Assembly (NCBI GenBank): GCA_947458875.1
Contig: CANGZD010000002.1
Location: forward strand, 62,001 to 126,000
Direction: 5' to 3'
Source of the DNA: Sphingobacteriaceae bacterium
Lineage (GTDB): Bacteria; Bacteroidota; Bacteroidia; Sphingobacteriales; Sphingobacteriaceae
Length of the DNA stretch: 64,000 nt
In this document: positions 1-64,000 of the stretch, in pieces
How positions within the stretch are numbered: the first letter of the stretch is position 1
How the letters are laid out: every line of letters begins with the position of its first letter
Notes under the pieces: generated by a model
The model's database searches: none
Told to the model about the DNA's origin: nothing
What the model saw: only the letters and a program-made list of their open reading frames with translations
Translations under genes and position numbers: made by a program

Positions 1-304
1 CTGTATTGTCTTCCAGTAAGTCATCGTTACTAAATTTCACGATTTCCTGTTCGGTTAATTCCACTTTCGTGGGATATTCGGCCAAACACCAATCGCAAGA
101 CTGAAAAATCTCACCTTTGATTTGGAAATTGAGGAGCATCATGGTCTCCTGTTTATCCAACTCCAGTGAAATCTGCAGTTTCCCGTTTTGAACCAGCGAA
201 TATTCAAATTCCTTAAAAAACGATTCGTCAATGTCGAAATCGAATGGATGTTTACCGATTTTTAAGCCGGTAAATGGAATTCGGTATTGCTGTAAAGCTT
301 TCAA
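1..304 (-). CDS. DUF177 (YceD-like) domain protein, 3' end outside window
   Basis: Minus-strand reading frame LKALQQYRIPFTGLKIGKHPFDFDIDESFFKEFEYSLVQNGKLQISLELDKQETMMLLNFQIKGEIFQSCDWCLAEYPTKVELTEQEIVKFSNDDLLEDN with the CxxC typical of DUF177; apparent TTG start; truncated by window edge. Confidence 0.6.
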   Translation of the reverse strand, partial: MKALQQYRIPFTGLKIGKHPFDFDIDESFFKEFEYSLVQNGKLQISLELDKQETMMLLNFQIKGEIFQSCDWCLAEYPTKVELTEQEIVKFSNDDLLEDNT

Positions 305-373
305 AGCACGACAATTAAGCCTGCAAATGTAGAGAAAATTTATTTAAGCGGGAAGTTTTTTTCAAATTGCTGT

Positions 374-1429
374 TTAGTCGCGATCTCTGGACAGTTTACT
401 AAATTTCAGTGGATTGGCGGTTAATTCTGCAGTTTCGCGACGACTTTTTACAATATGAACAGCTGCGAATACCGCTTCGCGAAAAGATCCTGCATCGGCT
501 TCGTTTTTTCCGGCAATATCATAAGCCGTCCCGTGATCGGGCGAAGTACGTACAATCGGTAAACCTGCGGTATAATTCACCCCGTTGTGGAAGGCCAATT
601 GTTTAAAAGGGATCAATCCCTGGTCGTGGTACATAGCAAGAACGGCGTCAAACTGTTTCCAGCTCTGCTTAGCAAAAAAGCCATCGGCCGGGTAAGGCCC
701 AAAAGCCAATAGCCCTTTTTTATTTGCCTCTTCCACCGCGGGTGCGATGATGGTTTGTTCTTCTTCGCCAATCAAACCTTCATCTCCGGCATGTGGATTT
801 AATCCTAACACGGCAATTTTTGGTTTTTCAACCCAGAAATCGATTTTGAGCGATTGGTTAATCAGCTCCAGTTTTTTAAGGATCTTCTCTTTAGTAACTT
901 TTTTGCTCACCTCGGCCACCGGGATATGTCCGGTTACGAGGCCTACCCGTAAATCTTCGCCCATGAGTAACATTAATGATTCATCGGCTCCGGCTTTTGC
1001 CTGTATGTATTCGGTATGACCAGCAAACTGGAAGTTTTCGCTTTGGATATTCTGCTTGTTGATGGGTGCAGTTACCAGGGCATCAATGTCGCCTGAGATT
1101 AAGTCATTTGTAGCTCTTTCGAGCGATAAGAAGGCGTACTTGCCACCAATTTCGGTCGATTGCCCCAATTCAATTTTTACATCTTCCTCCCAGCAATTGA
1201 TCATATTGGGTCTTCTGGGGTGCGCATCCGCCGCTTTGCTGATCACGTTAAAACTGAAATCATCAACCCCCAACGTTTTACGATGAAAAGAGGCCACTTT
1301 GGTATTTCCGTAAACAATTGGCGTACAATAATCGAGGATGCGCTTATCTAATAAGGTTTTGATAATCACTTCCAGCCCGATGCCGTTTACATCACCAATA
1401 GAAATACCAATTTTGACTTTATCACTCAT
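374..1429 (-). CDS. pdxA: 4-hydroxythreonine-4-phosphate dehydrogenase
   Basis: MSDKVKIGISIGDVNGIG..., GHTEYI, MYHDQGLIPFK, TSPDHGTAYDIAG motifs; internal Met preferred to the 1462 start. Confidence 0.95.
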   Translation of the reverse strand: MSDKVKIGISIGDVNGIGLEVIIKTLLDKRILDYCTPIVYGNTKVASFHRKTLGVDDFSFNVISKAADAHPRRPNMINCWEEDVKIELGQSTEIGGKYAFLSLERATNDLISGDIDALVTAPINKQNIQSENFQFAGHTEYIQAKAGADESLMLLMGEDLRVGLVTGHIPVAEVSKKVTKEKILKKLELINQSLKIDFWVEKPKIAVLGLNPHAGDEGLIGEEEQTIIAPAVEEANKKGLLAFGPYPADGFFAKQSWKQFDAVLAMYHDQGLIPFKQLAFHNGVNYTAGLPIVRTSPDHGTAYDIAGKNEADAGSFREAVFAAVHIVKSRRETAELTANPLKFSKLSRDRD

Positions 1430-1515
1430 AATTTCCTGCAAAATAAGTAAAAGCGATGGCAATGCGCCAAATACTGCTTAAACTTTCCTTAATTTGTCTT
1501 CAAATTACCGATTCG

Positions 1516-2298
1516 ATGAGTTTGGTCAGAGCCAAGAAACATTTAGGTCAACACTTTTTAACCGACAAAAATATTGCCGAGAAGATTGTGAATAGCTTGC
1601 AGCTGACAGATCAATACCCGCAAGTGCTGGAGGTGGGGCCCGGAATGGGAATTCTTTCTGACTTTTTATTGCAAAAAACAGCCTTTGAGACTTGGCTCCT
1701 GGATATCGATAATGAATCGATAGATTTTTTAGCGAAGAAATATCCGCAGCTCCAAAATCGGCTAATTCATGGCGATTTTCTGGAACTTGATTTTGGCAAG
1801 TACTTTAAAGGCCCAATGGCGGTGATCGGAAACTTCCCCTACAATATTTCTTCGCAAATTTTGTTTAAAGTTTTAGATAATCGGCAGCAGGTAGTAGAGG
1901 TAGTGGGCATGTTTCAAAAAGAAGTGGCCGAGCGCTGTGCCGCCAAGCCGGGCAGCAAGGTATACGGTATTCTGAGTGTTTTTTTGCAGACTTATTATCA
2001 GGTAGAATATTTGTTTACGGTGAAGGCCGGCGTATTTAATCCACCGCCTAAAGTGCTTTCGGCGGTTATCCGCCTCACTCGTAACGAGGTGGCCACACTG
2101 CCTTGCGATGAAAAGTTGTTCTGGCAAGTGGTAAAATCGGCTTTTAATCAGCGACGTAAAACTTTGCGTAATGCCCTTTCAGGAATTTTGGCCAAAGAAA
2201 AATTAATAGGAGAGGCGCTACTAGAGCTACGTGCCGAACGTTTAACAGTAGCCGATTTTGTAAAATTGACTCAATTGATCCAAGCAGCAAATGGCTAA
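1516..2298 (+). CDS. rsmA: 16S rRNA (adenine1518/1519-N6)-dimethyltransferase
   Basis: KKHLGQHFLTDKNIAEKIV, EVGPGMGILS, IGNFPYNISSQ motifs; start at ATG 1516. Confidence 0.95.
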   Translation: MSLVRAKKHLGQHFLTDKNIAEKIVNSLQLTDQYPQVLEVGPGMGILSDFLLQKTAFETWLLDIDNESIDFLAKKYPQLQNRLIHGDFLELDFGKYFKGPMAVIGNFPYNISSQILFKVLDNRQQVVEVVGMFQKEVAERCAAKPGSKVYGILSVFLQTYYQVEYLFTVKAGVFNPPPKVLSAVIRLTRNEVATLPCDEKLFWQVVKSAFNQRRKTLRNALSGILAKEKLIGEALLELRAERLTVADFVKLTQLIQAANG

Positions 2299-3223
2299 AA
2301 AGCAGATTCTGATAGTTGACGACTTGCATCCGGTTTTTAAACAGCAGGCAGAAGCTTTGGGCTATGCCTTAACAGACGAACCGCTGTTTACCCGTGAGCA
2401 AACTCTGGCTACGATTCATGATTATGAAGGCTTGGTCATCCGAACCAAATTTCGGGTTGACCGCGAAATGATAGACGCTGCACCGAATCTCAAATTTATT
2501 GCCCGTGCCGGTGCCGGTATGGATAATGTGGATGAGGCTTATGCCAAAGAAAAGGGAATTATTTGCATCAATGCCCCCGAAGGCAATGCAGATGCGGTGG
2601 CCGAACATACCATCGGGATGTTACTATCCTTGATGAATAATTTGCGCCAATCGGATCAGCAAGTGCGTCAAGGAATTTGGGATCGCGAAGCTAACCGGGC
2701 TTGGGAACTAAAGGGTCGTACTTTTGGCATCATCGGGTATGGATACATGGGCCAGGCCTTGGCTCAAAAATTACAAGGCTTCGGGCTCGATGTAATCGCT
2801 TACGATAAATACAAGACCGGTTTTTCGGATGCTTATGCACGTGAAGTCAGTATGGAGGAGATCGTAAAATTCAGTGATGTGCTCAGTTTACACATACCGC
2901 TTACCCGTGAAACTCGCCAGCTGGTAGACCATGAATACCTGTTTCATTTCAGGAAACCTATTTTCTTCCTGAATACTTCGAGGGGAGAAATTGTAAACAC
3001 CCAGGCCATTCTTAATGCCATCGCCGAAGGCAAAATAATAGGTGCAGGACTGGATGTGTTGGAGGTAGAGAATTTTCCGGCTTTAGCCGAGCAAAACTGG
3101 TATGCCGATTTAGCCCAAAATGAACGTGTAATGCTAAGTCCACATGTAGCCGGCTGGACGTTTGAATCGTACCGGAAAATTTCGGAGGTATTGGCCGAGA
3201 AATTGAAAAATTTGGAAATCTAA
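2291..3223 (+). CDS. D-2-hydroxyacid dehydrogenase (SerA-like, NAD-binding)
   Basis: GIIGYGYMGQALAQKLQGFGLDVIAYD Rossmann motif, LNTSRGEIVNTQA, SPHVAGWT; overlaps rsmA by 8 bp. Confidence 0.88.
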   Translation: MAKKQILIVDDLHPVFKQQAEALGYALTDEPLFTREQTLATIHDYEGLVIRTKFRVDREMIDAAPNLKFIARAGAGMDNVDEAYAKEKGIICINAPEGNADAVAEHTIGMLLSLMNNLRQSDQQVRQGIWDREANRAWELKGRTFGIIGYGYMGQALAQKLQGFGLDVIAYDKYKTGFSDAYAREVSMEEIVKFSDVLSLHIPLTRETRQLVDHEYLFHFRKPIFFLNTSRGEIVNTQAILNAIAEGKIIGAGLDVLEVENFPALAEQNWYADLAQNERVMLSPHVAGWTFESYRKISEVLAEKLKNLEI

Positions 3224-3254
3224 AACGGTACATTTATCTTCGTACTACACCAAG

Positions 3255-3298
3255 CAAGACTATTTCGGCAGCGCTGATTTAGTCTTGTTTGTTTTTTA
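3255..3298 (+). terminator. Rho-independent terminator downstream of the dehydrogenase
   Basis: CAAGACTA...TAGTCTTG inverted repeat followed by TTTGTTTTTT. Confidence 0.65.
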
Positions 3299-3322
3299 TA
3301 CAGTACCAATAAACAGATAACT

Positions 3323-3796
3323 ATGGCAGATGTAACGTATTACACCAAAGAAGGATTAGAGAAACTGAAGCAAGAATTACAGCATTTGCGCACCGAAGGT
3401 CGTGCTCAAATTGCCAAGGCGATTGCCGAAGCAAGAGACAAAGGCGACCTTTCCGAAAATGCCGAATACGATGCGGCTAAAGAAGCGCAAGGACACCATG
3501 AAGCTAAAATTGCCAAGCTGGAAGAAGTATTGGCCAATGCCCGCTTAATTGATGAATCGAAACTAGATACCTCTAAAGTGCTGGCCTTGTCTAAAGTGAA
3601 GATTAAAAACACCAAAAACGGTGCAGAGATGACCTATCAACTGGTTTCTGAAAGCGAAGCTGATTTAAAATCAGGAAAAATTTCCGTGAAATCTCCCATT
3701 GCCAAAGGTTTATTAGGAAAATCGGTGGGCGATAAAGTGGAAATCACGGTTCCAGCTGGTCAGATTGAATTTGAAATTGTAGAAATCAGTAGATAA
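3323..3796 (+). CDS. greA: transcription elongation factor GreA
   Basis: YYTKEGLEKLKQELQHL, AEARDKGDLSENAEYDAAKEAQ. Confidence 0.96.
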   Translation: MADVTYYTKEGLEKLKQELQHLRTEGRAQIAKAIAEARDKGDLSENAEYDAAKEAQGHHEAKIAKLEEVLANARLIDESKLDTSKVLALSKVKIKNTKNGAEMTYQLVSESEADLKSGKISVKSPIAKGLLGKSVGDKVEITVPAGQIEFEIVEISR

Positions 3797-3797
3797 G

Positions 3798-4190
3798 ATG
3801 AGCATCTTTTCTAAAATCATTTCTGGAGAAATACCGGCACATAAAGTGGCAGAAACTAATGATTATCTGGCTTTTTTGGATATCAATCCATTAACAGAGG
3901 GTCATGTGTTGGTTATTCCTAAAAAAGAAACCGATTATATTTTCGATATCGATGATGAGGCCTATGCCGGTTTAATGCTTTTCGCTAAAATTGTGGCCAA
4001 AGGGGTAAAAAAAGCCATTCCGTGTAAAAAGGTTGGTGTATCAGTAATCGGTTTAGAAGTGCCGCATGCACATGTGCACCTCATCCCGATGAATTCGGTT
4101 AGTGATATGAATTTCGCCAAAGAAAAATTAAAACCGAGTCAGGAAGAATTAGCAGCCACTGCTCAAAAAATAAGGGCAGCGCTTATTTAA
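3798..4190 (+). CDS. HIT family protein
   Basis: SIFSKIISGEIPAHKVAE..., histidine triad HAHVHLIP. Confidence 0.95.
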   Translation: MSIFSKIISGEIPAHKVAETNDYLAFLDINPLTEGHVLVIPKKETDYIFDIDDEAYAGLMLFAKIVAKGVKKAIPCKKVGVSVIGLEVPHAHVHLIPMNSVSDMNFAKEKLKPSQEELAATAQKIRAALI

Positions 4191-4749
4191 TTCGTTTCTG
4201 GTTATCTTTTGCAAAAGCTGCCCAACCGGAGTAGCTTTTTTTGTTTGAATCAGTTCCTATACGTTGAAATGAATGGCAAACTGCTACGGCGAGGCCGTCG
4301 GTAGCATCTAAAAATTCTGGTGTTTCCTTAAAAGAAAGTAGGGTTTGGAGCATGGCAGCCACTTGTTCTTTGCCTGCATTCCCATTGCCCGTGATGGCTT
4401 GTTTAATTTTACGAGGTGAATATTCGGTGATGGGTAAATTTCTGGAAAGTCCGGCAGCCATGGCTACTCCTTGCGCCCTGCCCAACTTTAACATCACCTG
4501 AATGTTTTTCCCATAAAAAGGAGCTTCTAATGCCATGCAATCGGGATGATATTCATCAATTAAAGCTAGCGTTTTCTCGAATATGCGTTGTAATTTGAGC
4601 GGATGGTCTTCCAAATGATCAAGTTTGATCACCCCCAGATTAATCAATTCGATTTTAGATCCTTGCTCTTTGATCAATCCATAACCCATAATGGCCGTGC
4701 CCGGGTCTATACCGAGTATGATTCTTTCTTTGGATTGCTGGGTCTGCAT
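4183..4749 (-). CDS. ruvC: crossover junction endodeoxyribonuclease RuvC
   Basis: ILGIDPGTAIMGYGLI, LEAPFYGKNIQVMLKLGRAQG, YSPRKIKQAITGNGNAGKEQV. Confidence 0.95.
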   Translation of the reverse strand: MQTQQSKERIILGIDPGTAIMGYGLIKEQGSKIELINLGVIKLDHLEDHPLKLQRIFEKTLALIDEYHPDCMALEAPFYGKNIQVMLKLGRAQGVAMAAGLSRNLPITEYSPRKIKQAITGNGNAGKEQVAAMLQTLLSFKETPEFLDATDGLAVAVCHSFQRIGTDSNKKSYSGWAAFAKDNQKRIK

Positions 4750-4906
4750 AATTACAATTATACATCATTTAGGCTTCTAAATAAAGTCACCCATCAATTG
4801 AAGATTAAACAAATAAGTTATAACAATTTCTTTAAAATTACAAATACTTCTTAATTATTAATTATTTAGCGATTAATCATTAATTTTAGGCTGCTATCAA
4901 ATACCT

Positions 4907-6148
4907 GTGACTAAAGTTGTGGATCCTCAACATCATGATAATGAATTGATCAATTTGTTGTTGAAACGACAAGCTGAACTCAATTCGCTGCTCGAATTAA
5001 CACAAGCCATTAACAAAGGGGCCAGCTTGAAAGAGCTTTTAGAAATGTTGCACGTGATTTTAAAAGTGCATTTGAAGGTTCATCAATTCAGGTTTTTTTT
5101 AAAGCAAGAAGGCTCTTTTAAAGACTTTTCCGGATTTGGAGATGCGTATTTTGAGCAGGAAAAACGCTTCCGGAAATCTGCTTTACATAAACATATTTAT
5201 GACATAAAACAGAGGCAGTTGCCGATTAAAGATCTTTTTTGGCATTACGATTTTTATGTTCCTGTTATTCATCATCGTAAACTTTGTGCTTTTGTACTGG
5301 TAAAAAGTATGGATGAGGGAACAGGGTTTTTAAATCACGATCTGCAATTCATCCAAACTTTGGTAAGTCAAGTAGTTTTTGCTGAAGAAAACAAGCAATT
5401 GTTGAGAGACAAGCTTGAAAAAGAACGTTTGGAGCGAGAATTGGAATTGGGCAGGCAAGTGCAATACATGCTGATCCCTGAACAGTTACATACCGACTCT
5501 TCGGTTGAAATAAATGCCTGGTATCAGCCGCATGAAAGTATAGGAGGCGATTATTTTGATTTTGCCAAAATCAATGGAACCGAACTGATGTGGTGTATTG
5601 CAGATGTTTCGGGCAAGGGAATTGCGGCGGCATTGCTGATGGCTAATCTGCAAGCCAGTTTGAGGGCATGGGTGGCCAATACCCGTAATCCGATTGAGAT
5701 TGTTGAAAGGCTGAATGAGTTTATTTGGAAAAATACCCGTGGTGAGTGGTATATCACGCTTTTTTTAGGCATTTACGATACCGAAACCGGTTTGCTCAGC
5801 TATGTAAATGCCGGCCATCATCCGCCTATTTTATTTCATGATCATCAGTATCAACCCTTAAAATCCGGGACTATCATGTTGGGGGCATTTGAAAAGCTGC
5901 CATTTATTGATGTTGGTTTGCAATACCTCCAAAGTGGCGATTTTATTTTCAATTATACCGACGGCTTGATTGAAAGAAAAAATGTGGCTGAGCATTTTTG
6001 TGAGCAACAATTGGCTGATTTTCTGAGGCTGAATTTGCACTTACCCATTTATGAGCTGCACCAGTCTTTACTAAAATATATTGAAGACAGCATCAAAGTG
6101 AAAGGACCCACCGATGATTTAACGATGCTTTCTGTCAGGATCAATTAA
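4907..6148 (+). CDS. PP2C/SpoIIE-type serine phosphatase with N-terminal GAF-like region
   Basis: GGDYFDF, WCIADVSGKGIAAALLMA, LSYVNAGHHPPILF, YTDGLIE motifs; GTG start. Confidence 0.85.
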   Translation: MTKVVDPQHHDNELINLLLKRQAELNSLLELTQAINKGASLKELLEMLHVILKVHLKVHQFRFFLKQEGSFKDFSGFGDAYFEQEKRFRKSALHKHIYDIKQRQLPIKDLFWHYDFYVPVIHHRKLCAFVLVKSMDEGTGFLNHDLQFIQTLVSQVVFAEENKQLLRDKLEKERLERELELGRQVQYMLIPEQLHTDSSVEINAWYQPHESIGGDYFDFAKINGTELMWCIADVSGKGIAAALLMANLQASLRAWVANTRNPIEIVERLNEFIWKNTRGEWYITLFLGIYDTETGLLSYVNAGHHPPILFHDHQYQPLKSGTIMLGAFEKLPFIDVGLQYLQSGDFIFNYTDGLIERKNVAEHFCEQQLADFLRLNLHLPIYELHQSLLKYIEDSIKVKGPTDDLTMLSVRIN

Positions 6149-6180
6149 ACCTTTCGGGATATTTTTCTAATTTCAACCCA

Positions 6181-6780
6181 ATGCTTTTGCCTTTTTTTCA
6201 AGAAGAATTGCTGGAGGCCGGTTGCGATGAAGCCGGCCGTGGCTGCCTGGCTGGTCCGGTATTTGCCGCTGCGGTAATCTTACCTAGGAACTTCCACCAC
6301 CCCCTGCTCAACGATTCTAAGCAGCTGAATTATGCCCAGCGAAAACAACTCCGAACAGAAATAGAAACGCAAGCTTTGGCATTTTCGGTAGCGGAGGTAG
6401 GTCATGAGGAGATCGATCGCATCAATATTCTGCAAGCCTCTTTTTTGGCTATGCACCGGGCTTTAGATAGTCTTAAAGCCAGACCGGAGCTAATTTTAGT
6501 AGATGGCAACCGATTTAAACAATACCAAGATTTGCCACACCAATGCATTGTAAAAGGCGATGGCAAGTATTTTTCTATCGCGGCAGCCTCCATTTTGGCT
6601 AAAACCTACCGGGATGATTTTATGGAGCAAATTGCAGCAGAATTTCCGCAATACGACTGGGCTAGCAATAAAGGGTATCCTACTCAAAAACACCGTGAAG
6701 CGGTACTGGTACATGGCTTTTCACCCTACCATCGTCGTTCTTTTAAGGTAACTGATCCACAGTTGACATTATTTCAATAA
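6181..6780 (+). CDS. rnhB: ribonuclease HII
   Basis: EAGCDEAGRGCLAGPVFAAAVIL, DSKQLN, KGDGKYFSIAAASILAKTYRD. Confidence 0.95.
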   Translation: MLLPFFQEELLEAGCDEAGRGCLAGPVFAAAVILPRNFHHPLLNDSKQLNYAQRKQLRTEIETQALAFSVAEVGHEEIDRINILQASFLAMHRALDSLKARPELILVDGNRFKQYQDLPHQCIVKGDGKYFSIAAASILAKTYRDDFMEQIAAEFPQYDWASNKGYPTQKHREAVLVHGFSPYHRRSFKVTDPQLTLFQ

Positions 6781-6824
6781 ATCGCTAAGCGCTTTTTTCT
6801 TAATTTCGCCTCAAATAAATCAAA

Positions 6825-7907
6825 ATGAAAAACACCGCCTTAACCCAAACCCATATCGCATTAGGTGCCAAAATGGTTCCTTTTGCCGGATACAATATGC
6901 CTGTGCAATATGCCGGCATCAATGTGGAACATGAGACCGTTCGTAAAGGCGTAGGGGTGTTTGATGTGAGCCACATGGGCGAGTTCATCCTAAAGGGTGA
7001 GGGCGCATTAGATTTGATTCAAAAGGTAACATCTAACGATGCTTCCAAATTATATGATGGTAAGATCCAGTATTCTTGCCTGCCAAACGAGCAGGGCGGA
7101 ATTGTAGACGATTTGCTGGTATACCGTATCGACGAAAAAACCTATATGCTGGTGGTGAATGCCTCCAATATTCAAAAAGATTGGGACTGGATCTCCAAAT
7201 ACAATACCTACGGGGTAGATATGAAAGATATCTCAGACCGTACTTCTTTATTGGCCGTTCAAGGGCCTAAAGCCGCTCAAGCATTACAAAGCCTAACCGA
7301 TGTTGATTTGTCGGCAATGGAATATTACACTTTTGTAAAAGGCAAATTTGCCGGGGTGGATAATGTATTGATCTCGGCTACGGGCTATACCGGTGCTGGC
7401 GGTTTCGAAATTTATTTTGATAATGAGCATGCCGATGTGATCTGGAAGGCCATTTTCGAAGCCGGTGCTCCGTTTGGCATTCAGCCCATTGGTTTAGGTG
7501 CCCGAGATACCTTGCGTTTGGAAATGGGTTTCTGCTTATACGGAAATGACATTGATGATACAACATCCCCTTTGGAAGCGGGCTTGGGTTGGATTACCAA
7601 ATTCACTAAAGATTTTGTGAATTCAGCAGCTCTTTCGGTTCAAAAGCAAGAAGGCGTAAAACGTAAGCTGGTAGGTTTTGAAATGTTGGAACGCGGTATT
7701 CCTCGCCATGATTATGAGATCTGCGATGCAGCAGGAAATACCATCGGTAAAGTAACTTCTGGTACCCAATCGCCATCTTTACAAAAAGCCATTGGTCTGG
7801 GTTATATCGCCACCGATTTCGCCAAAGAAGGCACTGAAGTATTCATCAAAATCCGTGAACAACTGGTGAAAGCCCAGGTGGTGAAATTCCCGTTCTATAA
7901 AGCTTAA
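6825..7907 (+). CDS. gcvT: glycine cleavage system aminomethyltransferase
   Basis: [69 protein letters not shown]. Confidence 0.96.
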
Positions 7908-7908
7908 G

Positions 7909-8622
7909 ATGCAGCAAAAAAAACTGGAGGTTTGCCTTAGCCCAGCCTTACTACACCTTTACGATATTAAAGACAGTCTGGTGGTGGTCATCGATATTTT
8001 TCGTGCCACCTCCTCCATGTGCTATGGCATTGCCAATGGTGCCGAGGCCATTATTCCGGTGGCTACGGTAGACGTCTGCCGTTCTTACGAACAAACTAAT
8101 TATTTGCTGGCTGCCGAACGTAATGGAGAGGTGGTGGAAGGCTTTGATTTTGGCAATTCGCCTTTCTCTTATACCGCCGAAAAAGTGAGCGGCAAAACCG
8201 TGGTATTGACCACCACCAACGGTACGCATGCCATTAATGAGAGTAGGGAAGCGCAAAGAGTTTTAATTGGTTCTTTCTTGAATTTAAGTGCCATCAGCAA
8301 TTGGTTAAAAAACCAGCCCCAAGATGTATTACTGCTTTGTGCCGGTTGGAAAAATAAAGTGAACTTGGAAGATACCTTGTTTGCCGGAGCGGTGGCTCAT
8401 CAGTTGCAAAACGAAGGCTACAAATTCGATGATTCAGCCATCCTGGCTGCCGATTTATACCAAATGGCGAAAGACGATTTAAATGGTTTCCTGAAAAAAA
8501 CTTCGCACAGTGAACGTTTGAAGGAATTAAAAATTGAATCGGATATTGTCTTCTGCCTTCAGGTAGATTTGATTGATGCCATTCCGGTTTTGGATGGGGA
8601 TCGATTGGTAAGATTAGTATAA
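7909..8622 (+). CDS. comB: 2-phosphosulfolactate phosphatase (ComB family)
   Basis: VVVIDIFRATSSMCYGIANGAEAI, TTTNGTHA, LCAGWKN. Confidence 0.85.
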   Translation: MQQKKLEVCLSPALLHLYDIKDSLVVVIDIFRATSSMCYGIANGAEAIIPVATVDVCRSYEQTNYLLAAERNGEVVEGFDFGNSPFSYTAEKVSGKTVVLTTTNGTHAINESREAQRVLIGSFLNLSAISNWLKNQPQDVLLLCAGWKNKVNLEDTLFAGAVAHQLQNEGYKFDDSAILAADLYQMAKDDLNGFLKKTSHSERLKELKIESDIVFCLQVDLIDAIPVLDGDRLVRLV

Positions 8623-8628
8623 CCTTTA

Positions 8629-8686
8629 TTGTCATTCTGGGCAAAGCGAAGAATCTTAAGATGTTTCACTTTGTTCAACATGACAA
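8629..8686. repeat. REP-like imperfect palindrome (GTCATTCTGgGCaAAGCGAAGAATCT...ATGACAA type)
   Basis: TTGTCAT...ATGACAA arms with imperfect inner pairing; lies between convergent genes; resembles a widespread GTCATTCTGAGCGAAGCGAAGAATC intergenic repeat. Confidence 0.6.
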
Positions 8687-8690
8687 AGGC

Positions 8691-9017
8691 TTATTTCAAC
8701 TTTTCGTTGTTTAGATGCCTTTCGGAGTCCCGTTGGGTTTTCTTTTCAAGATTTTTATGCAATGCTTCTGTGAGGTTGATCCCCGTTTGGTTGGCCAGGC
8801 AGATCAGTACAAAAAGTACATCGGCCATTTCATCGGCTAGATTCACTTTCTCATCTGATTTTTTGAACGATTGCTCGCCGTATCTTCGGGCCATGATGCG
8901 GGCTACTTCGCCCACTTCTTCCATGAGTATGGCGGTATTCGTCAGTTCGTTGAAATAACGAATCCCTTTGGTTTTGATCCACTCATCTACTGTTTTTTGT
9001 GCTTCATTAATGGTCAT
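8691..9017 (-). CDS. MazG-like nucleotide pyrophosphohydrolase
   Basis: TNTAILMEEVGEVARIMARRYGEQ...NLADEMADVLFVLICLANQ (EExxE...ExxD helices). Confidence 0.88.
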   Translation of the reverse strand: MTINEAQKTVDEWIKTKGIRYFNELTNTAILMEEVGEVARIMARRYGEQSFKKSDEKVNLADEMADVLFVLICLANQTGINLTEALHKNLEKKTQRDSERHLNNEKLK

Positions 9018-9019
9018 AA

Positions 9020-9472
9020 TTACTCCTTGTTTTGGGTATCGATGAGAATGGTCACCGGACCATCGTTCAGTAGACGGATCTTCATATCGGCACCAAAAAT
9101 GCCGGTTTCTATTTTGGTCCCGGTCAGTTTTTCTAATTCCGCCTGCATGAATTCATATAACGGGATGGCTTTTTCCGGCCTTGCTGCCCTAATGAAACCT
9201 GGGCGGTTCCCCTTTTTGGTTTGGGCAAATAAAGTGAATTGAGAAATGAGCAAAATTCTTCCACTGATATCTGCTAAAGAACGGTTCATTTGTCCTGCCT
9301 CGTCAGAGAAAATACGCATGTTCGCAATTTTTTGAGCCAGCCAAACGGCATCTTCGGTCGTATCGTTTTCTTCTACGCCTAAGAGCACCAAAAAGCCGGC
9401 ATCAATTTGTCCGGTAATTTGTCCTTCTACGGTGCAAGATGCATGGCTAACTCTTTGAATAACGGCTCTCAT
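9020..9472 (-). CDS. dtd: D-aminoacyl-tRNA deacylase
   Basis: MRAVIQRVSHASCTVEG, ISQFTLFAQTKKGNRPGF, GADMKIRLLNDGPVTI. Confidence 0.96.
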   Translation of the reverse strand: MRAVIQRVSHASCTVEGQITGQIDAGFLVLLGVEENDTTEDAVWLAQKIANMRIFSDEAGQMNRSLADISGRILLISQFTLFAQTKKGNRPGFIRAARPEKAIPLYEFMQAELEKLTGTKIETGIFGADMKIRLLNDGPVTILIDTQNKE

Positions 9473-9474
9473 AA

Positions 9475-10395
9475 TTAATTTCTCGTCTCGTATCCGTGAT
9501 AAATACTTAGGTAAGAATCGTAGCGGCTGGGCTCAATTTCTCCGGCTTCCAGGGCTACTAGAACTGCACAGCCCGGTTCGTTGATGTGCCGGCAATTATG
9601 AAAGCGGCAATCGCCCATCCTTTCTCTGAATTCGGGGAAAAGACGGCCCAAATCCTGCGGTTCAATGTCAAAAACACCCAATTCGCGAATGCCAGGCGTA
9701 TCGATCAAGTATCCACCAAAAGGCAACGTATACATTTCTGCAAAGGTGGTGGTATGCTGACCTTTATCGCTCCAGTCGGAAACTGCACCTGTTTTTACCT
9801 CAGCCTCCGGTAAAATGGCGTTGATTAGGGTAGATTTTCCCACGCCCGAATGTCCGCTGATGAGCGTGACCTTATCTTTCAATAAAGTTTTAATTTGTTC
9901 GATATTGGTACCCTCTTTAGCTGATACATGATAGCAGGAATAACCCAAATCGGTATAGATTTGCTCGTATTCGGCCAGAATTTCCAGCCCTTCTACGCTG
10001 AACAGATCCAGTTTATTGAAAATCAGAATGGCCGGAATATCATACGCTTCTGCGGTCACTAAAAAGCGGTCGATGAAACCTAAAGAGGTTCTGGGTGAAG
10101 CCAAAGTCACGATCAAAAATGCCTGATCGAGATTGGCAGCAATGATTTGCGCCTGCTTGCTCAGGTTAACCGACTTACGGATGATGTAATTTTTGCGATC
10201 CTCCAGTTGGGTAATCACTCCCGTTTCGAGCTCGGGTTCTAACTCAAATTCCACCCGGTCGCCCACGGCAATCGGGTTGGTAGTTTTGATGTCTTTCAAC
10301 CGGAATTTACCTTGAATGCGGCAATCTACTCGTTGCCCGGTATCGCTTAATATCTGATACCAGCTCCCTGTTGATTTGATGACAAGCCCTTTCAT
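9475..10395 (-). CDS. rsgA: ribosome small subunit-dependent GTPase A
   Basis: Circularly permuted GTPase: NKLDL (G4), GHSGVGKSTLIN (G1), DTPGIRELG (G3), Zn motif CRFHNCRHINEPGC. Confidence 0.96.
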   Translation of the reverse strand: MKGLVIKSTGSWYQILSDTGQRVDCRIQGKFRLKDIKTTNPIAVGDRVEFELEPELETGVITQLEDRKNYIIRKSVNLSKQAQIIAANLDQAFLIVTLASPRTSLGFIDRFLVTAEAYDIPAILIFNKLDLFSVEGLEILAEYEQIYTDLGYSCYHVSAKEGTNIEQIKTLLKDKVTLISGHSGVGKSTLINAILPEAEVKTGAVSDWSDKGQHTTTFAEMYTLPFGGYLIDTPGIRELGVFDIEPQDLGRLFPEFRERMGDCRFHNCRHINEPGCAVLVALEAGEIEPSRYDSYLSIYHGYETRN

Positions 10396-10430
10396 GCAGG
10401 GTCTAAATTACAAAAACTAATGCCAATGGC

Positions 10431-11387
10431 TTAAAAAATAGCTTCCGCGATGCGTTTGGTCGGGCCGGGATTACTCATGGTGTAGAAATGAAGTACCGGA
10501 GCGCCAATTTTGATTAATTCCTTGCACTGGTCGATCATCCATTCAATGCCCACCTGTTTAACCTCAGCCTCGCTTTTGCATTTGCTTACGGCTTCACTTA
10601 AAGCTACCGGAATATCGATGTGAAACATCTTGGGCAGGCTCACCAATTGTTTGGAAGAAGTAATAGGTTTGAGTCCGGGGATGATAGGCACATGGATGTC
10701 ATTTTCCCGACACATGGCCACAAAATCCTTGTACTTCTGTACATCGTAAAACATCTGGGTTACGATGAAACCGGCGCCCAACTCTACCTTTTTTTTCAGG
10801 TATTTAAAGTCAGTTTTCAGATTGGGCGATTCGAAATGTTTTTCCGGGTATCCGGCAACACCGATACAAAAATCGGTTTTGTAAGTATGATCGTGGTCTT
10901 CGTGCAAGTATTTACCCTGGTTCATGTCCATTACTTGTTTTAACAAACCTGTAGCGTGACTATGTCCACCAGGGGTAGGTACAAAGGCGGCATCGGCTTT
11001 ACGGGCATCTCCCCGTAATACCAATACATTATCAATCCCTAAAAATTGCAGATCGATGAGGGCGTTTTCTGTTTCTTCTTTGGTAAAACCACCACAAATT
11101 AAGTGAGGTACTGCGTCTACTTTGTAACGATTCATGATAGCCGCACAGATAGCCACCGTCCCCGGACGTTTACGGTAGGATACCTTTTCCAGCAGTCCGT
11201 CTTCACGCTCTTTATAAATGTAATCTTCACGATGATAGGTTACATCGATAAAAGGCGGCTGGAACTCCATCAGCGGGTCGATGGCATCGTAAATACCGTT
11301 GATGCTGTTCCCTTTTACTGGCGGCAGCAACTCAAAAGAAAAGAGGGTTTTGCCTTTGGCATTTTGAATATGTTCGGAAATCTTCAT
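10431..11387 (-). CDS. metF: methylenetetrahydrofolate reductase
   Basis: FSFELLPPVKG, LRGD, VAGYPEKH, FIVTQMFYD, IPGLKPI, LHFYTMS. Confidence 0.95.
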   Translation of the reverse strand: MKISEHIQNAKGKTLFSFELLPPVKGNSINGIYDAIDPLMEFQPPFIDVTYHREDYIYKEREDGLLEKVSYRKRPGTVAICAAIMNRYKVDAVPHLICGGFTKEETENALIDLQFLGIDNVLVLRGDARKADAAFVPTPGGHSHATGLLKQVMDMNQGKYLHEDHDHTYKTDFCIGVAGYPEKHFESPNLKTDFKYLKKKVELGAGFIVTQMFYDVQKYKDFVAMCRENDIHVPIIPGLKPITSSKQLVSLPKMFHIDIPVALSEAVSKCKSEAEVKQVGIEWMIDQCKELIKIGAPVLHFYTMSNPGPTKRIAEAIF

Positions 11388-11388
11388 A

Positions 11389-14300
11389 TTAATAAGCTAA
11401 ATTCGGTCCAAGCCACTTTTCGGCTTCTTCCATTGAGATATTCTTTCGTTTGGCGTAATCGCTTACTTGATCTTGAGTTATTTTACCCAATCCAAAATAA
11501 CGTGCTTCTGGATGAGCGAAATAATAACCGCTTACGGCTGCTGTCGGATGCATGGCGAAACTTTCGGTCAAAGAAAGTCCAATGGCTTTTTCTGCATCCA
11601 GTAATTCAAAAAGGGTCTGCTTTTCGGTGTGGTCGGGGCATGCCGGATAGCCCGGCGCCGGACGTATTCCCTGGTATTTTTCTTTAATTAATTCTTCATT
11701 AGTCAAAGCTTCTGCAAAAGCATAGCCCCAATAGTCCTTTCTAACCAGTTCGTGCATTTTCTCTGCGAATGCCTCGGCAAGGCGATCGGCCAAAGCCTTC
11801 ACCAATATGCTATTATAATCGTCGTTTTGAGCTTCAAACTGAGCAACCAGTTCGTCGCAGCCAATACCAGTAGTTACCGCGAATGCACCGATATAATCTT
11901 TTTTCCCGCTCTCTTTGGGTGCTATAAAATCGGCCAGACTGTAATAAGGTTCTTCAGCAGGTTTTTCGGCTTGCTGACGGAGGAAGTGAAGTGTCCTCAG
12001 TTGGGAGTCCTCAGTCACCAGTTTTATGTCATCATTTACCGCGTTCGCTGGCCAGAAACCGATTACTCCTTTGGCTTTTAACAATTTTTCCTTGATAATT
12101 CGCTTCAATAATACCTGAGCATCTTCGAAGAGTTTGGTAGCTTCTTGTCCTACCACTTCATCTTTCAAAATTTTCGGGTAACTGCCTCTCAATTCCCAGG
12201 TATGGAAGAATGGAGTCCAGTCAATATAAGGCACCAAGTCATCCAGTGGAAAATCTTCAAAAACTTTAGTGCCTAAAAATTTCGGTTGTGCCGCTTGGTA
12301 GCTTGTCCAATCGATGGCATATTTTTTTGCCTGGGCATCGGTCAACTTTTTATAAGGTTTTTCCAGCTGCTTTTGCAGGTGTGTTTCCCTGGTTTTGTCG
12401 TACTCTTCTCTTATTTCTTTAGTATAGCTATCGCGATTTTTTTCGTTGAGCAGGTTGCTGCAAACAGTTACGCTTCGGGAGGCGTCTAGCACGTGAACAG
12501 TTGGTCCGGAATATTGCGGGGCAATTTTAACTGCCGCATGGATGCGGGAGGTAGTAGCGCCGCCAATTATCAGCGGGATGTTGAATCCTTCGCGTTCCAT
12601 TTCTTTAGCTAGGTTTACCATTTCATCGAGCGAAGGGGTGATGAGTCCGCTTAAGCCGATGATGTCTACCTTTTCTTCTTTCGCCCGGCGGATGATCTCT
12701 TGGGCGGGTACCATGACGCCTAAATCTATTATTTCGAAATTATTACAAGCCAGTACTACACTCACAATGTTTTTCCCGATATCGTGTACATCGCCTTTTA
12801 CGGTGGCCAATAAGATCTTACCGGCAGTTTGCTGAACGCCGTTTTTTTCAGCCTCAATGAATGGCTGCAGGTAGGCAACTGCTTTTTTCATCACCCGGGC
12901 TGATTTAACCACCTGCGGCAGGAACATCTTCCCTTCTCCAAACAGATCACCTACTACATTCATACCAGCCATTAGCGGGCCTTCAATTACTTCCAGTGGT
13001 TTGGGGTATTGGAGGCGGGCTTCTTCCACATCTTCATCCAGGTAATCAATAATGCCTTTTACCAGTGCATGCGACAGACGTTCTTCTACTGGAGCATTGC
13101 GCCAGGCTTCATCTTTTATAATCACCTTTCCACTAGTTTTGATTGTTTCGGCGAATTCCACCAATCTTTCGGTGGCATCCGGGCGGCGGTTGAGTAATAC
13201 ATCTTCCACCAGTTCGAGTAAATCTTTTGGAATTTCCTCGTACACTTCAAGCATTCCAGCATTCACAATGCCCATATCCAGACCGGCTTTGATGGCGTGG
13301 TATAAGAAGGCGGAATGCATGGCTTCGCGAACCACATTATTTCCACGGAAGGAGAACGAAATGTTGGAAACCCCGCCGCTTACTTTGGCTAATGGTAGGT
13401 TTTGTTTGATCCAGCGGGTGGCTTCGATGAAATCGACGGCATAATTGTTATGCTCTTCTAATCCGGTGGCAACTGTTAAAATATTAGGATCGAAAATGAT
13501 ATCCTGAGCTGGGAACCCGACTTCGTTCACCAATATGTGGTAAGATCTTTTACAGATTTCGATGCGTCGATCTAAGGAATCAGCCTGACCTTGTTCATCA
13601 AATGCCATTACCACAACTGCCGCTCCGTATCTCAAAATTTTATGGGCATGTTCCTTAAATTTTTCTTCACCTTCCTTCAAAGAGATGGAATTGACGATTC
13701 CTTTTCCCTGTAAACATTTCAATCCGCACTCAATTACACTCCATTTGGAGGAATCGATCATGATGGGGAGTTTAGAAATATCAGGTTCGGAAGCAATCAG
13801 GTTCAGGAATTTGGTCATGGCCGCTTCTGAGTCGAGCATTCCTTCATCCATGTTTACGTCAATAACCTGTGCTCCGCCTTCTACCTGTTGGCGTGCCACG
13901 GTCAAAGCACCTTCATAATCGCCGTTCAAAATGAGTTTGGCGAATTTGGGTGAACCGGTAATGTTGGTTCGTTCACCAATATTCACAAAGTTGGTTTCGG
14001 GCGTGAGCTTGAGCGATTCTAAGCCACTCAAACGGAGGTAAGTTTCGGGGTTTGATGGTTTACGTGGTGGATGTTGCTGTGCTTTTTCGGCAATGCATCC
14101 GATGTGGTCGGGAGTGGTGCCGCAGCATCCGCCCACAATATTCACCAATCCGGCTTTCATAAAATCTTCTACCAAATGAGCAGTTTCGTGAGCCTGTTCA
14201 TCATATGCACCAAATTCATTGGGTAATCCGGCATTTGGATAGGCCGAGATGAAACAAGCCGCTTTTTCAGAAAGTTCCTGAATATGTGGTCTCATTTCTT

Positions 14301-15060
14301 TGGCACCTAAAGCACAGTTCAAACCGATGCTCAATAAATCGGCATGATTTAAAGAATTCAAAAAGGCTTCTACGGTTTGTCCGGAAAGGGTACGTCCGCT
14401 GGCATCGGTAATGGTACCTGAAATCATGATTTCCAGTCGCTCTCCCTTTAGTTTTCCGGCTTGTTTTAATTCATCTTCATATTTTTTAATGGCAAAGATG
14501 GCTGCCTTCGCATTGAGGGTATCGAAAATAGTTTCGATCAATAAAGCATCAACGCCGCCATCCACCAATCCTTTCACTTGCTCGAAATAAGCTGCTACCA
14601 AATCATCGAAAGTTACGGCACGGTAGCCTGGGTCGTTTACATCGGGCGAAATAGAAGCGGTACGGTTGGTGGGTCCGATGGCGCCTGCCACAAAACGTGG
14701 TTTAGATGGATTTTGCTGAGTAAACTCATCGGCTACTTCACGAGCCAGGCGGGCACCTTCGTAACTCAATTCATAAGCCAGGGGCTCCATCTGGTAATCG
14801 GCTAGAGAAATGCGCTGGGTGCTGAAGGTATTCGTCTCAATAATATCGGCGCCGGCTTTCAGGTATTCGGCATGGATGGCCTTCACTACATCTGGTCGTG
14901 TGATATTGAGCAGGTCATTATTTCCTTTTAAATCACAGGGATGCTCTTTAAAACGTTCGCCACGAAAATCTTCTTCGCTGAGCTGATAACGTTGTATCAT
15001 GGTGCCCATGGCACCATCAATCACTAAAATTCTTTGTTGTAATTCTTCTCGTAAACTCAT
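11389..15060 (-). CDS. metH: methionine synthase, cobalamin-dependent, full-length
   Basis: [14 protein letters not shown] (Hcy domain), [25 protein letters not shown] (pterin), [11 protein letters not shown] (B12), [12 protein letters not shown] (activation domain). Confidence 0.97.
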
Positions 15061-15106
15061 CAATATGGGTGCTTATTTTACGAGAAGTCGGTGAAACTGA
15101 CTGTCG

Positions 15107-15200
15107 CTTATCTTTTCCCTCTCGGGATAGAATGTAGCACCTTGTGGGTACAGGTTGCTAAGACTTCGCAGGGTCTATTCCCTCCGTCTTTCTCTATAAG
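15107..15200 (-). promoter_or_regulatory. SAM-I (S-box)-like riboswitch in the metH-metF leader
   Basis: Minus strand CTTATAGAGAAAGACGGAGGGAATAGACCCTGCGAAGTCTTAGCAACCTGTACCCACAAGGTGCTACATTC...GATAAG: S-box core GGAGGGA..GCAACC..GGTGCTA with P1 CTTAT/ATAAG; immediately upstream of metH. Confidence 0.88.
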
Positions 15201-15355
15201 CACGACAAATTTGCCAATTTTAAAGCTGTTTTGCAAATAGACAGGCTATAAAATCAAAATTTTAAAGGGTTTGAAGGTGTGAATACGAGTTTTTAGCAGC
15301 AATTGCATGACTTGTTTTTTATCGGACAACCTTTGTGTTCTTTGGAATAAAAGAT

Positions 15356-16429
15356 CTATTTAAAGCAATCTAATATTGGTAGGCTTCTGTTTTCAAAATC
15401 CCAAAATGCCTGATTTTCATATGATGACCCGCGGGCTGACTGTGGTCCATTTAAACTGATCAACTCAGCTCCCCAGTAACAAAAGCCGATTCCCTTTGGT
15501 ACGTCTTTTATCAGGCTAATTATTTTGTTGAGATAGTCTTTTTGGCCTTGTGGTGTGGCGGGATATTCCATCAGAATTTGCGAATTTGAACCGATGATGT
15601 TATTAGTCCAATCATTCCAGCCCAAAGTAAATGGATAGGAAGTTTCGGCTATAAAAACTGGCTTATAATTCTTGTTTGATAATGATATTAAATTTTGTTT
15701 CAGATTTTCTAAATTTTTTCCGTGCCACATGGGATAATAACTTAATCCGATAATATCATAATCTAAATCTGAAAGAGTTGAGTAAAATGAATCGGCATTT
15801 TCGAAACCAGCGAAATGGATCATTATTTTTGTTTTACTATTGGTTTGTCTTACAGCACTAATGCCGCTTTTTAAGAGCTTTTTCATCTGAGTGGGATTGC
15901 TCCTGCTTCCTTCAGGCCAAAGTAATCCGTTATTAATTTCGTTACCAATCTGAATATAATGCGGATTAATTCCGAGTACTATTTTTCTAGTATAATTGTA
16001 CACACTATCTGCTAATTGATCTAAATTTTTGCCTTCCCAATCTTTCGGTTTACTTTGTTGTGAGGGGTCTGCCCACGTATCAGAATAATGTACCGTTAAC
16101 AGTACCTTCATCCCCATGCTTTTTATTTCATTAGATAGATTTTTAACAGTATTAAAACTTGAGTTTGGGCTTACCGGATTATGCCAAATTCTCAATCTTA
16201 TTGTATTTGCCCCAGCTTTTTTCAAGGTTGAGAGCATGTCTTCGATTTGATTTTTGTCATTGAAGCAGGATACTCCGCTTTGCCTCACTTCGGGTAGATT
16301 GGAAAGATCTGCTCCTTTGATTTCCAGGCTCTCCGGGGCTTCCAGAGGCTTTGTTTCTTTCATTTTTGAACAAGCAAATGAGAAAATCAAAAGTGTAGCA
16401 GTAATATGGCCAGCTATTTTCTTCAACAT
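15356..16429 (-). CDS. GH53 arabinogalactan endo-beta-1,4-galactanase, putative lipoprotein
   Basis: IKGADLSNLPEV, NTIRLRIWHNP, TVHYSDTWADPSQQ, QIGNEINNGLLWPEG (acid/base E), VFIAETSYPF (nucleophile E); N-terminal lipobox-like FSFACSK. Confidence 0.88.
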   Translation of the reverse strand: MLKKIAGHITATLLIFSFACSKMKETKPLEAPESLEIKGADLSNLPEVRQSGVSCFNDKNQIEDMLSTLKKAGANTIRLRIWHNPVSPNSSFNTVKNLSNEIKSMGMKVLLTVHYSDTWADPSQQSKPKDWEGKNLDQLADSVYNYTRKIVLGINPHYIQIGNEINNGLLWPEGSRSNPTQMKKLLKSGISAVRQTNSKTKIMIHFAGFENADSFYSTLSDLDYDIIGLSYYPMWHGKNLENLKQNLISLSNKNYKPVFIAETSYPFTLGWNDWTNNIIGSNSQILMEYPATPQGQKDYLNKIISLIKDVPKGIGFCYWGAELISLNGPQSARGSSYENQAFWDFENRSLPILDCFK

Positions 16430-16433
16430 CGAT

Positions 16434-17000
16434 TTAATTTAGTCTTTTAGTCAACTGGATTTCTACCATTTTAAAAAGTTGTGCGGGCTTGAGGTTTCGC
16501 CATTGAAGGGCATCTAACTGTCCGCCAAAATTGATATAGTAATCAATGTTATTGCGTTTGAATTCTTCGATCACATGTTCGCGGAAATTGATGCCGGCAA
16601 TCCAGCCTTCTTCTACATCTTGAAACCATTCTTCATAATAGAGATCGTCTGAAGAATGAAAATTGAGCACGTTTTCACCGATGAGGATAAATTTATTGAT
16701 GCCTTCATCCATCATCAATTCCAAGATTTCACGTTTGAGGGTCATGATGTCATTTTGAATGGCATCATTCCACTCGCCGATGAATTCGATAATGGTATAG
16801 CCCTGTTCGTAGTCGGCAAATAATACTTTGAGGTATAAGGTTTGTGAGCCGAAGTCGTCCCACTGGGGGTGAATCAGGTAATTATAAATCTGTTTATCGA
16901 AAACAAATTCACTGTATTGTGTTTCGTAAAATGGAGATCGCTCGTCTTCTGCGGCTATATAATCATCCCGCCAACGGTAATAAGGTTCAATCTCATGCAT
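16434..17000 (-). CDS. conserved hypothetical protein
   Basis: 188-aa ORF packed 1 bp after murQ and 4 bp before GH53; no recognised motif. Confidence 0.75.
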   Translation of the reverse strand: MHEIEPYYRWRDDYIAAEDERSPFYETQYSEFVFDKQIYNYLIHPQWDDFGSQTLYLKVLFADYEQGYTIIEFIGEWNDAIQNDIMTLKREILELMMDEGINKFILIGENVLNFHSSDDLYYEEWFQDVEEGWIAGINFREHVIEEFKRNNIDYYINFGGQLDALQWRNLKPAQLFKMVEIQLTKRLN

Positions 17001-17001
17001 C

Positions 17002-17814
17002 TCAAGACTCCTTCCTAAATGCTTCCATGGCTTTTCTTACGCTGCCGTATTGCTCGATGTATTGCTCTGCTTTTGATTGATCCATTTCGGTTTCCTGCAT
17101 TAGCATCCGCACGGCACGGTTCACTAATTTGTGATTGCTCAATTGCATATCGACCATTTTGTTCCCTTGCACTCTGCCCAGTTGTATCATCACCGAAGTG
17201 CTGATCATGTTTAAGACCAACTTTTGAGCTGTTCCTGCTTTCATGCGGGTAGAGCCGGTCACGAACTCTGGACCTACTACTACTTCGATGGGATAATCGG
17301 CTGCGGCTGCCACCGGACTATCTTCATTACACACGATACAACCCGTAACTAAGCCTGCTTGTTTGGCTTTTTGTAAACCCCCAATTACATAAGGTGTGCG
17401 GCCAGAAGCGGCAATGCCTACCAATACATCTTTTTTTGAGATTTGATATTCTTGTAGGTCTTTCCAGGCCTGATTTTCATCATCCTCTGCAAATTCAACT
17501 GCCTTGCGGATGGCGCCGTCGCCCCCTGCAATAATGCCCAGGACCCAATCGAATGGAACGCCGTAAGTAGGAGGGCACTCAGATGCATCTACAATTCCCA
17601 GGCGGCCACTAGTGCCGGCCCCGATGTAAAACAAACGACCACCAGCTTTCATTTTGCTTACAATTTGCTCAACCAGTACCTCCATTTGCGGAATGGCTTT
17701 TTCAACGGCATGGGGTACTGTTTTATCTTCCTGGTTGATGCCACGAAGAATTTCGGCCACAGTCATTTGGTCGAGGTTCTGGAAATTAGAGTCTTGTTCG
17801 GTGGTGTTTTTCAT
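17002..17814 (-). CDS. murQ: N-acetylmuramic acid 6-phosphate etherase
   Basis: GRLFYIGAGTSGRLGIVDASECPPTYGVPFDWVLGIIAGG, TGSTRMKAGTAQKLVLNMIST. Confidence 0.95.
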   Translation of the reverse strand: MKNTTEQDSNFQNLDQMTVAEILRGINQEDKTVPHAVEKAIPQMEVLVEQIVSKMKAGGRLFYIGAGTSGRLGIVDASECPPTYGVPFDWVLGIIAGGDGAIRKAVEFAEDDENQAWKDLQEYQISKKDVLVGIAASGRTPYVIGGLQKAKQAGLVTGCIVCNEDSPVAAAADYPIEVVVGPEFVTGSTRMKAGTAQKLVLNMISTSVMIQLGRVQGNKMVDMQLSNHKLVNRAVRMLMQETEMDQSKAEQYIEQYGSVRKAMEAFRKES

Positions 17815-17831
17815 CCCCGAAATTTACACAA

Positions 17832-19133
17832 TTATTTCTGGCGGAAATAAATCTGAATCGGCACGCCGCTGAAATCGAAGTTTTCCCTGAGTTTGTTTTC
17901 TACAAAACGTTTATAGGGATCTTTGATATATTGCGGCAGGTTACAGAAAAAGGCAAACATGGGTGAGCTGCCGCTGATCTGTGTGGCATATTTGATTTTA
18001 ATGTATTTCCCTTTGGTTGCCGGTGGCGGATAATTTTCGATGATCGGCAGCATTACATCGTTCAGTTTGGAGGTAGGAATCTTCTTGAACTTGTTCTCAT
18101 ACACCTTGGATGCAGCTTCGATGGCCTTGAAAATTCGTTGTTTTTCGACTACCGAAGTGAAAACGATGGGCACGTCGGTAAAGGGGGCTATTTTTTGTCG
18201 GATTTGTTCCTCAAAAACTTTGGTGGTTTTATGATCTTTTTCAATCAAATCCCATTTATTTACGAGGATTACCACTCCTTTTTTGTTCTTTTCGGCCAAA
18301 TGAAAAATGTTGATGTCTTGTGACTCGATACCTTCCACGGCATCAATCATTAAAATAATCACATCGGCTTCTTCCAGGGCTTTGATGGTACGCATCACCG
18401 AATAAAATTCGATGTTCTCTTTTACCTTGGTTTTTTTTCGCAGCCCCGCTGTATCAATGAGCATAAACTCATGCCCAAACTGATTGTAATGGATATGAAT
18501 TGAGTCGCGGGTGGTACCGGCAATAGGCGTTACAATATTTCTTTCTTTACCAATGAGGGCGTTGATCAATGAAGATTTACCAACGTTGGGGCGTCCAACG
18601 ATGGCGTATTTTGGCAAGGTATTTTCGGATTCTTCTGCTTCGTTGAAATGCTTAACCACCTCATCCAGTAATTCGCCGGTCCCGGAGCCAGTCATGGAAG
18701 AAATCAAGTAAATTTCGCCCAGCCCGAAGCTGTAAAAAACAGCTGCATCGTTACGTAAGTTATTGTTGTCGACCTTATTGGCTACCACAAACACCGGTTT
18801 TTTACTTCGGCGAAGGATGTTTGCGATCTCATCATCCAGGTCCGTAACGCCGGTAGTTACATCTACCATGAAAATAATCACGGTCGCTTCCTCAATGGCT
18901 ATCGTAACCTGTTCGCGAATGGCTATTTCAAAAACATCCTCAGAATGGGCTACATAACCGCCGGTATCTACCACCGTAAAAGGTTTGCCTATCCATTCCG
19001 CCACGCCATAGTGGCGGTCGCGGGTAACGCCACTCATGTCGTCTACAATGGCCTTACGGCTTTCTGTTAAACGATTGTAGAGGGTTGATTTGCCCACATT
19101 TGGGCGCCCTACGATGGCTACTAAATTGCTCAT
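17832..19133 (-). CDS. der: ribosome biogenesis GTPase Der (EngA)
   Basis: Two G domains: [15 protein letters not shown] and [28 protein letters not shown]. Confidence 0.97.
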
Positions 19134-19139
19134 GGTGTA

Positions 19140-20018
19140 TTAGTTTTCGTATCCAAAGGTTTTCAGGTAATTTTTCCGGTTTCGCCAATCGGCAATCACC
19201 TTTACAAATAACTCTAGGAATACTTTTTTCTGTAAAAATTCTTCGATGTCCTGTCGGGCATAGGTGCCTACCTTTTTGATCATCTCCCCACTTTTCCCAA
19301 TCAGGATGTTTTTTTGTGAATCGCGTTCAACGATAATTTCGGCTGCAATTCGTATTAGTTTTCCTTCTTCTTTGAAAGAGGTCACAATCACTTCTGTACT
19401 ATATGGAATTTCTTTGTCGTATAGTTTGAATATTTTCTCCCTAACCATTTCCGATACAAAGAAACGTTCGGTTCGGTCGGTGAGGGTATCTTTATCGTAA
19501 TAGGCCGGATGTTCCGGTAGGCGGTCTAAAATGAATTGCATTACGGCAGCCACGTTGTGTTCATGAAGAGCCGAAACTGCAAAAATAGCTTCCGGATTTA
19601 GGGTTTCTTGCCAGTAGCTGATTTTCTCTTTTACTTTTTCTTCGTCAGATTTATCGATTTTATTGATAATTACTGCCACCGGCGAAGAGGTTTTTTGAAG
19701 GCGCTCCAAAACGTCATTTTCGTCGTAACGCTCGTTGATATCGGTCACAAATAAAATCAAGTCGGCATCTACCAATGACCCGTTTACAAAACTCATCATC
19801 GATTCCTGCAGCCCATAATGGGGTTTGATGACGCCCGGAGTGTCGGAAAAAATGATCTGATATTCCGGTTCGTTTACAATTCCTAAAATACGGTGTCGGG
19901 TGGTTTGAGCTTTAGAAGTTACGATAGACATCTTCTCGCCCACCAAAGCATTCATCAGGGTAGATTTACCCGCATTCGGTTTCCCGATGAGACTCACAAA
20001 ACCGGCTCTATGCGACAT
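19140..20018 (-). CDS. era: GTPase Era
   Basis: FVSLIGKPNAGKSTLMNALVGEKMSIVTSKAQTTRHRI, C-terminal KH domain; internal Met start (MSHRAGF) preferred. Confidence 0.95.
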   Translation of the reverse strand: MSHRAGFVSLIGKPNAGKSTLMNALVGEKMSIVTSKAQTTRHRILGIVNEPEYQIIFSDTPGVIKPHYGLQESMMSFVNGSLVDADLILFVTDINERYDENDVLERLQKTSSPVAVIINKIDKSDEEKVKEKISYWQETLNPEAIFAVSALHEHNVAAVMQFILDRLPEHPAYYDKDTLTDRTERFFVSEMVREKIFKLYDKEIPYSTEVIVTSFKEEGKLIRIAAEIIVERDSQKNILIGKSGEMIKKVGTYARQDIEEFLQKKVFLELFVKVIADWRNRKNYLKTFGYEN

Positions 20019-20036
20019 GGAATTTTTTTTGAAAAA

Positions 20037-20078
20037 GATTTGGACTGCAAAGAAACGAAATATATCTTTGCAGTCCAA
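20037..20078 (+). promoter_or_regulatory. Bacteroidetes-type promoter for the tRNA operon, embedded in a 13-bp perfect dyad
   Basis: TTTG-N20-TATCTTTG (consensus TTTG-N19ish-TAnnTTTG); arms TTGGACTGCAAAG / CTTTGCAGTCCAA flank 13 nt. Confidence 0.6.
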
Positions 20079-20125
20079 TTTAAAAGCAAGGCATATTATA
20101 GCCAAAGCCAATAAATTGTAGAGAG

Positions 20126-20201
<76 letters not shown>

Positions 20202-20233
20202 AGTTGAGTTAAAAAGAACTTAACTAATATAAT

Positions 20234-20305
20234 GGCCCGTTCGTCTAGGGGTTAGGACGCAAGATTTTCATTCTTGAAACAGGGGTTCGATTCCCCTACG
20301 GGCTA
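20234..20305 (+). tRNA. tRNA-Glu (TTC)
   Basis: Acceptor GGCCCGT/ACGGGCT, anticodon arm CAAGA-TTTTCAT-TCTTG, T arm AGGGGTTCGATTCCCCT. Confidence 0.92.
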
Positions 20306-20306
20306 C

Positions 20307-20341
20307 AAAAAACCCTCACCGAAACCGGTGGGGGTTTTTTA
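20307..20341 (+). terminator. Rho-independent terminator after tRNA-Glu
   Basis: AAAAACCCTCACCGAAACCGGTGGGGGTTTTTT hairpin plus T run. Confidence 0.85.
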
Positions 20342-20418
20342 TTTTGTAACCTTTCTGCTTGCACCTTTTTCCTTTCATGATTTTCCGTAAATTGCTCTCT
20401 TAACCAATTGAAACTAAC

Positions 20419-23400
20419 GTGCATATTCAGTTTAAAAGGGTGCTGTTTTTAGCTTTTTTGCTAAGCAGTTTACTAGCTACGTCACAAACCAAAATAAATT
20501 TTGATGAGGGATGGAAATTTCATTTTGGCCATGCCGGTGATCCTGCAAAGGATTTCAATTATGGCATTCCAGCCATCTTCTCCAAGTCTGGTAAAACAGA
20601 TCAAACTGCCTTAGCCATTAATTTTGACGATAAAGCCTGGAGAATTCTTGATTTACCTCATGACTGGGCAGTAGAATTACCCTTTGTCAATACTCCTAAT
20701 TTTGATGTGCAGTCGCACGGCTATAAACCTGTAGGCGGTTTGTACCCCGAAACCAGCATAGGCTGGTACCGCAAACATTTTAGCGTGGCCAAGGCCGATT
20801 CCGGAAGTCGTTTTAGCATACAGTTTGATGGAATTTTTAGAAATGCCAACATCTGGATCAATGGTTTTTTTCTGGGGAATAACCAAAGTGGCTATTTAGG
20901 TGCAAGCTATGATATCACTGATTATATTCAATTTGATAAGGATAATGTTATCACAGTAAGAGTAGATGCCACGCAATACGAAGGTTGGTTTTACGAGGGG
21001 GCTGGGATCTACAGGCATGTATGGCTAAATAAATTCAATAACCTCCATTTTGAAGAAAATGGCGTATTCATTTATTCGGAAGTAAAGGGTAAGAATGCCC
21101 AAATAAACATTGAGGCAAGTATCCAGAATGAACAATTTAGTGGAGTACAGTTTACGGTCTATTCTTACTTAACAGATCGGAATGGGAAAAGGCTGGCTAA
21201 AACCAAACCTCGAGTTCTTGAGCTGGCCCCAAATGCTCAAACCACCATTAAGCAGCAAATCAATCTCCAGCATCCGCGTTTATGGAGCTTGAAAGACCCA
21301 TATCTATACAAAGTCGTTTCTATCATTAAATCGGATGGTCAAGTAATCGACTCTTTAAAACAACGCATCGGTATCCGAACAATCCGTTTGGATGCAAAGG
21401 AAGGATTTTTCCTGAATGGCGAATATGTGAAGTTACAAGGTGTGAACAATCATCAAGATCATGCCGGGGTGGGAAGTGCTTTGCCCGATTATTTACAATA
21501 TTATCGTATAGCTTTATTGAAAGAGATGGGGGTAAATGCTTATCGAACCAGCCACCATGCGCCAACGCCTGAGCTGTTAGCAGCTTGCGATAGTTTGGGG
21601 ATGCTGGTGATGGATGAACAACGTTTATTGAATAGTAGTCCCGAATACATGAGCCAGTTTGAGCGTTTAATCAAACGAGATCGAAATCATCCCTCCGTTT
21701 TTTTATGGTCAATAGGTAACGAGGAAGGGTGGGTACAAACCAACTCTACCGGGAAGCGTATTGCTCAAAGTTTATTGGCCAAGCAACGAGCATTAGACCC
21801 TACCCGCACCAGCACCTATGCGGCCGATGTTCCAAATGTATTTGAAGGTGTAAACGAAGTGATCCCCGTTCGAGGATTTAATTATCGACAGTATGCCGTT
21901 GCAGATTATCATCGCGATCATCCAGATCAACCAATTATTGGTACTGAGATGGGAAGTACGGTAACCACCCGGGGAGTTTATCAGCTTGATTCAGTGAAGG
22001 CCTATCTGCCCGATCAAGATATAACAGCTCCCTGGTGGGCCAGCCGTGCTGAAGAGTGGTGGCAACTTGCTGCACCAAATAAATTTTGGTTAGGTGGATT
22101 TATCTGGACTGGATTTGATTATAGAGGAGAACCCACTCCATTTAAATGGCCTAATATCAACTCGCATTTTGGTGTGATGGATATGTGTGGATTCCCGAAA
22201 AACATTTATTACTACTATCAAAGTTGGTGGACCGATAAAGACGTATTGCATATTTCCCCTCATTGGAATTGGCCTGGAAAAGAGGGGCAAGCCATGGATG
22301 TTTGGGTAAACTCAAACGCCGACGATGTAGAATTGTTTTTAAACGGGAAAAGTTTGGGCAAAAAAGAGATGCCACGCAATGGGCATCTACAATGGTCTGT
22401 TCTGTATCAACCGGGTAAATTAGAAGCCATTGCCCACAAAAAAGGTAAAAAATTAACGGCTCAAGTTGAAACTGCCGGTCCTGCTGCCGAAGTGGTGATT
22501 ACTCCTTACAAAACAACCATGCTGGCCGATGGCAAGGATGCAGCTGTGATTAATGTGAGTGTAGTGGACAAGGAGGGCAGAGAAGTACCCAATGCCAATC
22601 ATCTCATTAAATTTATTCTTACGGGAGATGCGAAAATTATTGGCGTTGGGAACGGGGATCCCAGCAGCCATGAACCCGATAAATGTGTAGAAGGTGCCTG
22701 GCAGCGAAGTCTGTTTAATGGAAAATGCCAGGTAATTATACAATCGGGTAAAACCGCGGACAGTATCAAGTTCGAAGCAATAGCAGATGGACTTTGGAAA
22801 GGATCAACAGATATCTTAACAGTTTCACCTACTAAAGTGTCAACCTTGAGTACGAGCGATAAGAAGTACGAATTGAAGGGTGAAGCTGCCAAACCGAGAT
22901 CAAGCACCAAGATGCTGGGGGCTGATATTTCTTTCTTACCTGAGTTAGAAGCAAAGGGTATTAAATTTTCAGATCAGGGGATTCAGAGAGATCCCATATT
23001 AATCATGAAAGACCATGGCATCAATTACGTGCGCTTACGCATTTTTAATGACCCGGCTCATGAAAAAGGCTATGCTCCCGGTCAGGGATTCTGCGATCTA
23101 AACTATACCAAAGCCATGGCGAAAAGAGTCAAAGCAGCCGGTATGAAACTCTTATTAGACTTTCACTACAGTGATTTTTGGGCCGACCCGGGAAAACAAT
23201 TCAAGCTGTCGGCATGGGAAAAATTAAATCCGGAGGAGCTGAAGCAAGCCTTATATGATTTTACCAAGAAGGTGATGCAGGAATTGAAAGACCAAGGTAC
23301 CACACCCGATATGGTCCAAATTGGAAACGAGATTAACCATGGTATCGTTTGGCCGGAGGGTAGTGTGAGTAATATCGATTATTTAGCACAGCTGATTAAA

Positions 23401-23820
23401 GCAGGCACTGCAGCCGTAAAATCGGTTGATCCGAAAGTGGTGATGATGCTACATGTCGCTTTGGGTGGACAGAACGACGAGTCTGTATTTTTTATAGATA
23501 ATATGCTGGCCCGCGGGGTACACTTCGATGTAATTGGTCAATCCTATTATCCAAAATGGCATGGAACTTTAGCCGACCTGAATTCGAATTTGAATGATTT
23601 GGTCAGAAGATATGGTAAAGAGATCATCGTAGTAGAATATTCCCAATTTAAGGATGAAGTAAATAAAATAGCCTTTGAACTCCCTGAGGGCAAGGGCATG
23701 GGGACTTGCATTTGGGAGCCACTCAATACCTGGGAGGCTTTCTTTAAACCAGACGGCCAATCTAACGATTACCTGAAACGTTATGATCAGATCAGCAAAA
23801 AATACCTGCAGAAAAAATAG
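20419..23820 (+). CDS. Secreted GH2 beta-galactosidase fused to a C-terminal GH53 endo-galactanase domain
   Basis: Signal peptide; GH2: WYRKHFSV, WSIGNEEGW (acid/base), IIGTEMGS (nucleophile), Ig-like/DUF4982-like region WVNSNADDVELFLNGKSLGKKEM; GH53 from about nt 22909: MLGADISFLPELEAKG, YVRLRIFNDP, LLDFHYSDFWADPGKQ, QIGNEINHGIVWPEG, IIVVEYSQF. Confidence 0.9.
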   Translation: MHIQFKRVLFLAFLLSSLLATSQTKINFDEGWKFHFGHAGDPAKDFNYGIPAIFSKSGKTDQTALAINFDDKAWRILDLPHDWAVELPFVNTPNFDVQSHGYKPVGGLYPETSIGWYRKHFSVAKADSGSRFSIQFDGIFRNANIWINGFFLGNNQSGYLGASYDITDYIQFDKDNVITVRVDATQYEGWFYEGAGIYRHVWLNKFNNLHFEENGVFIYSEVKGKNAQINIEASIQNEQFSGVQFTVYSYLTDRNGKRLAKTKPRVLELAPNAQTTIKQQINLQHPRLWSLKDPYLYKVVSIIKSDGQVIDSLKQRIGIRTIRLDAKEGFFLNGEYVKLQGVNNHQDHAGVGSALPDYLQYYRIALLKEMGVNAYRTSHHAPTPELLAACDSLGMLVMDEQRLLNSSPEYMSQFERLIKRDRNHPSVFLWSIGNEEGWVQTNSTGKRIAQSLLAKQRALDPTRTSTYAADVPNVFEGVNEVIPVRGFNYRQYAVADYHRDHPDQPIIGTEMGSTVTTRGVYQLDSVKAYLPDQDITAPWWASRAEEWWQLAAPNKFWLGGFIWTGFDYRGEPTPFKWPNINSHFGVMDMCGFPKNIYYYYQSWWTDKDVLHISPHWNWPGKEGQAMDVWVNSNADDVELFLNGKSLGKKEMPRNGHLQWSVLYQPGKLEAIAHKKGKKLTAQVETAGPAAEVVITPYKTTMLADGKDAAVINVSVVDKEGREVPNANHLIKFILTGDAKIIGVGNGDPSSHEPDKCVEGAWQRSLFNGKCQVIIQSGKTADSIKFEAIADGLWKGSTDILTVSPTKVSTLSTSDKKYELKGEAAKPRSSTKMLGADISFLPELEAKGIKFSDQGIQRDPILIMKDHGINYVRLRIFNDPAHEKGYAPGQGFCDLNYTKAMAKRVKAAGMKLLLDFHYSDFWADPGKQFKLSAWEKLNPEELKQALYDFTKKVMQELKDQGTTPDMVQIGNEINHGIVWPEGSVSNIDYLAQLIKAGTAAVKSVDPKVVMMLHVALGGQNDESVFFIDNMLARGVHFDVIGQSYYPKWHGTLADLNSNLNDLVRRYGKEIIVVEYSQFKDEVNKIAFELPEGKGMGTCIWEPLNTWEAFFKPDGQSNDYLKRYDQISKKYLQKK

Positions 23821-23832
23821 TTTCAATTCAGC

Positions 23833-24972
23833 ATGACTCACATCAGTACCATTTTCTATCAGCATTTCGCCACAGAGCCCATTGTTATTCAATCTCCTGG
23901 TAGGATTAACATCATTGGAGAGCATACCGATTACAATGAAGGATTTGTGTTACCCGCCTCGATAGACAAATCGATCTTTGTGGCCATTTCGAAAAGAAAC
24001 GACCAACAAATCCACCTTTACTCCTCCAACTATAAAGAGCACATCGAAATAGCACTTGCTGATATCAGGCCAACCCGAAATTGGTCCACGTACATTTTAG
24101 GAGTGGTTGATCAAGTGCAGAAAAGAGGGCATCACTTAAGTGGGTTTAATTTGATGCTGGATGGAGATGTGCCCATCGGTGCGGGATTGTCCTCTTCTGC
24201 AGCAGTAGAATGTGCAGTGGTTTTTGCGCTAAACGAATTATTTGGTTTGGGTATCAGTAAGCTCGAAATGGTTCAGATTGCTCAAAAGGCAGAGCATACT
24301 TTTTCTGGCGTATTATGTGGTATCATGGACATGTTCGCCAGCATGTTTGGACAGCAGGATCAAGTGATCAAACTGGATTGTCGTTCGCTGGATTATACTT
24401 ATAAGCCTTTGTTGCTCGACGAATATAAACTGGTCCTTTTTAATACCAATGTTAAACATGCATTAGCCAGCTCTGCCTATAATACCCGCAGACAGGAGTG
24501 TGAGCAGGGTGTCAGCTGGGTGCAGCAAAAATTTCCGGAGGTAAAAAGTTTAAGAGACGTGAACAGACAGATGTTAGAGGAATTACTTGCCCCCAGAGAT
24601 CAAGTGGTTTACCGTCGCTGCAATTATGTGGTATCAGAGATCGAGCGCTTACAGCAAGCCTGTGATGACCTGGAAAGAGGTGATCTTTCGGCATTGGGTC
24701 AAAAAATGTTTCAAACCCACCAGGGACTTAGTAAAGACTACGAAGTAAGCTGCAAAGAATTAGATTTTTTAGTTGATGAAATAAAAACACAAAAGGATGT
24801 ATTAGGAGCTAGGATGATGGGAGGAGGTTTTGGCGGATGTACCCTTAATTTAGTGAAAGAAGCATCCATAGCTGAAATTTCTGAAAAGCTTTACCATAGT
24901 TATCAGCAGAAAATGGGTTTAGAGTTAAGTACTTACATCGTAACTACCGCCCCCGGAACACACAGATTATGA
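23833..24972 (+). CDS. galK: galactokinase
   Basis: SPGRINIIGEHTDYNEGFVLPASID, GDVPIGAGLSSSAAVE, GARMMGGGFGGCTLNLV. Confidence 0.95.
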   Translation: MTHISTIFYQHFATEPIVIQSPGRINIIGEHTDYNEGFVLPASIDKSIFVAISKRNDQQIHLYSSNYKEHIEIALADIRPTRNWSTYILGVVDQVQKRGHHLSGFNLMLDGDVPIGAGLSSSAAVECAVVFALNELFGLGISKLEMVQIAQKAEHTFSGVLCGIMDMFASMFGQQDQVIKLDCRSLDYTYKPLLLDEYKLVLFNTNVKHALASSAYNTRRQECEQGVSWVQQKFPEVKSLRDVNRQMLEELLAPRDQVVYRRCNYVVSEIERLQQACDDLERGDLSALGQKMFQTHQGLSKDYEVSCKELDFLVDEIKTQKDVLGARMMGGGFGGCTLNLVKEASIAEISEKLYHSYQQKMGLELSTYIVTTAPGTHRL

Positions 24973-25964
24973 GTTACATCCCTAACATAAATCGCTACGA
25001 GCACATGGAATATCGACGATGTGGCCAAAGTGGGTTGAAATTGCCTGCTATTTCTTTAGGCCTATGGCATAATTTCGGACAGTGGGATGATTTTGAAAAT
25101 GCCCGACAGCTTATTCATACTGCATTTAATTTAGGCATTACTCATTTCGATCTAGCAAATAATTATGGCCCGCCACCGGGCAGTGCAGAAGAAAATTTTG
25201 GTAAGATCCTGAAGCAGGATTTCGGTGGATTTCTACGCGACGAACTCCTAATTTCAACCAAGGCCGGCTATCGGATGTGGCCGGGTCCTTATGGCGAATG
25301 GGGTTCTCGAAAGTACTTGATCAGTAGCTTAGATCAAAGCTTAAAACGCATGGGTTTAGATTACGTAGATATCTTTTACCACCACCGTCCTGATTCAGAA
25401 ACGCCAATTGAAGAAAGTATGCAGGCCTTGCATGATATCGTAAAAAGTGGCAAGGCATTATACGTGGGTATTTCCAATTATCCTGCCGAAGAAGCCCGAA
25501 AGGCGATTCAAATACTCAAAGAATTGGGGACGCCCTGCCTCATCCATCAACCTAAATACTCACTATTTGAACGCTGGGTGGAAGATGGTTTACTGGACGT
25601 TTTAGAAGAAACAGGCACAGCTTGTATTCCTTATTCCCCTTTAGCTCAAGGTATGCTTAGTGATAAATACCTGAAAGGGATTCCACAAGATTCGAGAGTG
25701 GCTAAAGGGGTAGGTTTTTTAACTGAATCTCATTTAACAACTCACAGGTTGGAGCAAATTAAGCAATTGAATGAGCTGGCACTTGAACGTGGCACCAACT
25801 TGGCGCAAATGGCTTTGGCTTGGATACTGAAAGATCCTCGGATTACCTCGGTGCTCATAGGCGCCAGTCGCCCCGAGCAAATTAGCGATGCGGTTGAGTG
25901 TTTGGGAAAATTGTATTTTGAACCAGAAGAGCTGTCTGCCATAGAAAATATCTTGAACCACTAA
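24969..25964 (+). CDS. aldo/keto reductase (YghZ/MgrA L-glyceraldehyde-3-phosphate reductase-like)
   Basis: FDLANNYGPPPGSAEENFG, STKAGYRMWPGPYGEWGSRKYLISSLDQSLKRMGLDYVDIFYHHRPD. Confidence 0.9.
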   Translation: MSYIPNINRYEHMEYRRCGQSGLKLPAISLGLWHNFGQWDDFENARQLIHTAFNLGITHFDLANNYGPPPGSAEENFGKILKQDFGGFLRDELLISTKAGYRMWPGPYGEWGSRKYLISSLDQSLKRMGLDYVDIFYHHRPDSETPIEESMQALHDIVKSGKALYVGISNYPAEEARKAIQILKELGTPCLIHQPKYSLFERWVEDGLLDVLEETGTACIPYSPLAQGMLSDKYLKGIPQDSRVAKGVGFLTESHLTTHRLEQIKQLNELALERGTNLAQMALAWILKDPRITSVLIGASRPEQISDAVECLGKLYFEPEELSAIENILNH

Positions 25965-25988
25965 TCCTTTCAAAACCCTAAATCATTT

Positions 25989-27683
25989 ATGAACAGTAAT
26001 TTATTGCAAACAGCAGATTACATCGTCTTTCTCGTTTATTTCTTTATTGTAGCAGGCTATGGCTGGTGGATATACACCCGTAAAAAATCCGAAAAATCGG
26101 GTACTAAAGATTATTTTTTAGCGGAGGGTTCGCTTACTTGGGTGGCCATTGGTGCATCTTTGATCGCGTCTAATATTTCGGCCGAACAATTCATTGGTAT
26201 GAGTGGTGAAGGATTTTTCAGCGGCATCGCGGTAGCGGCCTACGAATGGATAGCGGCCTTGTCGCTCATCATTATTGCGGTCTGGTTCATGCCGGTGTAC
26301 CTCAAAAACCAAATTTTCACGATGCCACAGTTTCTCAAGGAGCGATATAACGAAACCGTAGCGATCGTGATGGCTGTTTTTTGGCTATTTCTATACGTAT
26401 TTGTAAATCTTACTTCCATTTTATACCTGGGTTCAAAAGCCATTAGCGGATTGGCCGGACAAGAGTATTTTCACCTCATTCTCATTTTACTTTCTCTATT
26501 TGCGCTGGTAATTGCCCTTGGCGGGATGAAGGTGATTGGTTATACCGATGTAATACAGGTGGCGGTATTGATTATTGGTGGATTTGTGGCGGTATGGCTG
26601 GCATTATTGAAAGTGGATGAAGTAGTAAACCAGGGTCAGAGTGCATGGAATGGTTTTCGCACCCTGATGACTCAGGCTCCCGACCATTTTCATATGATCT
26701 TTGATAAACCCACTGCAACGAGTAATGCTGATTTTATTGCCAAATATTTAGCCCTGCCTGGCATTACGATGTATTTTGCCGGCCAATGGGTAGCCAACCT
26801 CAATTACTGGGGCTGTAACCAATACATTACACAAAGGGCACTAGGTGCCGATTTACAAACCGCCCGTAATGGAATTTTGTTTGCCGGATTTCTGAAAATT
26901 TTCATGCCGGTGATTGTTATGCTACCGGGCATTGCAGCTTATGTTTTATTCAAAAACGGGTACTTTGATGCGGCCAGTTTTAATGGGCAAAAGGATGGAG
27001 CCTATGCTGCTATTTTGAGTTTATTGCCCGTGGGGATGAAAGGCCTGTCGGTTGCTGCCCTTACTGCAGCTATTGTAGCATCTTTGGCGGGTAAAGCCAA
27101 TAGTATTTCAACCATCTTTACCTTAGATGTGTACGAAAAGTATTTTGATAAAGCTGCTGATGAGAAGAAATTAGTGTGGGTGGGCCGCTTGACCATATTG
27201 GCTGCCATGCTCATCGCGATAGCCGTTTGTTGGGAAGACTTATTGGACATTGGAAGAGAAGGAGGATTTACGTTTATTCAGAAATATACAGGATTCATCA
27301 GTCCGGGAGTTTTTGCATTGTTCATTTTAGGGATGTTCTGGAAACGAACCACAAGTGCTGCCGCCATTACCGGTTTAATCTCTGGACTGCTCATCGTAAT
27401 TGTATTTAATAATTTTGCTCCAAGTTGGTTTGGTAATGAGACCCCGCTTTATACTGCCTATTTGAATGGTGCCGGTCAGTACGAAATACCATTTATGGTT
27501 AATATGGGATGGTCGTTTGCATTTACGGTTTTAATTATGGTACTGGTAAGTTTTGCAGGTCCCAGCGTTAATCCAAAAGCATTCGAATTGGATCAAGAAA
27601 TGTTCAAATTAAAACCCTCTACCATTGCACTCATCACCATCATTTTAATGGTAGTTTTAGCATTATACGTCAAGTTTTGGTAG
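25989..27683 (+). CDS. SSS-family sodium:sugar symporter (SglT-like)
   Basis: Multi-TM; DYFLAEGSLTWVAIGASLIASNISAEQFIGMSGEGFFSGIAVAAYEW; GLSVAALTAAIVASLAGKANSISTIFTLDVY. Confidence 0.9.
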   Translation: MNSNLLQTADYIVFLVYFFIVAGYGWWIYTRKKSEKSGTKDYFLAEGSLTWVAIGASLIASNISAEQFIGMSGEGFFSGIAVAAYEWIAALSLIIIAVWFMPVYLKNQIFTMPQFLKERYNETVAIVMAVFWLFLYVFVNLTSILYLGSKAISGLAGQEYFHLILILLSLFALVIALGGMKVIGYTDVIQVAVLIIGGFVAVWLALLKVDEVVNQGQSAWNGFRTLMTQAPDHFHMIFDKPTATSNADFIAKYLALPGITMYFAGQWVANLNYWGCNQYITQRALGADLQTARNGILFAGFLKIFMPVIVMLPGIAAYVLFKNGYFDAASFNGQKDGAYAAILSLLPVGMKGLSVAALTAAIVASLAGKANSISTIFTLDVYEKYFDKAADEKKLVWVGRLTILAAMLIAIAVCWEDLLDIGREGGFTFIQKYTGFISPGVFALFILGMFWKRTTSAAAITGLISGLLIVIVFNNFAPSWFGNETPLYTAYLNGAGQYEIPFMVNMGWSFAFTVLIMVLVSFAGPSVNPKAFELDQEMFKLKPSTIALITIILMVVLALYVKFW

Positions 27684-27700
27684 GAAGTATCTTTCATTAA

Positions 27701-27740
27701 ATCAAAAAAGCCCCGCTTTTTGAAGCGGGGCTTTTTTGAT
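27701..27740. terminator. Strong bidirectional Rho-independent terminator
   Basis: ATCAAAAAAGCCCCGCTT-TTTG-AAGCGGGGCTTTTTTGAT, 18-bp perfect stem. Confidence 0.95.
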
Positions 27741-27745
27741 TCGGA

Positions 27746-28453
27746 TTAATTGGTTCTGAATTTATACAAACCAGAGTCCGAAGAGTTATTCTTCGAATCT
27801 TTGGTAATTACCTTCCAATAGTAGGTGGTGGCTGGACTAGTAGTTACAGCCGTAGATGAGAGATTGGCTGCTACTGTTCTTGATAAACTGCTCAGCTTAT
27901 TATTTACATCGGCTTCAGAAGTGCCAAAATAAACCTCATAACCAGTGATATCATTATCGGCATCGGCGCCTTTCCATTGCAGATTGATACTTCCAGAGCC
28001 AAGGGACTGGTTATAAGTTGGACTCACAATTTCTGCCGGGAAAGGAGCGTAATTCGTTTTTCCTGAGCCTGAGTTATAAAACCTCCAGGTCTCACTTTCT
28101 GCAGTAACAGTTGTTTTGCTTGATTTCGAAATCACATACCAAGAATAAGGGGTATCTTTCAGTAGATTTACGTCAATAAAATTCGTGTTAACCGTTCGGT
28201 TGCTTTGCGTGTTGGTCAACAGGTTTCTGATAATGAGTTCATAGCTCTGTGCATTGGCAGCATTTGACCATTCAAATCGTACGGTACTTTCAGTATTCGA
28301 TACCGAAACTCCATTCAAACAAACTTCGTCTTTTGCAGGCAAGCTTAATACTGCTTTCTCTGGATTTACAACTGGAGCTGGGCCGTCAGATTTCTCACCG
28401 CAAGCAGCAACGATACTTGTCAGTATCAAAATATAAAAACCTAATTTTCTCAT
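27746..28453 (-). CDS. lipoprotein with two fibronectin type III-like repeats
   Basis: MRKLGFYILILTSIVAACGEK lipobox; VRFEWSNAANAQSYELIIRN and INLQWKGADADNDITGYEVYFGTS...TTYYWKVITKDSKNN FN3 signatures. Confidence 0.75.
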   Translation of the reverse strand: MRKLGFYILILTSIVAACGEKSDGPAPVVNPEKAVLSLPAKDEVCLNGVSVSNTESTVRFEWSNAANAQSYELIIRNLLTNTQSNRTVNTNFIDVNLLKDTPYSWYVISKSSKTTVTAESETWRFYNSGSGKTNYAPFPAEIVSPTYNQSLGSGSINLQWKGADADNDITGYEVYFGTSEADVNNKLSSLSRTVAANLSSTAVTTSPATTYYWKVITKDSKNNSSDSGLYKFRTN

Positions 28454-31400
28454 TTTTTCAAAATTTTATACGTTTTTGTTCCCAAATTCAAGAAGTAAAA
28501 TCCAGCTTCTAAATGAGATAGATCTACCTGAACGGTTCTGTTTTGTACCGATTGTAAATTTTTATAAACCACTAATCCGGCACTGTTGAGTACGGTAACC
28601 AGCACCGATTTAGTCTGAGGATCCTCTAATTTAATATTCAGGATATCCTGAAATGGGTTCGGATAAACCAATGCGATGATATCTACCAAAATCTCTTCCT
28701 CATAGGTACCCTGACATGTTAAATCGGTGCTTACCACTAATTTATTCTTGCCATTCTTTAAATCAAGTGTAATTTCTGATGAACTGGTGAAGTAGAGCTC
28801 ATCATTCAATTTAATTTGATAAGTATTTCCCCCATCCAATGTAATGGTCACCGAATTCGTCACTGGATCCACTTTTGAGAAAGCAGTCAGACTCTTCGGT
28901 CCCACAAATAGCGAATATTCCGTTTTAAATTCCTCTTTACCATCTACATGAATGCTGATCTTATAATTACCAGATGAAAGGTTATTAATATCCAATGTAT
29001 TGTTGAATACAAAATCGGAAGTGGAATTATTTGGTCTGGTGAGTTTTAACATGTAACGAAGGTTTTGAACAGCAGTAATATTGATCCTTCCATTAATCAT
29101 ATTGGTGCAAGTTGCATCACTTACCGATACCGAGAAGTTATTGGCAGCTAATGGGAAGTTAACTCCTAATACTACCGTTGCTGAGTTCTGTACACATGCA
29201 CCAGAACTTACCCTCACCGAGTAGGAGCCTGGTTGCGTACTGGTATGAGTTTTACCGGTAGCACCTGCTATAGCCTCTCCATTAAAGAACCATTGGTTAC
29301 CGCTAGCAGCGCTGGAAGTGAGGGTATTGCTATTGATGCTAATTGTTGGAAGACTCAGCGAGGTGGTAGTAACTGCAGTTCGCTGTGGTGCAGCACATTC
29401 GGCTGATTTAACCACTAAGTCGTAGAAATAGTAGTAGAAGTTTTTGAAATGTTCAGGATTAGAGGCATCAGTAGCCGTATTCCCGGTAATACTGAAAATT
29501 CCTCCTAGTGTGAATGGATAACCACTTACACCAGCATTGTTTCGGTAAATAGTGGCCCCGCCTTCATAAGCAATAGATATCCGGTAATCTCCGGCTCTAG
29601 GAAGCAGGAGGTTTAAATCGTAAACCTCTCCATCGGTGTTTTGGCGTACATCCAGTGTTACGCTCGAAACTGGTAAGCCGGTGGTAATATTTTCAGCGGT
29701 AAAAGTAATTTTACCCGAATTTCCAATGTATAATCTGGCGCTTTCTAAAATGACGGGGACTTTGGTATTTACCAATACTGCCGGATTGTTTCCGCTCAAA
29801 TACCCTCCCCCTGAAAAGACCATATTGGTCTTAGGCCCAATCGATCCCCTGAAATCATTCATGCCCGCATAGAAAGTGGAGAATGAGGAATTAGCCTCCG
29901 TATAAGAACCTGCTACATTGTTCGAGGTAAATGCTACCGGAATTTGATCAGTTGCATTTTTGTACCAAAATACATTCCCAGATCCCGAGGCGTTAAAGGT
30001 GTAAACCCCCGAGCTTCCACAACTCAATACAGACGCATTGGAGATCGAAGGGGTGCTGCTCACGCTGATACTCACTTCCTTTTGATCATTACTGGTATCC
30101 AAATCATTACCCAACTCGGTAAATGCCGTCAGCTGATAATTTAGCCCTGGTTGACTTGTAAAGGGAGTGTTGAGCGTAAAATCTGCTTCACTCAGGCTAC
30201 CGATGGTGCCGGTATAATTTTCAGTTATTGTAGATATAACGTTATTGTTATTTTTTACGATCAGCTTTACCGGTATATTGCTGATACTGGTACTGCCGAA
30301 ATTTTTTAAGGTTAAAGTCACTTTTTGGGTGTTCGCGGCACAAGTCCCATCCACGGGGTTTACAATGCTGCTAACACCCACGTCTTTAGTTGGTCTGATG
30401 AATTGCACCCGATACTCCATCACTTCACCCTTGTTATAGCTTCCGCAAGGACCAATGCTGTTCGCATTGTTGGTTTCGCTCAGCACAACCCTTAATAGAC
30501 TGAACGTATTGATGCTTACCTCTCTCGGAATGGTAATGTCTCTTTTAAATTCGGCACTACCGTTAATTACGGAAGTAGTCGCAATCAGCTCATTGCTTTG
30601 GTCGAAGGTTCCATCCTGATTATAATCGATGTATATCTTGGCAATTTTATCCGCATTGCTCGAACAAGCGCCCAATTTAATGGTAAGCGGATAGCTGGCT
30701 CCAAGTTCCAAATTGATGAGTTGAGTTGTATTATTTGTAAATGAATTACAATTTGTGCTGCTATAATCGATGTTATTTAATTTAAAGGCTTCAATTTTAG
30801 CATTCTGCGTACCGGAAATATTTGGGCTGCAGTAGGCGGCACCTCCAATCCCTGAGAGAATTAAGGAATAGGCTTGTCTGCCACCATTTAGCGTACCTTT
30901 ATGCCTAACGGTAATAGTGTAGGTTTTACCAGGGATAGGATCAGGAATGATGACCTGTTCCACATTATCCCTGATATTGTCGCCACGTATGGCATTCGCA
31001 TCCGGTGTATCCGGATTTAGGATCCATGGTCTGTGCTCCACTGCTTGATCGTTAATGCGTAAATCAAGGTCATTGATCAAACGAGGGGTACGATCATCTA
31101 AGGGATAGGTGTCAATTCTGTTGTTAGATCCGTCAAATCCACTATTTGGCGGTATCCCCGGAGGGTCTGTCCAACAGATGCTTGCAACAATGGGCCCTTT
31201 ACCAGAGCTAACCACCTGATAGGTTCTGGTACTTACGGTGTTACTGTTCACGGTACCCAGCACCTCTTCAAAAATTCTACTTGTTCTTCCGTCTTCCAGT
31301 ATTACTTGTGCTGCTTTTTCTGCATTCAACACACCCCATCCGTAAACGTAATCTGGTCCTGGTCGGCCAACATCATCTGCAGTATGAATGGCTAAGCCTT

Positions 31401-32649
31401 TAAGCGTAGAGGCAAGCATCCTTCCATTATTGTTCTTTTGCATGTAGGCTTCCTGTAGCAGGACTAATGATCCGGCCACATTGGGACTCGACATGGAGGT
31501 GCCATTTAGTGGAGCGTAGGCAGCCGGGTTGGAGGTTATAGTAGAGGTTACTGCAACACCCATACCTACAATATCTGGTTTTACCCGCCCATCATCGGTA
31601 GGTCCCCAGCTACTGAAATTGGAAATCTGAACGTTCTCGGCGTTGATGGGCCCATTCTTGATGCCAAACACGGCGCCAACGGTCAAAATATTTTTGGCAT
31701 TTCCGTTCAAACTGATCAAATCATAGCCATTTTGGTCATTGTAATCACCTGCTGTTCTGGTAAACTCAGTCCATCTATTGTTCACGAAGCGAAAATATTT
31801 TCCATCAATTGCTGGTCCGTTTGAGCCCCGGCTGTTTCCCGCTGATTTTACCGGCAGGTAATAGGGTGCTTGGAAGCAGATCTTGTCCCAGTCTTCCGCA
31901 TCTACCCCGTAAAAGCCGAATTTGTAATCTAGTTTATCGCCTTCTCTTCCATACCATTCCCATCTTGCAGCACCACCACCGCTGGGGGAGGTATTCCAGT
32001 GCCATCCGGCCAAGAATCCATAGGAATGATTGGATATCAACATTCCGGCAGCTGCTTCTGAAGCCATCTCGCCATCATCATTACTGAAATCATAAGCCGT
32101 AAAGCGTTGCAGGCCGAAAGCCATGCCTTTGGCTACGGGCTCTAAGCCGCTCGCCATAATGGTGCCGGCCACGTGCGTGGCATGTGTACTTACAGTAGAG
32201 GTTTCGTTTTTATTAAGTATTCTTCCGCCTGAAAACTCTTGATGAGTGCTGAAAACTGAACCACCGTCCCAAATCCCTATTTTATCAGTTAATAAAGGCG
32301 ATGAGCCACTTAGATTTAATCCTAAGCCTCCGCCGTTGTAAAGCCTGTTTGTTCTGGTGGTGTTTGCAGCGATTGAATTGTTGTCGGTAATCAGGTATTT
32401 TGGTAAACCATAATCGTCAACACCCTGGAGTGATACGATGGTCCCGTCTGCATACTCTTTGAACGTAATCCAATTGAATTTTTTTGCTAATTCAAATGCC
32501 CTTTTTCTGGATTTTTCGGCAAGTTCAGTATTCGTTTTTGCTAATTTTTCAAGTTCTAATTTGTTAGTTTCTGTCTCTTGGGCAATTGATTTATTATTAA
32601 TGATCAATAAACAGCTAAAGAGCAGCGTAAATGCATATTTTCTTTGCAT
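28450..32649 (-). CDS. S8 (subtilisin-like) serine peptidase with GEVxDY-type domain and T9SS type A C-terminal sorting domain
   Basis: Triad regions KIGIWDGG, STHATHVAGTIMA, NGTSMSSPNVAGSL; CGSYNKGEVMEYRVQF; C-terminal VYPNPFQDILNI...LEAGFYFLNLGTKTYKILKK. Confidence 0.92.
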   Translation of the reverse strand: MQRKYAFTLLFSCLLIINNKSIAQETETNKLELEKLAKTNTELAEKSRKRAFELAKKFNWITFKEYADGTIVSLQGVDDYGLPKYLITDNNSIAANTTRTNRLYNGGGLGLNLSGSSPLLTDKIGIWDGGSVFSTHQEFSGGRILNKNETSTVSTHATHVAGTIMASGLEPVAKGMAFGLQRFTAYDFSNDDGEMASEAAAGMLISNHSYGFLAGWHWNTSPSGGGAARWEWYGREGDKLDYKFGFYGVDAEDWDKICFQAPYYLPVKSAGNSRGSNGPAIDGKYFRFVNNRWTEFTRTAGDYNDQNGYDLISLNGNAKNILTVGAVFGIKNGPINAENVQISNFSSWGPTDDGRVKPDIVGMGVAVTSTITSNPAAYAPLNGTSMSSPNVAGSLVLLQEAYMQKNNNGRMLASTLKGLAIHTADDVGRPGPDYVYGWGVLNAEKAAQVILEDGRTSRIFEEVLGTVNSNTVSTRTYQVVSSGKGPIVASICWTDPPGIPPNSGFDGSNNRIDTYPLDDRTPRLINDLDLRINDQAVEHRPWILNPDTPDANAIRGDNIRDNVEQVIIPDPIPGKTYTITVRHKGTLNGGRQAYSLILSGIGGAAYCSPNISGTQNAKIEAFKLNNIDYSSTNCNSFTNNTTQLINLELGASYPLTIKLGACSSNADKIAKIYIDYNQDGTFDQSNELIATTSVINGSAEFKRDITIPREVSINTFSLLRVVLSETNNANSIGPCGSYNKGEVMEYRVQFIRPTKDVGVSSIVNPVDGTCAANTQKVTLTLKNFGSTSISNIPVKLIVKNNNNVISTITENYTGTIGSLSEADFTLNTPFTSQPGLNYQLTAFTELGNDLDTSNDQKEVSISVSSTPSISNASVLSCGSSGVYTFNASGSGNVFWYKNATDQIPVAFTSNNVAGSYTEANSSFSTFYAGMNDFRGSIGPKTNMVFSGGGYLSGNNPAVLVNTKVPVILESARLYIGNSGKITFTAENITTGLPVSSVTLDVRQNTDGEVYDLNLLLPRAGDYRISIAYEGGATIYRNNAGVSGYPFTLGGIFSITGNTATDASNPEHFKNFYYYFYDLVVKSAECAAPQRTAVTTTSLSLPTISINSNTLTSSAASGNQWFFNGEAIAGATGKTHTSTQPGSYSVRVSSGACVQNSATVVLGVNFPLAANNFSVSVSDATCTNMINGRINITAVQNLRYMLKLTRPNNSTSDFVFNNTLDINNLSSGNYKISIHVDGKEEFKTEYSLFVGPKSLTAFSKVDPVTNSVTITLDGGNTYQIKLNDELYFTSSSEITLDLKNGKNKLVVSTDLTCQGTYEEEILVDIIALVYPNPFQDILNIKLEDPQTKSVLVTVLNSAGLVVYKNLQSVQNRTVQVDLSHLEAGFYFLNLGTKTYKILKK

Positions 32650-32781
32650 GACAATACGTTAATAATTTTAAGTTTGGCTATTTCGCAATGACGAACGAGC
32701 GCCTTAAATTAAAAATTTATTTGTTAAAACTTTTAAAGATTAGACAATTACTAGCCAAATCTTTTTGTTTGCCCAAAAAAA

Positions 32782-33174
32782 TTACAATTGTTTGAGTATC
32801 TGTGCAGTAAGTGGCTTACTGATGAAGGTTTTAGCGAATGGATTTTCCTCAATTTTTTTACGGTCTAAAGGGTCGAGAGAGGAAGATAAGACGTAAATTT
32901 TTAATTGTGATGTTGAGAAATTCTGCAGGTTTCTCAATTCATTTAAAAATCCATAACCATCTATTTCTGGCATACGGAGATCCAAAAAAATGACCAATGG
33001 CTGGTTTACTTTGAATTCGACTTGCTTTAAAAAATTTAATGCCAAGCCTGCCGATTCGAAGATGGTCACTTCTTTTGCAAATTGGGTGCTAAGAATAAGT
33101 TTCTGATGGATGATATTATCGATGTAATTATCATCAATTAAAATTACACGCTCATATTTGTACAAAGGCTCCAA
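32782..33174 (-). CDS. single-domain response regulator receiver protein
   Basis: VILIDDNYIDN, VIFLDLRMPEIDGYGFLNEL, YVLSSS, FISKPL: receiver only, no output domain. Confidence 0.88.
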   Translation of the reverse strand: MEPLYKYERVILIDDNYIDNIIHQKLILSTQFAKEVTIFESAGLALNFLKQVEFKVNQPLVIFLDLRMPEIDGYGFLNELRNLQNFSTSQLKIYVLSSSLDPLDRKKIEENPFAKTFISKPLTAQILKQL

Positions 33175-33217
33175 CCTGAGAGATGATCAATATTTATATC
33201 TAAGATAAAATATTTAA

Positions 33218-34537
33218 TCATAAAGAAAGAACGCCTGCTACTTGTTTTAATCCAATTTCGGCCTGTTTTGCTTGGAACTGAGCATCGGTGTAGCGTGTAA
33301 ATGCATTCAAGTAATTCAATTGAGCTTCTCTAAACTCAACGGTACTCAAACTTCCCAAGCGGAGTTTTTCGATGGAAATGTCCAGGTTCTGCTTAGCAAT
33401 TTCTTGATTCTCTTTTTCCATTTTTACCAACGCCAGGTTGGTTAAATAAGTTTGATAGGCAATTTCCAGCTGGGCATTTATTCTCTGCTGAGTTTGCTTG
33501 TATTGCAGGGCAGCGTTGTCTATCCCTATCGAGGCATTTTTTTCATTCCTGCTTTGCAAAAAGCCATTAAAAATTGGGATACTGGCAGTGATGCCAATGA
33601 TGACGCCCTGTCCGCTGGCCTCTCTGGCAAATCCAAGAGGTGAGGTAGAGTTGTTAAAATTATAACCGGTATTGATATTCATCCAAGGGTAACGGCTAGA
33701 TTTTACCTGCTTTTGGTTAAGCCTTGCTAACTGTTGTTCAATGCTGGCTTGTAACAAGGCTGGGTTTTTAGTTCCTGCCAGATCTTTAAGTTCAGAAAAA
33801 TTTAGATTATAGGTAATATTGATATCTTCATCGGTGCTAAATGAGGTATGAACCTCTCTGCCCAATAATTCATTTAATTGGATCTGCACTCTTTTATAAT
33901 TGTCTAACTGGCGCATCAGGTTGGTAGTATCGGTATTGAGATCTACTTTGGCGGCCAAGACCTCTAGTTTAGAGGCTTTCCCAATTTTGTACCGGTTATT
34001 AGAGTTATTTAAGCGGAGTTGCGAAATTTCAAGCGCTGTTTTGAGTGTGCGAATTTGTTGCGCTTGCCTCGCCAAATCATAATAGGTATTGATCACATTT
34101 GCGATGGTGTTTTCTACCGTCATCCGGAAAGTCAACTCATCAGACTTGTTCAGTTTTTGTAGACGTTCATAGTTTGCAAACATGTTCAAACCGTCAAAAA
34201 TCCTCCAGTTTAAACTAAAGCCATAAACAGTGTTGGTATTGCGAACATTATCTCGCTCTTGCTGGGTGCCGTTGGCCAGTGTTTGGCGACTATCCTGAAT
34301 ACTCCGATTGTTTGAAAAATTACCATTGATGGAAGGAAGAATACCTGCATTGGCCAGACTTACATTGTTTTTTGAAACTTTTACCTGATTGCTGCTCAGT
34401 AAAATATCATAATTGTTTTTGAGCGCAGTTTCAATGGCATCTCTCAGGCTGAGTCTTTCTTGTGCAAACAAGTTATGGCCTTGTCCAAAAACAAGAGTGA
34501 ATAAAAAACAAAGGATATAGATTAAATTTTTCTTCAT
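33218..34537 (-). CDS. TolC family outer membrane efflux protein
   Basis: Signal peptide; LSLRDAIETALKNNYDILLSSNQV; paired helical repeats; in operon with RND genes. Confidence 0.9.
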   Translation of the reverse strand: MKKNLIYILCFLFTLVFGQGHNLFAQERLSLRDAIETALKNNYDILLSSNQVKVSKNNVSLANAGILPSINGNFSNNRSIQDSRQTLANGTQQERDNVRNTNTVYGFSLNWRIFDGLNMFANYERLQKLNKSDELTFRMTVENTIANVINTYYDLARQAQQIRTLKTALEISQLRLNNSNNRYKIGKASKLEVLAAKVDLNTDTTNLMRQLDNYKRVQIQLNELLGREVHTSFSTDEDINITYNLNFSELKDLAGTKNPALLQASIEQQLARLNQKQVKSSRYPWMNINTGYNFNNSTSPLGFAREASGQGVIIGITASIPIFNGFLQSRNEKNASIGIDNAALQYKQTQQRINAQLEIAYQTYLTNLALVKMEKENQEIAKQNLDISIEKLRLGSLSTVEFREAQLNYLNAFTRYTDAQFQAKQAEIGLKQVAGVLSL

Positions 34538-37500
34538 GCTTTTAGGGTAGAAGTATTTTTAAGGGGCCTTGACCACAATTGATAAATAGCCGGAATTACA
34601 TAAAGTGTCAAAGCCAATGAGAACAAAGTACCACCAATAATTACGATTCCCATTCCCATCCTGCTTTTGGCAGCTGCTCCAATGGCTAATGCAATGGGTA
34701 ATGCACCGAGTGCAATGGCAAGGCTGGTCATTAAAATTGGACGGAGCCTGGTTTCGGCAGCTTTTCTGATGGCTTCCGGCACACTCATCCCCTGCTCTTT
34801 CAGCTGATTGGCAAATTCGACGATTAGAATTCCATTTTTGGTCACCAAACCAATGAGCATGATGGTCCCAATTTGGCTAAAAATATTCCAGGTTTGGCCA
34901 AACAGCCACAGGGAAAAGAAGGCACCGGCAACCGCCATTGGCACGGTGAGAATAATGATCACCGGATCGATGAAACTCTCAAATTGGGCGGAAAGGGTCA
35001 AATAAATAAGTAAAAGAGCCAATCCGAAGGCGAACAGAGTGTTTGATGAGCTCTCCTTGAAATCTCTGGATTCTCCACCTAAGTCGGTCGAAAAGCGATC
35101 ATCCAAAACTTTTTCAGCAATACGGTCCATCGCATCGATACCGTCACCAATACTTTTACCTGGAGCGAGTCCGGCCGATATGGTAGCGGAAACAAATCGG
35201 TTATTATGGTACAGTTGAGGAGGGCTGCTCAGCTCCTCCATTTTCACCAAATTATCTAATTGAATGAGTTCTCCCTGGTTGTTTCTCACGAAAATGGTAG
35301 TCAGGTCGGTTGGCTCATTTCGGTCGCCTCGCTCATACTGTCCAATTACCTGATACTGTTTTCCATTCATGATGAAATAAGCGAAACGCTGACCACTGAG
35401 GGCAAATTGAAGCGTTTGAGCAATATCTAAAACCGATACACCCAGATTTTTTGCTTTTTCACGATCGATAGAAAGGTTAATCTCGGGTTTATTAAATTTT
35501 AAATTGGCATCACTCACTGTAAAAGTTGGATCCTGAGAAACCGATTCCATGAATTGAGGTAATTTTTCTCTCAAGCTCTCAAAATTGGGCGCCTGAATGA
35601 TGTAGTTTATCGGTAGACCACCTCTTCGATTTACAGAAATAGTAGGTTGTTGCACCACAAAAGTTTTTGCTTCGGCGTACCCTTTGGTGACTTTACTTAG
35701 GTAGTCGGTAAGCTCAGATTGAGAACGCTCTCTTTCTTCTTTTTCCACCAGGCGTAGCCTGATGAAGCCGGTATTAGCGGCCCCGCTCCCGGTAAATCCG
35801 GGTGAGGTTACTGTTAAATTGATCCTTTTTTCTGGAATGGAATCTTCTATCATTTGAGATAGTTTCAACACAAAATTGTCGGTGTATTCATACGATGAAC
35901 CTTCTGGAGCCGAAATCTGCATATTGATGGCAGCACGATCGTCGTAAGGAGCTGTTTCTTTTTGTAACAATACCCAGAACAGGACAATCATTGCGACACA
36001 ACCAAATAAAACGAAGAAGGCACGTCGAGGATATAACAGAAACTTCTCGAGCGATTGCTGGTAAGCATTAGTCATTTTGACGAAATAAGGCTCCGTCAGT
36101 TCATAAAATTTACTTTTCTTCTGATGCCCCTTCATTAGGTAGGCGTTCAGCATAGGAGTAAGTGTTAAAGATACAAACGCTGATATGAGCACTGCCGCAC
36201 CGATGGTTACTCCAAACTCCCGGAAAAGCCGACCTACAAATCCTTCTAAAAATATCACCGGTAGGAAAACGGCTGCCAGCGTGATGGAGATGGAGATAAC
36301 CGCAAAGAAAATTTCGTTAGATCCTTTGATAGCCGCCTCTAGGGGCGAATAACCCTCTTCTATTTTTTTAAAGATGTTTTCTGTGACCACAATGCCATCA
36401 TCTACCACCAGTCCTGTAGCCAATACAACGGCCAATAAGGTTAGTACGTTGATGGAATAGCCAAAAAGGTACATGATGAAGAAAGTGGCAATAAGCGATA
36501 CAGGGATGTCAATGAGCGGGCGGATGGCAATACTCCAGTCGCGGAAGAACAGATAAATGATCAGGATGACCAAGATCAATGATAAGATCAATGTTTCGGC
36601 TACCTCATTGATAGATTGTTTAATGAACAAGGTGGAATCAATGGCAATGTCCAGCTTGAAATCCTTGGGCAAATCCTTTTTTAGCTGCTCGTATCTTTTG
36701 TAAAATTCTGTGGAGATATCAAGAAAATTAGCTCCGGGTTGAGGAACTATTGCCAGAGCAATCATCGGTCTGCCTGATTTGCGCAGCATGGTTTCTTCAT
36801 TCTCCGGGGCTATCACTGCCGAGCCGATATCACGCAAACGAATGATGTTTACACCGTCGTTTTTGATGATCAGCTGATTAAAATCCTCTTCACTTGAAAG
36901 GTTTCCAAGGGTTCTTACGGTCAGCTCGGTAGCTTCCCCGGTTATTTTACCGGATGGCAATTCAATATTTTCTTTATCCAGTGCATTTTTAACATCCAGG
37001 GCGGTAATGCGGTAAGCCGACATCCTGGCCGGATCAATCCACAAGCGCATGGCAATGCGTTTTTGGCCCCAAATATTCACGTTGCTCACCCCTGGGATGG
37101 TTTGTAATCGTTGAGCTAATACATTTTCTGCATAATCGCTGATGGCCAACTGATTTCGGGTATCGCTTTCGAGCGTCATGGAAATGATTGGATCCGAATT
37201 GGCATCGGCTTTAGAGACCACCGGCATGCCATCAATGTCTTTTGGTAATGATCGGGTAGCCTGCGAAACTTTATCTCTAACATCATTTGCGGCTTCTTCG
37301 AGGTCTTTTCCTAAATTAAACTCAACCGTAATGTTGCTCGAGCCCTGGTTGCTGGATGAAGAAATATTTCTAACCCCATCAATGCTATTAATTGCTTTTT
37401 CTAAAGGCTCAGTGATTTGAGATTCAATAACATCGGCATTTGCACCCGGGTAGGCGGTCCTTACCGATACCACCGGCGGATCAATGGATGGGAATTCCCT

Positions 37501-37602
37501 GACTCCTAAAAAATGAAAACCAATTAAACCGAATAAAACCAAAGTGAGGTTCATCACAATGGCCAGAACGGGGCGCTGAATACTGGTGCTGGATAAACTC
37601 AT
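34534..37602 (-). CDS. RND efflux transporter permease (AcrB/MexB-like)
   Basis: 1022 aa; RPVLAIVMNLTLVLFG, VVLATGLVVDDGIVVTENIFKKIEEG, IGLVTKNGILIVEFANQL, RLRPILMTSLA. Confidence 0.95.
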   Translation of the reverse strand: MSLSSTSIQRPVLAIVMNLTLVLFGLIGFHFLGVREFPSIDPPVVSVRTAYPGANADVIESQITEPLEKAINSIDGVRNISSSSNQGSSNITVEFNLGKDLEEAANDVRDKVSQATRSLPKDIDGMPVVSKADANSDPIISMTLESDTRNQLAISDYAENVLAQRLQTIPGVSNVNIWGQKRIAMRLWIDPARMSAYRITALDVKNALDKENIELPSGKITGEATELTVRTLGNLSSEEDFNQLIIKNDGVNIIRLRDIGSAVIAPENEETMLRKSGRPMIALAIVPQPGANFLDISTEFYKRYEQLKKDLPKDFKLDIAIDSTLFIKQSINEVAETLILSLILVILIIYLFFRDWSIAIRPLIDIPVSLIATFFIMYLFGYSINVLTLLAVVLATGLVVDDGIVVTENIFKKIEEGYSPLEAAIKGSNEIFFAVISISITLAAVFLPVIFLEGFVGRLFREFGVTIGAAVLISAFVSLTLTPMLNAYLMKGHQKKSKFYELTEPYFVKMTNAYQQSLEKFLLYPRRAFFVLFGCVAMIVLFWVLLQKETAPYDDRAAINMQISAPEGSSYEYTDNFVLKLSQMIEDSIPEKRINLTVTSPGFTGSGAANTGFIRLRLVEKEERERSQSELTDYLSKVTKGYAEAKTFVVQQPTISVNRRGGLPINYIIQAPNFESLREKLPQFMESVSQDPTFTVSDANLKFNKPEINLSIDREKAKNLGVSVLDIAQTLQFALSGQRFAYFIMNGKQYQVIGQYERGDRNEPTDLTTIFVRNNQGELIQLDNLVKMEELSSPPQLYHNNRFVSATISAGLAPGKSIGDGIDAMDRIAEKVLDDRFSTDLGGESRDFKESSSNTLFAFGLALLLIYLTLSAQFESFIDPVIIILTVPMAVAGAFFSLWLFGQTWNIFSQIGTIMLIGLVTKNGILIVEFANQLKEQGMSVPEAIRKAAETRLRPILMTSLAIALGALPIALAIGAAAKSRMGMGIVIIGGTLFSLALTLYVIPAIYQLWSRPLKNTSTLKA

Positions 37603-37604
37603 GT

Positions 37605-38687
37605 CTATTTTACAATGCTTACTTTAACCGGATTTTCTGCTTTTAATGACATCATGCCGCTCGTCAGTACCGTGTCTCCGGGTTTTAGTCCGGAAAGGAT
37701 CAGTACACTCTTGTCTGTTCTTGAGCCGGTTTCCACCATGACCTCTTTGGCCATGCCATTTTGACTCACAAATACTTTCTTGCCTTTTAATACCGGGATG
37801 ATAGATTGGGTAGGAATCAGAATGGCGTTTTTAAAACTCTCTAAGTTCAAATTGATTTTTGCAAAGGTGCCGGGTAGAAGTTCGCCACTTGCATTGCTGG
37901 CCAGGGCCTTGAGCTGGAGGGTTCGAGTACTCGTTTCAACACTGGGTTCAACAGCGAACACACTGGCTTCATATTTTTTTTGCGTGCCGGCAGCACTAAA
38001 ACTGATCTTGGTGTTTTTCTTTACCTGATTCGCATATTTTTCGGGGATTGAAAAGCTGATTTTTACCGGATTGGCATTAGTCAATTTCGCAATGTTGGTT
38101 GAAGGGGTCACATACTCTCCAACAGAAATGGCTCTCAATCCGATTTTCCCACCGAAAGGAGCACGAATAGAGGTTTTAGATAATTGCGCTCTGATGAGTT
38201 CTGTTTGAGCTTTTAAACTGGTCAATTCAGCAAAAGCCACTTCATATTCCTCCTGGCTAATGGCTTCTTTTTTAAGAAGCTGTTTGGCTCTCGATTCTGT
38301 TTCTGCAGCCAGTTTCTCCCTGCTTAAAGCCTGCTTGAGTTGTGCTTGTAATTCTGTATCATTAATTTTTATCAAGAGCTGCCCTTTGCTTACTGCACTC
38401 CCTTCCTGAAAATAGATTCCTTTCACCAAACCGGCAATCTCCGCTCTAATATCAATTTGCTCATTGGCTTCAACCGTACCAATTACTGATAATTGATCGG
38501 TAAATTCGCTGTAAGCTACCACTATTCCGCTCACTTTTGTAGCTGACATGCTTGCTCCATTTTTGCCGCCTGATTTGCCTCCAGCTTTTTGACCGCCACC
38601 ATTTTCTTTGTTTTTAATGATTCTGTAAATAATGCCAGAAAGGAGCGTAAGAGCCAGGAGCAGGTAAATGATATTTCTTTTTTTCAT
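37605..38687 (-). CDS. RND efflux periplasmic adaptor (membrane fusion protein)
   Basis: GTVEANEQIDIRAEIAGLVKGIYFQEGSAVSKGQLLIKI; SIRAPFGGKIGLRAISVGEYV. Confidence 0.93.
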   Translation of the reverse strand: MKKRNIIYLLLALTLLSGIIYRIIKNKENGGGQKAGGKSGGKNGASMSATKVSGIVVAYSEFTDQLSVIGTVEANEQIDIRAEIAGLVKGIYFQEGSAVSKGQLLIKINDTELQAQLKQALSREKLAAETESRAKQLLKKEAISQEEYEVAFAELTSLKAQTELIRAQLSKTSIRAPFGGKIGLRAISVGEYVTPSTNIAKLTNANPVKISFSIPEKYANQVKKNTKISFSAAGTQKKYEASVFAVEPSVETSTRTLQLKALASNASGELLPGTFAKINLNLESFKNAILIPTQSIIPVLKGKKVFVSQNGMAKEVMVETGSRTDKSVLILSGLKPGDTVLTSGMMSLKAENPVKVSIVK

Positions 38688-38838
38688 TTGAAGGATGAGA
38701 TTACGTAGGATTTTTTGGAGTTCAAAACTACCTCTTTTATGATGAAAAAATCATTTGTATCCAATAAATTACAGCAATTTCAAAGCGATAATTTTTGAAT
38801 TTCGATATAAAAACTACTTTTGTTTCAAAGCATATTTC

Positions 38839-40650
38839 ATGAAAAAATTAATAAAATTCGGACTCCAAATCTCGCTCCTAATGATGGGAATATCAGTTGG
38901 TATCGCTGCAGCGCAAAGCCGCATTTCTTTCGAAGTTTCTTTTACTGAACCACAGGCGCATTATGCCGATGTGCAAATGCAAATTGTGGGTAACAAGCAA
39001 TCATATGTTGATGTGAAAATGCCCGTTTGGGCTCCAGGTTCTTACCTGGTGAGAGAATTTGCGAAAAATGTTGAAGGTTTCAAGGCTATGGATGCCAAAG
39101 ATCATCCTTTACGTGCTGAAAAAATCAATAAAAATACTTGGCGAATTCAAGCTAATAAAAAAGACCAGATTCGTGTCAATTACCGGGTCTATGCTTTCGA
39201 AATTTCGGTTAGAACCAGTTTTGTGGATGCTTCACATGCCTTCTTATCGCCCACAGGAATTTTCATGTATCCTGACGGGGCACTCAATCAATCTTCAACC
39301 GTAACCATCAAACCTTTTGAAACCTGGTCGAAGGTTACCACTGGCTTAGCGCCGGTAGCGGGCAAAGCGTTTACTTACCAAGCCCCTAATTTTGATGTAC
39401 TTTTTGATTCACCCATTGAGGTTGGTAATCAAGACATATTTGAATTTACTGCTGCTGGTGTAAGACACGAAGTAGCCATGTATGGCGGAGGTAATTATGA
39501 CAAAGAACGTTTGAAGAAAGACATGGCTCGCATAGTAGAGGAGTGTACATCCATTTTTGGTATCAATCCTAACAAATATTATGCATTCATCGTGCACAAT
39601 TATGCCAACGGTGGCGGTGGTTTAGAGCACCTTAATTCAACAGTTTTGGGAGCCAGCAGAATGGGTTACACCAACGAAAATACCTATCTGGGTTTCCTTA
39701 GTTTGGTTGCTCACGAGTACTTCCACCTTTGGAATGTCAAAAGAATGCGTCCTGCCGCATTGGGGCCGTTTAATTACGACACCGAAAATTATACCAGCAA
39801 TCTTTGGATTGCCGAAGGCTTTACCGCACACTACGACAATTTGTTGGTTAGAAGAGCGGGTTTCTACAATCCTGAAAAGTATTTAGAGGTTTTAGCCTCA
39901 GGCATGAACCTGATTGATAACCAACCAGGAAATAAGTATCAGTCGGCAAGTGAGGCCAGCTTTGATGCATGGATCAAGTATTACAGGCCTAACGAAAATT
40001 CCAGAAACTCTAGCATCTCCTATTATGATAAGGGTGCTCTGATTGCCATGTTGATGGATTTAGAAATTTTGAATGCAAGCAATGCGCAAAAAGGCTTAGA
40101 TGATGTATTGAAAGCGGTTTATGATTTATTTTATCAGAAATTAGACCGTGGGTATACAGATGCTGAATTCAAGGCGATAGTTGAAAAAGTGGCAGGTAAA
40201 TCTTTTGATCGCTTTTATGATGATTTTGTATACGGGGTAGCTCCAGTAGATTATAAAAAATATTTTGCTTATGCCGGTTACGATGTAATTGATGAAAACG
40301 CTCAAAAGAATGAAGCTTACCTCGGTACCAGTTTTGTTTTCAGAGAAGGTAAATTATTGGTTTCGAGTGTTCTAAGAGATAGCCCGGCATGGAAATATGG
40401 CCTGAATGTAAACGATGAGCTGCGAGCCATTGATGGTGAAAAACCAAGTTTTGCTCCTCGTGATGCAGAGAAGTTTTTTGCTACCAAGCAAGTGGGCGAT
40501 GAAGTTAAACTGGGTATTTTTAGAGATGGCATGGAGCAACAGCTGCCAATCAAACTTATGAGGAATCCTGCCGTGAAATATCGGATCGTCAGTCTTGAAC
40601 AGCCAACAGAACAACAATTGACACTCCGAAAAAAATGGCTCAAACTTTAA
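38839..40650 (+). CDS. M61 family metallopeptidase with C-terminal PDZ domain
   Basis: VAHEYFHLWNVKRMRP (HExxH), EGFTAHYDNL, PDZ-like SPAWKYGLNVNDELRAIDG; start at MKKLIKFGLQ. Confidence 0.92.
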   Translation: MKKLIKFGLQISLLMMGISVGIAAAQSRISFEVSFTEPQAHYADVQMQIVGNKQSYVDVKMPVWAPGSYLVREFAKNVEGFKAMDAKDHPLRAEKINKNTWRIQANKKDQIRVNYRVYAFEISVRTSFVDASHAFLSPTGIFMYPDGALNQSSTVTIKPFETWSKVTTGLAPVAGKAFTYQAPNFDVLFDSPIEVGNQDIFEFTAAGVRHEVAMYGGGNYDKERLKKDMARIVEECTSIFGINPNKYYAFIVHNYANGGGGLEHLNSTVLGASRMGYTNENTYLGFLSLVAHEYFHLWNVKRMRPAALGPFNYDTENYTSNLWIAEGFTAHYDNLLVRRAGFYNPEKYLEVLASGMNLIDNQPGNKYQSASEASFDAWIKYYRPNENSRNSSISYYDKGALIAMLMDLEILNASNAQKGLDDVLKAVYDLFYQKLDRGYTDAEFKAIVEKVAGKSFDRFYDDFVYGVAPVDYKKYFAYAGYDVIDENAQKNEAYLGTSFVFREGKLLVSSVLRDSPAWKYGLNVNDELRAIDGEKPSFAPRDAEKFFATKQVGDEVKLGIFRDGMEQQLPIKLMRNPAVKYRIVSLEQPTEQQLTLRKKWLKL

Positions 40651-40652
40651 TT

Positions 40653-40680
40653 AAAAACCCTCCAACAGGAGGGTTTTTTT
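40653..40680. terminator. Rho-independent terminator
   Basis: AAAAACCCTCC-AACA-GGAGGGTTTTTTT. Confidence 0.9.
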
Positions 40681-40685
40681 ATGGC

Positions 40686-41162
40686 TCAAAATGTAAATCT
40701 GAACGAAAGACCCAATCCTTCAGCATTTAGTCCGGTATTTGGAGCAACTTCCAGTGTAGGTTTCCAATCCAAAGATACATTGATGGGTACACCATTAAAT
40801 TTGTAGTCTAAACCAATTACGCCATCAATTCCTAATAGGAGGTCATTATCATCAGTGGGTTTATAATTTCTAGATCCAAGGGTTCCACCAAAACCATAAT
40901 ACCAGCGTAAGCCATCGGCATTTTTGATATCCTGATGGATTTCATACAAACCGGTAAAGCGGAAATAGGAATAATCGTTCCTCGACTGGAAATTCAAGAT
41001 CAGATCAAGGGCCCGGTCGTAATTGTGGTTAAAAGTTTTGAAACTGATTCCATTTGCGGTCCCAAAACGACCCCCAATGGCGTGTTTGTATTGAGCATTT
41101 GTATTCTGACTCAACAAACTTAAAGTGATCAGGAGTAGGTTGAATAAAAGTGTTTTCTTCAT
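40686..41162 (-). CDS. putative outer-membrane beta-barrel protein
   Basis: Signal peptide; amphipathic strands; ends in FRFTF-type terminal aromatic strand. Confidence 0.65.
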   Translation of the reverse strand: MKKTLLFNLLLITLSLLSQNTNAQYKHAIGGRFGTANGISFKTFNHNYDRALDLILNFQSRNDYSYFRFTGLYEIHQDIKNADGLRWYYGFGGTLGSRNYKPTDDNDLLLGIDGVIGLDYKFNGVPINVSLDWKPTLEVAPNTGLNAEGLGLSFRFTF

Positions 41163-41332
41163 ATCTTTTTTCTATACAACCCATCAAATTTGATGCCATT
41201 TTTATCAATCTCCACTACACTGACGAAATATCTACAAATCGTAAAATTATTGCCTATTGAACGCCTGTGTAGGTATTTATTCAATTTTTGATTATATTGG
41301 TGGTGTAACCTTTAATATCACTTGATTAACCT

Positions 41333-43114
41333 ATGTCCGTTTTAACCCGAGTTCATGATCTCCTCCCGCATGTTTTAAAGAATTTTACTCGTGAAGTTTT
41401 GGTTGCTGGTAAGCGTAACGGGAAGTGGATTACTTACAGCCCTGAACAGTTTATACAATCAATTGATGAAACTAGCAAGGGACTGATTGCCTTGGGTATC
41501 AAGAAAGATGATAAGGTAGCCATCATGTCTGCAAACAGACCTGAATGGAACATTTGTGATTTCGCCATCATGCAGATTGGGGCTACTCAGGTGCCCATGT
41601 ATCCTACGCTTTCGACCAACGACATTCGATTTATTTTACAGGATGCACAAATCAAAGTGGTGTTTGCCGGTTCGGTAGAACTGGTAAAAAAATTACAAAC
41701 CATCAAATCTGAATTAGGTTTAGATTTAAAAATTTATGCCTTTGAAGAGTGCAAAGAGGCTCCTTTCTGGACTGAATTGAAAGCGCTGGGACAAGCACAA
41801 GCTACCATTGATTTGAAGCCTTACCGCGATCAGGTGCAGCCAGAGGATTTGGTTACCCTTATTTATACTTCAGGCACCACCGGTACACCGAAAGGAGTGA
41901 TGCTCACTCATCATAATGTGGTAACTAACCTTACAGATACACTCAGTGCCTATCCGAAAGGATTGGAAAGGGTGATCAGCTTTTTACCGCTTTCTCATAT
42001 TTTTGAAAGAGTGGTTTTTTACATGAACTGCTATGCTTTGGTGAGTGTTTACTATGCAGAGAGCATTGAGACGGTGATGGCCGATATTCAGGAGGTTAAA
42101 CCGCATGGTTTTACCACCGTTCCCCGAGTGCTCGAAAAAATATATGATCGCATTGTAGAAAAAGGTACTGCACTTACAGGTATCAAAAAGAAACTATTCT
42201 TTTGGGCATTAAATTTAGGATTGAAGTTTGAACTGGACGGTAAAAATGGTCCCTGGTATGAGTTTCAGCTTTCTATCGCGAATAAATTAATTTTCACCAA
42301 ATGGCGTGAAGCCTTAGGTGGTGAAGTAAAAGCCCTGATGTCGGGTGGAGCTGCTTTACAACCACGATTGGCCAGGGTATTTTGGGCTGCACAAATTCCG
42401 GTTATAGAAGGTTATGGTTTAACTGAAACCTCGCCGGTTATCAGTTTGAACCGCTTAGATCCACATCAGGCCTGTTTTGGCAGTGTGGGTAAAACCATAC
42501 CAAATGTGGAGGTTAAAATTGCCGAAGACGGGGAGATTTTATGCAAAGGTCCGAACATTATGAAAGGCTATTACAATCGTCCCGACTTGACTGCCGAAGT
42601 AATTGATGCAGAGGGCTGGTTCCACACTGGTGACATTGGTGAAATGATAGAGGGTGGCTTTCTTCGGATCACTGATCGCAAAAAAGAAATATTTAAAACA
42701 GCCGGAGGTAAGTACATAGCCCCCCAACTCATCGAAAATAAGTTCAAAGAATCGCCGCTCATTGAACAGGTAATGGTGGTGGGAGAAAATAGAAAATTCC
42801 CATCCGCATTAATCGTTCCTAATTTTCAGGCGCTGGCTGCTTGGTGCGAAAAGAAAGGAATCACTTATACCACGGCTGCAGAAATGATTCAGCATGCAGA
42901 GGTGATGGATAAATACCAAAGAGAAGTAGATCGATACAATGCTGGTTTTGGGCGCTGGGAGCAAGTAAAAATGTTCCGCTTATTGCCTAAAGAGTGGACC
43001 ATTGATGCCAGTGAACTGACACCCAAGTTGAGCCTTAAGCGCAAAGTGATTTACGAACGCAATAAAGATTTAATCGAAAGCATTTACCAAGATCTGGAGA
43101 GTGGTAAAATTTAA
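41333..43114 (+). CDS. long-chain acyl-CoA synthetase (AMP-dependent)
   Basis: VTLIYTSGTTGTPKGVMLTHHNV, EGYGLTETSPVISLN, GWFHTGDIGEM. Confidence 0.95.
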   Translation: MSVLTRVHDLLPHVLKNFTREVLVAGKRNGKWITYSPEQFIQSIDETSKGLIALGIKKDDKVAIMSANRPEWNICDFAIMQIGATQVPMYPTLSTNDIRFILQDAQIKVVFAGSVELVKKLQTIKSELGLDLKIYAFEECKEAPFWTELKALGQAQATIDLKPYRDQVQPEDLVTLIYTSGTTGTPKGVMLTHHNVVTNLTDTLSAYPKGLERVISFLPLSHIFERVVFYMNCYALVSVYYAESIETVMADIQEVKPHGFTTVPRVLEKIYDRIVEKGTALTGIKKKLFFWALNLGLKFELDGKNGPWYEFQLSIANKLIFTKWREALGGEVKALMSGGAALQPRLARVFWAAQIPVIEGYGLTETSPVISLNRLDPHQACFGSVGKTIPNVEVKIAEDGEILCKGPNIMKGYYNRPDLTAEVIDAEGWFHTGDIGEMIEGGFLRITDRKKEIFKTAGGKYIAPQLIENKFKESPLIEQVMVVGENRKFPSALIVPNFQALAAWCEKKGITYTTAAEMIQHAEVMDKYQREVDRYNAGFGRWEQVKMFRLLPKEWTIDASELTPKLSLKRKVIYERNKDLIESIYQDLESGKI

Positions 43115-43545
43115 CACCCATTATCTGCTTGATTTTCGGTAGCAGCTGCTTTTTTTTCTTTGCTTTGCTTCTGAATCCATTGACTGATTTTTTCAATCCA
43201 GCCGGTCATTTTATCCATGTTGATCCCCGCTACTGCTTTCTGTGAAACCAGGGCAATTAGGGCTTTTAGAAGAAAACCCGATCTTTTAAAAATCAGTGAA
43301 TTTAATAAATAAGGAACACCTAATTGTGCAATTGTAGTGAGCCAATCACTGCTTTTCTCTTCAGCTTTGCCACCGATACCCAACCAGGCCCCCAATTCTT
43401 GCATCATTCTGAAGGGTGCTTGAATCTTTTCAGAAATTTGGTGAAACTCTTCTTTCAGTTCACCTTCTCTTAAATCCATTTCAGCACGTAATCGGAAGAT
43501 CTCGGAGCGTAAATCGCTCATACTTTTGATTCGATTATTCGCCAT
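43111..43545 (-). CDS. hypothetical protein, stress-envelope gene cluster
   Basis: ORF overlapping the upstream DUF1469-like gene; no named motif. Confidence 0.65.
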   Translation of the reverse strand: MANNRIKSMSDLRSEIFRLRAEMDLREGELKEEFHQISEKIQAPFRMMQELGAWLGIGGKAEEKSSDWLTTIAQLGVPYLLNSLIFKRSGFLLKALIALVSQKAVAGINMDKMTGWIEKISQWIQKQSKEKKAAATENQADNGC

Positions 43546-43906
43546 TTTTTTCTTCGATTTTTTCTGCCAGCATTTTTCTAACTAAGCGGTCCATGAGGGG
43601 TTCTTCAATCCATTTAGATTTGATAAAAATCACAATGATAAAGAAGAGCAGATAAATACCTGCTACCCAAAAAAATCCCAACCAAGTGCTATTTAAAACT
43701 TCATTAAGCCAAAAAGCGGTTCCTAAGCTGGCAAAAATCAACATCATTAACAGGCAGAGCACCAATACGATATTACTTACTGCAGCGGCATAAAACTCAG
43801 CCACCTTTTCTACGGTGCTCAGCACTGCCAGCCGGCTTTTGAGTCCGATGTAGATTTTAATTTTTTCAATCAGATTTTCTTGTTGGTCAGGTTTCTGCTC
43901 TTCCAT
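43535..43906 (-). CDS. phage-holin-superfamily / DUF1469-like membrane protein
   Basis: Two TM helices, LVLCLLMMLIFASLGTAFWLNEVLNSTWLGFFWVAGIYLLFFIIVIF. Confidence 0.7.
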   Translation of the reverse strand: MEEQKPDQQENLIEKIKIYIGLKSRLAVLSTVEKVAEFYAAAVSNIVLVLCLLMMLIFASLGTAFWLNEVLNSTWLGFFWVAGIYLLFFIIVIFIKSKWIEEPLMDRLVRKMLAEKIEEKNGE

Positions 43907-43917
43907 ATTCCTGGATT

Positions 43918-44190
43918 TTAAACTCCGGCTTGGTTGCCGGCCTCATTAAATGTTTCCTGTGTTTTTTTCATTTTTGATTTCAGGGCACTTCCTACTTTTT
44001 CGGCAGTTTCGCTGAGATCGTCTATTCCTTCTTCGGTAAGGTCCTGAATCCGTTCGCCCAAATCTTTCAATGCTTTGCTCAATTTGTCACGTGTTTCCGA
44101 TCCACTTTCGGGCGCAAAAAGAATCCCTAAAGCTGCACCAACTGCCACACCGGCCAGCAGTGCCACTACAATTTTTGAATTATCGCTCAT
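43918..44190 (-). CDS. YtxH domain protein
   Basis: VVALLAGVAVGAALGILFAPESGSETRDKL. Confidence 0.88.
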   Translation of the reverse strand: MSDNSKIVVALLAGVAVGAALGILFAPESGSETRDKLSKALKDLGERIQDLTEEGIDDLSETAEKVGSALKSKMKKTQETFNEAGNQAGV

Positions 44191-44258
44191 TTTCTTTTGT
44201 TTTTAATTTAAACCTTCTTTTCTTCAACAAGCCAATTTTCAAAGTGTTTAGAAATTCT

Positions 44259-45308
44259 TTAAAGATGCTTCTCTACTGCTTGTTTTGCTGCTTCTTCTTT
44301 TTCGACAGCATGATAACTTCTTTCATAAATCTTAAAAGTGAGGATAAAATAAGAGAGCAATAAAGGCCCAAACACCAGTCCGAGGATGCCAAATACCGGA
44401 ATGCCGATTACTACCCCAATCACAGTAATGATGGGATGCATATTGGCTACTCTTTTTGCAATAATCAGTCGGATCACGTTGTCAATATTAATGATCAGGA
44501 TAAAGCCCCATAACAAAAGCCCCCAGCCGGCAGTTTCGTTCCCGTTTGAAAGTTGAATCAGTGCCGCCGGAATAAATACAAATGGGGCGCCAACTACAGG
44601 TAAAAAGGATAAAAAAGTGGAGATTACTCCCCAGAAAACGGCATCGGGTATCCCGAAAATGATAAATCCCAAGCTCACCAAACTGCCCTGAACAATAGCG
44701 ATGAAACCTTGACCCAATACGTTTGAGTAGGTAGTATCGCGAAGTTCGGTAGCAAACTTAATGGCATCGGGTTCTTTAAATGGGGCATATTTGAGCAGTC
44801 CTTTCTCAAAACTTTGGTGCTGCGTAAACATAAAATAAAGTAAAAAATACATGATCAGCACCCCAATAAAAATGTCGGCTGCCCCGCCTATTACCGCTGG
44901 AAATAAATTTGCAGCAATATCATCCAGCTTGCCTATTACCAGATCTAATGAATGGGGTACATGGAAGGTAGATCCAATGTAATCTTCAATTCCTTTGATG
45001 AGAGTTTTAATGGCTTGAGGATCTTGTTGAAAAGATGAGATTTTATTGATGACCATCAAGCTTAGTGCCAGAAAGGGAAAAACGATCATTAGTAAAGAAA
45101 CCAGGATGATCCCAACGGTAGTTATCATCTTATTGATTTTCCATTTATCAGTAAATAACAGATATATAGGCCTGAAAATGGTGTATAGCACCAAGGTGCT
45201 AAGCAAAGCTCCTGCAATGATCCTGAGCGAATACAAAATGAACCCACCCAAAACAAGCAGTAAGCATAAAACGATGGCATTGCGCTGCTTTAAATTATAA
45301 ATCGACAT
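44259..45308 (-). CDS. AI-2E family transporter (UPF0118/PerM)
   Basis: Multi-TM; GQGFIAIVQGSLVSLGFIIFGIPDAVFWGVISTFLSFLPVVGAPFVFIPAAL. Confidence 0.9.
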   Translation of the reverse strand: MSIYNLKQRNAIVLCLLLVLGGFILYSLRIIAGALLSTLVLYTIFRPIYLLFTDKWKINKMITTVGIILVSLLMIVFPFLALSLMVINKISSFQQDPQAIKTLIKGIEDYIGSTFHVPHSLDLVIGKLDDIAANLFPAVIGGAADIFIGVLIMYFLLYFMFTQHQSFEKGLLKYAPFKEPDAIKFATELRDTTYSNVLGQGFIAIVQGSLVSLGFIIFGIPDAVFWGVISTFLSFLPVVGAPFVFIPAALIQLSNGNETAGWGLLLWGFILIINIDNVIRLIIAKRVANMHPIITVIGVVIGIPVFGILGLVFGPLLLSYFILTFKIYERSYHAVEKEEAAKQAVEKHL

Positions 45309-45371
45309 GGTTTTGAAATAAATGTTCTAACATTGCTCAACAACACTTAAAGTTAATCAAGGTTTCTACAT

Positions 45372-45407
45372 AAAAAAATCCTATCTCCTTTTGGGGATAG
45401 GATTTTT
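45372..45407. terminator. Rho-independent terminator
   Basis: AAAAAATCCTATCTCCTTTTGGGGATAGGATTTTT hairpin. Confidence 0.85.
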
Positions 45408-45423
45408 CAGGAGCAGGGTTGAA

Positions 45424-46887
45424 TTAGAAAATATTAAATTCTACCCTTCTATTCCGCTGTCTGCCCTCTTCTGTCTCATTATCGGCAATAGGCTGGGATT
45501 CGCCAAAACCCCTGGCTTCAATTTTATTTTTCGAAACGCCCCGTTTTACCAGGTAGCTTTTTACGGCATTGGCCCGATTAACGGATAGTGTTTGATTGGC
45601 TTTTTCTGAGCCCACTGCATCGGTATGTCCGCTTATTTTCAAACTATAATTCGGCTTGGTAATTAATAAGGTAGCCAGTTTATTGAGAGAGGGATAAGAA
45701 ACTGCCTTGATGATCCATTTCCCGGTGGCAAATTCCAGGTTTTCAAAAACATCCTGTAATATTTTTTGTTCTTCGGCACTCAGTTGAATGGTTGGTCGGC
45801 TAATGACTGCTGCTTTGGCCACTTCTGGGCACCCGCTATTATTTTTCGCACCTTTTACCAACGGACACTTATCCAAATAATCATAAACGCTGTCCTGGTC
45901 GGTATCTAATGGACATCCCCAACCACTTACCACCACCCCACGGGGGGTGCTTGGGCATTTGTCAAATAAATCGCCAATGCCATCTGAGTCGGTATCGCAT
46001 TTCAGGTCATCCACCTCTTTTTCCAAAACCTTTACCTGTTTTCTCAATGCTGCTAACTCAGCAGAATCATTTCTTGTGTACAAATCATCATACATCATCG
46101 AGACAGGGTTCACCCAGTCCAAGGCTTTCTCTTTCTTTTTGCCCAATGAAAATTCCAAGCCACTGTAGGCATAAGAGAACCGGTCTGCAGGTGTTCGGTT
46201 GATTTTTAAACCATCCAGAAAATCACTCCCCGAAAAATTCATGGTATAACCCAAATCGAAATGCATCCGATCTGAGATCTTGAATTTTACAGCTACTCCA
46301 ATCGGTACAAATGATTCGTAACGGTATGTTTCTGTACCGCTTGAGCCATATTTGCCTTTGTAATCGGTGGTTACATCAAATTCATCAGTCTTTATATACG
46401 AAAAGGCAGATTGTCCCCATCCGGCTTTTACAATGAAATTGATCCAGTTCTCTTTTCGCATGAAATCCAGGGTGGCCACATTTACCACTCCCATCAGGCT
46501 GCTGGTATAAATAGTGGTTTCGTAGGACTTTAATCCGAAACCGACCCCGCCAGGAAGGTCTTTATTACTGCCAGATATTTTACCTGCCGTTGCATTAAAT
46601 TCTAATCCGAAGGAGTGGGCTAATTGTTTCCGAACACTTAGACCGTACCCCAGGTTTACATCCCAGTTAGAAAAATCGTAATTACTGGGTGCAAATACCA
46701 CAGGGGCCAAGGCACCAGCATGCAGACCTAAAGACCAGGTTCGGTAGGGTTTTTGGCCTTGAAACAAAGTGAATGGATGTTTTGGTCTTACTTTAGCAAG
46801 GCTGTCTGCAGGTTTTTCTTGTGCACTCAAACTCAAGGTAAAGGCGAAAGCGAGCATCATTAACAGCGTTAATCTTAATTTTTTCAT
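45424..46887 (-). CDS. OmpA family protein with thrombospondin type 3 repeats
   Basis: CDTDSDGIGDLFDKCP...DTDQDSVYDYLDKCP; OmpA C-terminal SGHTDAVGSEKANQTLSVNRANAVKSYLVKRGV. Confidence 0.92.
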   Translation of the reverse strand: MKKLRLTLLMMLAFAFTLSLSAQEKPADSLAKVRPKHPFTLFQGQKPYRTWSLGLHAGALAPVVFAPSNYDFSNWDVNLGYGLSVRKQLAHSFGLEFNATAGKISGSNKDLPGGVGFGLKSYETTIYTSSLMGVVNVATLDFMRKENWINFIVKAGWGQSAFSYIKTDEFDVTTDYKGKYGSSGTETYRYESFVPIGVAVKFKISDRMHFDLGYTMNFSGSDFLDGLKINRTPADRFSYAYSGLEFSLGKKKEKALDWVNPVSMMYDDLYTRNDSAELAALRKQVKVLEKEVDDLKCDTDSDGIGDLFDKCPSTPRGVVVSGWGCPLDTDQDSVYDYLDKCPLVKGAKNNSGCPEVAKAAVISRPTIQLSAEEQKILQDVFENLEFATGKWIIKAVSYPSLNKLATLLITKPNYSLKISGHTDAVGSEKANQTLSVNRANAVKSYLVKRGVSKNKIEARGFGESQPIADNETEEGRQRNRRVEFNIF

Positions 46888-46960
46888 AGGTATACATATT
46901 TTTTTGGGTAAAAAACTATTCCTAACCTAATACGAAAAAAAAAGATTTTTATTGTGCGGT

Positions 46961-48367
46961 TTAGCTGATGCTAAAAGCTTTCATCTTGTTGTACAGGGTT
47001 TTTCGGTCAATCTTCAGAATTTCGGCTGCTTTGGTTTTATTGAACCTTACTTCTTTCAAAACATTCATGATGGTCTCGTACTCTGCTACATGGGCAATGT
47101 TTTTTAAATCAGCAGATGCAGTAGAGGGAGGAGTTGGGATCTTTGTTTCAAACGATCGTGAACTCTGTGAAGCAGCAGAAATTTCTAGTGGGAGATCTTT
47201 TACCTGTATCCAATCGCTTTGGCTCAGTAAAGCTGCTCTGCGTACTACATTTTTGAGCTCCCGGATATTGCCCGGCCAGTTGTAGGCTTTAAACTGTGCA
47301 ATCACTTCTTCAGAAAATCCGCTGATTTCTTTATGTAATTCTTGTTTCGCTGCTTGCAGGAAATGATTGGCAAAAAGCATCAGGTCATCGCCACGTTCTC
47401 TTAATGCAGGCAGGTGGATCATAAATTCATTAAAACGATAATACAGATCTTCTCTGAAACGGCCTTCGGCAATGGCCTGAGGCAGGTTTTCGTTGGTGGC
47501 TACAATGATCCTCACATCCAGTTCGAGCTCTTTGGTGCCGCCAATTCTTCTTACTTTGCGCTCCTGCACCGTCCGAAGCAGTGCTACCTGACTTTCATAA
47601 CTCAGGTTCCCTATTTCATCTAAAAAAAGCGTGCCTCCATTAGCCAGTTCAAAATGACCGATCTTGGTGCTCAAAGCACCGGTGAAAGCCCCTTTTTCGT
47701 GCCCAAAAAATTCGCTGGCGGCCAATTCTTTTGTAAGCGAACCGCAATCAAGCGCCACAAAGGGTTGGTGTTTCCTTTGACTCTTTAAATGGATGCTTTT
47801 GGCAACAGCTTCTTTACCCGTGCCACTTTCTCCAAATAAAATCACACTGTAATTGGTAGGTGCAACCAGTTCTATTTGTCGCATCAGCTCTTTAGAAACA
47901 GCACTTTCCCCCACAATAAAATCTTCGGGAAGCCCGGAATTTTGACCTTGTTTTTTTGCAGATTGCAGGACAGGGTTTGCAAGGGTCGGTTTTTCTGCCA
48001 AAGCTTCTTGTGTAGACAAGGCCTTATTAATGGTATTTAAAATTTCATTTGGGTAAAGGGGTTTGCTGATGTAATCGTAAGCACCCATTTTAATCAGCTC
48101 TACAGCCAGGCGTATGTCTGAATAAGCCGTAATGATGATGACGCCGGTAGCGGGATAATGGGTTTTGATCTCTTTCAGCATTTCTCTTCCGTCGGTGTCT
48201 TTCAATCTAAAATCGCAGAGCACCAGATTAAAGAAATCTTTCTTGAGAAATTCCATGGCGGTGGCACCACTGTTGGCAGTTTCTACCACAAAACCATTGC
48301 GACTTAAAAATTTAAAAAGTAATTGGCCGATGCTTACTTCATCGTCGATGATTAGGATCTTTTTCAT
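46961..48367 (-). CDS. sigma-54-dependent (NtrC-type) response regulator
   Basis: Receiver DDEVSIG/CDFRLKDTDG, AAA+ GESGTGKEAVAKSIH, GAFTGA, HTH NKTKAAEILKIDRKTLYNKM. Confidence 0.95.
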   Translation of the reverse strand: MKKILIIDDEVSIGQLLFKFLSRNGFVVETANSGATAMEFLKKDFFNLVLCDFRLKDTDGREMLKEIKTHYPATGVIIITAYSDIRLAVELIKMGAYDYISKPLYPNEILNTINKALSTQEALAEKPTLANPVLQSAKKQGQNSGLPEDFIVGESAVSKELMRQIELVAPTNYSVILFGESGTGKEAVAKSIHLKSQRKHQPFVALDCGSLTKELAASEFFGHEKGAFTGALSTKIGHFELANGGTLFLDEIGNLSYESQVALLRTVQERKVRRIGGTKELELDVRIIVATNENLPQAIAEGRFREDLYYRFNEFMIHLPALRERGDDLMLFANHFLQAAKQELHKEISGFSEEVIAQFKAYNWPGNIRELKNVVRRAALLSQSDWIQVKDLPLEISAASQSSRSFETKIPTPPSTASADLKNIAHVAEYETIMNVLKEVRFNKTKAAEILKIDRKTLYNKMKAFSIS

Positions 48368-48426
48368 GACAGTCAGCTTTAGTGAACGATATCTTGCAGG
48401 AGCAAGATCAATGAAGATCTGAAGTC

Positions 48427-48466
48427 TTTTAGTAAATATACTAAAAAATTAGTGGTATTTACACTA
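48427..48466. promoter_or_regulatory. Tandem dyad-symmetric candidate operator sites upstream of the sigma-54 regulator
   Basis: TTTTAGTA-AATA-TACTAAAA (48427-48446) and TAGTG-N7-CACTA (48450-48466), centres about 21.5 bp apart. Confidence 0.5.
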
Positions 48467-48498
48467 CTTTTTAAAGATTGAAAAATCCAGAAAGAAGT

Positions 48499-49281
48499 TT
48501 ACTGGCCTTTGAAATCGGCTTTTCTTTTTTCCAGAAATGCAGCTACGCCTTCCTTAAAATCTTCGGTATCAAAGCAACGGGCAAATTGATCAATTTCAGC
48601 TTCAAATCCATTTACGCCATCTTGCAGTGAGGCATTTACTGCTTGAATGGCAGCCCCCAGTGCAAGCGGTGCACGGCTCAATATTTTCCGCATTTTTTCT
48701 GTTGCAGCGCTCATTAAACTTTCTGCGGCCACCACCTGGTTAACCAGGCCATATTGCAGGGCTGTTTCAGCGCCGATCATATCGGCCGTTAAGATCAGAT
48801 CGAGTGCCCGGCCTCTGCCAACCAATTGAGTTAAACGTTGTGTGCCGCCATAACCCGGAATCAAACCTAAGGTTACCTCTGGTAAACCTAATTTGGCCGT
48901 TTCAGCTGCAATGCGGATGTGGCAGGTCATGGCCAGTTCTAAACCTCCACCCAATGCAAATCCATTAATTGCGGCAATAATTGGTTTTTCACTTCCGTGG
49001 ATGATATCGAATACCTTATGATGTCCTTCCTGTGCGAAAACACGTCCCTCATCCTGACTCAAGTCTGCAAATTCAGCAATATCGGCACCGGCTACGAATG
49101 CTTTTGAGCCCGATCCGGTAATGATGATGCCGCCTACCTCTTCATCGCGAAATGCATCAGTAATTGCAAAATGTAATTCTGCGAGTGTAGCTTTATTAAG
49201 TGCATTTAATTTGCTTTCGCGATTAATGGTTAAGTATAAAATGCGCTCTTTCTTTTCGAGGAGGATATTTTCGTAGGTCAT
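48499..49281 (-). CDS. enoyl-CoA hydratase/isomerase
   Basis: AFVAGADIAEFA, PIIAAINGFALGGGLELAMTCHIRIAAETAKLGLPEVTLGLIPGYGGTQRL. Confidence 0.93.
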   Translation of the reverse strand: MTYENILLEKKERILYLTINRESKLNALNKATLAELHFAITDAFRDEEVGGIIITGSGSKAFVAGADIAEFADLSQDEGRVFAQEGHHKVFDIIHGSEKPIIAAINGFALGGGLELAMTCHIRIAAETAKLGLPEVTLGLIPGYGGTQRLTQLVGRGRALDLILTADMIGAETALQYGLVNQVVAAESLMSAATEKMRKILSRAPLALGAAIQAVNASLQDGVNGFEAEIDQFARCFDTEDFKEGVAAFLEKRKADFKGQ

Positions 49282-49298
49282 TTTTAGGAAGATTTAAT

Positions 49299-49706
49299 TT
49301 AAAATTGGCGCTTTTCTGCAGTCCAGGAGCTAATGTATGCAACAATATCTGCAGTGGGCGTGCCCGGGGGGAATAATTTTCCAACTCCCATATCCTGTAA
49401 ATTTTTCATGTCGCTATCAGGAATAATGCCGCCACCGGTCAGTAAAACGTCGTCCAGGCCTTTAGCTTTCATCAATTCAATCAGCTTAGGGAATACCGTC
49501 ATGTGTGCTCCCGAAAGTATAGAAACGCCAATGGCATCTACATCTTCTTGCAGAGCAGTATTTACCACCATTTCCGGGGTCTGGCGCAAACCGGTATAAA
49601 TTACTTCCATGCCGGCGTCACGCAGAGAAGTAGCAATGATGCGGGCTCCACGGTCGTGACCATCCAGGCCAACTTTAGCTACTAAAACACGAACAGGTCT
49701 TTTCAA
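49299..49706 (-). CDS. stand-alone cobalamin-binding domain (methylmalonyl-CoA mutase C-terminal domain-like)
   Basis: [39 protein letters not shown], DxHxxG motif, GGGIIPDSD. Confidence 0.92.
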
Positions 49707-49855
49707 AGCATTATTTGTTTGGCTTCAAAAATACTTAAAAAAAACAAAAACGGATTCTCACTGTCAGGCTATCCCCTAAAAAAATCAAATCAAAAACACA
49801 GTATTTTTACTAATTTTAGCCTCTTGTACAATTGATCAGCAAACAATACAAAGCC

Positions 49856-51520
49856 ATGAGTGAAGAGCGGTCCTTAAATTTTTTGGAAGAGATTATTGAG
49901 GAAGATATCAGAAATGCCAAGCACGGAGGCCGGGTACTTACCCGTTTTCCGCCCGAACCGAACGGTTACCTTCACATCGGACATGCTAAATCTATTTGTT
50001 TAAATTTTACGCTGGCTCAAAAATATGGCGGCCAAACAAATCTACGCTTCGATGATACCAACCCGGTAACTGAAGAAACCGAATACGTAGAAAGCATTAA
50101 AAAAGATATTGAGTGGTTGGGGTTTAAATGGGCGCAGGAGCTGTATACTTCTGATTATTTTGATCAGTTGTATGATTTTGCACTTGCCTTGATTAAAAAA
50201 GGCCTCGCTTATGTAGATGACAGTACTGCAGAAGAAATTGCAGCAGGAAAAGGAACGCCGACAGAACCCGGCAAGGCTTCTGTTTATCGGGAGAGAACCG
50301 TTGCGGAGAATCTTCAATTATTTGAGGAAATGAAGGCCGGCAAATATCCCGATGGAGCGAAAGTTTTGCGTGCCAAAATCGACCTGAATTCGCCCAATAT
50401 GCACCTACGCGATCCGCTGATGTATCGCATCAAACATGCGCATCATCACCGTACCGGTGATAAATGGTGTATTTATCCGATGTATGATTTCGCACATGGG
50501 CAAAGCGATGCCATCGAAAAAATCACACATTCAATCTGCACGCTCGAGTTCATTCCCCATCGTCCGCTGTACGACTGGTTTATTGAGCAATTAGAAATTT
50601 TCCCAACTAAACAATATGAATTTGCTCGTTTAAATATCAACTATGCCGTGATGAGCAAACGTAAATTGCTGCAACTAGTAAATGAGCGTTATGTTAACGG
50701 CTGGGACGATCCGCGTATGTTCACCATCAGCGGCTTGCGTCGCCGGGGATATACACCGGCCAGCATTCGTAATTTTTGCGATCGCATTGGGGTGGCTAAA
50801 CGCGAAAACCTCATTGAGATGAGTTTGCTCGAGTTTTGTATTCGTGAAGATTTGAACAAAACCGCCTGGCGCCGAATGGCTGTACTCGATCCGGTTAAAT
50901 TGGTCATTACTAACTATCCAGACGGACAAGAAGAATTACTCCATGGAGAAAATAATCCGGAAGTAGAGGGTGGAGAAGGGGCGAGAAACATTCCATTTAG
51001 TAAAGAATTATGGATTGAACGTGAAGATTTTATGGAAGAAGCACCTAAAAAATTCTTCCGTTTAGCTCCAGGGTTGATGGTGAGGCTGAAACATGCCTAC
51101 ATTATTCAGTGTAATGATTTTGTAAAGGATGCCTCCGGAAAAGTGACCGAAATTCATTGCACGTACATTCCAGCTTCTAAGTCGGGTAGCGATACGAGCG
51201 GCATTAACGTGAAAGGCACCATCCACTGGGTGAGTGTTCCACATGCAAAAACTGCCGAAATCAGGTTATACGATCGACTTTTCCGGGTAGAGGATCCATC
51301 GAGTGAAGAAGGAGATTTTAAGGATTACATCAACCCGGATAGTTTACAGGTCATTCAAAATGCTTACATCGAACCAGACCTGGAAGCTGCAGAAGCAGGT
51401 AAGGGATATCAATTCATCAGAAAGGGTTATTTTACTTTAGATCCTGATACCACCAATCAACACCTGGTATTTAATCGCACCGTTACTTTAAAGGATAATT
51501 GGGCTAAAAAAGCCGACTAA
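49856..51520 (+). CDS. glnS: glutaminyl-tRNA synthetase
   Basis: [22 protein letters not shown] (HIGH), [10 protein letters not shown] (KMSKS-like). Confidence 0.96.
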
Positions 51521-51527
51521 ACATTTC

Positions 51528-51962
51528 ATGGATAATCCAAAGCTCACCTGGCTCAAAGCACACATCGGTAAATCTACCAAAAATAGCCCTTCGCCATTCG
51601 CACATTGGCTGGATGGTATTTTAGAAGAGGTGGAGTTCGGCCAGCTCAGCATCCGTTTCATCGTCAGACCCGATATGACCAACCCTCACAACATGCTTCA
51701 TGGTGGCGTAATTTCGGGTATGTTAGATGATGTAATAGGTACTACGGTGGCTACTTTAGATAAAGATCGGCCCTTTGTTTCCATCAATCTATCGGTAGAT
51801 TTTGTACAGGGAGCCAGAGTTAGCGATGAGGTAATTGCCAAAGCAAAAGTAATCCGCAACGGACGCACCGCCGTTTATGTTCAGGCAGAGCTTTATAACC
51901 AATCTTCAAAATTATTAGCGGTAGCCACCAGTAATTTAGTCGCTGTTCCCCAAAGAGCTTAG
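51528..51962 (+). CDS. PaaI family hotdog thioesterase
   Basis: NPHNMLHGGVISGMLDDVIGTTVATL, hotdog fold HGG signature. Confidence 0.88.
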   Translation: MDNPKLTWLKAHIGKSTKNSPSPFAHWLDGILEEVEFGQLSIRFIVRPDMTNPHNMLHGGVISGMLDDVIGTTVATLDKDRPFVSINLSVDFVQGARVSDEVIAKAKVIRNGRTAVYVQAELYNQSSKLLAVATSNLVAVPQRA

Positions 51963-52059
51963 GATTTTTCATCCTCATTTATTATTAATCCAGTAGAAAA
52001 AATATTTCTCTTAAATCTATTTTTTTAATAACTTTACTTATGTAAAATGCTTTCTTGTT

Positions 52060-52197
52060 AGAGCAATTGTGAGGAGGTCTTAATTACTGCGACCCTTAAG
52101 TCTTCAGGCAGATGCGCAAAACTTTTGCGTGGGTGTATGTTGCAAGATGGGTAGTCGCAGTACCTATTCATTCAGCATTATCCACGCAATTTTTTTA
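52060..52197 (+). ncRNA. Candidate structured RNA (6S-like rod or attenuator) ending in a T tract
   Basis: ACTGCGAC (52086-52093) pairs with GTCGCAGT (52154-52161); inner CGCAAAACTTTTGCG hairpin; TTGCGTGGGTG can instead pair with TATCCACGCAA followed by TTTTTTT. Confidence 0.5.
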
Positions 52198-52255
52198 AAA
52201 TTTCTCAAACCCTTTTAATCCCTGGATGTTTTTTCAACACATCAATTTTACACCT

Positions 52256-52804
52256 ATGAAAAATAAAACAGGAAATGCTTCTCAGGGAGAAATGGAAATG
52301 AAAGATTCGGCACTATTTGAATTATTTGTGTCGGAACTCCGAGATATTTATTGGGCAGAAAAACACTTGGTTAAAAATTTGCCTAAAATGGCCAAAGCCG
52401 CTACTTCTGGTGATTTAAGAATGGCTTTTATGGAACATTTAGAAAAAACAGAGCAACAGGTGGAACGTTTGGAAGAGATCTTTCAGGTAATCGATAAAAG
52501 AGCCATCGGAAAGCGATGTGAGGGCATGGATGGAATTGTGGATGAGGGAAAAGAAAAAATTGAAGACACCGAACAAGGTTCCCTGACCCGCGATGCCGGC
52601 CTTATTTCGGCAGGTCAAAAAATTGAACATTACGAGATTGCTACTTATGGTACCTTGAAAACCTTGGCAGCAGTGCTTCAGTTGGATGATGAAATCATCG
52701 ATCTTTTATCGCAGAGTTTAGAAGAAGAAAAATCGGCAGATGTGAAACTCACCGAAATTGCAGAGGGGCATGTAAACGAAGATGCCAGTGAAGAAAAAAG
52801 GTAA
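52256..52804 (+). CDS. ferritin-like DUF892 protein (YciE/YciF type)
   Basis: LFELFVSELRDIYWAEKHLVKNLPKMAKAATSGDLRMAFMEHLEKTEQQVERLEEIF. Confidence 0.92.
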   Translation: MKNKTGNASQGEMEMKDSALFELFVSELRDIYWAEKHLVKNLPKMAKAATSGDLRMAFMEHLEKTEQQVERLEEIFQVIDKRAIGKRCEGMDGIVDEGKEKIEDTEQGSLTRDAGLISAGQKIEHYEIATYGTLKTLAAVLQLDDEIIDLLSQSLEEEKSADVKLTEIAEGHVNEDASEEKR

Positions 52805-52850
52805 TTCTTATTATAAAAAATCAGAAGGCTGTCCTTGGAGATGGCCTTTT

Positions 52851-53330
52851 TTATTTCAAAGCCCTCTGACTTTCGCGGTCCCAATAAACCCGGCTGATAT
52901 AAGGCCGGTATTGTAATTGGGTAACCAAAGGCAAATGAGGGAAACTTCGTATCACATGCCGGCAATTCAGAGCATTACAATTACATTTCATCGACCAAAA
53001 AGGGTCCAGTTCGGTACTGGAATAATCTAAGAAAAGTTCGCTGTGTGCCGGAATGTTGGCCCAGCTCATGATCTCTTTATGCTTGTTAATGAACACATTA
53101 GGGCTGCAAGAATGGTTTAGGAATAGTACCGGACTCTCCGGCTGTGGCACCACCCATTCCCGATCGCCAACTCCGATCCAGTTGGCACCTTGTACCGCAA
53201 ATTCTGGTGTGTATTCATGAAAAATATGCTCGCCATCGAACCGGAATATGATTTGTTTTGGCCTGATGTTGATGGCGGTAAACAAGCCCTTCCCTGCTAC
53301 CGGCGATGCGGAAATGTATAAGTTTTCCAT
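52851..53330 (-). CDS. SET-domain protein (putative lysine methyltransferase) with post-SET-like Cys cluster
   Basis: SPVAGKGLFTAINIRP, FLNHSCSPNVF, ELFLDYSSTE, MKCNCNALNCR. Confidence 0.88.
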   Translation of the reverse strand: MENLYISASPVAGKGLFTAINIRPKQIIFRFDGEHIFHEYTPEFAVQGANWIGVGDREWVVPQPESPVLFLNHSCSPNVFINKHKEIMSWANIPAHSELFLDYSSTELDPFWSMKCNCNALNCRHVIRSFPHLPLVTQLQYRPYISRVYWDRESQRALK

Positions 53331-53333
53331 AAT

Positions 53334-55496
53334 TTAATGAATTTGATTTTGGCTGGATGTTTGGATGAAATATTGGTCAAGTGCTTCCTCTAATTTTCCG
53401 AGATTGGCACCTCTTTCAGATACGATCACACTGAACTTTGGTCGAGTGGCCTTGAACCCCAATTCTGAAGCTTTTTTTCTGCTGATTACGTTTCTTGAAA
53501 AGCCCGCCCTTTCGGCCAATTCAGCTGCAAAGTCGGCCCAACTAAGCTTTCCTCGATTCGCCAGATGCCAAATTCCCTGTTCCTCATCTAAAAGCAGATC
53601 TAAGCTCATTTCAACTAATTCAGGAACGTAAGTTGGAGAGATGTAGATGTCGTCAGCAGCTACAAAACTTTCATTTTTATAAAGTGATTGAAGTGCCTGA
53701 TGAGCAAAATTGGCTTCATCCCATGGTCCAAAAAAAGAACTGCTCCGAATAATCAATGCTTTTGGATAAGTTTTTAAGATCCTTTTTTCAGCCAGGGCTT
53801 TGCTGTGGCCATAGATGTTCAAAGGTCTCACCGGATCACTTTCTAAATAGGCCGTTTCTTTGTGCCCACCAAACACCAAATCGCTCGAAAATGTGAGGAA
53901 CTGGATCGCATGCCGGGCACAAATCTTTGCTAAATTTTCTGCCCCCTGCGTGTTGGCCATGAAACAAGATTTGGGATCTTTTTCAGCATGGTCCACATGC
54001 ACATATCCTGCAGTGTTCACTATGGCCCAAGGTTGGTACAATTCTATCATCTTTTCTATCGATTGCGTATCGGTAATATCCAGCTCCTCTCTTCCGCTCA
54101 AATGAAAATCAATCGCCCTCCGTTTGCAAATTCTTGCAAATGCACGGCCCAGTGTTCCATTTTTACCAATAATCAACAAGGGTTTAAACGAAAGGCCGAC
54201 ATGATTATTTTGAATAAGAGATGATTTTTCTGTTCGGGATTGGTGAGCATGCCACCAACCATGCCGGTTTAATACCGGGTGACTACTATTTTCATTATTC
54301 GAGAGCTGTTTTACTAATTTGGCTAGGGCCGTTGGACGGATGGATCCACCGCTACAATCGAATATTCCGGGTTCATAGCTGCCTTTTGGTTCTGTCAGTA
54401 AACGATTCCAACCGAAAGATCCTAATAAAGCCCAGGCGGTCATCGCTTTCATTGGAATTCCTTCTTCTTTTAATTCTATCAAACATTGCCAGTTTTCATC
54501 AAACCATCTGAGTTGTTCTTCGCGTGAGCAGTGTAAATGAATTTCAGTAATCGCCACCTCTTTTTGCAGGTGTTCCCAAGCCTCTTTTACCAGTTTTTTC
54601 AGACCCAGGAACTGCTGCGGACAAGCCCTGATCATTTCCACATCGGCATAACGGTGTATATGATTTGCACCATGGGTATGTAAAGGATAGCGAGATAATT
54701 GCTCGTCGAGGTAACGCTCTGAAGTGATATAATATTTAAAGCCGATGATGTCGGGTTGCTGTTGTTTGTCGGTGAAGAAGTCTACTTCTTTAAGGTCTAA
54801 TCTGATCCAGTTCAGGTAATTCCAGAGTGGGTGTTCAGAACTGATTTTGCCGGCCAATAGGTCAAAGCCCAGCCACCTCCTCTGGTTTTCAAAATGGGCC
54901 TGATAGCTTAATAAATCGGTACTGTGGGTTTTGCCTAAATCTTCGGTCTGAATCCAAATTGCTTGGGGGTTTACCGACCTGATGGCTTCCATTCCCATGA
55001 TACTGGCCTTACATTGATTGATGAGCATTTTTACGAAGCTCAGATCATCCCGCATATGCGGATACCATAAGCCGTAAAGTCCTGAGAATCGGGCAGTGGT
55101 GAGAGGTTCGTTAATGGGAACATAATAATTGATCCAGGGAAAACGCTTGGCGACCTGATGAGCATAGTCCGCAAATTTTTCTGAGAAATCGGGATCGAGT
55201 AGGTGAGTAAATGTCGGCCCACTTCCGTGATGGAGTAATCCCGCAATGGGCTCCAAACCATGCTTTTTTAATTTTAACAGATTTTTTTCAGTGTAATCCC
55301 AATTTTGCCACTCATTTCGACGTTCCTGATGCCTTTCCCATAGAATTGGGTAGCGAATTTTGCTGATGCCCAACCGGGCAATCTGCTCAATGTCTTCTTT
55401 TCTGTTCCAATGGCCGGCATAATCCAGCTGATTAAAATAAATATCACCTACCCGGTTAATGGTACATTCCAGTCCAGCCCAAATTTCCAATTCCAA
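53334..55496 (-). CDS. Fusion of GH1-like glycosidase (N-term) and RmlD-like dTDP-4-dehydrorhamnose reductase domain (C-term)
   Basis: GH1: YYVPINEPLTTARFSGLYG (NEP), VAITEIHLHC (TE); SDR: LLIIGKNGTLGRAFARIC, VNTAGYVHVDHAEKD, FSSDLVFGG, YGHSKALAEK. Confidence 0.85.
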   Translation of the reverse strand: MELEIWAGLECTINRVGDIYFNQLDYAGHWNRKEDIEQIARLGISKIRYPILWERHQERRNEWQNWDYTEKNLLKLKKHGLEPIAGLLHHGSGPTFTHLLDPDFSEKFADYAHQVAKRFPWINYYVPINEPLTTARFSGLYGLWYPHMRDDLSFVKMLINQCKASIMGMEAIRSVNPQAIWIQTEDLGKTHSTDLLSYQAHFENQRRWLGFDLLAGKISSEHPLWNYLNWIRLDLKEVDFFTDKQQQPDIIGFKYYITSERYLDEQLSRYPLHTHGANHIHRYADVEMIRACPQQFLGLKKLVKEAWEHLQKEVAITEIHLHCSREEQLRWFDENWQCLIELKEEGIPMKAMTAWALLGSFGWNRLLTEPKGSYEPGIFDCSGGSIRPTALAKLVKQLSNNENSSHPVLNRHGWWHAHQSRTEKSSLIQNNHVGLSFKPLLIIGKNGTLGRAFARICKRRAIDFHLSGREELDITDTQSIEKMIELYQPWAIVNTAGYVHVDHAEKDPKSCFMANTQGAENLAKICARHAIQFLTFSSDLVFGGHKETAYLESDPVRPLNIYGHSKALAEKRILKTYPKALIIRSSSFFGPWDEANFAHQALQSLYKNESFVAADDIYISPTYVPELVEMSLDLLLDEEQGIWHLANRGKLSWADFAAELAERAGFSRNVISRKKASELGFKATRPKFSVIVSERGANLGKLEEALDQYFIQTSSQNQIH

Positions 55497-55520
55497 ATCT
55501 TTTATTCGTTTATGAATGAA

Positions 55521-56699
55521 TTATGCTACCGAAATCATCTGTTTTTCTTCCAGCGTTTCTCTGATCTTTTCCATCATGGCCGCAGAAGTCTGCCCCCAGG
55601 ATTGTTCTGCTAAAAAGTCATCTACCAGCCTGAGCCAATCCTTGCTTTGTGCGAAAGAAAGCCTCAGCAACTCTTCGGCATGCCGGGCAAAATCTTCGGC
55701 GTTTTCGCCAATTTTCACTAAACCCATTTTACCATACGGTTGAACTACATCTCTTATAGGGGTGGAAATGACCGGCTTCGCGGCGGCCAGGTATTCAGGA
55801 GTTTTGGTGGGACTGATGTAGCGGGTAGATTCATTAATTTGAAATGGGATCAGCGCTATATCCCATTTGGAAACGTATGATGGAAGTTGTTGATAATCAA
55901 CTTGACCGGTATATAAAATATTGGTGGCCTTGGGCAGCTCATCGGCATTTATTTTAACTACGGGTCCAATCAGCTCTATCAACCATTCAGGATGTTTTTT
56001 AGCCAAATTTGCGATCAGCCGACTGTCAAATCGCTCGTCGATTACCCCAAAAAAACCAAGCTTAACCTGTTTTTTTGTCCGAGGGTACGAAGACCAAGAT
56101 TGCCGGGCTTTTTCAAAATGTTTTTTGTCGATACTGCTCGAAAAGGGATAAATATTACTGTGGAAATGTTTTTTTGCATCGAAAAGTGAAGCACCACCGG
56201 TAAAGACCAAATCTGCTTTTTTGAATAAATTTTTCTCCAGTATGCTGATATTTTCTGGTGCGAATTTGAAGGCCGACAATTCGTCCATGCAATCGTAAAT
56301 GATTAATTGCGGGTGTAGGTGTTCGGAGAAGGGCAGGGCCATGGGGGTGTAATACCAAAAGATGAATTCAGCCATATTTTGAGAAGCCAGGAGCCGGTCT
56401 AAGAGCTCTTTCTGAAGATCGCACTGCTCCTCAAAACGGAGTCCGGCGGGTAAGTGAGGCACAATTACCGATAAGTTTTTATGGATATTTTCTAAGGTGA
56501 GGTAGACCCTATCCTGGGCATCGAAAATGGGTTCTTCAACAAAATAAGTGTTAAAATTTTTGGAAAGGCGACTCAATAGTTGCTGAGGTCGCTGGAATAC
56601 AAAATTCCACCGCAGGTGAGAGAAACATAAAAGGTTTTTGGGTAGATATGGATGAGATTTGGGTTTTATCCTGTTGATTTTTAATCGAGATGCTTGCAT
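55521..56699 (-). CDS. glycosyltransferase (GT-B, family 1/4-like)
   Basis: LLCFSHLRWNFVFQRPQQLLSRLSKNFNTYFVEEPIFD; KLGFFGVIDERFDSRLIANLAKKHPEW; TRYISPTKTPEYLAAAKPVISTPIRDV. Confidence 0.88.
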   Translation of the reverse strand: MQASRLKINRIKPKSHPYLPKNLLCFSHLRWNFVFQRPQQLLSRLSKNFNTYFVEEPIFDAQDRVYLTLENIHKNLSVIVPHLPAGLRFEEQCDLQKELLDRLLASQNMAEFIFWYYTPMALPFSEHLHPQLIIYDCMDELSAFKFAPENISILEKNLFKKADLVFTGGASLFDAKKHFHSNIYPFSSSIDKKHFEKARQSWSSYPRTKKQVKLGFFGVIDERFDSRLIANLAKKHPEWLIELIGPVVKINADELPKATNILYTGQVDYQQLPSYVSKWDIALIPFQINESTRYISPTKTPEYLAAAKPVISTPIRDVVQPYGKMGLVKIGENAEDFARHAEELLRLSFAQSKDWLRLVDDFLAEQSWGQTSAAMMEKIRETLEEKQMISVA

Positions 56700-56790
56700 A
56701 ATGTTGTATTAAAGATTGAACCTTTAATAAACATCCATCAACAAGAATCGTTTGACCATGGTCTTTTGATTGACCTGGCCGTTCTCGATT

Positions 56791-58044
56791 TTAGGATTTT
56801 TCTTCCCAGATGGTCAGCAAATGCACTAAACTCTCTACTGCTTTCTCCATATCTTGAACTGATACCCATTCTAACTTGCTGTGAAAAGCATGTTCGCCGG
56901 CAAAAATATTGGGGCAAGGTAAGCCCATAAAAGATAATCTGGAGCCATCTGTCCCGCCACGAATGCTTTGAAGTTTGGGTTCGAGTCCGGCTCTGCGTAT
57001 GGCTTCCAAACCAAATTCCACCACTGTCGGGTGCTGATCTAGAATTTGTTTCATATTGCGGTATTGTTCCTTTACCTGGAGTTCATACTGACTTTTAGGG
57101 TAGACAATCATTACCTTTTTGGTAATTTCTTCCAAGAAATTCGCGTGGTTTTGAAGGCCCTCTTCTGTAAAATCGCGAACAATAAATTCCAAAGTAGCTT
57201 CCTCCACGGTACCGCGGATAGTCACCGGATGTAGAAATCCTTCTTTGACCTCTGTGCTCTCGGGGCTCAATCTCTCTTTTGGTAATTGAGCTATAATTTC
57301 GGCTGCAATCTTTAGGGCACTTTCCATTCTCCCCTTGGCAAACCCCGGATGTGAGCTGATGCCTCGGATGTTTATGACGATACCATCGGCCGAAAAGGTT
57401 TCATTTTCTAACGAACCCAGCGTTTCTCCGTCAACAGTGTAAGCAAAATCAGCGCCTAATTTCTGGAGGTCAACTTTATCTACGCCTCTTCCAATTTCTT
57501 CATCCGGAGTGAATAAGAGCTTCAAAGTGCCGTGTTTTATTTCAGGATGATGGATCAAAAAATTCACCACATCCATAATTTCGGCTAATCCGGCCTTATT
57601 GTCGGCACCTAAAAGAGTAGTCCCGCTGGCGGTAATGATGTCATTCCCGATTTGTGCTTGCAGATCAGGATGTTCTTTCAGTCGTAAAACCTGACTTGGA
57701 TCATCGGGTAGCACCAGATCTTGACCCTGATAGTTAGGGTGGATGATGGGTTTAACCTCCTTGCCGCTGCAATCGGGCGAGGTATCCATATGAGAACACA
57801 AACAGATTACCGGGACCGATTTATTCGTATTTGCAGGAATTGTGGCATATACATAGCCATGCTCATCTAGATGCGCATCCGCGATGCCCATTTCGAGTAA
57901 TTCTTGCACCAGAAGGCGTCCCAAGTCCTTTTGTTTTTCGGTAGATGGACAGGTAGTTGAGTAGGGATCTGATTGCGTATCGATCCTTACATATTTTAGA
58001 AATCTGCTTGATGCTGTATAGTTATATTTTTTTAGTGCTTCCAT
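56791..58044 (-). CDS. pepT: peptidase T (tripeptide aminopeptidase)
   Basis: FLKYVRIDTQSDPYSTTCPSTEKQKDLGRLLVQEL, CSHMDTSPD, LLGADNKAGLAEIM, FTPDEEIGRG, IRGGTDGSRLSFMGLPCPNIFAG. Confidence 0.96.
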   Translation of the reverse strand: MEALKKYNYTASSRFLKYVRIDTQSDPYSTTCPSTEKQKDLGRLLVQELLEMGIADAHLDEHGYVYATIPANTNKSVPVICLCSHMDTSPDCSGKEVKPIIHPNYQGQDLVLPDDPSQVLRLKEHPDLQAQIGNDIITASGTTLLGADNKAGLAEIMDVVNFLIHHPEIKHGTLKLLFTPDEEIGRGVDKVDLQKLGADFAYTVDGETLGSLENETFSADGIVINIRGISSHPGFAKGRMESALKIAAEIIAQLPKERLSPESTEVKEGFLHPVTIRGTVEEATLEFIVRDFTEEGLQNHANFLEEITKKVMIVYPKSQYELQVKEQYRNMKQILDQHPTVVEFGLEAIRRAGLEPKLQSIRGGTDGSRLSFMGLPCPNIFAGEHAFHSKLEWVSVQDMEKAVESLVHLLTIWEEKS

Positions 58045-58138
58045 AGGCTCTCCCGGGAGGTAAATTTAAAATAAATGTATACCTTTTGCTATGCTGATTT
58101 TACACAGCTAATAGTCAACAAATAATATCTTTGGTGAT

Positions 58139-59863
58139 ATGAAAAAAATCTTTTTGCTTGGATTTTCCGTTTTAATGGTACTGAGTGTGTATGCCCAGTT
58201 TACTCCATTTGAACGCGATCAGTATAAAAATACCACCGCAACTTATGCAGAAGCCATCAGTTATTATCAGCAATTAGATCAAAAGTTTGATCAATTGAAA
58301 ATGATTACTTGTGGGCCAACAGATAGCGGTAAGCCACTCCACCTGGCGGTTTTGTCAAAAAATAAAGTGTTTGATCCTGTCAAACTTCGTCAGCAAAACA
58401 AACGGGTTATTCTGATCAATAATGGCATACATCCTGGGGAACCGGAAGGTATTGATGCCAGCATGATGCTGGTTCGTGATTTGCTGAAAAATAATGCGGT
58501 ACCCGATAATGTGGTACTTTGTTTCATACCTATCTATAATATTGACGGCAGTTTGAATAGGTCTTCCACTTCGAGAGCAAATCAGAATGGTCCGCAGGCT
58601 TACGGATTTAGGGGTAATGCTCAAAATCTTGATTTGAATCGCGATTTCATCAAAACGGATTCCAAAAACTCACGATCTTTTCAGGAAATTTTTAACACCT
58701 GGCAGCCCGATATTTTCATCGATAACCATACTAGTAATGGTGCCGATTATCAGTATGTGATGACTTTAATTGATACGCAACAGGATAAATTGTGCCCCAT
58801 TTTAGCAGATTTCATGTCTAATAAACTCACGCCGGCCATCTTCAAACAAATGAAAACTGCCGGTTGGGAAATGACACCTTACGTGGATCATATTAAAGAA
58901 ACACCCGATGAAGGGATCCGTGCTTTTTTGGAGATTCCCCGCTTTAGTACAGGTTATGCGGCGCTTCATCAAACCATGGGATATGTCCCCGAAACACACA
59001 TGCTCAAACCTTTTAAACAAAGGGTAGAAGCTACATACGCCCTCATGCAAACTTTCATCAACTATACTGAGGAGCACGCAGTAGAAGTGGGAGTGGTTAG
59101 AAAAAGAGCGCTGGATGCAGCCAAACAACAAAAGCAATTTGCATTAAGCTGGAAATTAGATGAGAGCAGGGTAGATAGCTTTGAATTCAAGGGTTATGAA
59201 GCCGGCCGCAAGCCTAGCGAGATCAGTGGAGAACCTCGCTTGTTCTATGATCGAGCGAAACCTTACCAAAAAAACATTCCCTGGTTTAAACATTATCAAT
59301 CTACATTAAGTGTAAATGCACCAGTGGCTTATATCATTCCGCAAGCTTGGCAAAAAGTGATTGATTTGTTGAGATTGAACGGTGTGCAGCTGGAAAGGTT
59401 AAAAAAAGACACCTTGATGAATGTAGAGATGTATTACATCACGGATTACAAAAGTCCGGCCAGACCCTATGAAGGTCATTATCTTCATACGCAGGTCAAG
59501 GTAAACCCGGTAAAACAATCGGTTCGCTTTTATGAGGGTGATTATGTGGTAAGGGTAAATCAGTCTCAAAATCGATACATCGTAGAAACACTGGAACCGC
59601 AAGGTGTCGATTCTTTTTTTGCCTGGAACTTTTTTGACTCCACATTGAGCCAGAAAGAGTATTTTTCGGCTTATGTTTTTGAAGATACGGGCGCTGAAAT
59701 TTTGAAAAAGAACCCTGAGCTAAGAAAACAGTTGGAGGAGGAAAAAGCCAAAAATGAACCGTTATATAAAAGCGGTTCCGCTCAATTAGATTGGGTTTAT
59801 CGCCACTCAGATTATCTGGAGAAAACTTTCATGCGTTATCCTATTGGAAGAATATTAAACTAG
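58139..59863 (+). CDS. secreted M14 family zinc carboxypeptidase
   Basis: Signal peptide; INNGIHPGEPEGIDASMML (HxxE), NLDLNRDFIK, DNHTSNG. Confidence 0.9.
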   Translation: MKKIFLLGFSVLMVLSVYAQFTPFERDQYKNTTATYAEAISYYQQLDQKFDQLKMITCGPTDSGKPLHLAVLSKNKVFDPVKLRQQNKRVILINNGIHPGEPEGIDASMMLVRDLLKNNAVPDNVVLCFIPIYNIDGSLNRSSTSRANQNGPQAYGFRGNAQNLDLNRDFIKTDSKNSRSFQEIFNTWQPDIFIDNHTSNGADYQYVMTLIDTQQDKLCPILADFMSNKLTPAIFKQMKTAGWEMTPYVDHIKETPDEGIRAFLEIPRFSTGYAALHQTMGYVPETHMLKPFKQRVEATYALMQTFINYTEEHAVEVGVVRKRALDAAKQQKQFALSWKLDESRVDSFEFKGYEAGRKPSEISGEPRLFYDRAKPYQKNIPWFKHYQSTLSVNAPVAYIIPQAWQKVIDLLRLNGVQLERLKKDTLMNVEMYYITDYKSPARPYEGHYLHTQVKVNPVKQSVRFYEGDYVVRVNQSQNRYIVETLEPQGVDSFFAWNFFDSTLSQKEYFSAYVFEDTGAEILKKNPELRKQLEEEKAKNEPLYKSGSAQLDWVYRHSDYLEKTFMRYPIGRILN

Positions 59864-59865
59864 CT

Positions 59866-60504
59866 ATGCAAGAATACATCACCCAAACCCCTGTTGCCAG
59901 TATCATTTTTCTGTTCACTGTCGTGACCAGTATCTATGCATTTTCTAATCAGGAGATATATGGCAAATTTATGCTACACCCTTACAGCCTTAGTCGCGGG
60001 CAAAAAATATATACACTCCTTACAAGTGGTCTCATTCATAAGGACTGGACGCATCTACTTTTTAATATGCTGTCTTTCTATTTTTTTGCTTTTCCGCTCG
60101 AAAGAACACTGGTCTCCATCAGTGCTTGGGGCCATCTTCATTTCGGATTAATTTACCTACTCAGTTTGGTGCTGAGCGATGTGAGTTCCATTGCAAAACA
60201 CAAAGAGCATTTCTGGTATCATAGTTTGGGTGCCTCAGGAGCGGTTTGTGCGGTGGTTTTCAGCTATATTTTGTTTTATCCATTAACCAAAATGCTGATT
60301 TTACCTATCCCTATTCCGATACCAGCGGTTTTATATGGATTTTTGTTTTTAGGATACTGCTGGTACGCTTCGCGGCATTCCAGCGATCACATCAATCATG
60401 ATGCCCACTTTTATGGAGCATTAACCGGTATTTTGATCACAGTCATTCTTCACCCGGATATTGTACCCTATTTTATAGGGCAACTAACGGGAAGCAGGAT
60501 TTAA
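59866..60504 (+). CDS. rhomboid family intramembrane serine protease
   Basis: WTHLLFNMLSFYFFAFPLE, SLGASGAVCAVVFSYILFYP (GxSG), DAHFYGALTGIL (His); start ATG 59866. Confidence 0.9.
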   Translation: MQEYITQTPVASIIFLFTVVTSIYAFSNQEIYGKFMLHPYSLSRGQKIYTLLTSGLIHKDWTHLLFNMLSFYFFAFPLERTLVSISAWGHLHFGLIYLLSLVLSDVSSIAKHKEHFWYHSLGASGAVCAVVFSYILFYPLTKMLILPIPIPIPAVLYGFLFLGYCWYASRHSSDHINHDAHFYGALTGILITVILHPDIVPYFIGQLTGSRI

Positions 60505-61478
60505 ATCGATAAATTCTGCTTGAATTCTCCCTGTTCATCCAGCAAAAAGCTTAGCGGATTTTCGGGATCTTTGATGATTTCGAGCAATAGATATCCCCAG
60601 GGCTTCCAGAAATTCTCCAGAACCTGGCCGTAAGTCTTGTTTTCCCAATGGTCGAATATAGGTTTCGAACTGATTCCCTGAAGGGGCATCGCTTCTATAA
60701 ATATGGCTTCATTGGTAGGTAATACGGTGTATTCTGGCAATCGGTTAAAGAGGTAGGCCGAGTAGAAAAAACGGGCACATATTTCTTCGAATTGGATCGG
60801 CTGCAAGCTATGATTCGAAATTTTTTGTAAAATGTCCCGGTGATAGGCCGAATTGGCTCCGTTGTCTTGCAGGCAGGCAATGATGCCAAAATCGCCAGCC
60901 CTTAAGCTAAAACTCAGGGTGTTAATTTCATCGCGATAGCTGAAAAAGTCTCGTTCCTGATCGAGCTTAAATAGACAGATGCTCCAGGGATTTACATCTT
61001 CAAAAACAATGGGTCTGATCAAAGATTGCAGCATGAGGTGCAACTTAGAGAACTTAAACTGTAGCGATTGCGATAAGTTAAAACTTTCTCCCTGCGCCGC
61101 TTGTTGACGCATACCTTGTCTGATTTCATGATAAATGATGCCATAAACCAATTTGGCAATCCATTGAAAAAGTGTTTGTTCGGGTAATGTTTTTAATCCG
61201 CTGTAGCCAGCTGCAAAAGCTTTTTCAATTTCCAACTCAAGCGGTTCCAGGAATTGTTCATTGATATCTGTTGCACATGGAATTTTAATGTCTTTATAGG
61301 TAGTGATGCTTTCATCCAGCAGTTTAAATGCTTTTTCCTCCAAGCCAAAACGCTGGATGAACCACAGCGGGAAAACGCTGATGCTTTCTTCGCTTGATTG
61401 CAGCTTTTTGCCGCTTAAAAAGCAATGCTGATGACCGAACTGGAAATTTCTAAAAGGTTCATACAAAGGCGCTACCAT
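60501..61478 (-). CDS. conserved hypothetical protein
   Basis: 325-aa ORF, codon-like composition, no named motif; HQHCFLSGKKL near N-terminus. Confidence 0.75.
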   Translation of the reverse strand: MVAPLYEPFRNFQFGHQHCFLSGKKLQSSEESISVFPLWFIQRFGLEEKAFKLLDESITTYKDIKIPCATDINEQFLEPLELEIEKAFAAGYSGLKTLPEQTLFQWIAKLVYGIIYHEIRQGMRQQAAQGESFNLSQSLQFKFSKLHLMLQSLIRPIVFEDVNPWSICLFKLDQERDFFSYRDEINTLSFSLRAGDFGIIACLQDNGANSAYHRDILQKISNHSLQPIQFEEICARFFYSAYLFNRLPEYTVLPTNEAIFIEAMPLQGISSKPIFDHWENKTYGQVLENFWKPWGYLLLEIIKDPENPLSFLLDEQGEFKQNLSI

Positions 61479-61550
61479 GCTTCAAAGGTAAACAATTGGC
61501 CCGATTGCCGGATTTTTTCAGTTAATTAGCGATGTAAGCCAAGTGTAAAA

Positions 61551-62564
61551 ATGAGCATCCGAATACACGCCAAACCCTTCGAGTTATTGTTGAAATACCC
61601 TTTCAGTATTTCCGGATATAGCCGTAAGAGTACTCCTCTGATGCTTTTGGAGCTCGAATTAGATGGCTTAATCGGTTTTGGGGAAGCATCTATGGTGCCT
61701 TATCATGGAGAAAATCCTGCCACCGCTTCTGAATTTCTTTCAAAAGTAAAACTCGATTGGCTTCAACCGCCCTTTAATTTTGATGAGCTTAGGGTCTATT
61801 TAGATGGCCTGGCTCCCGGGAATTCGAACATCAAAGCAGCTATCGACATTGCCCTACACGATTTGCAAGGCAAGCTGGATAACAAACCATGTTACACTTA
61901 TTTTGGTTCAAATCCTGAGCACATGCCGCTGACGTCTATCACTATCGGCATGGACAGCCCTGCAGTGATTTTACAGAAAGTAAAAGATGCTGAACCAGCA
62001 CATATTCTCAAAGTGAAACTGGGCGGCGATGAAGACAAAAGGCTCATTGAAACTATTCGTTCTGTTTGTGATAAGCCTTTGTTTGTAGATGCCAACCAAG
62101 GTTGGAGAGACCGCACACATGCATTAGAAATGGTCCATTGGCTGCAAGAGCAGGGGGTGCTGCTCATCGAGCAGCCCTTGGATAAAAGCAATTGGGACGA
62201 TAATGCTTGGATAACCGAACATAGTCCTATTCCGATTTTGGGAGATGAATCTATTCAGCGTTTGGCCGATGTGGATAAAGCAAAAGGAGTTTACCACGGC
62301 ATCAATATCAAACTGATGAAAAGTGCCGGTATGCAAGAAGCCTTTCAAATGATAAAGCGTGCCCGTGAACTGGACTTAAAAATCCTGATAGGCTGCATGA
62401 GTGAGACTTCCTGTGCCACCCTGGCTGCCGCCGCATTAGCTCCACTTTGCGATTGGGCCGATTTAGATGGACCCTTCCTCACTAAAAATAATCCTTTCCC
62501 TAATCCAAAATTTAAAAATGGGAAGTGGGTGCTGAATAATTTACCGGGCTTGGGAGTTTTTTAA
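61551..62564 (+). CDS. dipeptide (L-Ala-D/L-Glu) epimerase, enolase superfamily
   Basis: GFGEASMVPYHGE, LKVKLGGDEDKRLI, LFVDANQGW, LIEQPLD, ILGDESIQ, IKLMKSAGMQEAFQM, IGCMSETS. Confidence 0.92.
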   Translation: MSIRIHAKPFELLLKYPFSISGYSRKSTPLMLLELELDGLIGFGEASMVPYHGENPATASEFLSKVKLDWLQPPFNFDELRVYLDGLAPGNSNIKAAIDIALHDLQGKLDNKPCYTYFGSNPEHMPLTSITIGMDSPAVILQKVKDAEPAHILKVKLGGDEDKRLIETIRSVCDKPLFVDANQGWRDRTHALEMVHWLQEQGVLLIEQPLDKSNWDDNAWITEHSPIPILGDESIQRLADVDKAKGVYHGINIKLMKSAGMQEAFQMIKRARELDLKILIGCMSETSCATLAAAALAPLCDWADLDGPFLTKNNPFPNPKFKNGKWVLNNLPGLGVF

Positions 62565-63466
62565 TTACCTCCAATTAATATGGGTGCAGTTTTACCATTA
62601 CCCATAATGATAATTTTGGCATTGGGTGATTGCGCCAGTTCCTTTTGCGCCTTGATGGCCTCGTACTGTAACTGCTTGTCACTCAAACCGGTCGATAAAA
62701 TTCGCTGGTAATCGGCAATACCTTGTGCTTCCACTCTTTTACGCTCGGCTTCCTGACGTTCTTTCTGCAAAACGAAAGTCATTTTTTGTGCTTCCTGCTC
62801 TGCGTTGATTTTAGATTCGATGGTTTTTTTAACAGATTCAGGCAAGGTGATGTTTCTTACTAGTAATTGTTCTAAAGCCAAACCCCTTTTAGCAAAACTT
62901 TCGCCAATGGTTTTATAAATTTTGTCTTGAAATTCCTGTCTTTTGGTAGAATATAAAGCAACCGCATCGTAATAAACTGCATTATCGCGAATGGCAGTTC
63001 GGCTAACCGGACGTACAATCTTATCTACATAATCGCGGCCAATTTCTTTTAAAATCCGAGGAGTTTCATTTGCGTTTACCCTGTATAGTACCGATAAATC
63101 AATAATCACCTCCAAGCCATCAGATGAAAGTACACGAATGGCGTCATCGCCAGATTTAGTTCCTTCATCATGGATGCCAGACATGGTGTAGTTCTGTGTC
63201 TTTACATCAAAATTAGTCACCTCTACCAATGGATTGATCACATTCAGACCACTATACAACACATCATCTTCCACCTTGCCAAATAGGGTTTTAACCCCAA
63301 CTTGTCCGGCATCAATTACCTTGAACATGGAAGAAGAGGCACCAACTATTAATAATACAATTCCCGCAATCCGGATGGTGCCAGCCAAACGCGTTAGCGG
63401 GCTTTCCTGGCGTGCAGCCTGTATGCCAAAAATGAGTAAAACTGAACCGATGAATAGTAGAATCAT
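62561..63466 (-). CDS. prohibitin/SPFH domain membrane protein
   Basis: FKVIDAGQVGVKTLFGKVEDDVLYSGLNVINPLVEV...; SRTAIRDNAVYYDAVALYSTKRQEFQDKIY; KMTFVLQKERQEAERKRVEAQGIADYQ. Confidence 0.93.
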   Translation of the reverse strand: MILLFIGSVLLIFGIQAARQESPLTRLAGTIRIAGIVLLIVGASSSMFKVIDAGQVGVKTLFGKVEDDVLYSGLNVINPLVEVTNFDVKTQNYTMSGIHDEGTKSGDDAIRVLSSDGLEVIIDLSVLYRVNANETPRILKEIGRDYVDKIVRPVSRTAIRDNAVYYDAVALYSTKRQEFQDKIYKTIGESFAKRGLALEQLLVRNITLPESVKKTIESKINAEQEAQKMTFVLQKERQEAERKRVEAQGIADYQRILSTGLSDKQLQYEAIKAQKELAQSPNAKIIIMGNGKTAPILIGGN

Positions 63467-63495
63467 GTCTAATTATATTGATAAATTATTAAAAA

Positions 63496-63696
63496 TTATT
63501 TTTTCTGGGCAGTTTCACGAACCTTTTTGATCAATCTGATCTTCAAAAATATCAGTAGTGCCAAAGAGAAAATACTAGCAGCGAGCATTCCGTAAACACC
63601 GTTTTTAAATGCCCAGTAGGCGCTCATCCCCATGCTGAAAATACCAATATTGAGCCCCACATTGGCTAAAATTTTCCAGATCATTTTAGTAAACAT
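63496..63696 (-). CDS. small membrane protein, hypothetical
   Basis: 66 aa with two hydrophobic segments; overlaps rhodanese gene end by 11 bp. Confidence 0.6.
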   Translation of the reverse strand: MFTKMIWKILANVGLNIGIFSMGMSAYWAFKNGVYGMLAASIFSLALLIFLKIRLIKKVRETAQKK

Positions 63697-64000
63697 TCAT
63701 GCCCGGTTCTATTTCGGCCGCCCAGGCCAAAATGCCACCCTTTAAATTATATAAATTTTGAAAACCCTGACTTTCCAGCTGCATAATCGCCGCTGCACTA
63801 CGAGCGCCGCTACGGCAATGTACAATAACTGGCTTATCTCTGGCAATCTTCTCGGTCTCTACCAAAATATTAGCAAGAGGAATGTGTAAACCTTGCAGAT
63901 TTGAAACCTCGTATTCGAAAGCTTCTCTTACATCAATCAATTGGAAATCTCCCTGCTGGTCGATCTTCTTTTTTAACTCTTGTACGGTTATTTCTTTCAT
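63686..64000 (-). CDS. rhodanese-like domain protein
   Basis: FQLIDVREAFEYEVSNLQGLHIPLANI, VIVHCRSGARSAAAIMQLESQGF (active Cys); ATG at the very end of the window. Confidence 0.92.
   Translation of the reverse strand: MKEITVQELKKKIDQQGDFQLIDVREAFEYEVSNLQGLHIPLANILVETEKIARDKPVIVHCRSGARSAAAIMQLESQGFQNLYNLKGGILAWAAEIEPGMNVY

Follow-up and report, generated by a model that had tools for sequence, protein, structure and literature searches.

A diverged copy of an apparently uncatalogued Bacteroidota RNA family with two mutually exclusive folds

Attenuators of the trp type are built from four segments that pair as 1:2, 2:3 or 3:4, with mutually exclusive terminator and antiterminator folds in a leader right before the gene. 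In terminator-platform riboswitches, those for SAM among them, a structured leader with its own promoter and with pseudoknot potential likewise chooses between a terminator and an antiterminator. 6S RNA (RF00013), a decoy of RNA polymerase, and 6S-Flavo (RF01685) have a rod-like outline. To our knowledge, Bacteroidota have neither Hfq nor CsrA. The FopS small RNAs of Bacteroides, which have been deposited in Rfam, are described as acting in trans and consisting of a single-stranded 5' seed and a terminator (PMC11697453).

We analyzed a 64,000-nt stretch of DNA from a Sphingobacteriaceae bacterium (the window), which holds a SAM riboswitch at 15105-15202 on the minus strand (RF00162, 65.5 bits) and two adjoining tRNA genes at 20126-20305 on the plus strand. 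The RNA described here lies elsewhere in the window, behind a thioesterase gene. From its homologues and from modeled folds, we consider it probable that this RNA belongs, as a diverged copy, to a widespread class of Bacteroidota leaders acting by transcription attenuation.

The window copy and its competing pairings

All elements of the RNA are on the plus strand. A -7-like promoter element, TAACTTTA (52029-52036), is of the Bacteroidota TAnnTTTG type, and TAnnTTT[G/A] is found at the equivalent site in nearly all homologues. Transcription is predicted to start a few bases 3' of this element, at about 52040-52045, and the whole RNA is predicted to extend over about 52040-52196. In the centroid fold, it has a 5' hairpin (TGCTTT...AGAGCA, 52048-52065); three other species of the genus (G002, G003, and G004) have a hairpin at this site too, with a sequence that differs from that of the window copy.

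The initial annotation had described a long rod crossed by a terminator-like arm, and every pairing that it named is present. In the rod, AGGT (52075-52078) pairs with ACCT (52162-52165) as the outer pairing, followed by helix C, in which ACTGCGAC (52086-52093) is complementary to GTCGCAGT (52154-52161), a pairing that covaries in the family. The 5' strand of this helix, TACTGCGAC (52085-52093), which also shows family covariation, may be part of the rod or kiss the apical loop of the terminator. Further inside, segment 2, TCTTCAGGCAGATGCGCAAAA (52101-52121), provides the 5' side of the antiterminator (2:3) in the rod fold, and the equivalent helices covary in homologues. The rod has an inner hairpin, CGCAA-AACTT-TTGCG (52115-52129), the 3' side of which doubles as the terminator 5' arm. 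This arm is segment 3, TTGCGTGGGTGTATGTTGCAAGA (52125-52147), with TTGCGTGGG invariant in five genomes. In the competing fold, TTGCGTGGGTG (52125-52135) is complementary to TATCCACGCAA (52179-52189) within segment 4 (..TTATCCACGCAA; 52173-52189), the terminator 3' arm, for which there is covariation in the family and behind which stands the T7 run of the intrinsic terminator (52190-52196). A second inner hairpin, GATGGGTA/TACCTATT (52146-52168), has GGU/ACC pairs that covary in the family, and helix C takes its 3' strand from the 7-nt loop of this hairpin, GTCGCAG.

The terminator stretch (52124-52197) is predicted to fold at -30.5 kcal/mol, with z = -6.9 and 0/200 shuffles as stable, which makes the 3' hairpin (52125-52189) and its T7 run a strong intrinsic terminator by prediction. 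The whole 191-nt region is unremarkable when compared with shuffles (z = -0.85), and comparative evidence is therefore required to show structure. When folding of the growing transcript was modeled, the rod was the best fold (-29.4) in shorter transcripts, until the terminator 3' arm was made, after which the terminator prevailed. The terminator state of the window copy reaches -44.8 vs. -29.4 for the rod, which speaks against attenuation at this locus: since the terminator state is far stabler, this copy may be stuck in the OFF state or be a plain small RNA. Judged by these computed energies, it is a diverged and possibly OFF-biased member of the family.

Relatives in the genus and in the phylum

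When 60 related genomes were searched at the DNA level, copies of the RNA turned up in four other species of the genus, at the same site behind the thioesterase gene; following that gene by synteny yielded no additional copies. When the five sequences are aligned, TTGCGTGGG, the GGGTAGTCGCAGTACCTAT core, the upstream ACTGCGA, and CCACGCA in the terminator 3' arm are invariant in 5/5. The 3' half of the RNA is 77-97% identical among the genus homologues vs. 70-89% for adjacent coding DNA; in one pair (G002 and G004; L004 and L005), the RNA is 97% identical and the thioesterase coding sequence 88%. A -7 element that matches TAnnTTTG fully or with one mismatch is located ~95-135 nt 5' of TTGCGTGGG in the window, G002, G003, and G004, while that of G005 is more degenerate (TAACTTCA).

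A covariance model made from genus members only (R1) found the genus and one genome of another genus (E = 2.4e-6), where the sequence of the rod helix is wholly different and the pairing is retained; a near-identical copy of that RNA occurs in a second species. The remaining weak matches at this stage were inspected and dropped as unrelated. With both of these copies added, the model (R2) found dozens of loci, including some in other families of the class. A full-length model was then built from 34 loci (R3, alignment A7), with G002, G003, and G004 left out, and it recovered all three (G004, L005, E = 9.4e-10; G002, L004, 1.7e-8; G003, L003, 1.4e-4). The window copy itself scores weakly against R3 (14.3 bits, E = 0.007 in 701 nt), and it is thus a diverged member recognized through its sister species. 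Its membership, as read from sequence, rests on a chain through G002-G005 and G088. Matches to R3 are present in 179/301 sampled genomes of the window's taxonomic family, covering 18/25 genera with one to seven copies each, and in 58/396 genomes across the phylum, including families outside the class. With laxer filters, a genome may hold up to eight copies (ten genomes).

The initial annotation had called this an unannotated structured RNA and had proposed an Rfam search, together with covariation in homologues, as its tests. No family in Rfam 15 reaches its gathering score over the element, whether for the window copy or at any of 39 member loci. The best match at relaxed thresholds, to the microRNA family mir-242, is below threshold and was taken as chance. 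A set of identical 24.9-bit, 78-nt matches suggested tRNA, an identity that we dropped because the same loci exceed 130 bits with R3 and several are conjugative-element copies. Among papers on 6S RNA in Sphingobacteria, leader RNAs and candidate RNAs, searched apart from the supplementary tables of motif surveys (e.g., PMC8040213), none was found to describe the family. The RNA thus apparently represents a widespread Bacteroidota family that is uncatalogued.

Covariation was found for both folds. In a MAFFT alignment of 34 members, 26/39 pairs of the rod change on both sides, and 92.7% of cells are paired vs. ~40% in slid controls. In an alignment of 90 sequences, 39/39 pairs change on both sides (769 cells vs. 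211 shuffled and 51-106 slid), a count that leans towards the rod because this alignment was fitted to the rod model. For the alternative fold, which consists of the 5' hairpin 1:2, the terminator 3:4, and the GGU/ACC inner hairpin, 27/33 pairs show compensatory changes in 220 cells vs. 82 shuffled, a count free of that lean because the fold is outside the model. The corresponding covariation score is 0.31 vs. 0.19 for shuffled and at most 0.09 for slid alignments. In the inner hairpin E and in the terminator arm, G-C/G-U exchanges are tolerated more than full swaps. The family consensus reads AGCAUU..CACUUA..UCUCG for segment 1, CGAGA..UAAGUG..AAUGCU for segment 2, GCGUGGGCUCACUUAUUGUUG for segment 3, and UAAGUUGAGUUCCACGC-U run for segment 4; bases of segments 2 and 3 are used in both folds. 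Among the 34 members, the mean energies are nearly equal, at -49.7 kcal/mol for the rod vs. -51.3 kcal/mol for 1:2 plus 3:4. Judging from topology, helix C, which joins the loop of 1:2 with the apical loop of 3:4, would fit both states, since it can be formed by loop-loop contact or can close the rod at its base. The two mutually exclusive folds proposed from the single sequence are therefore both conserved in evolution with compensatory changes. The initial annotation was right in its observation, which it understated, and is partly supported in its interpretation.

Genomic setting and mobile copies

Behind the window copy lies a gene for a DUF892/YciE-like ferritin-like protein (52256-52804, plus strand; PF05974, E = 4e-52), the presumed cis target. 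It is followed by a SET-domain protein gene (52851-53330, minus strand; PF00856), which is convergent to the RNA and the DUF892 gene and is a conserved neighbor within the genus. The link to the ferritin-like gene made in the initial annotation stands for the window, where the ATG is 60 nt 3' of the T run, and G003 also has a DUF892 gene behind the RNA. It fails for G002 and G004, in which this gene is absent and the convergent SET-domain gene ends at most 20 nt away, an arrangement that goes against attenuation.

Across the family, 117/133 loci have a next gene (at least 110 aa) in the same orientation as the RNA, whereas the upstream gene shows no preference (66 plus, 60 minus); in a second sample of 40 loci, the next gene is co-oriented in 35 and opposite in 4. 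These samples include paralogues and related species, so that the counts are of non-independent events, and the gene calls are simple open reading frames rather than annotation. The first reading frame often begins 25-55 nt past the T run. In the 60-nt regions immediately upstream of the element, 8.1 kb in total, there are 142 instances of TAnnTTTG (17.5 per kb), and in the 13.2 kb between the RNA and the next gene there are two (0.15 per kb), vs. 7.3 expected. The simplest reading of this orientation and promoter placement is that the gene behind would have the RNA as its 5' leader. Against attenuation, several further copies are without a nearby co-oriented gene, and in one family 200-300 nt separate the RNA from SusC-like genes.

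The downstream genes fall into >40 unrelated protein clusters and point to no single pathway. SusC-like TonB receptors follow the RNA at 35 loci; other products include a ~68-aa orphan ORF, response-regulator receivers, thioredoxin-like, sigma-factor-like and RibD_C proteins, and lipoproteins. Many genomes of the family encode the 68-aa protein behind the RNA (L011, L051-L060); it has no Pfam match in its relative L123 (..FPNFEYSASEVFKYMYILKDFTLMLNDGDIVKFTPDDEDAFKKWLDDNGVQNIREES..), and a related 95-aa version precedes a response regulator at two loci (L136, L230). At five loci (L198, L220, L221, L224, and L227), a recurrent chromosomal order is seen, with the RNA, 35-50 nt, an orphan protein of ~90 aa (..NSPESVQLLFWKMFQ..), and a redoxin/secreted-protein operon.

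A subset of copies sits on conjugative elements. Three species (L187, L195, and L196, in G088, G149, and G188) share ~12 kb at 99.9% identity that encode TraQ, two HTH_17 proteins, the RNA, and a receiver-like gene; TraQ is also present, with DUF4138, in a related conjugative element. The neighboring cargo differs between related elements and may be a defense island. BLAST searches found one copy on a Rhizosphaericola mali plasmid and none in phages. A contig from a viral collection (IMGVR_UViG_3300049216_000492, L180) has one copy; here, the RNA precedes a response-regulator frame with an in-frame stop, with an apparent histidine kinase on the opposite strand. Mobility of this kind would explain why the RNA is multicopy and patchily distributed.

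Attenuation, its rivals, and likeness to known RNAs

The case for attenuation is made by homology, the position of the promoter, the covarying folds, the near-equal computed energies, and the co-orientation of the next gene. From these, we infer that polymerase terminates or reads through, which way the control runs, and that there is a trigger. A TAnnTTTG promoter would drive the RNA and also the gene behind. In the OFF state, segment 1 would pair with 2 and segment 3 with 4, the latter giving the intrinsic terminator. Switched ON, the leader would have segment 3 captured by segment 2 in the long rod closed by helix C; the terminator could then not form, and polymerase would continue into the next gene. 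Helix C may form whichever state is adopted, either through kissing loops in a pseudoknot or at the rod base. Candidate triggers are a ligand, a protein, another RNA, or temperature. No conserved leader reading frame was found in the family, where ATG positions are scattered or track a base-pair swap with no invariant start: most such triplets are found at sites of AAUGCU/AGCAUU pairing, and they become ACGCU opposite AGCGU. Ribosome-driven attenuation as in trp is thus unlikely. The switchable attenuator that the initial annotation had offered as one of two options gains support from the covariation of both exclusive folds.

Possible, though we doubt it, is a stand-alone small RNA of ~160-200 nt that acts in trans and for which a position upstream of genes is no more than a tendency. 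Its two folds would then be shapes adopted by the mature RNA, for example exposing or hiding a seed upon binding of a protein or a target. Such an RNA would have its own promoter and terminator, as seen here, and might be multicopy, as are the FopS small RNAs of Bacteroides (PMC11697453); it would also be in keeping with the strong constraint in G002 and G004, which lack a cis gene to regulate. However, co-orientation of ~90% of next genes and the depletion of promoters in between are unexpected for independent small-RNA genes, and there is no obvious invariant single-stranded seed, the best-conserved positions being mainly in or beside helices. A leader could also, once released, go on to serve as a small RNA.

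A lineage-specific 6S RNA, the other option in the initial annotation, appears very unlikely. The RNA is of similar length, is rod shaped, and has its own promoter, and neither 6S nor 6S-Flavo has a match elsewhere in this genome or its relatives. RF00013 was found in 0/41 genomes (this genome and 40 relatives) by a search that found the positive control in five reference genomes, and RF01685 has no match in this genome or the 40 relatives in a search run without a positive control. Yet 6S is hard to reconcile with up to eight copies per genome, with copies on conjugative elements and a plasmid, with the failure to find the RNA in many relatives, and with a rod that has no large symmetric central bubble, overlaps the terminator, and is followed by co-oriented genes. 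There is hardly any room left for a chance fold, in which the ordinary intrinsic terminator of a thioesterase operon would be joined by fortuitous complementarity. The thioesterase gene is indeed upstream on the same strand, and the 191-nt region as a whole is no stabler than its shuffles, but there is phylum-wide covariation for both folds, which had already refuted this reading, and five species share an invariant core.

The broader proposal is of bistable Bacteroidota leaders that sense signals, spread phylum-wide, and move horizontally, with a four-segment attenuator and a kissing core that, through a cellular signal, control uptake operons of the TonB/SusC type and, on conjugative elements, response-regulator genes; we give it an even chance. 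The family occurs in ~60% of sampled genomes of one taxonomic family, is scattered in the phylum, and shows unusually strong covariation of two exclusive folds, yet Rfam 15 does not contain it. Should it prove to be a leader switch, a phylum whose RNA control is poorly known would gain a major RNA regulator, and SusC-type uptake genes and conjugative elements would gain a control point open to direct testing.

Among described systems, trp-type attenuators share with it the four segments, the exclusive terminator and antiterminator, and the place of the leader right before the gene. Unlike them, the family is without a conserved leader peptide, precedes very diverse genes, and adds the loop-loop helix C that joins hairpins 1:2 and 3:4. 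Its own promoter, structured leader, pseudoknot potential, and terminator/antiterminator choice are reminiscent of terminator-platform riboswitches, from which it differs in downstream genes with no evident common pathway and in having little unpaired invariant core. With FopS it has in common that it is a multicopy Bacteroidota RNA with a Rho-independent terminator and a connection to SusC-type genes; it is probably distinct from FopS as described (PMC11697453), given its extensively paired 5' half and the lack of an Rfam match for the window copy and 39 member loci. The likeness to 6S and 6S-Flavo is one of length and rod-like outline, in contrast to which the family has no match to either model, is multicopy, mobile, and gene-linked, and has a terminator that overlaps the rod.
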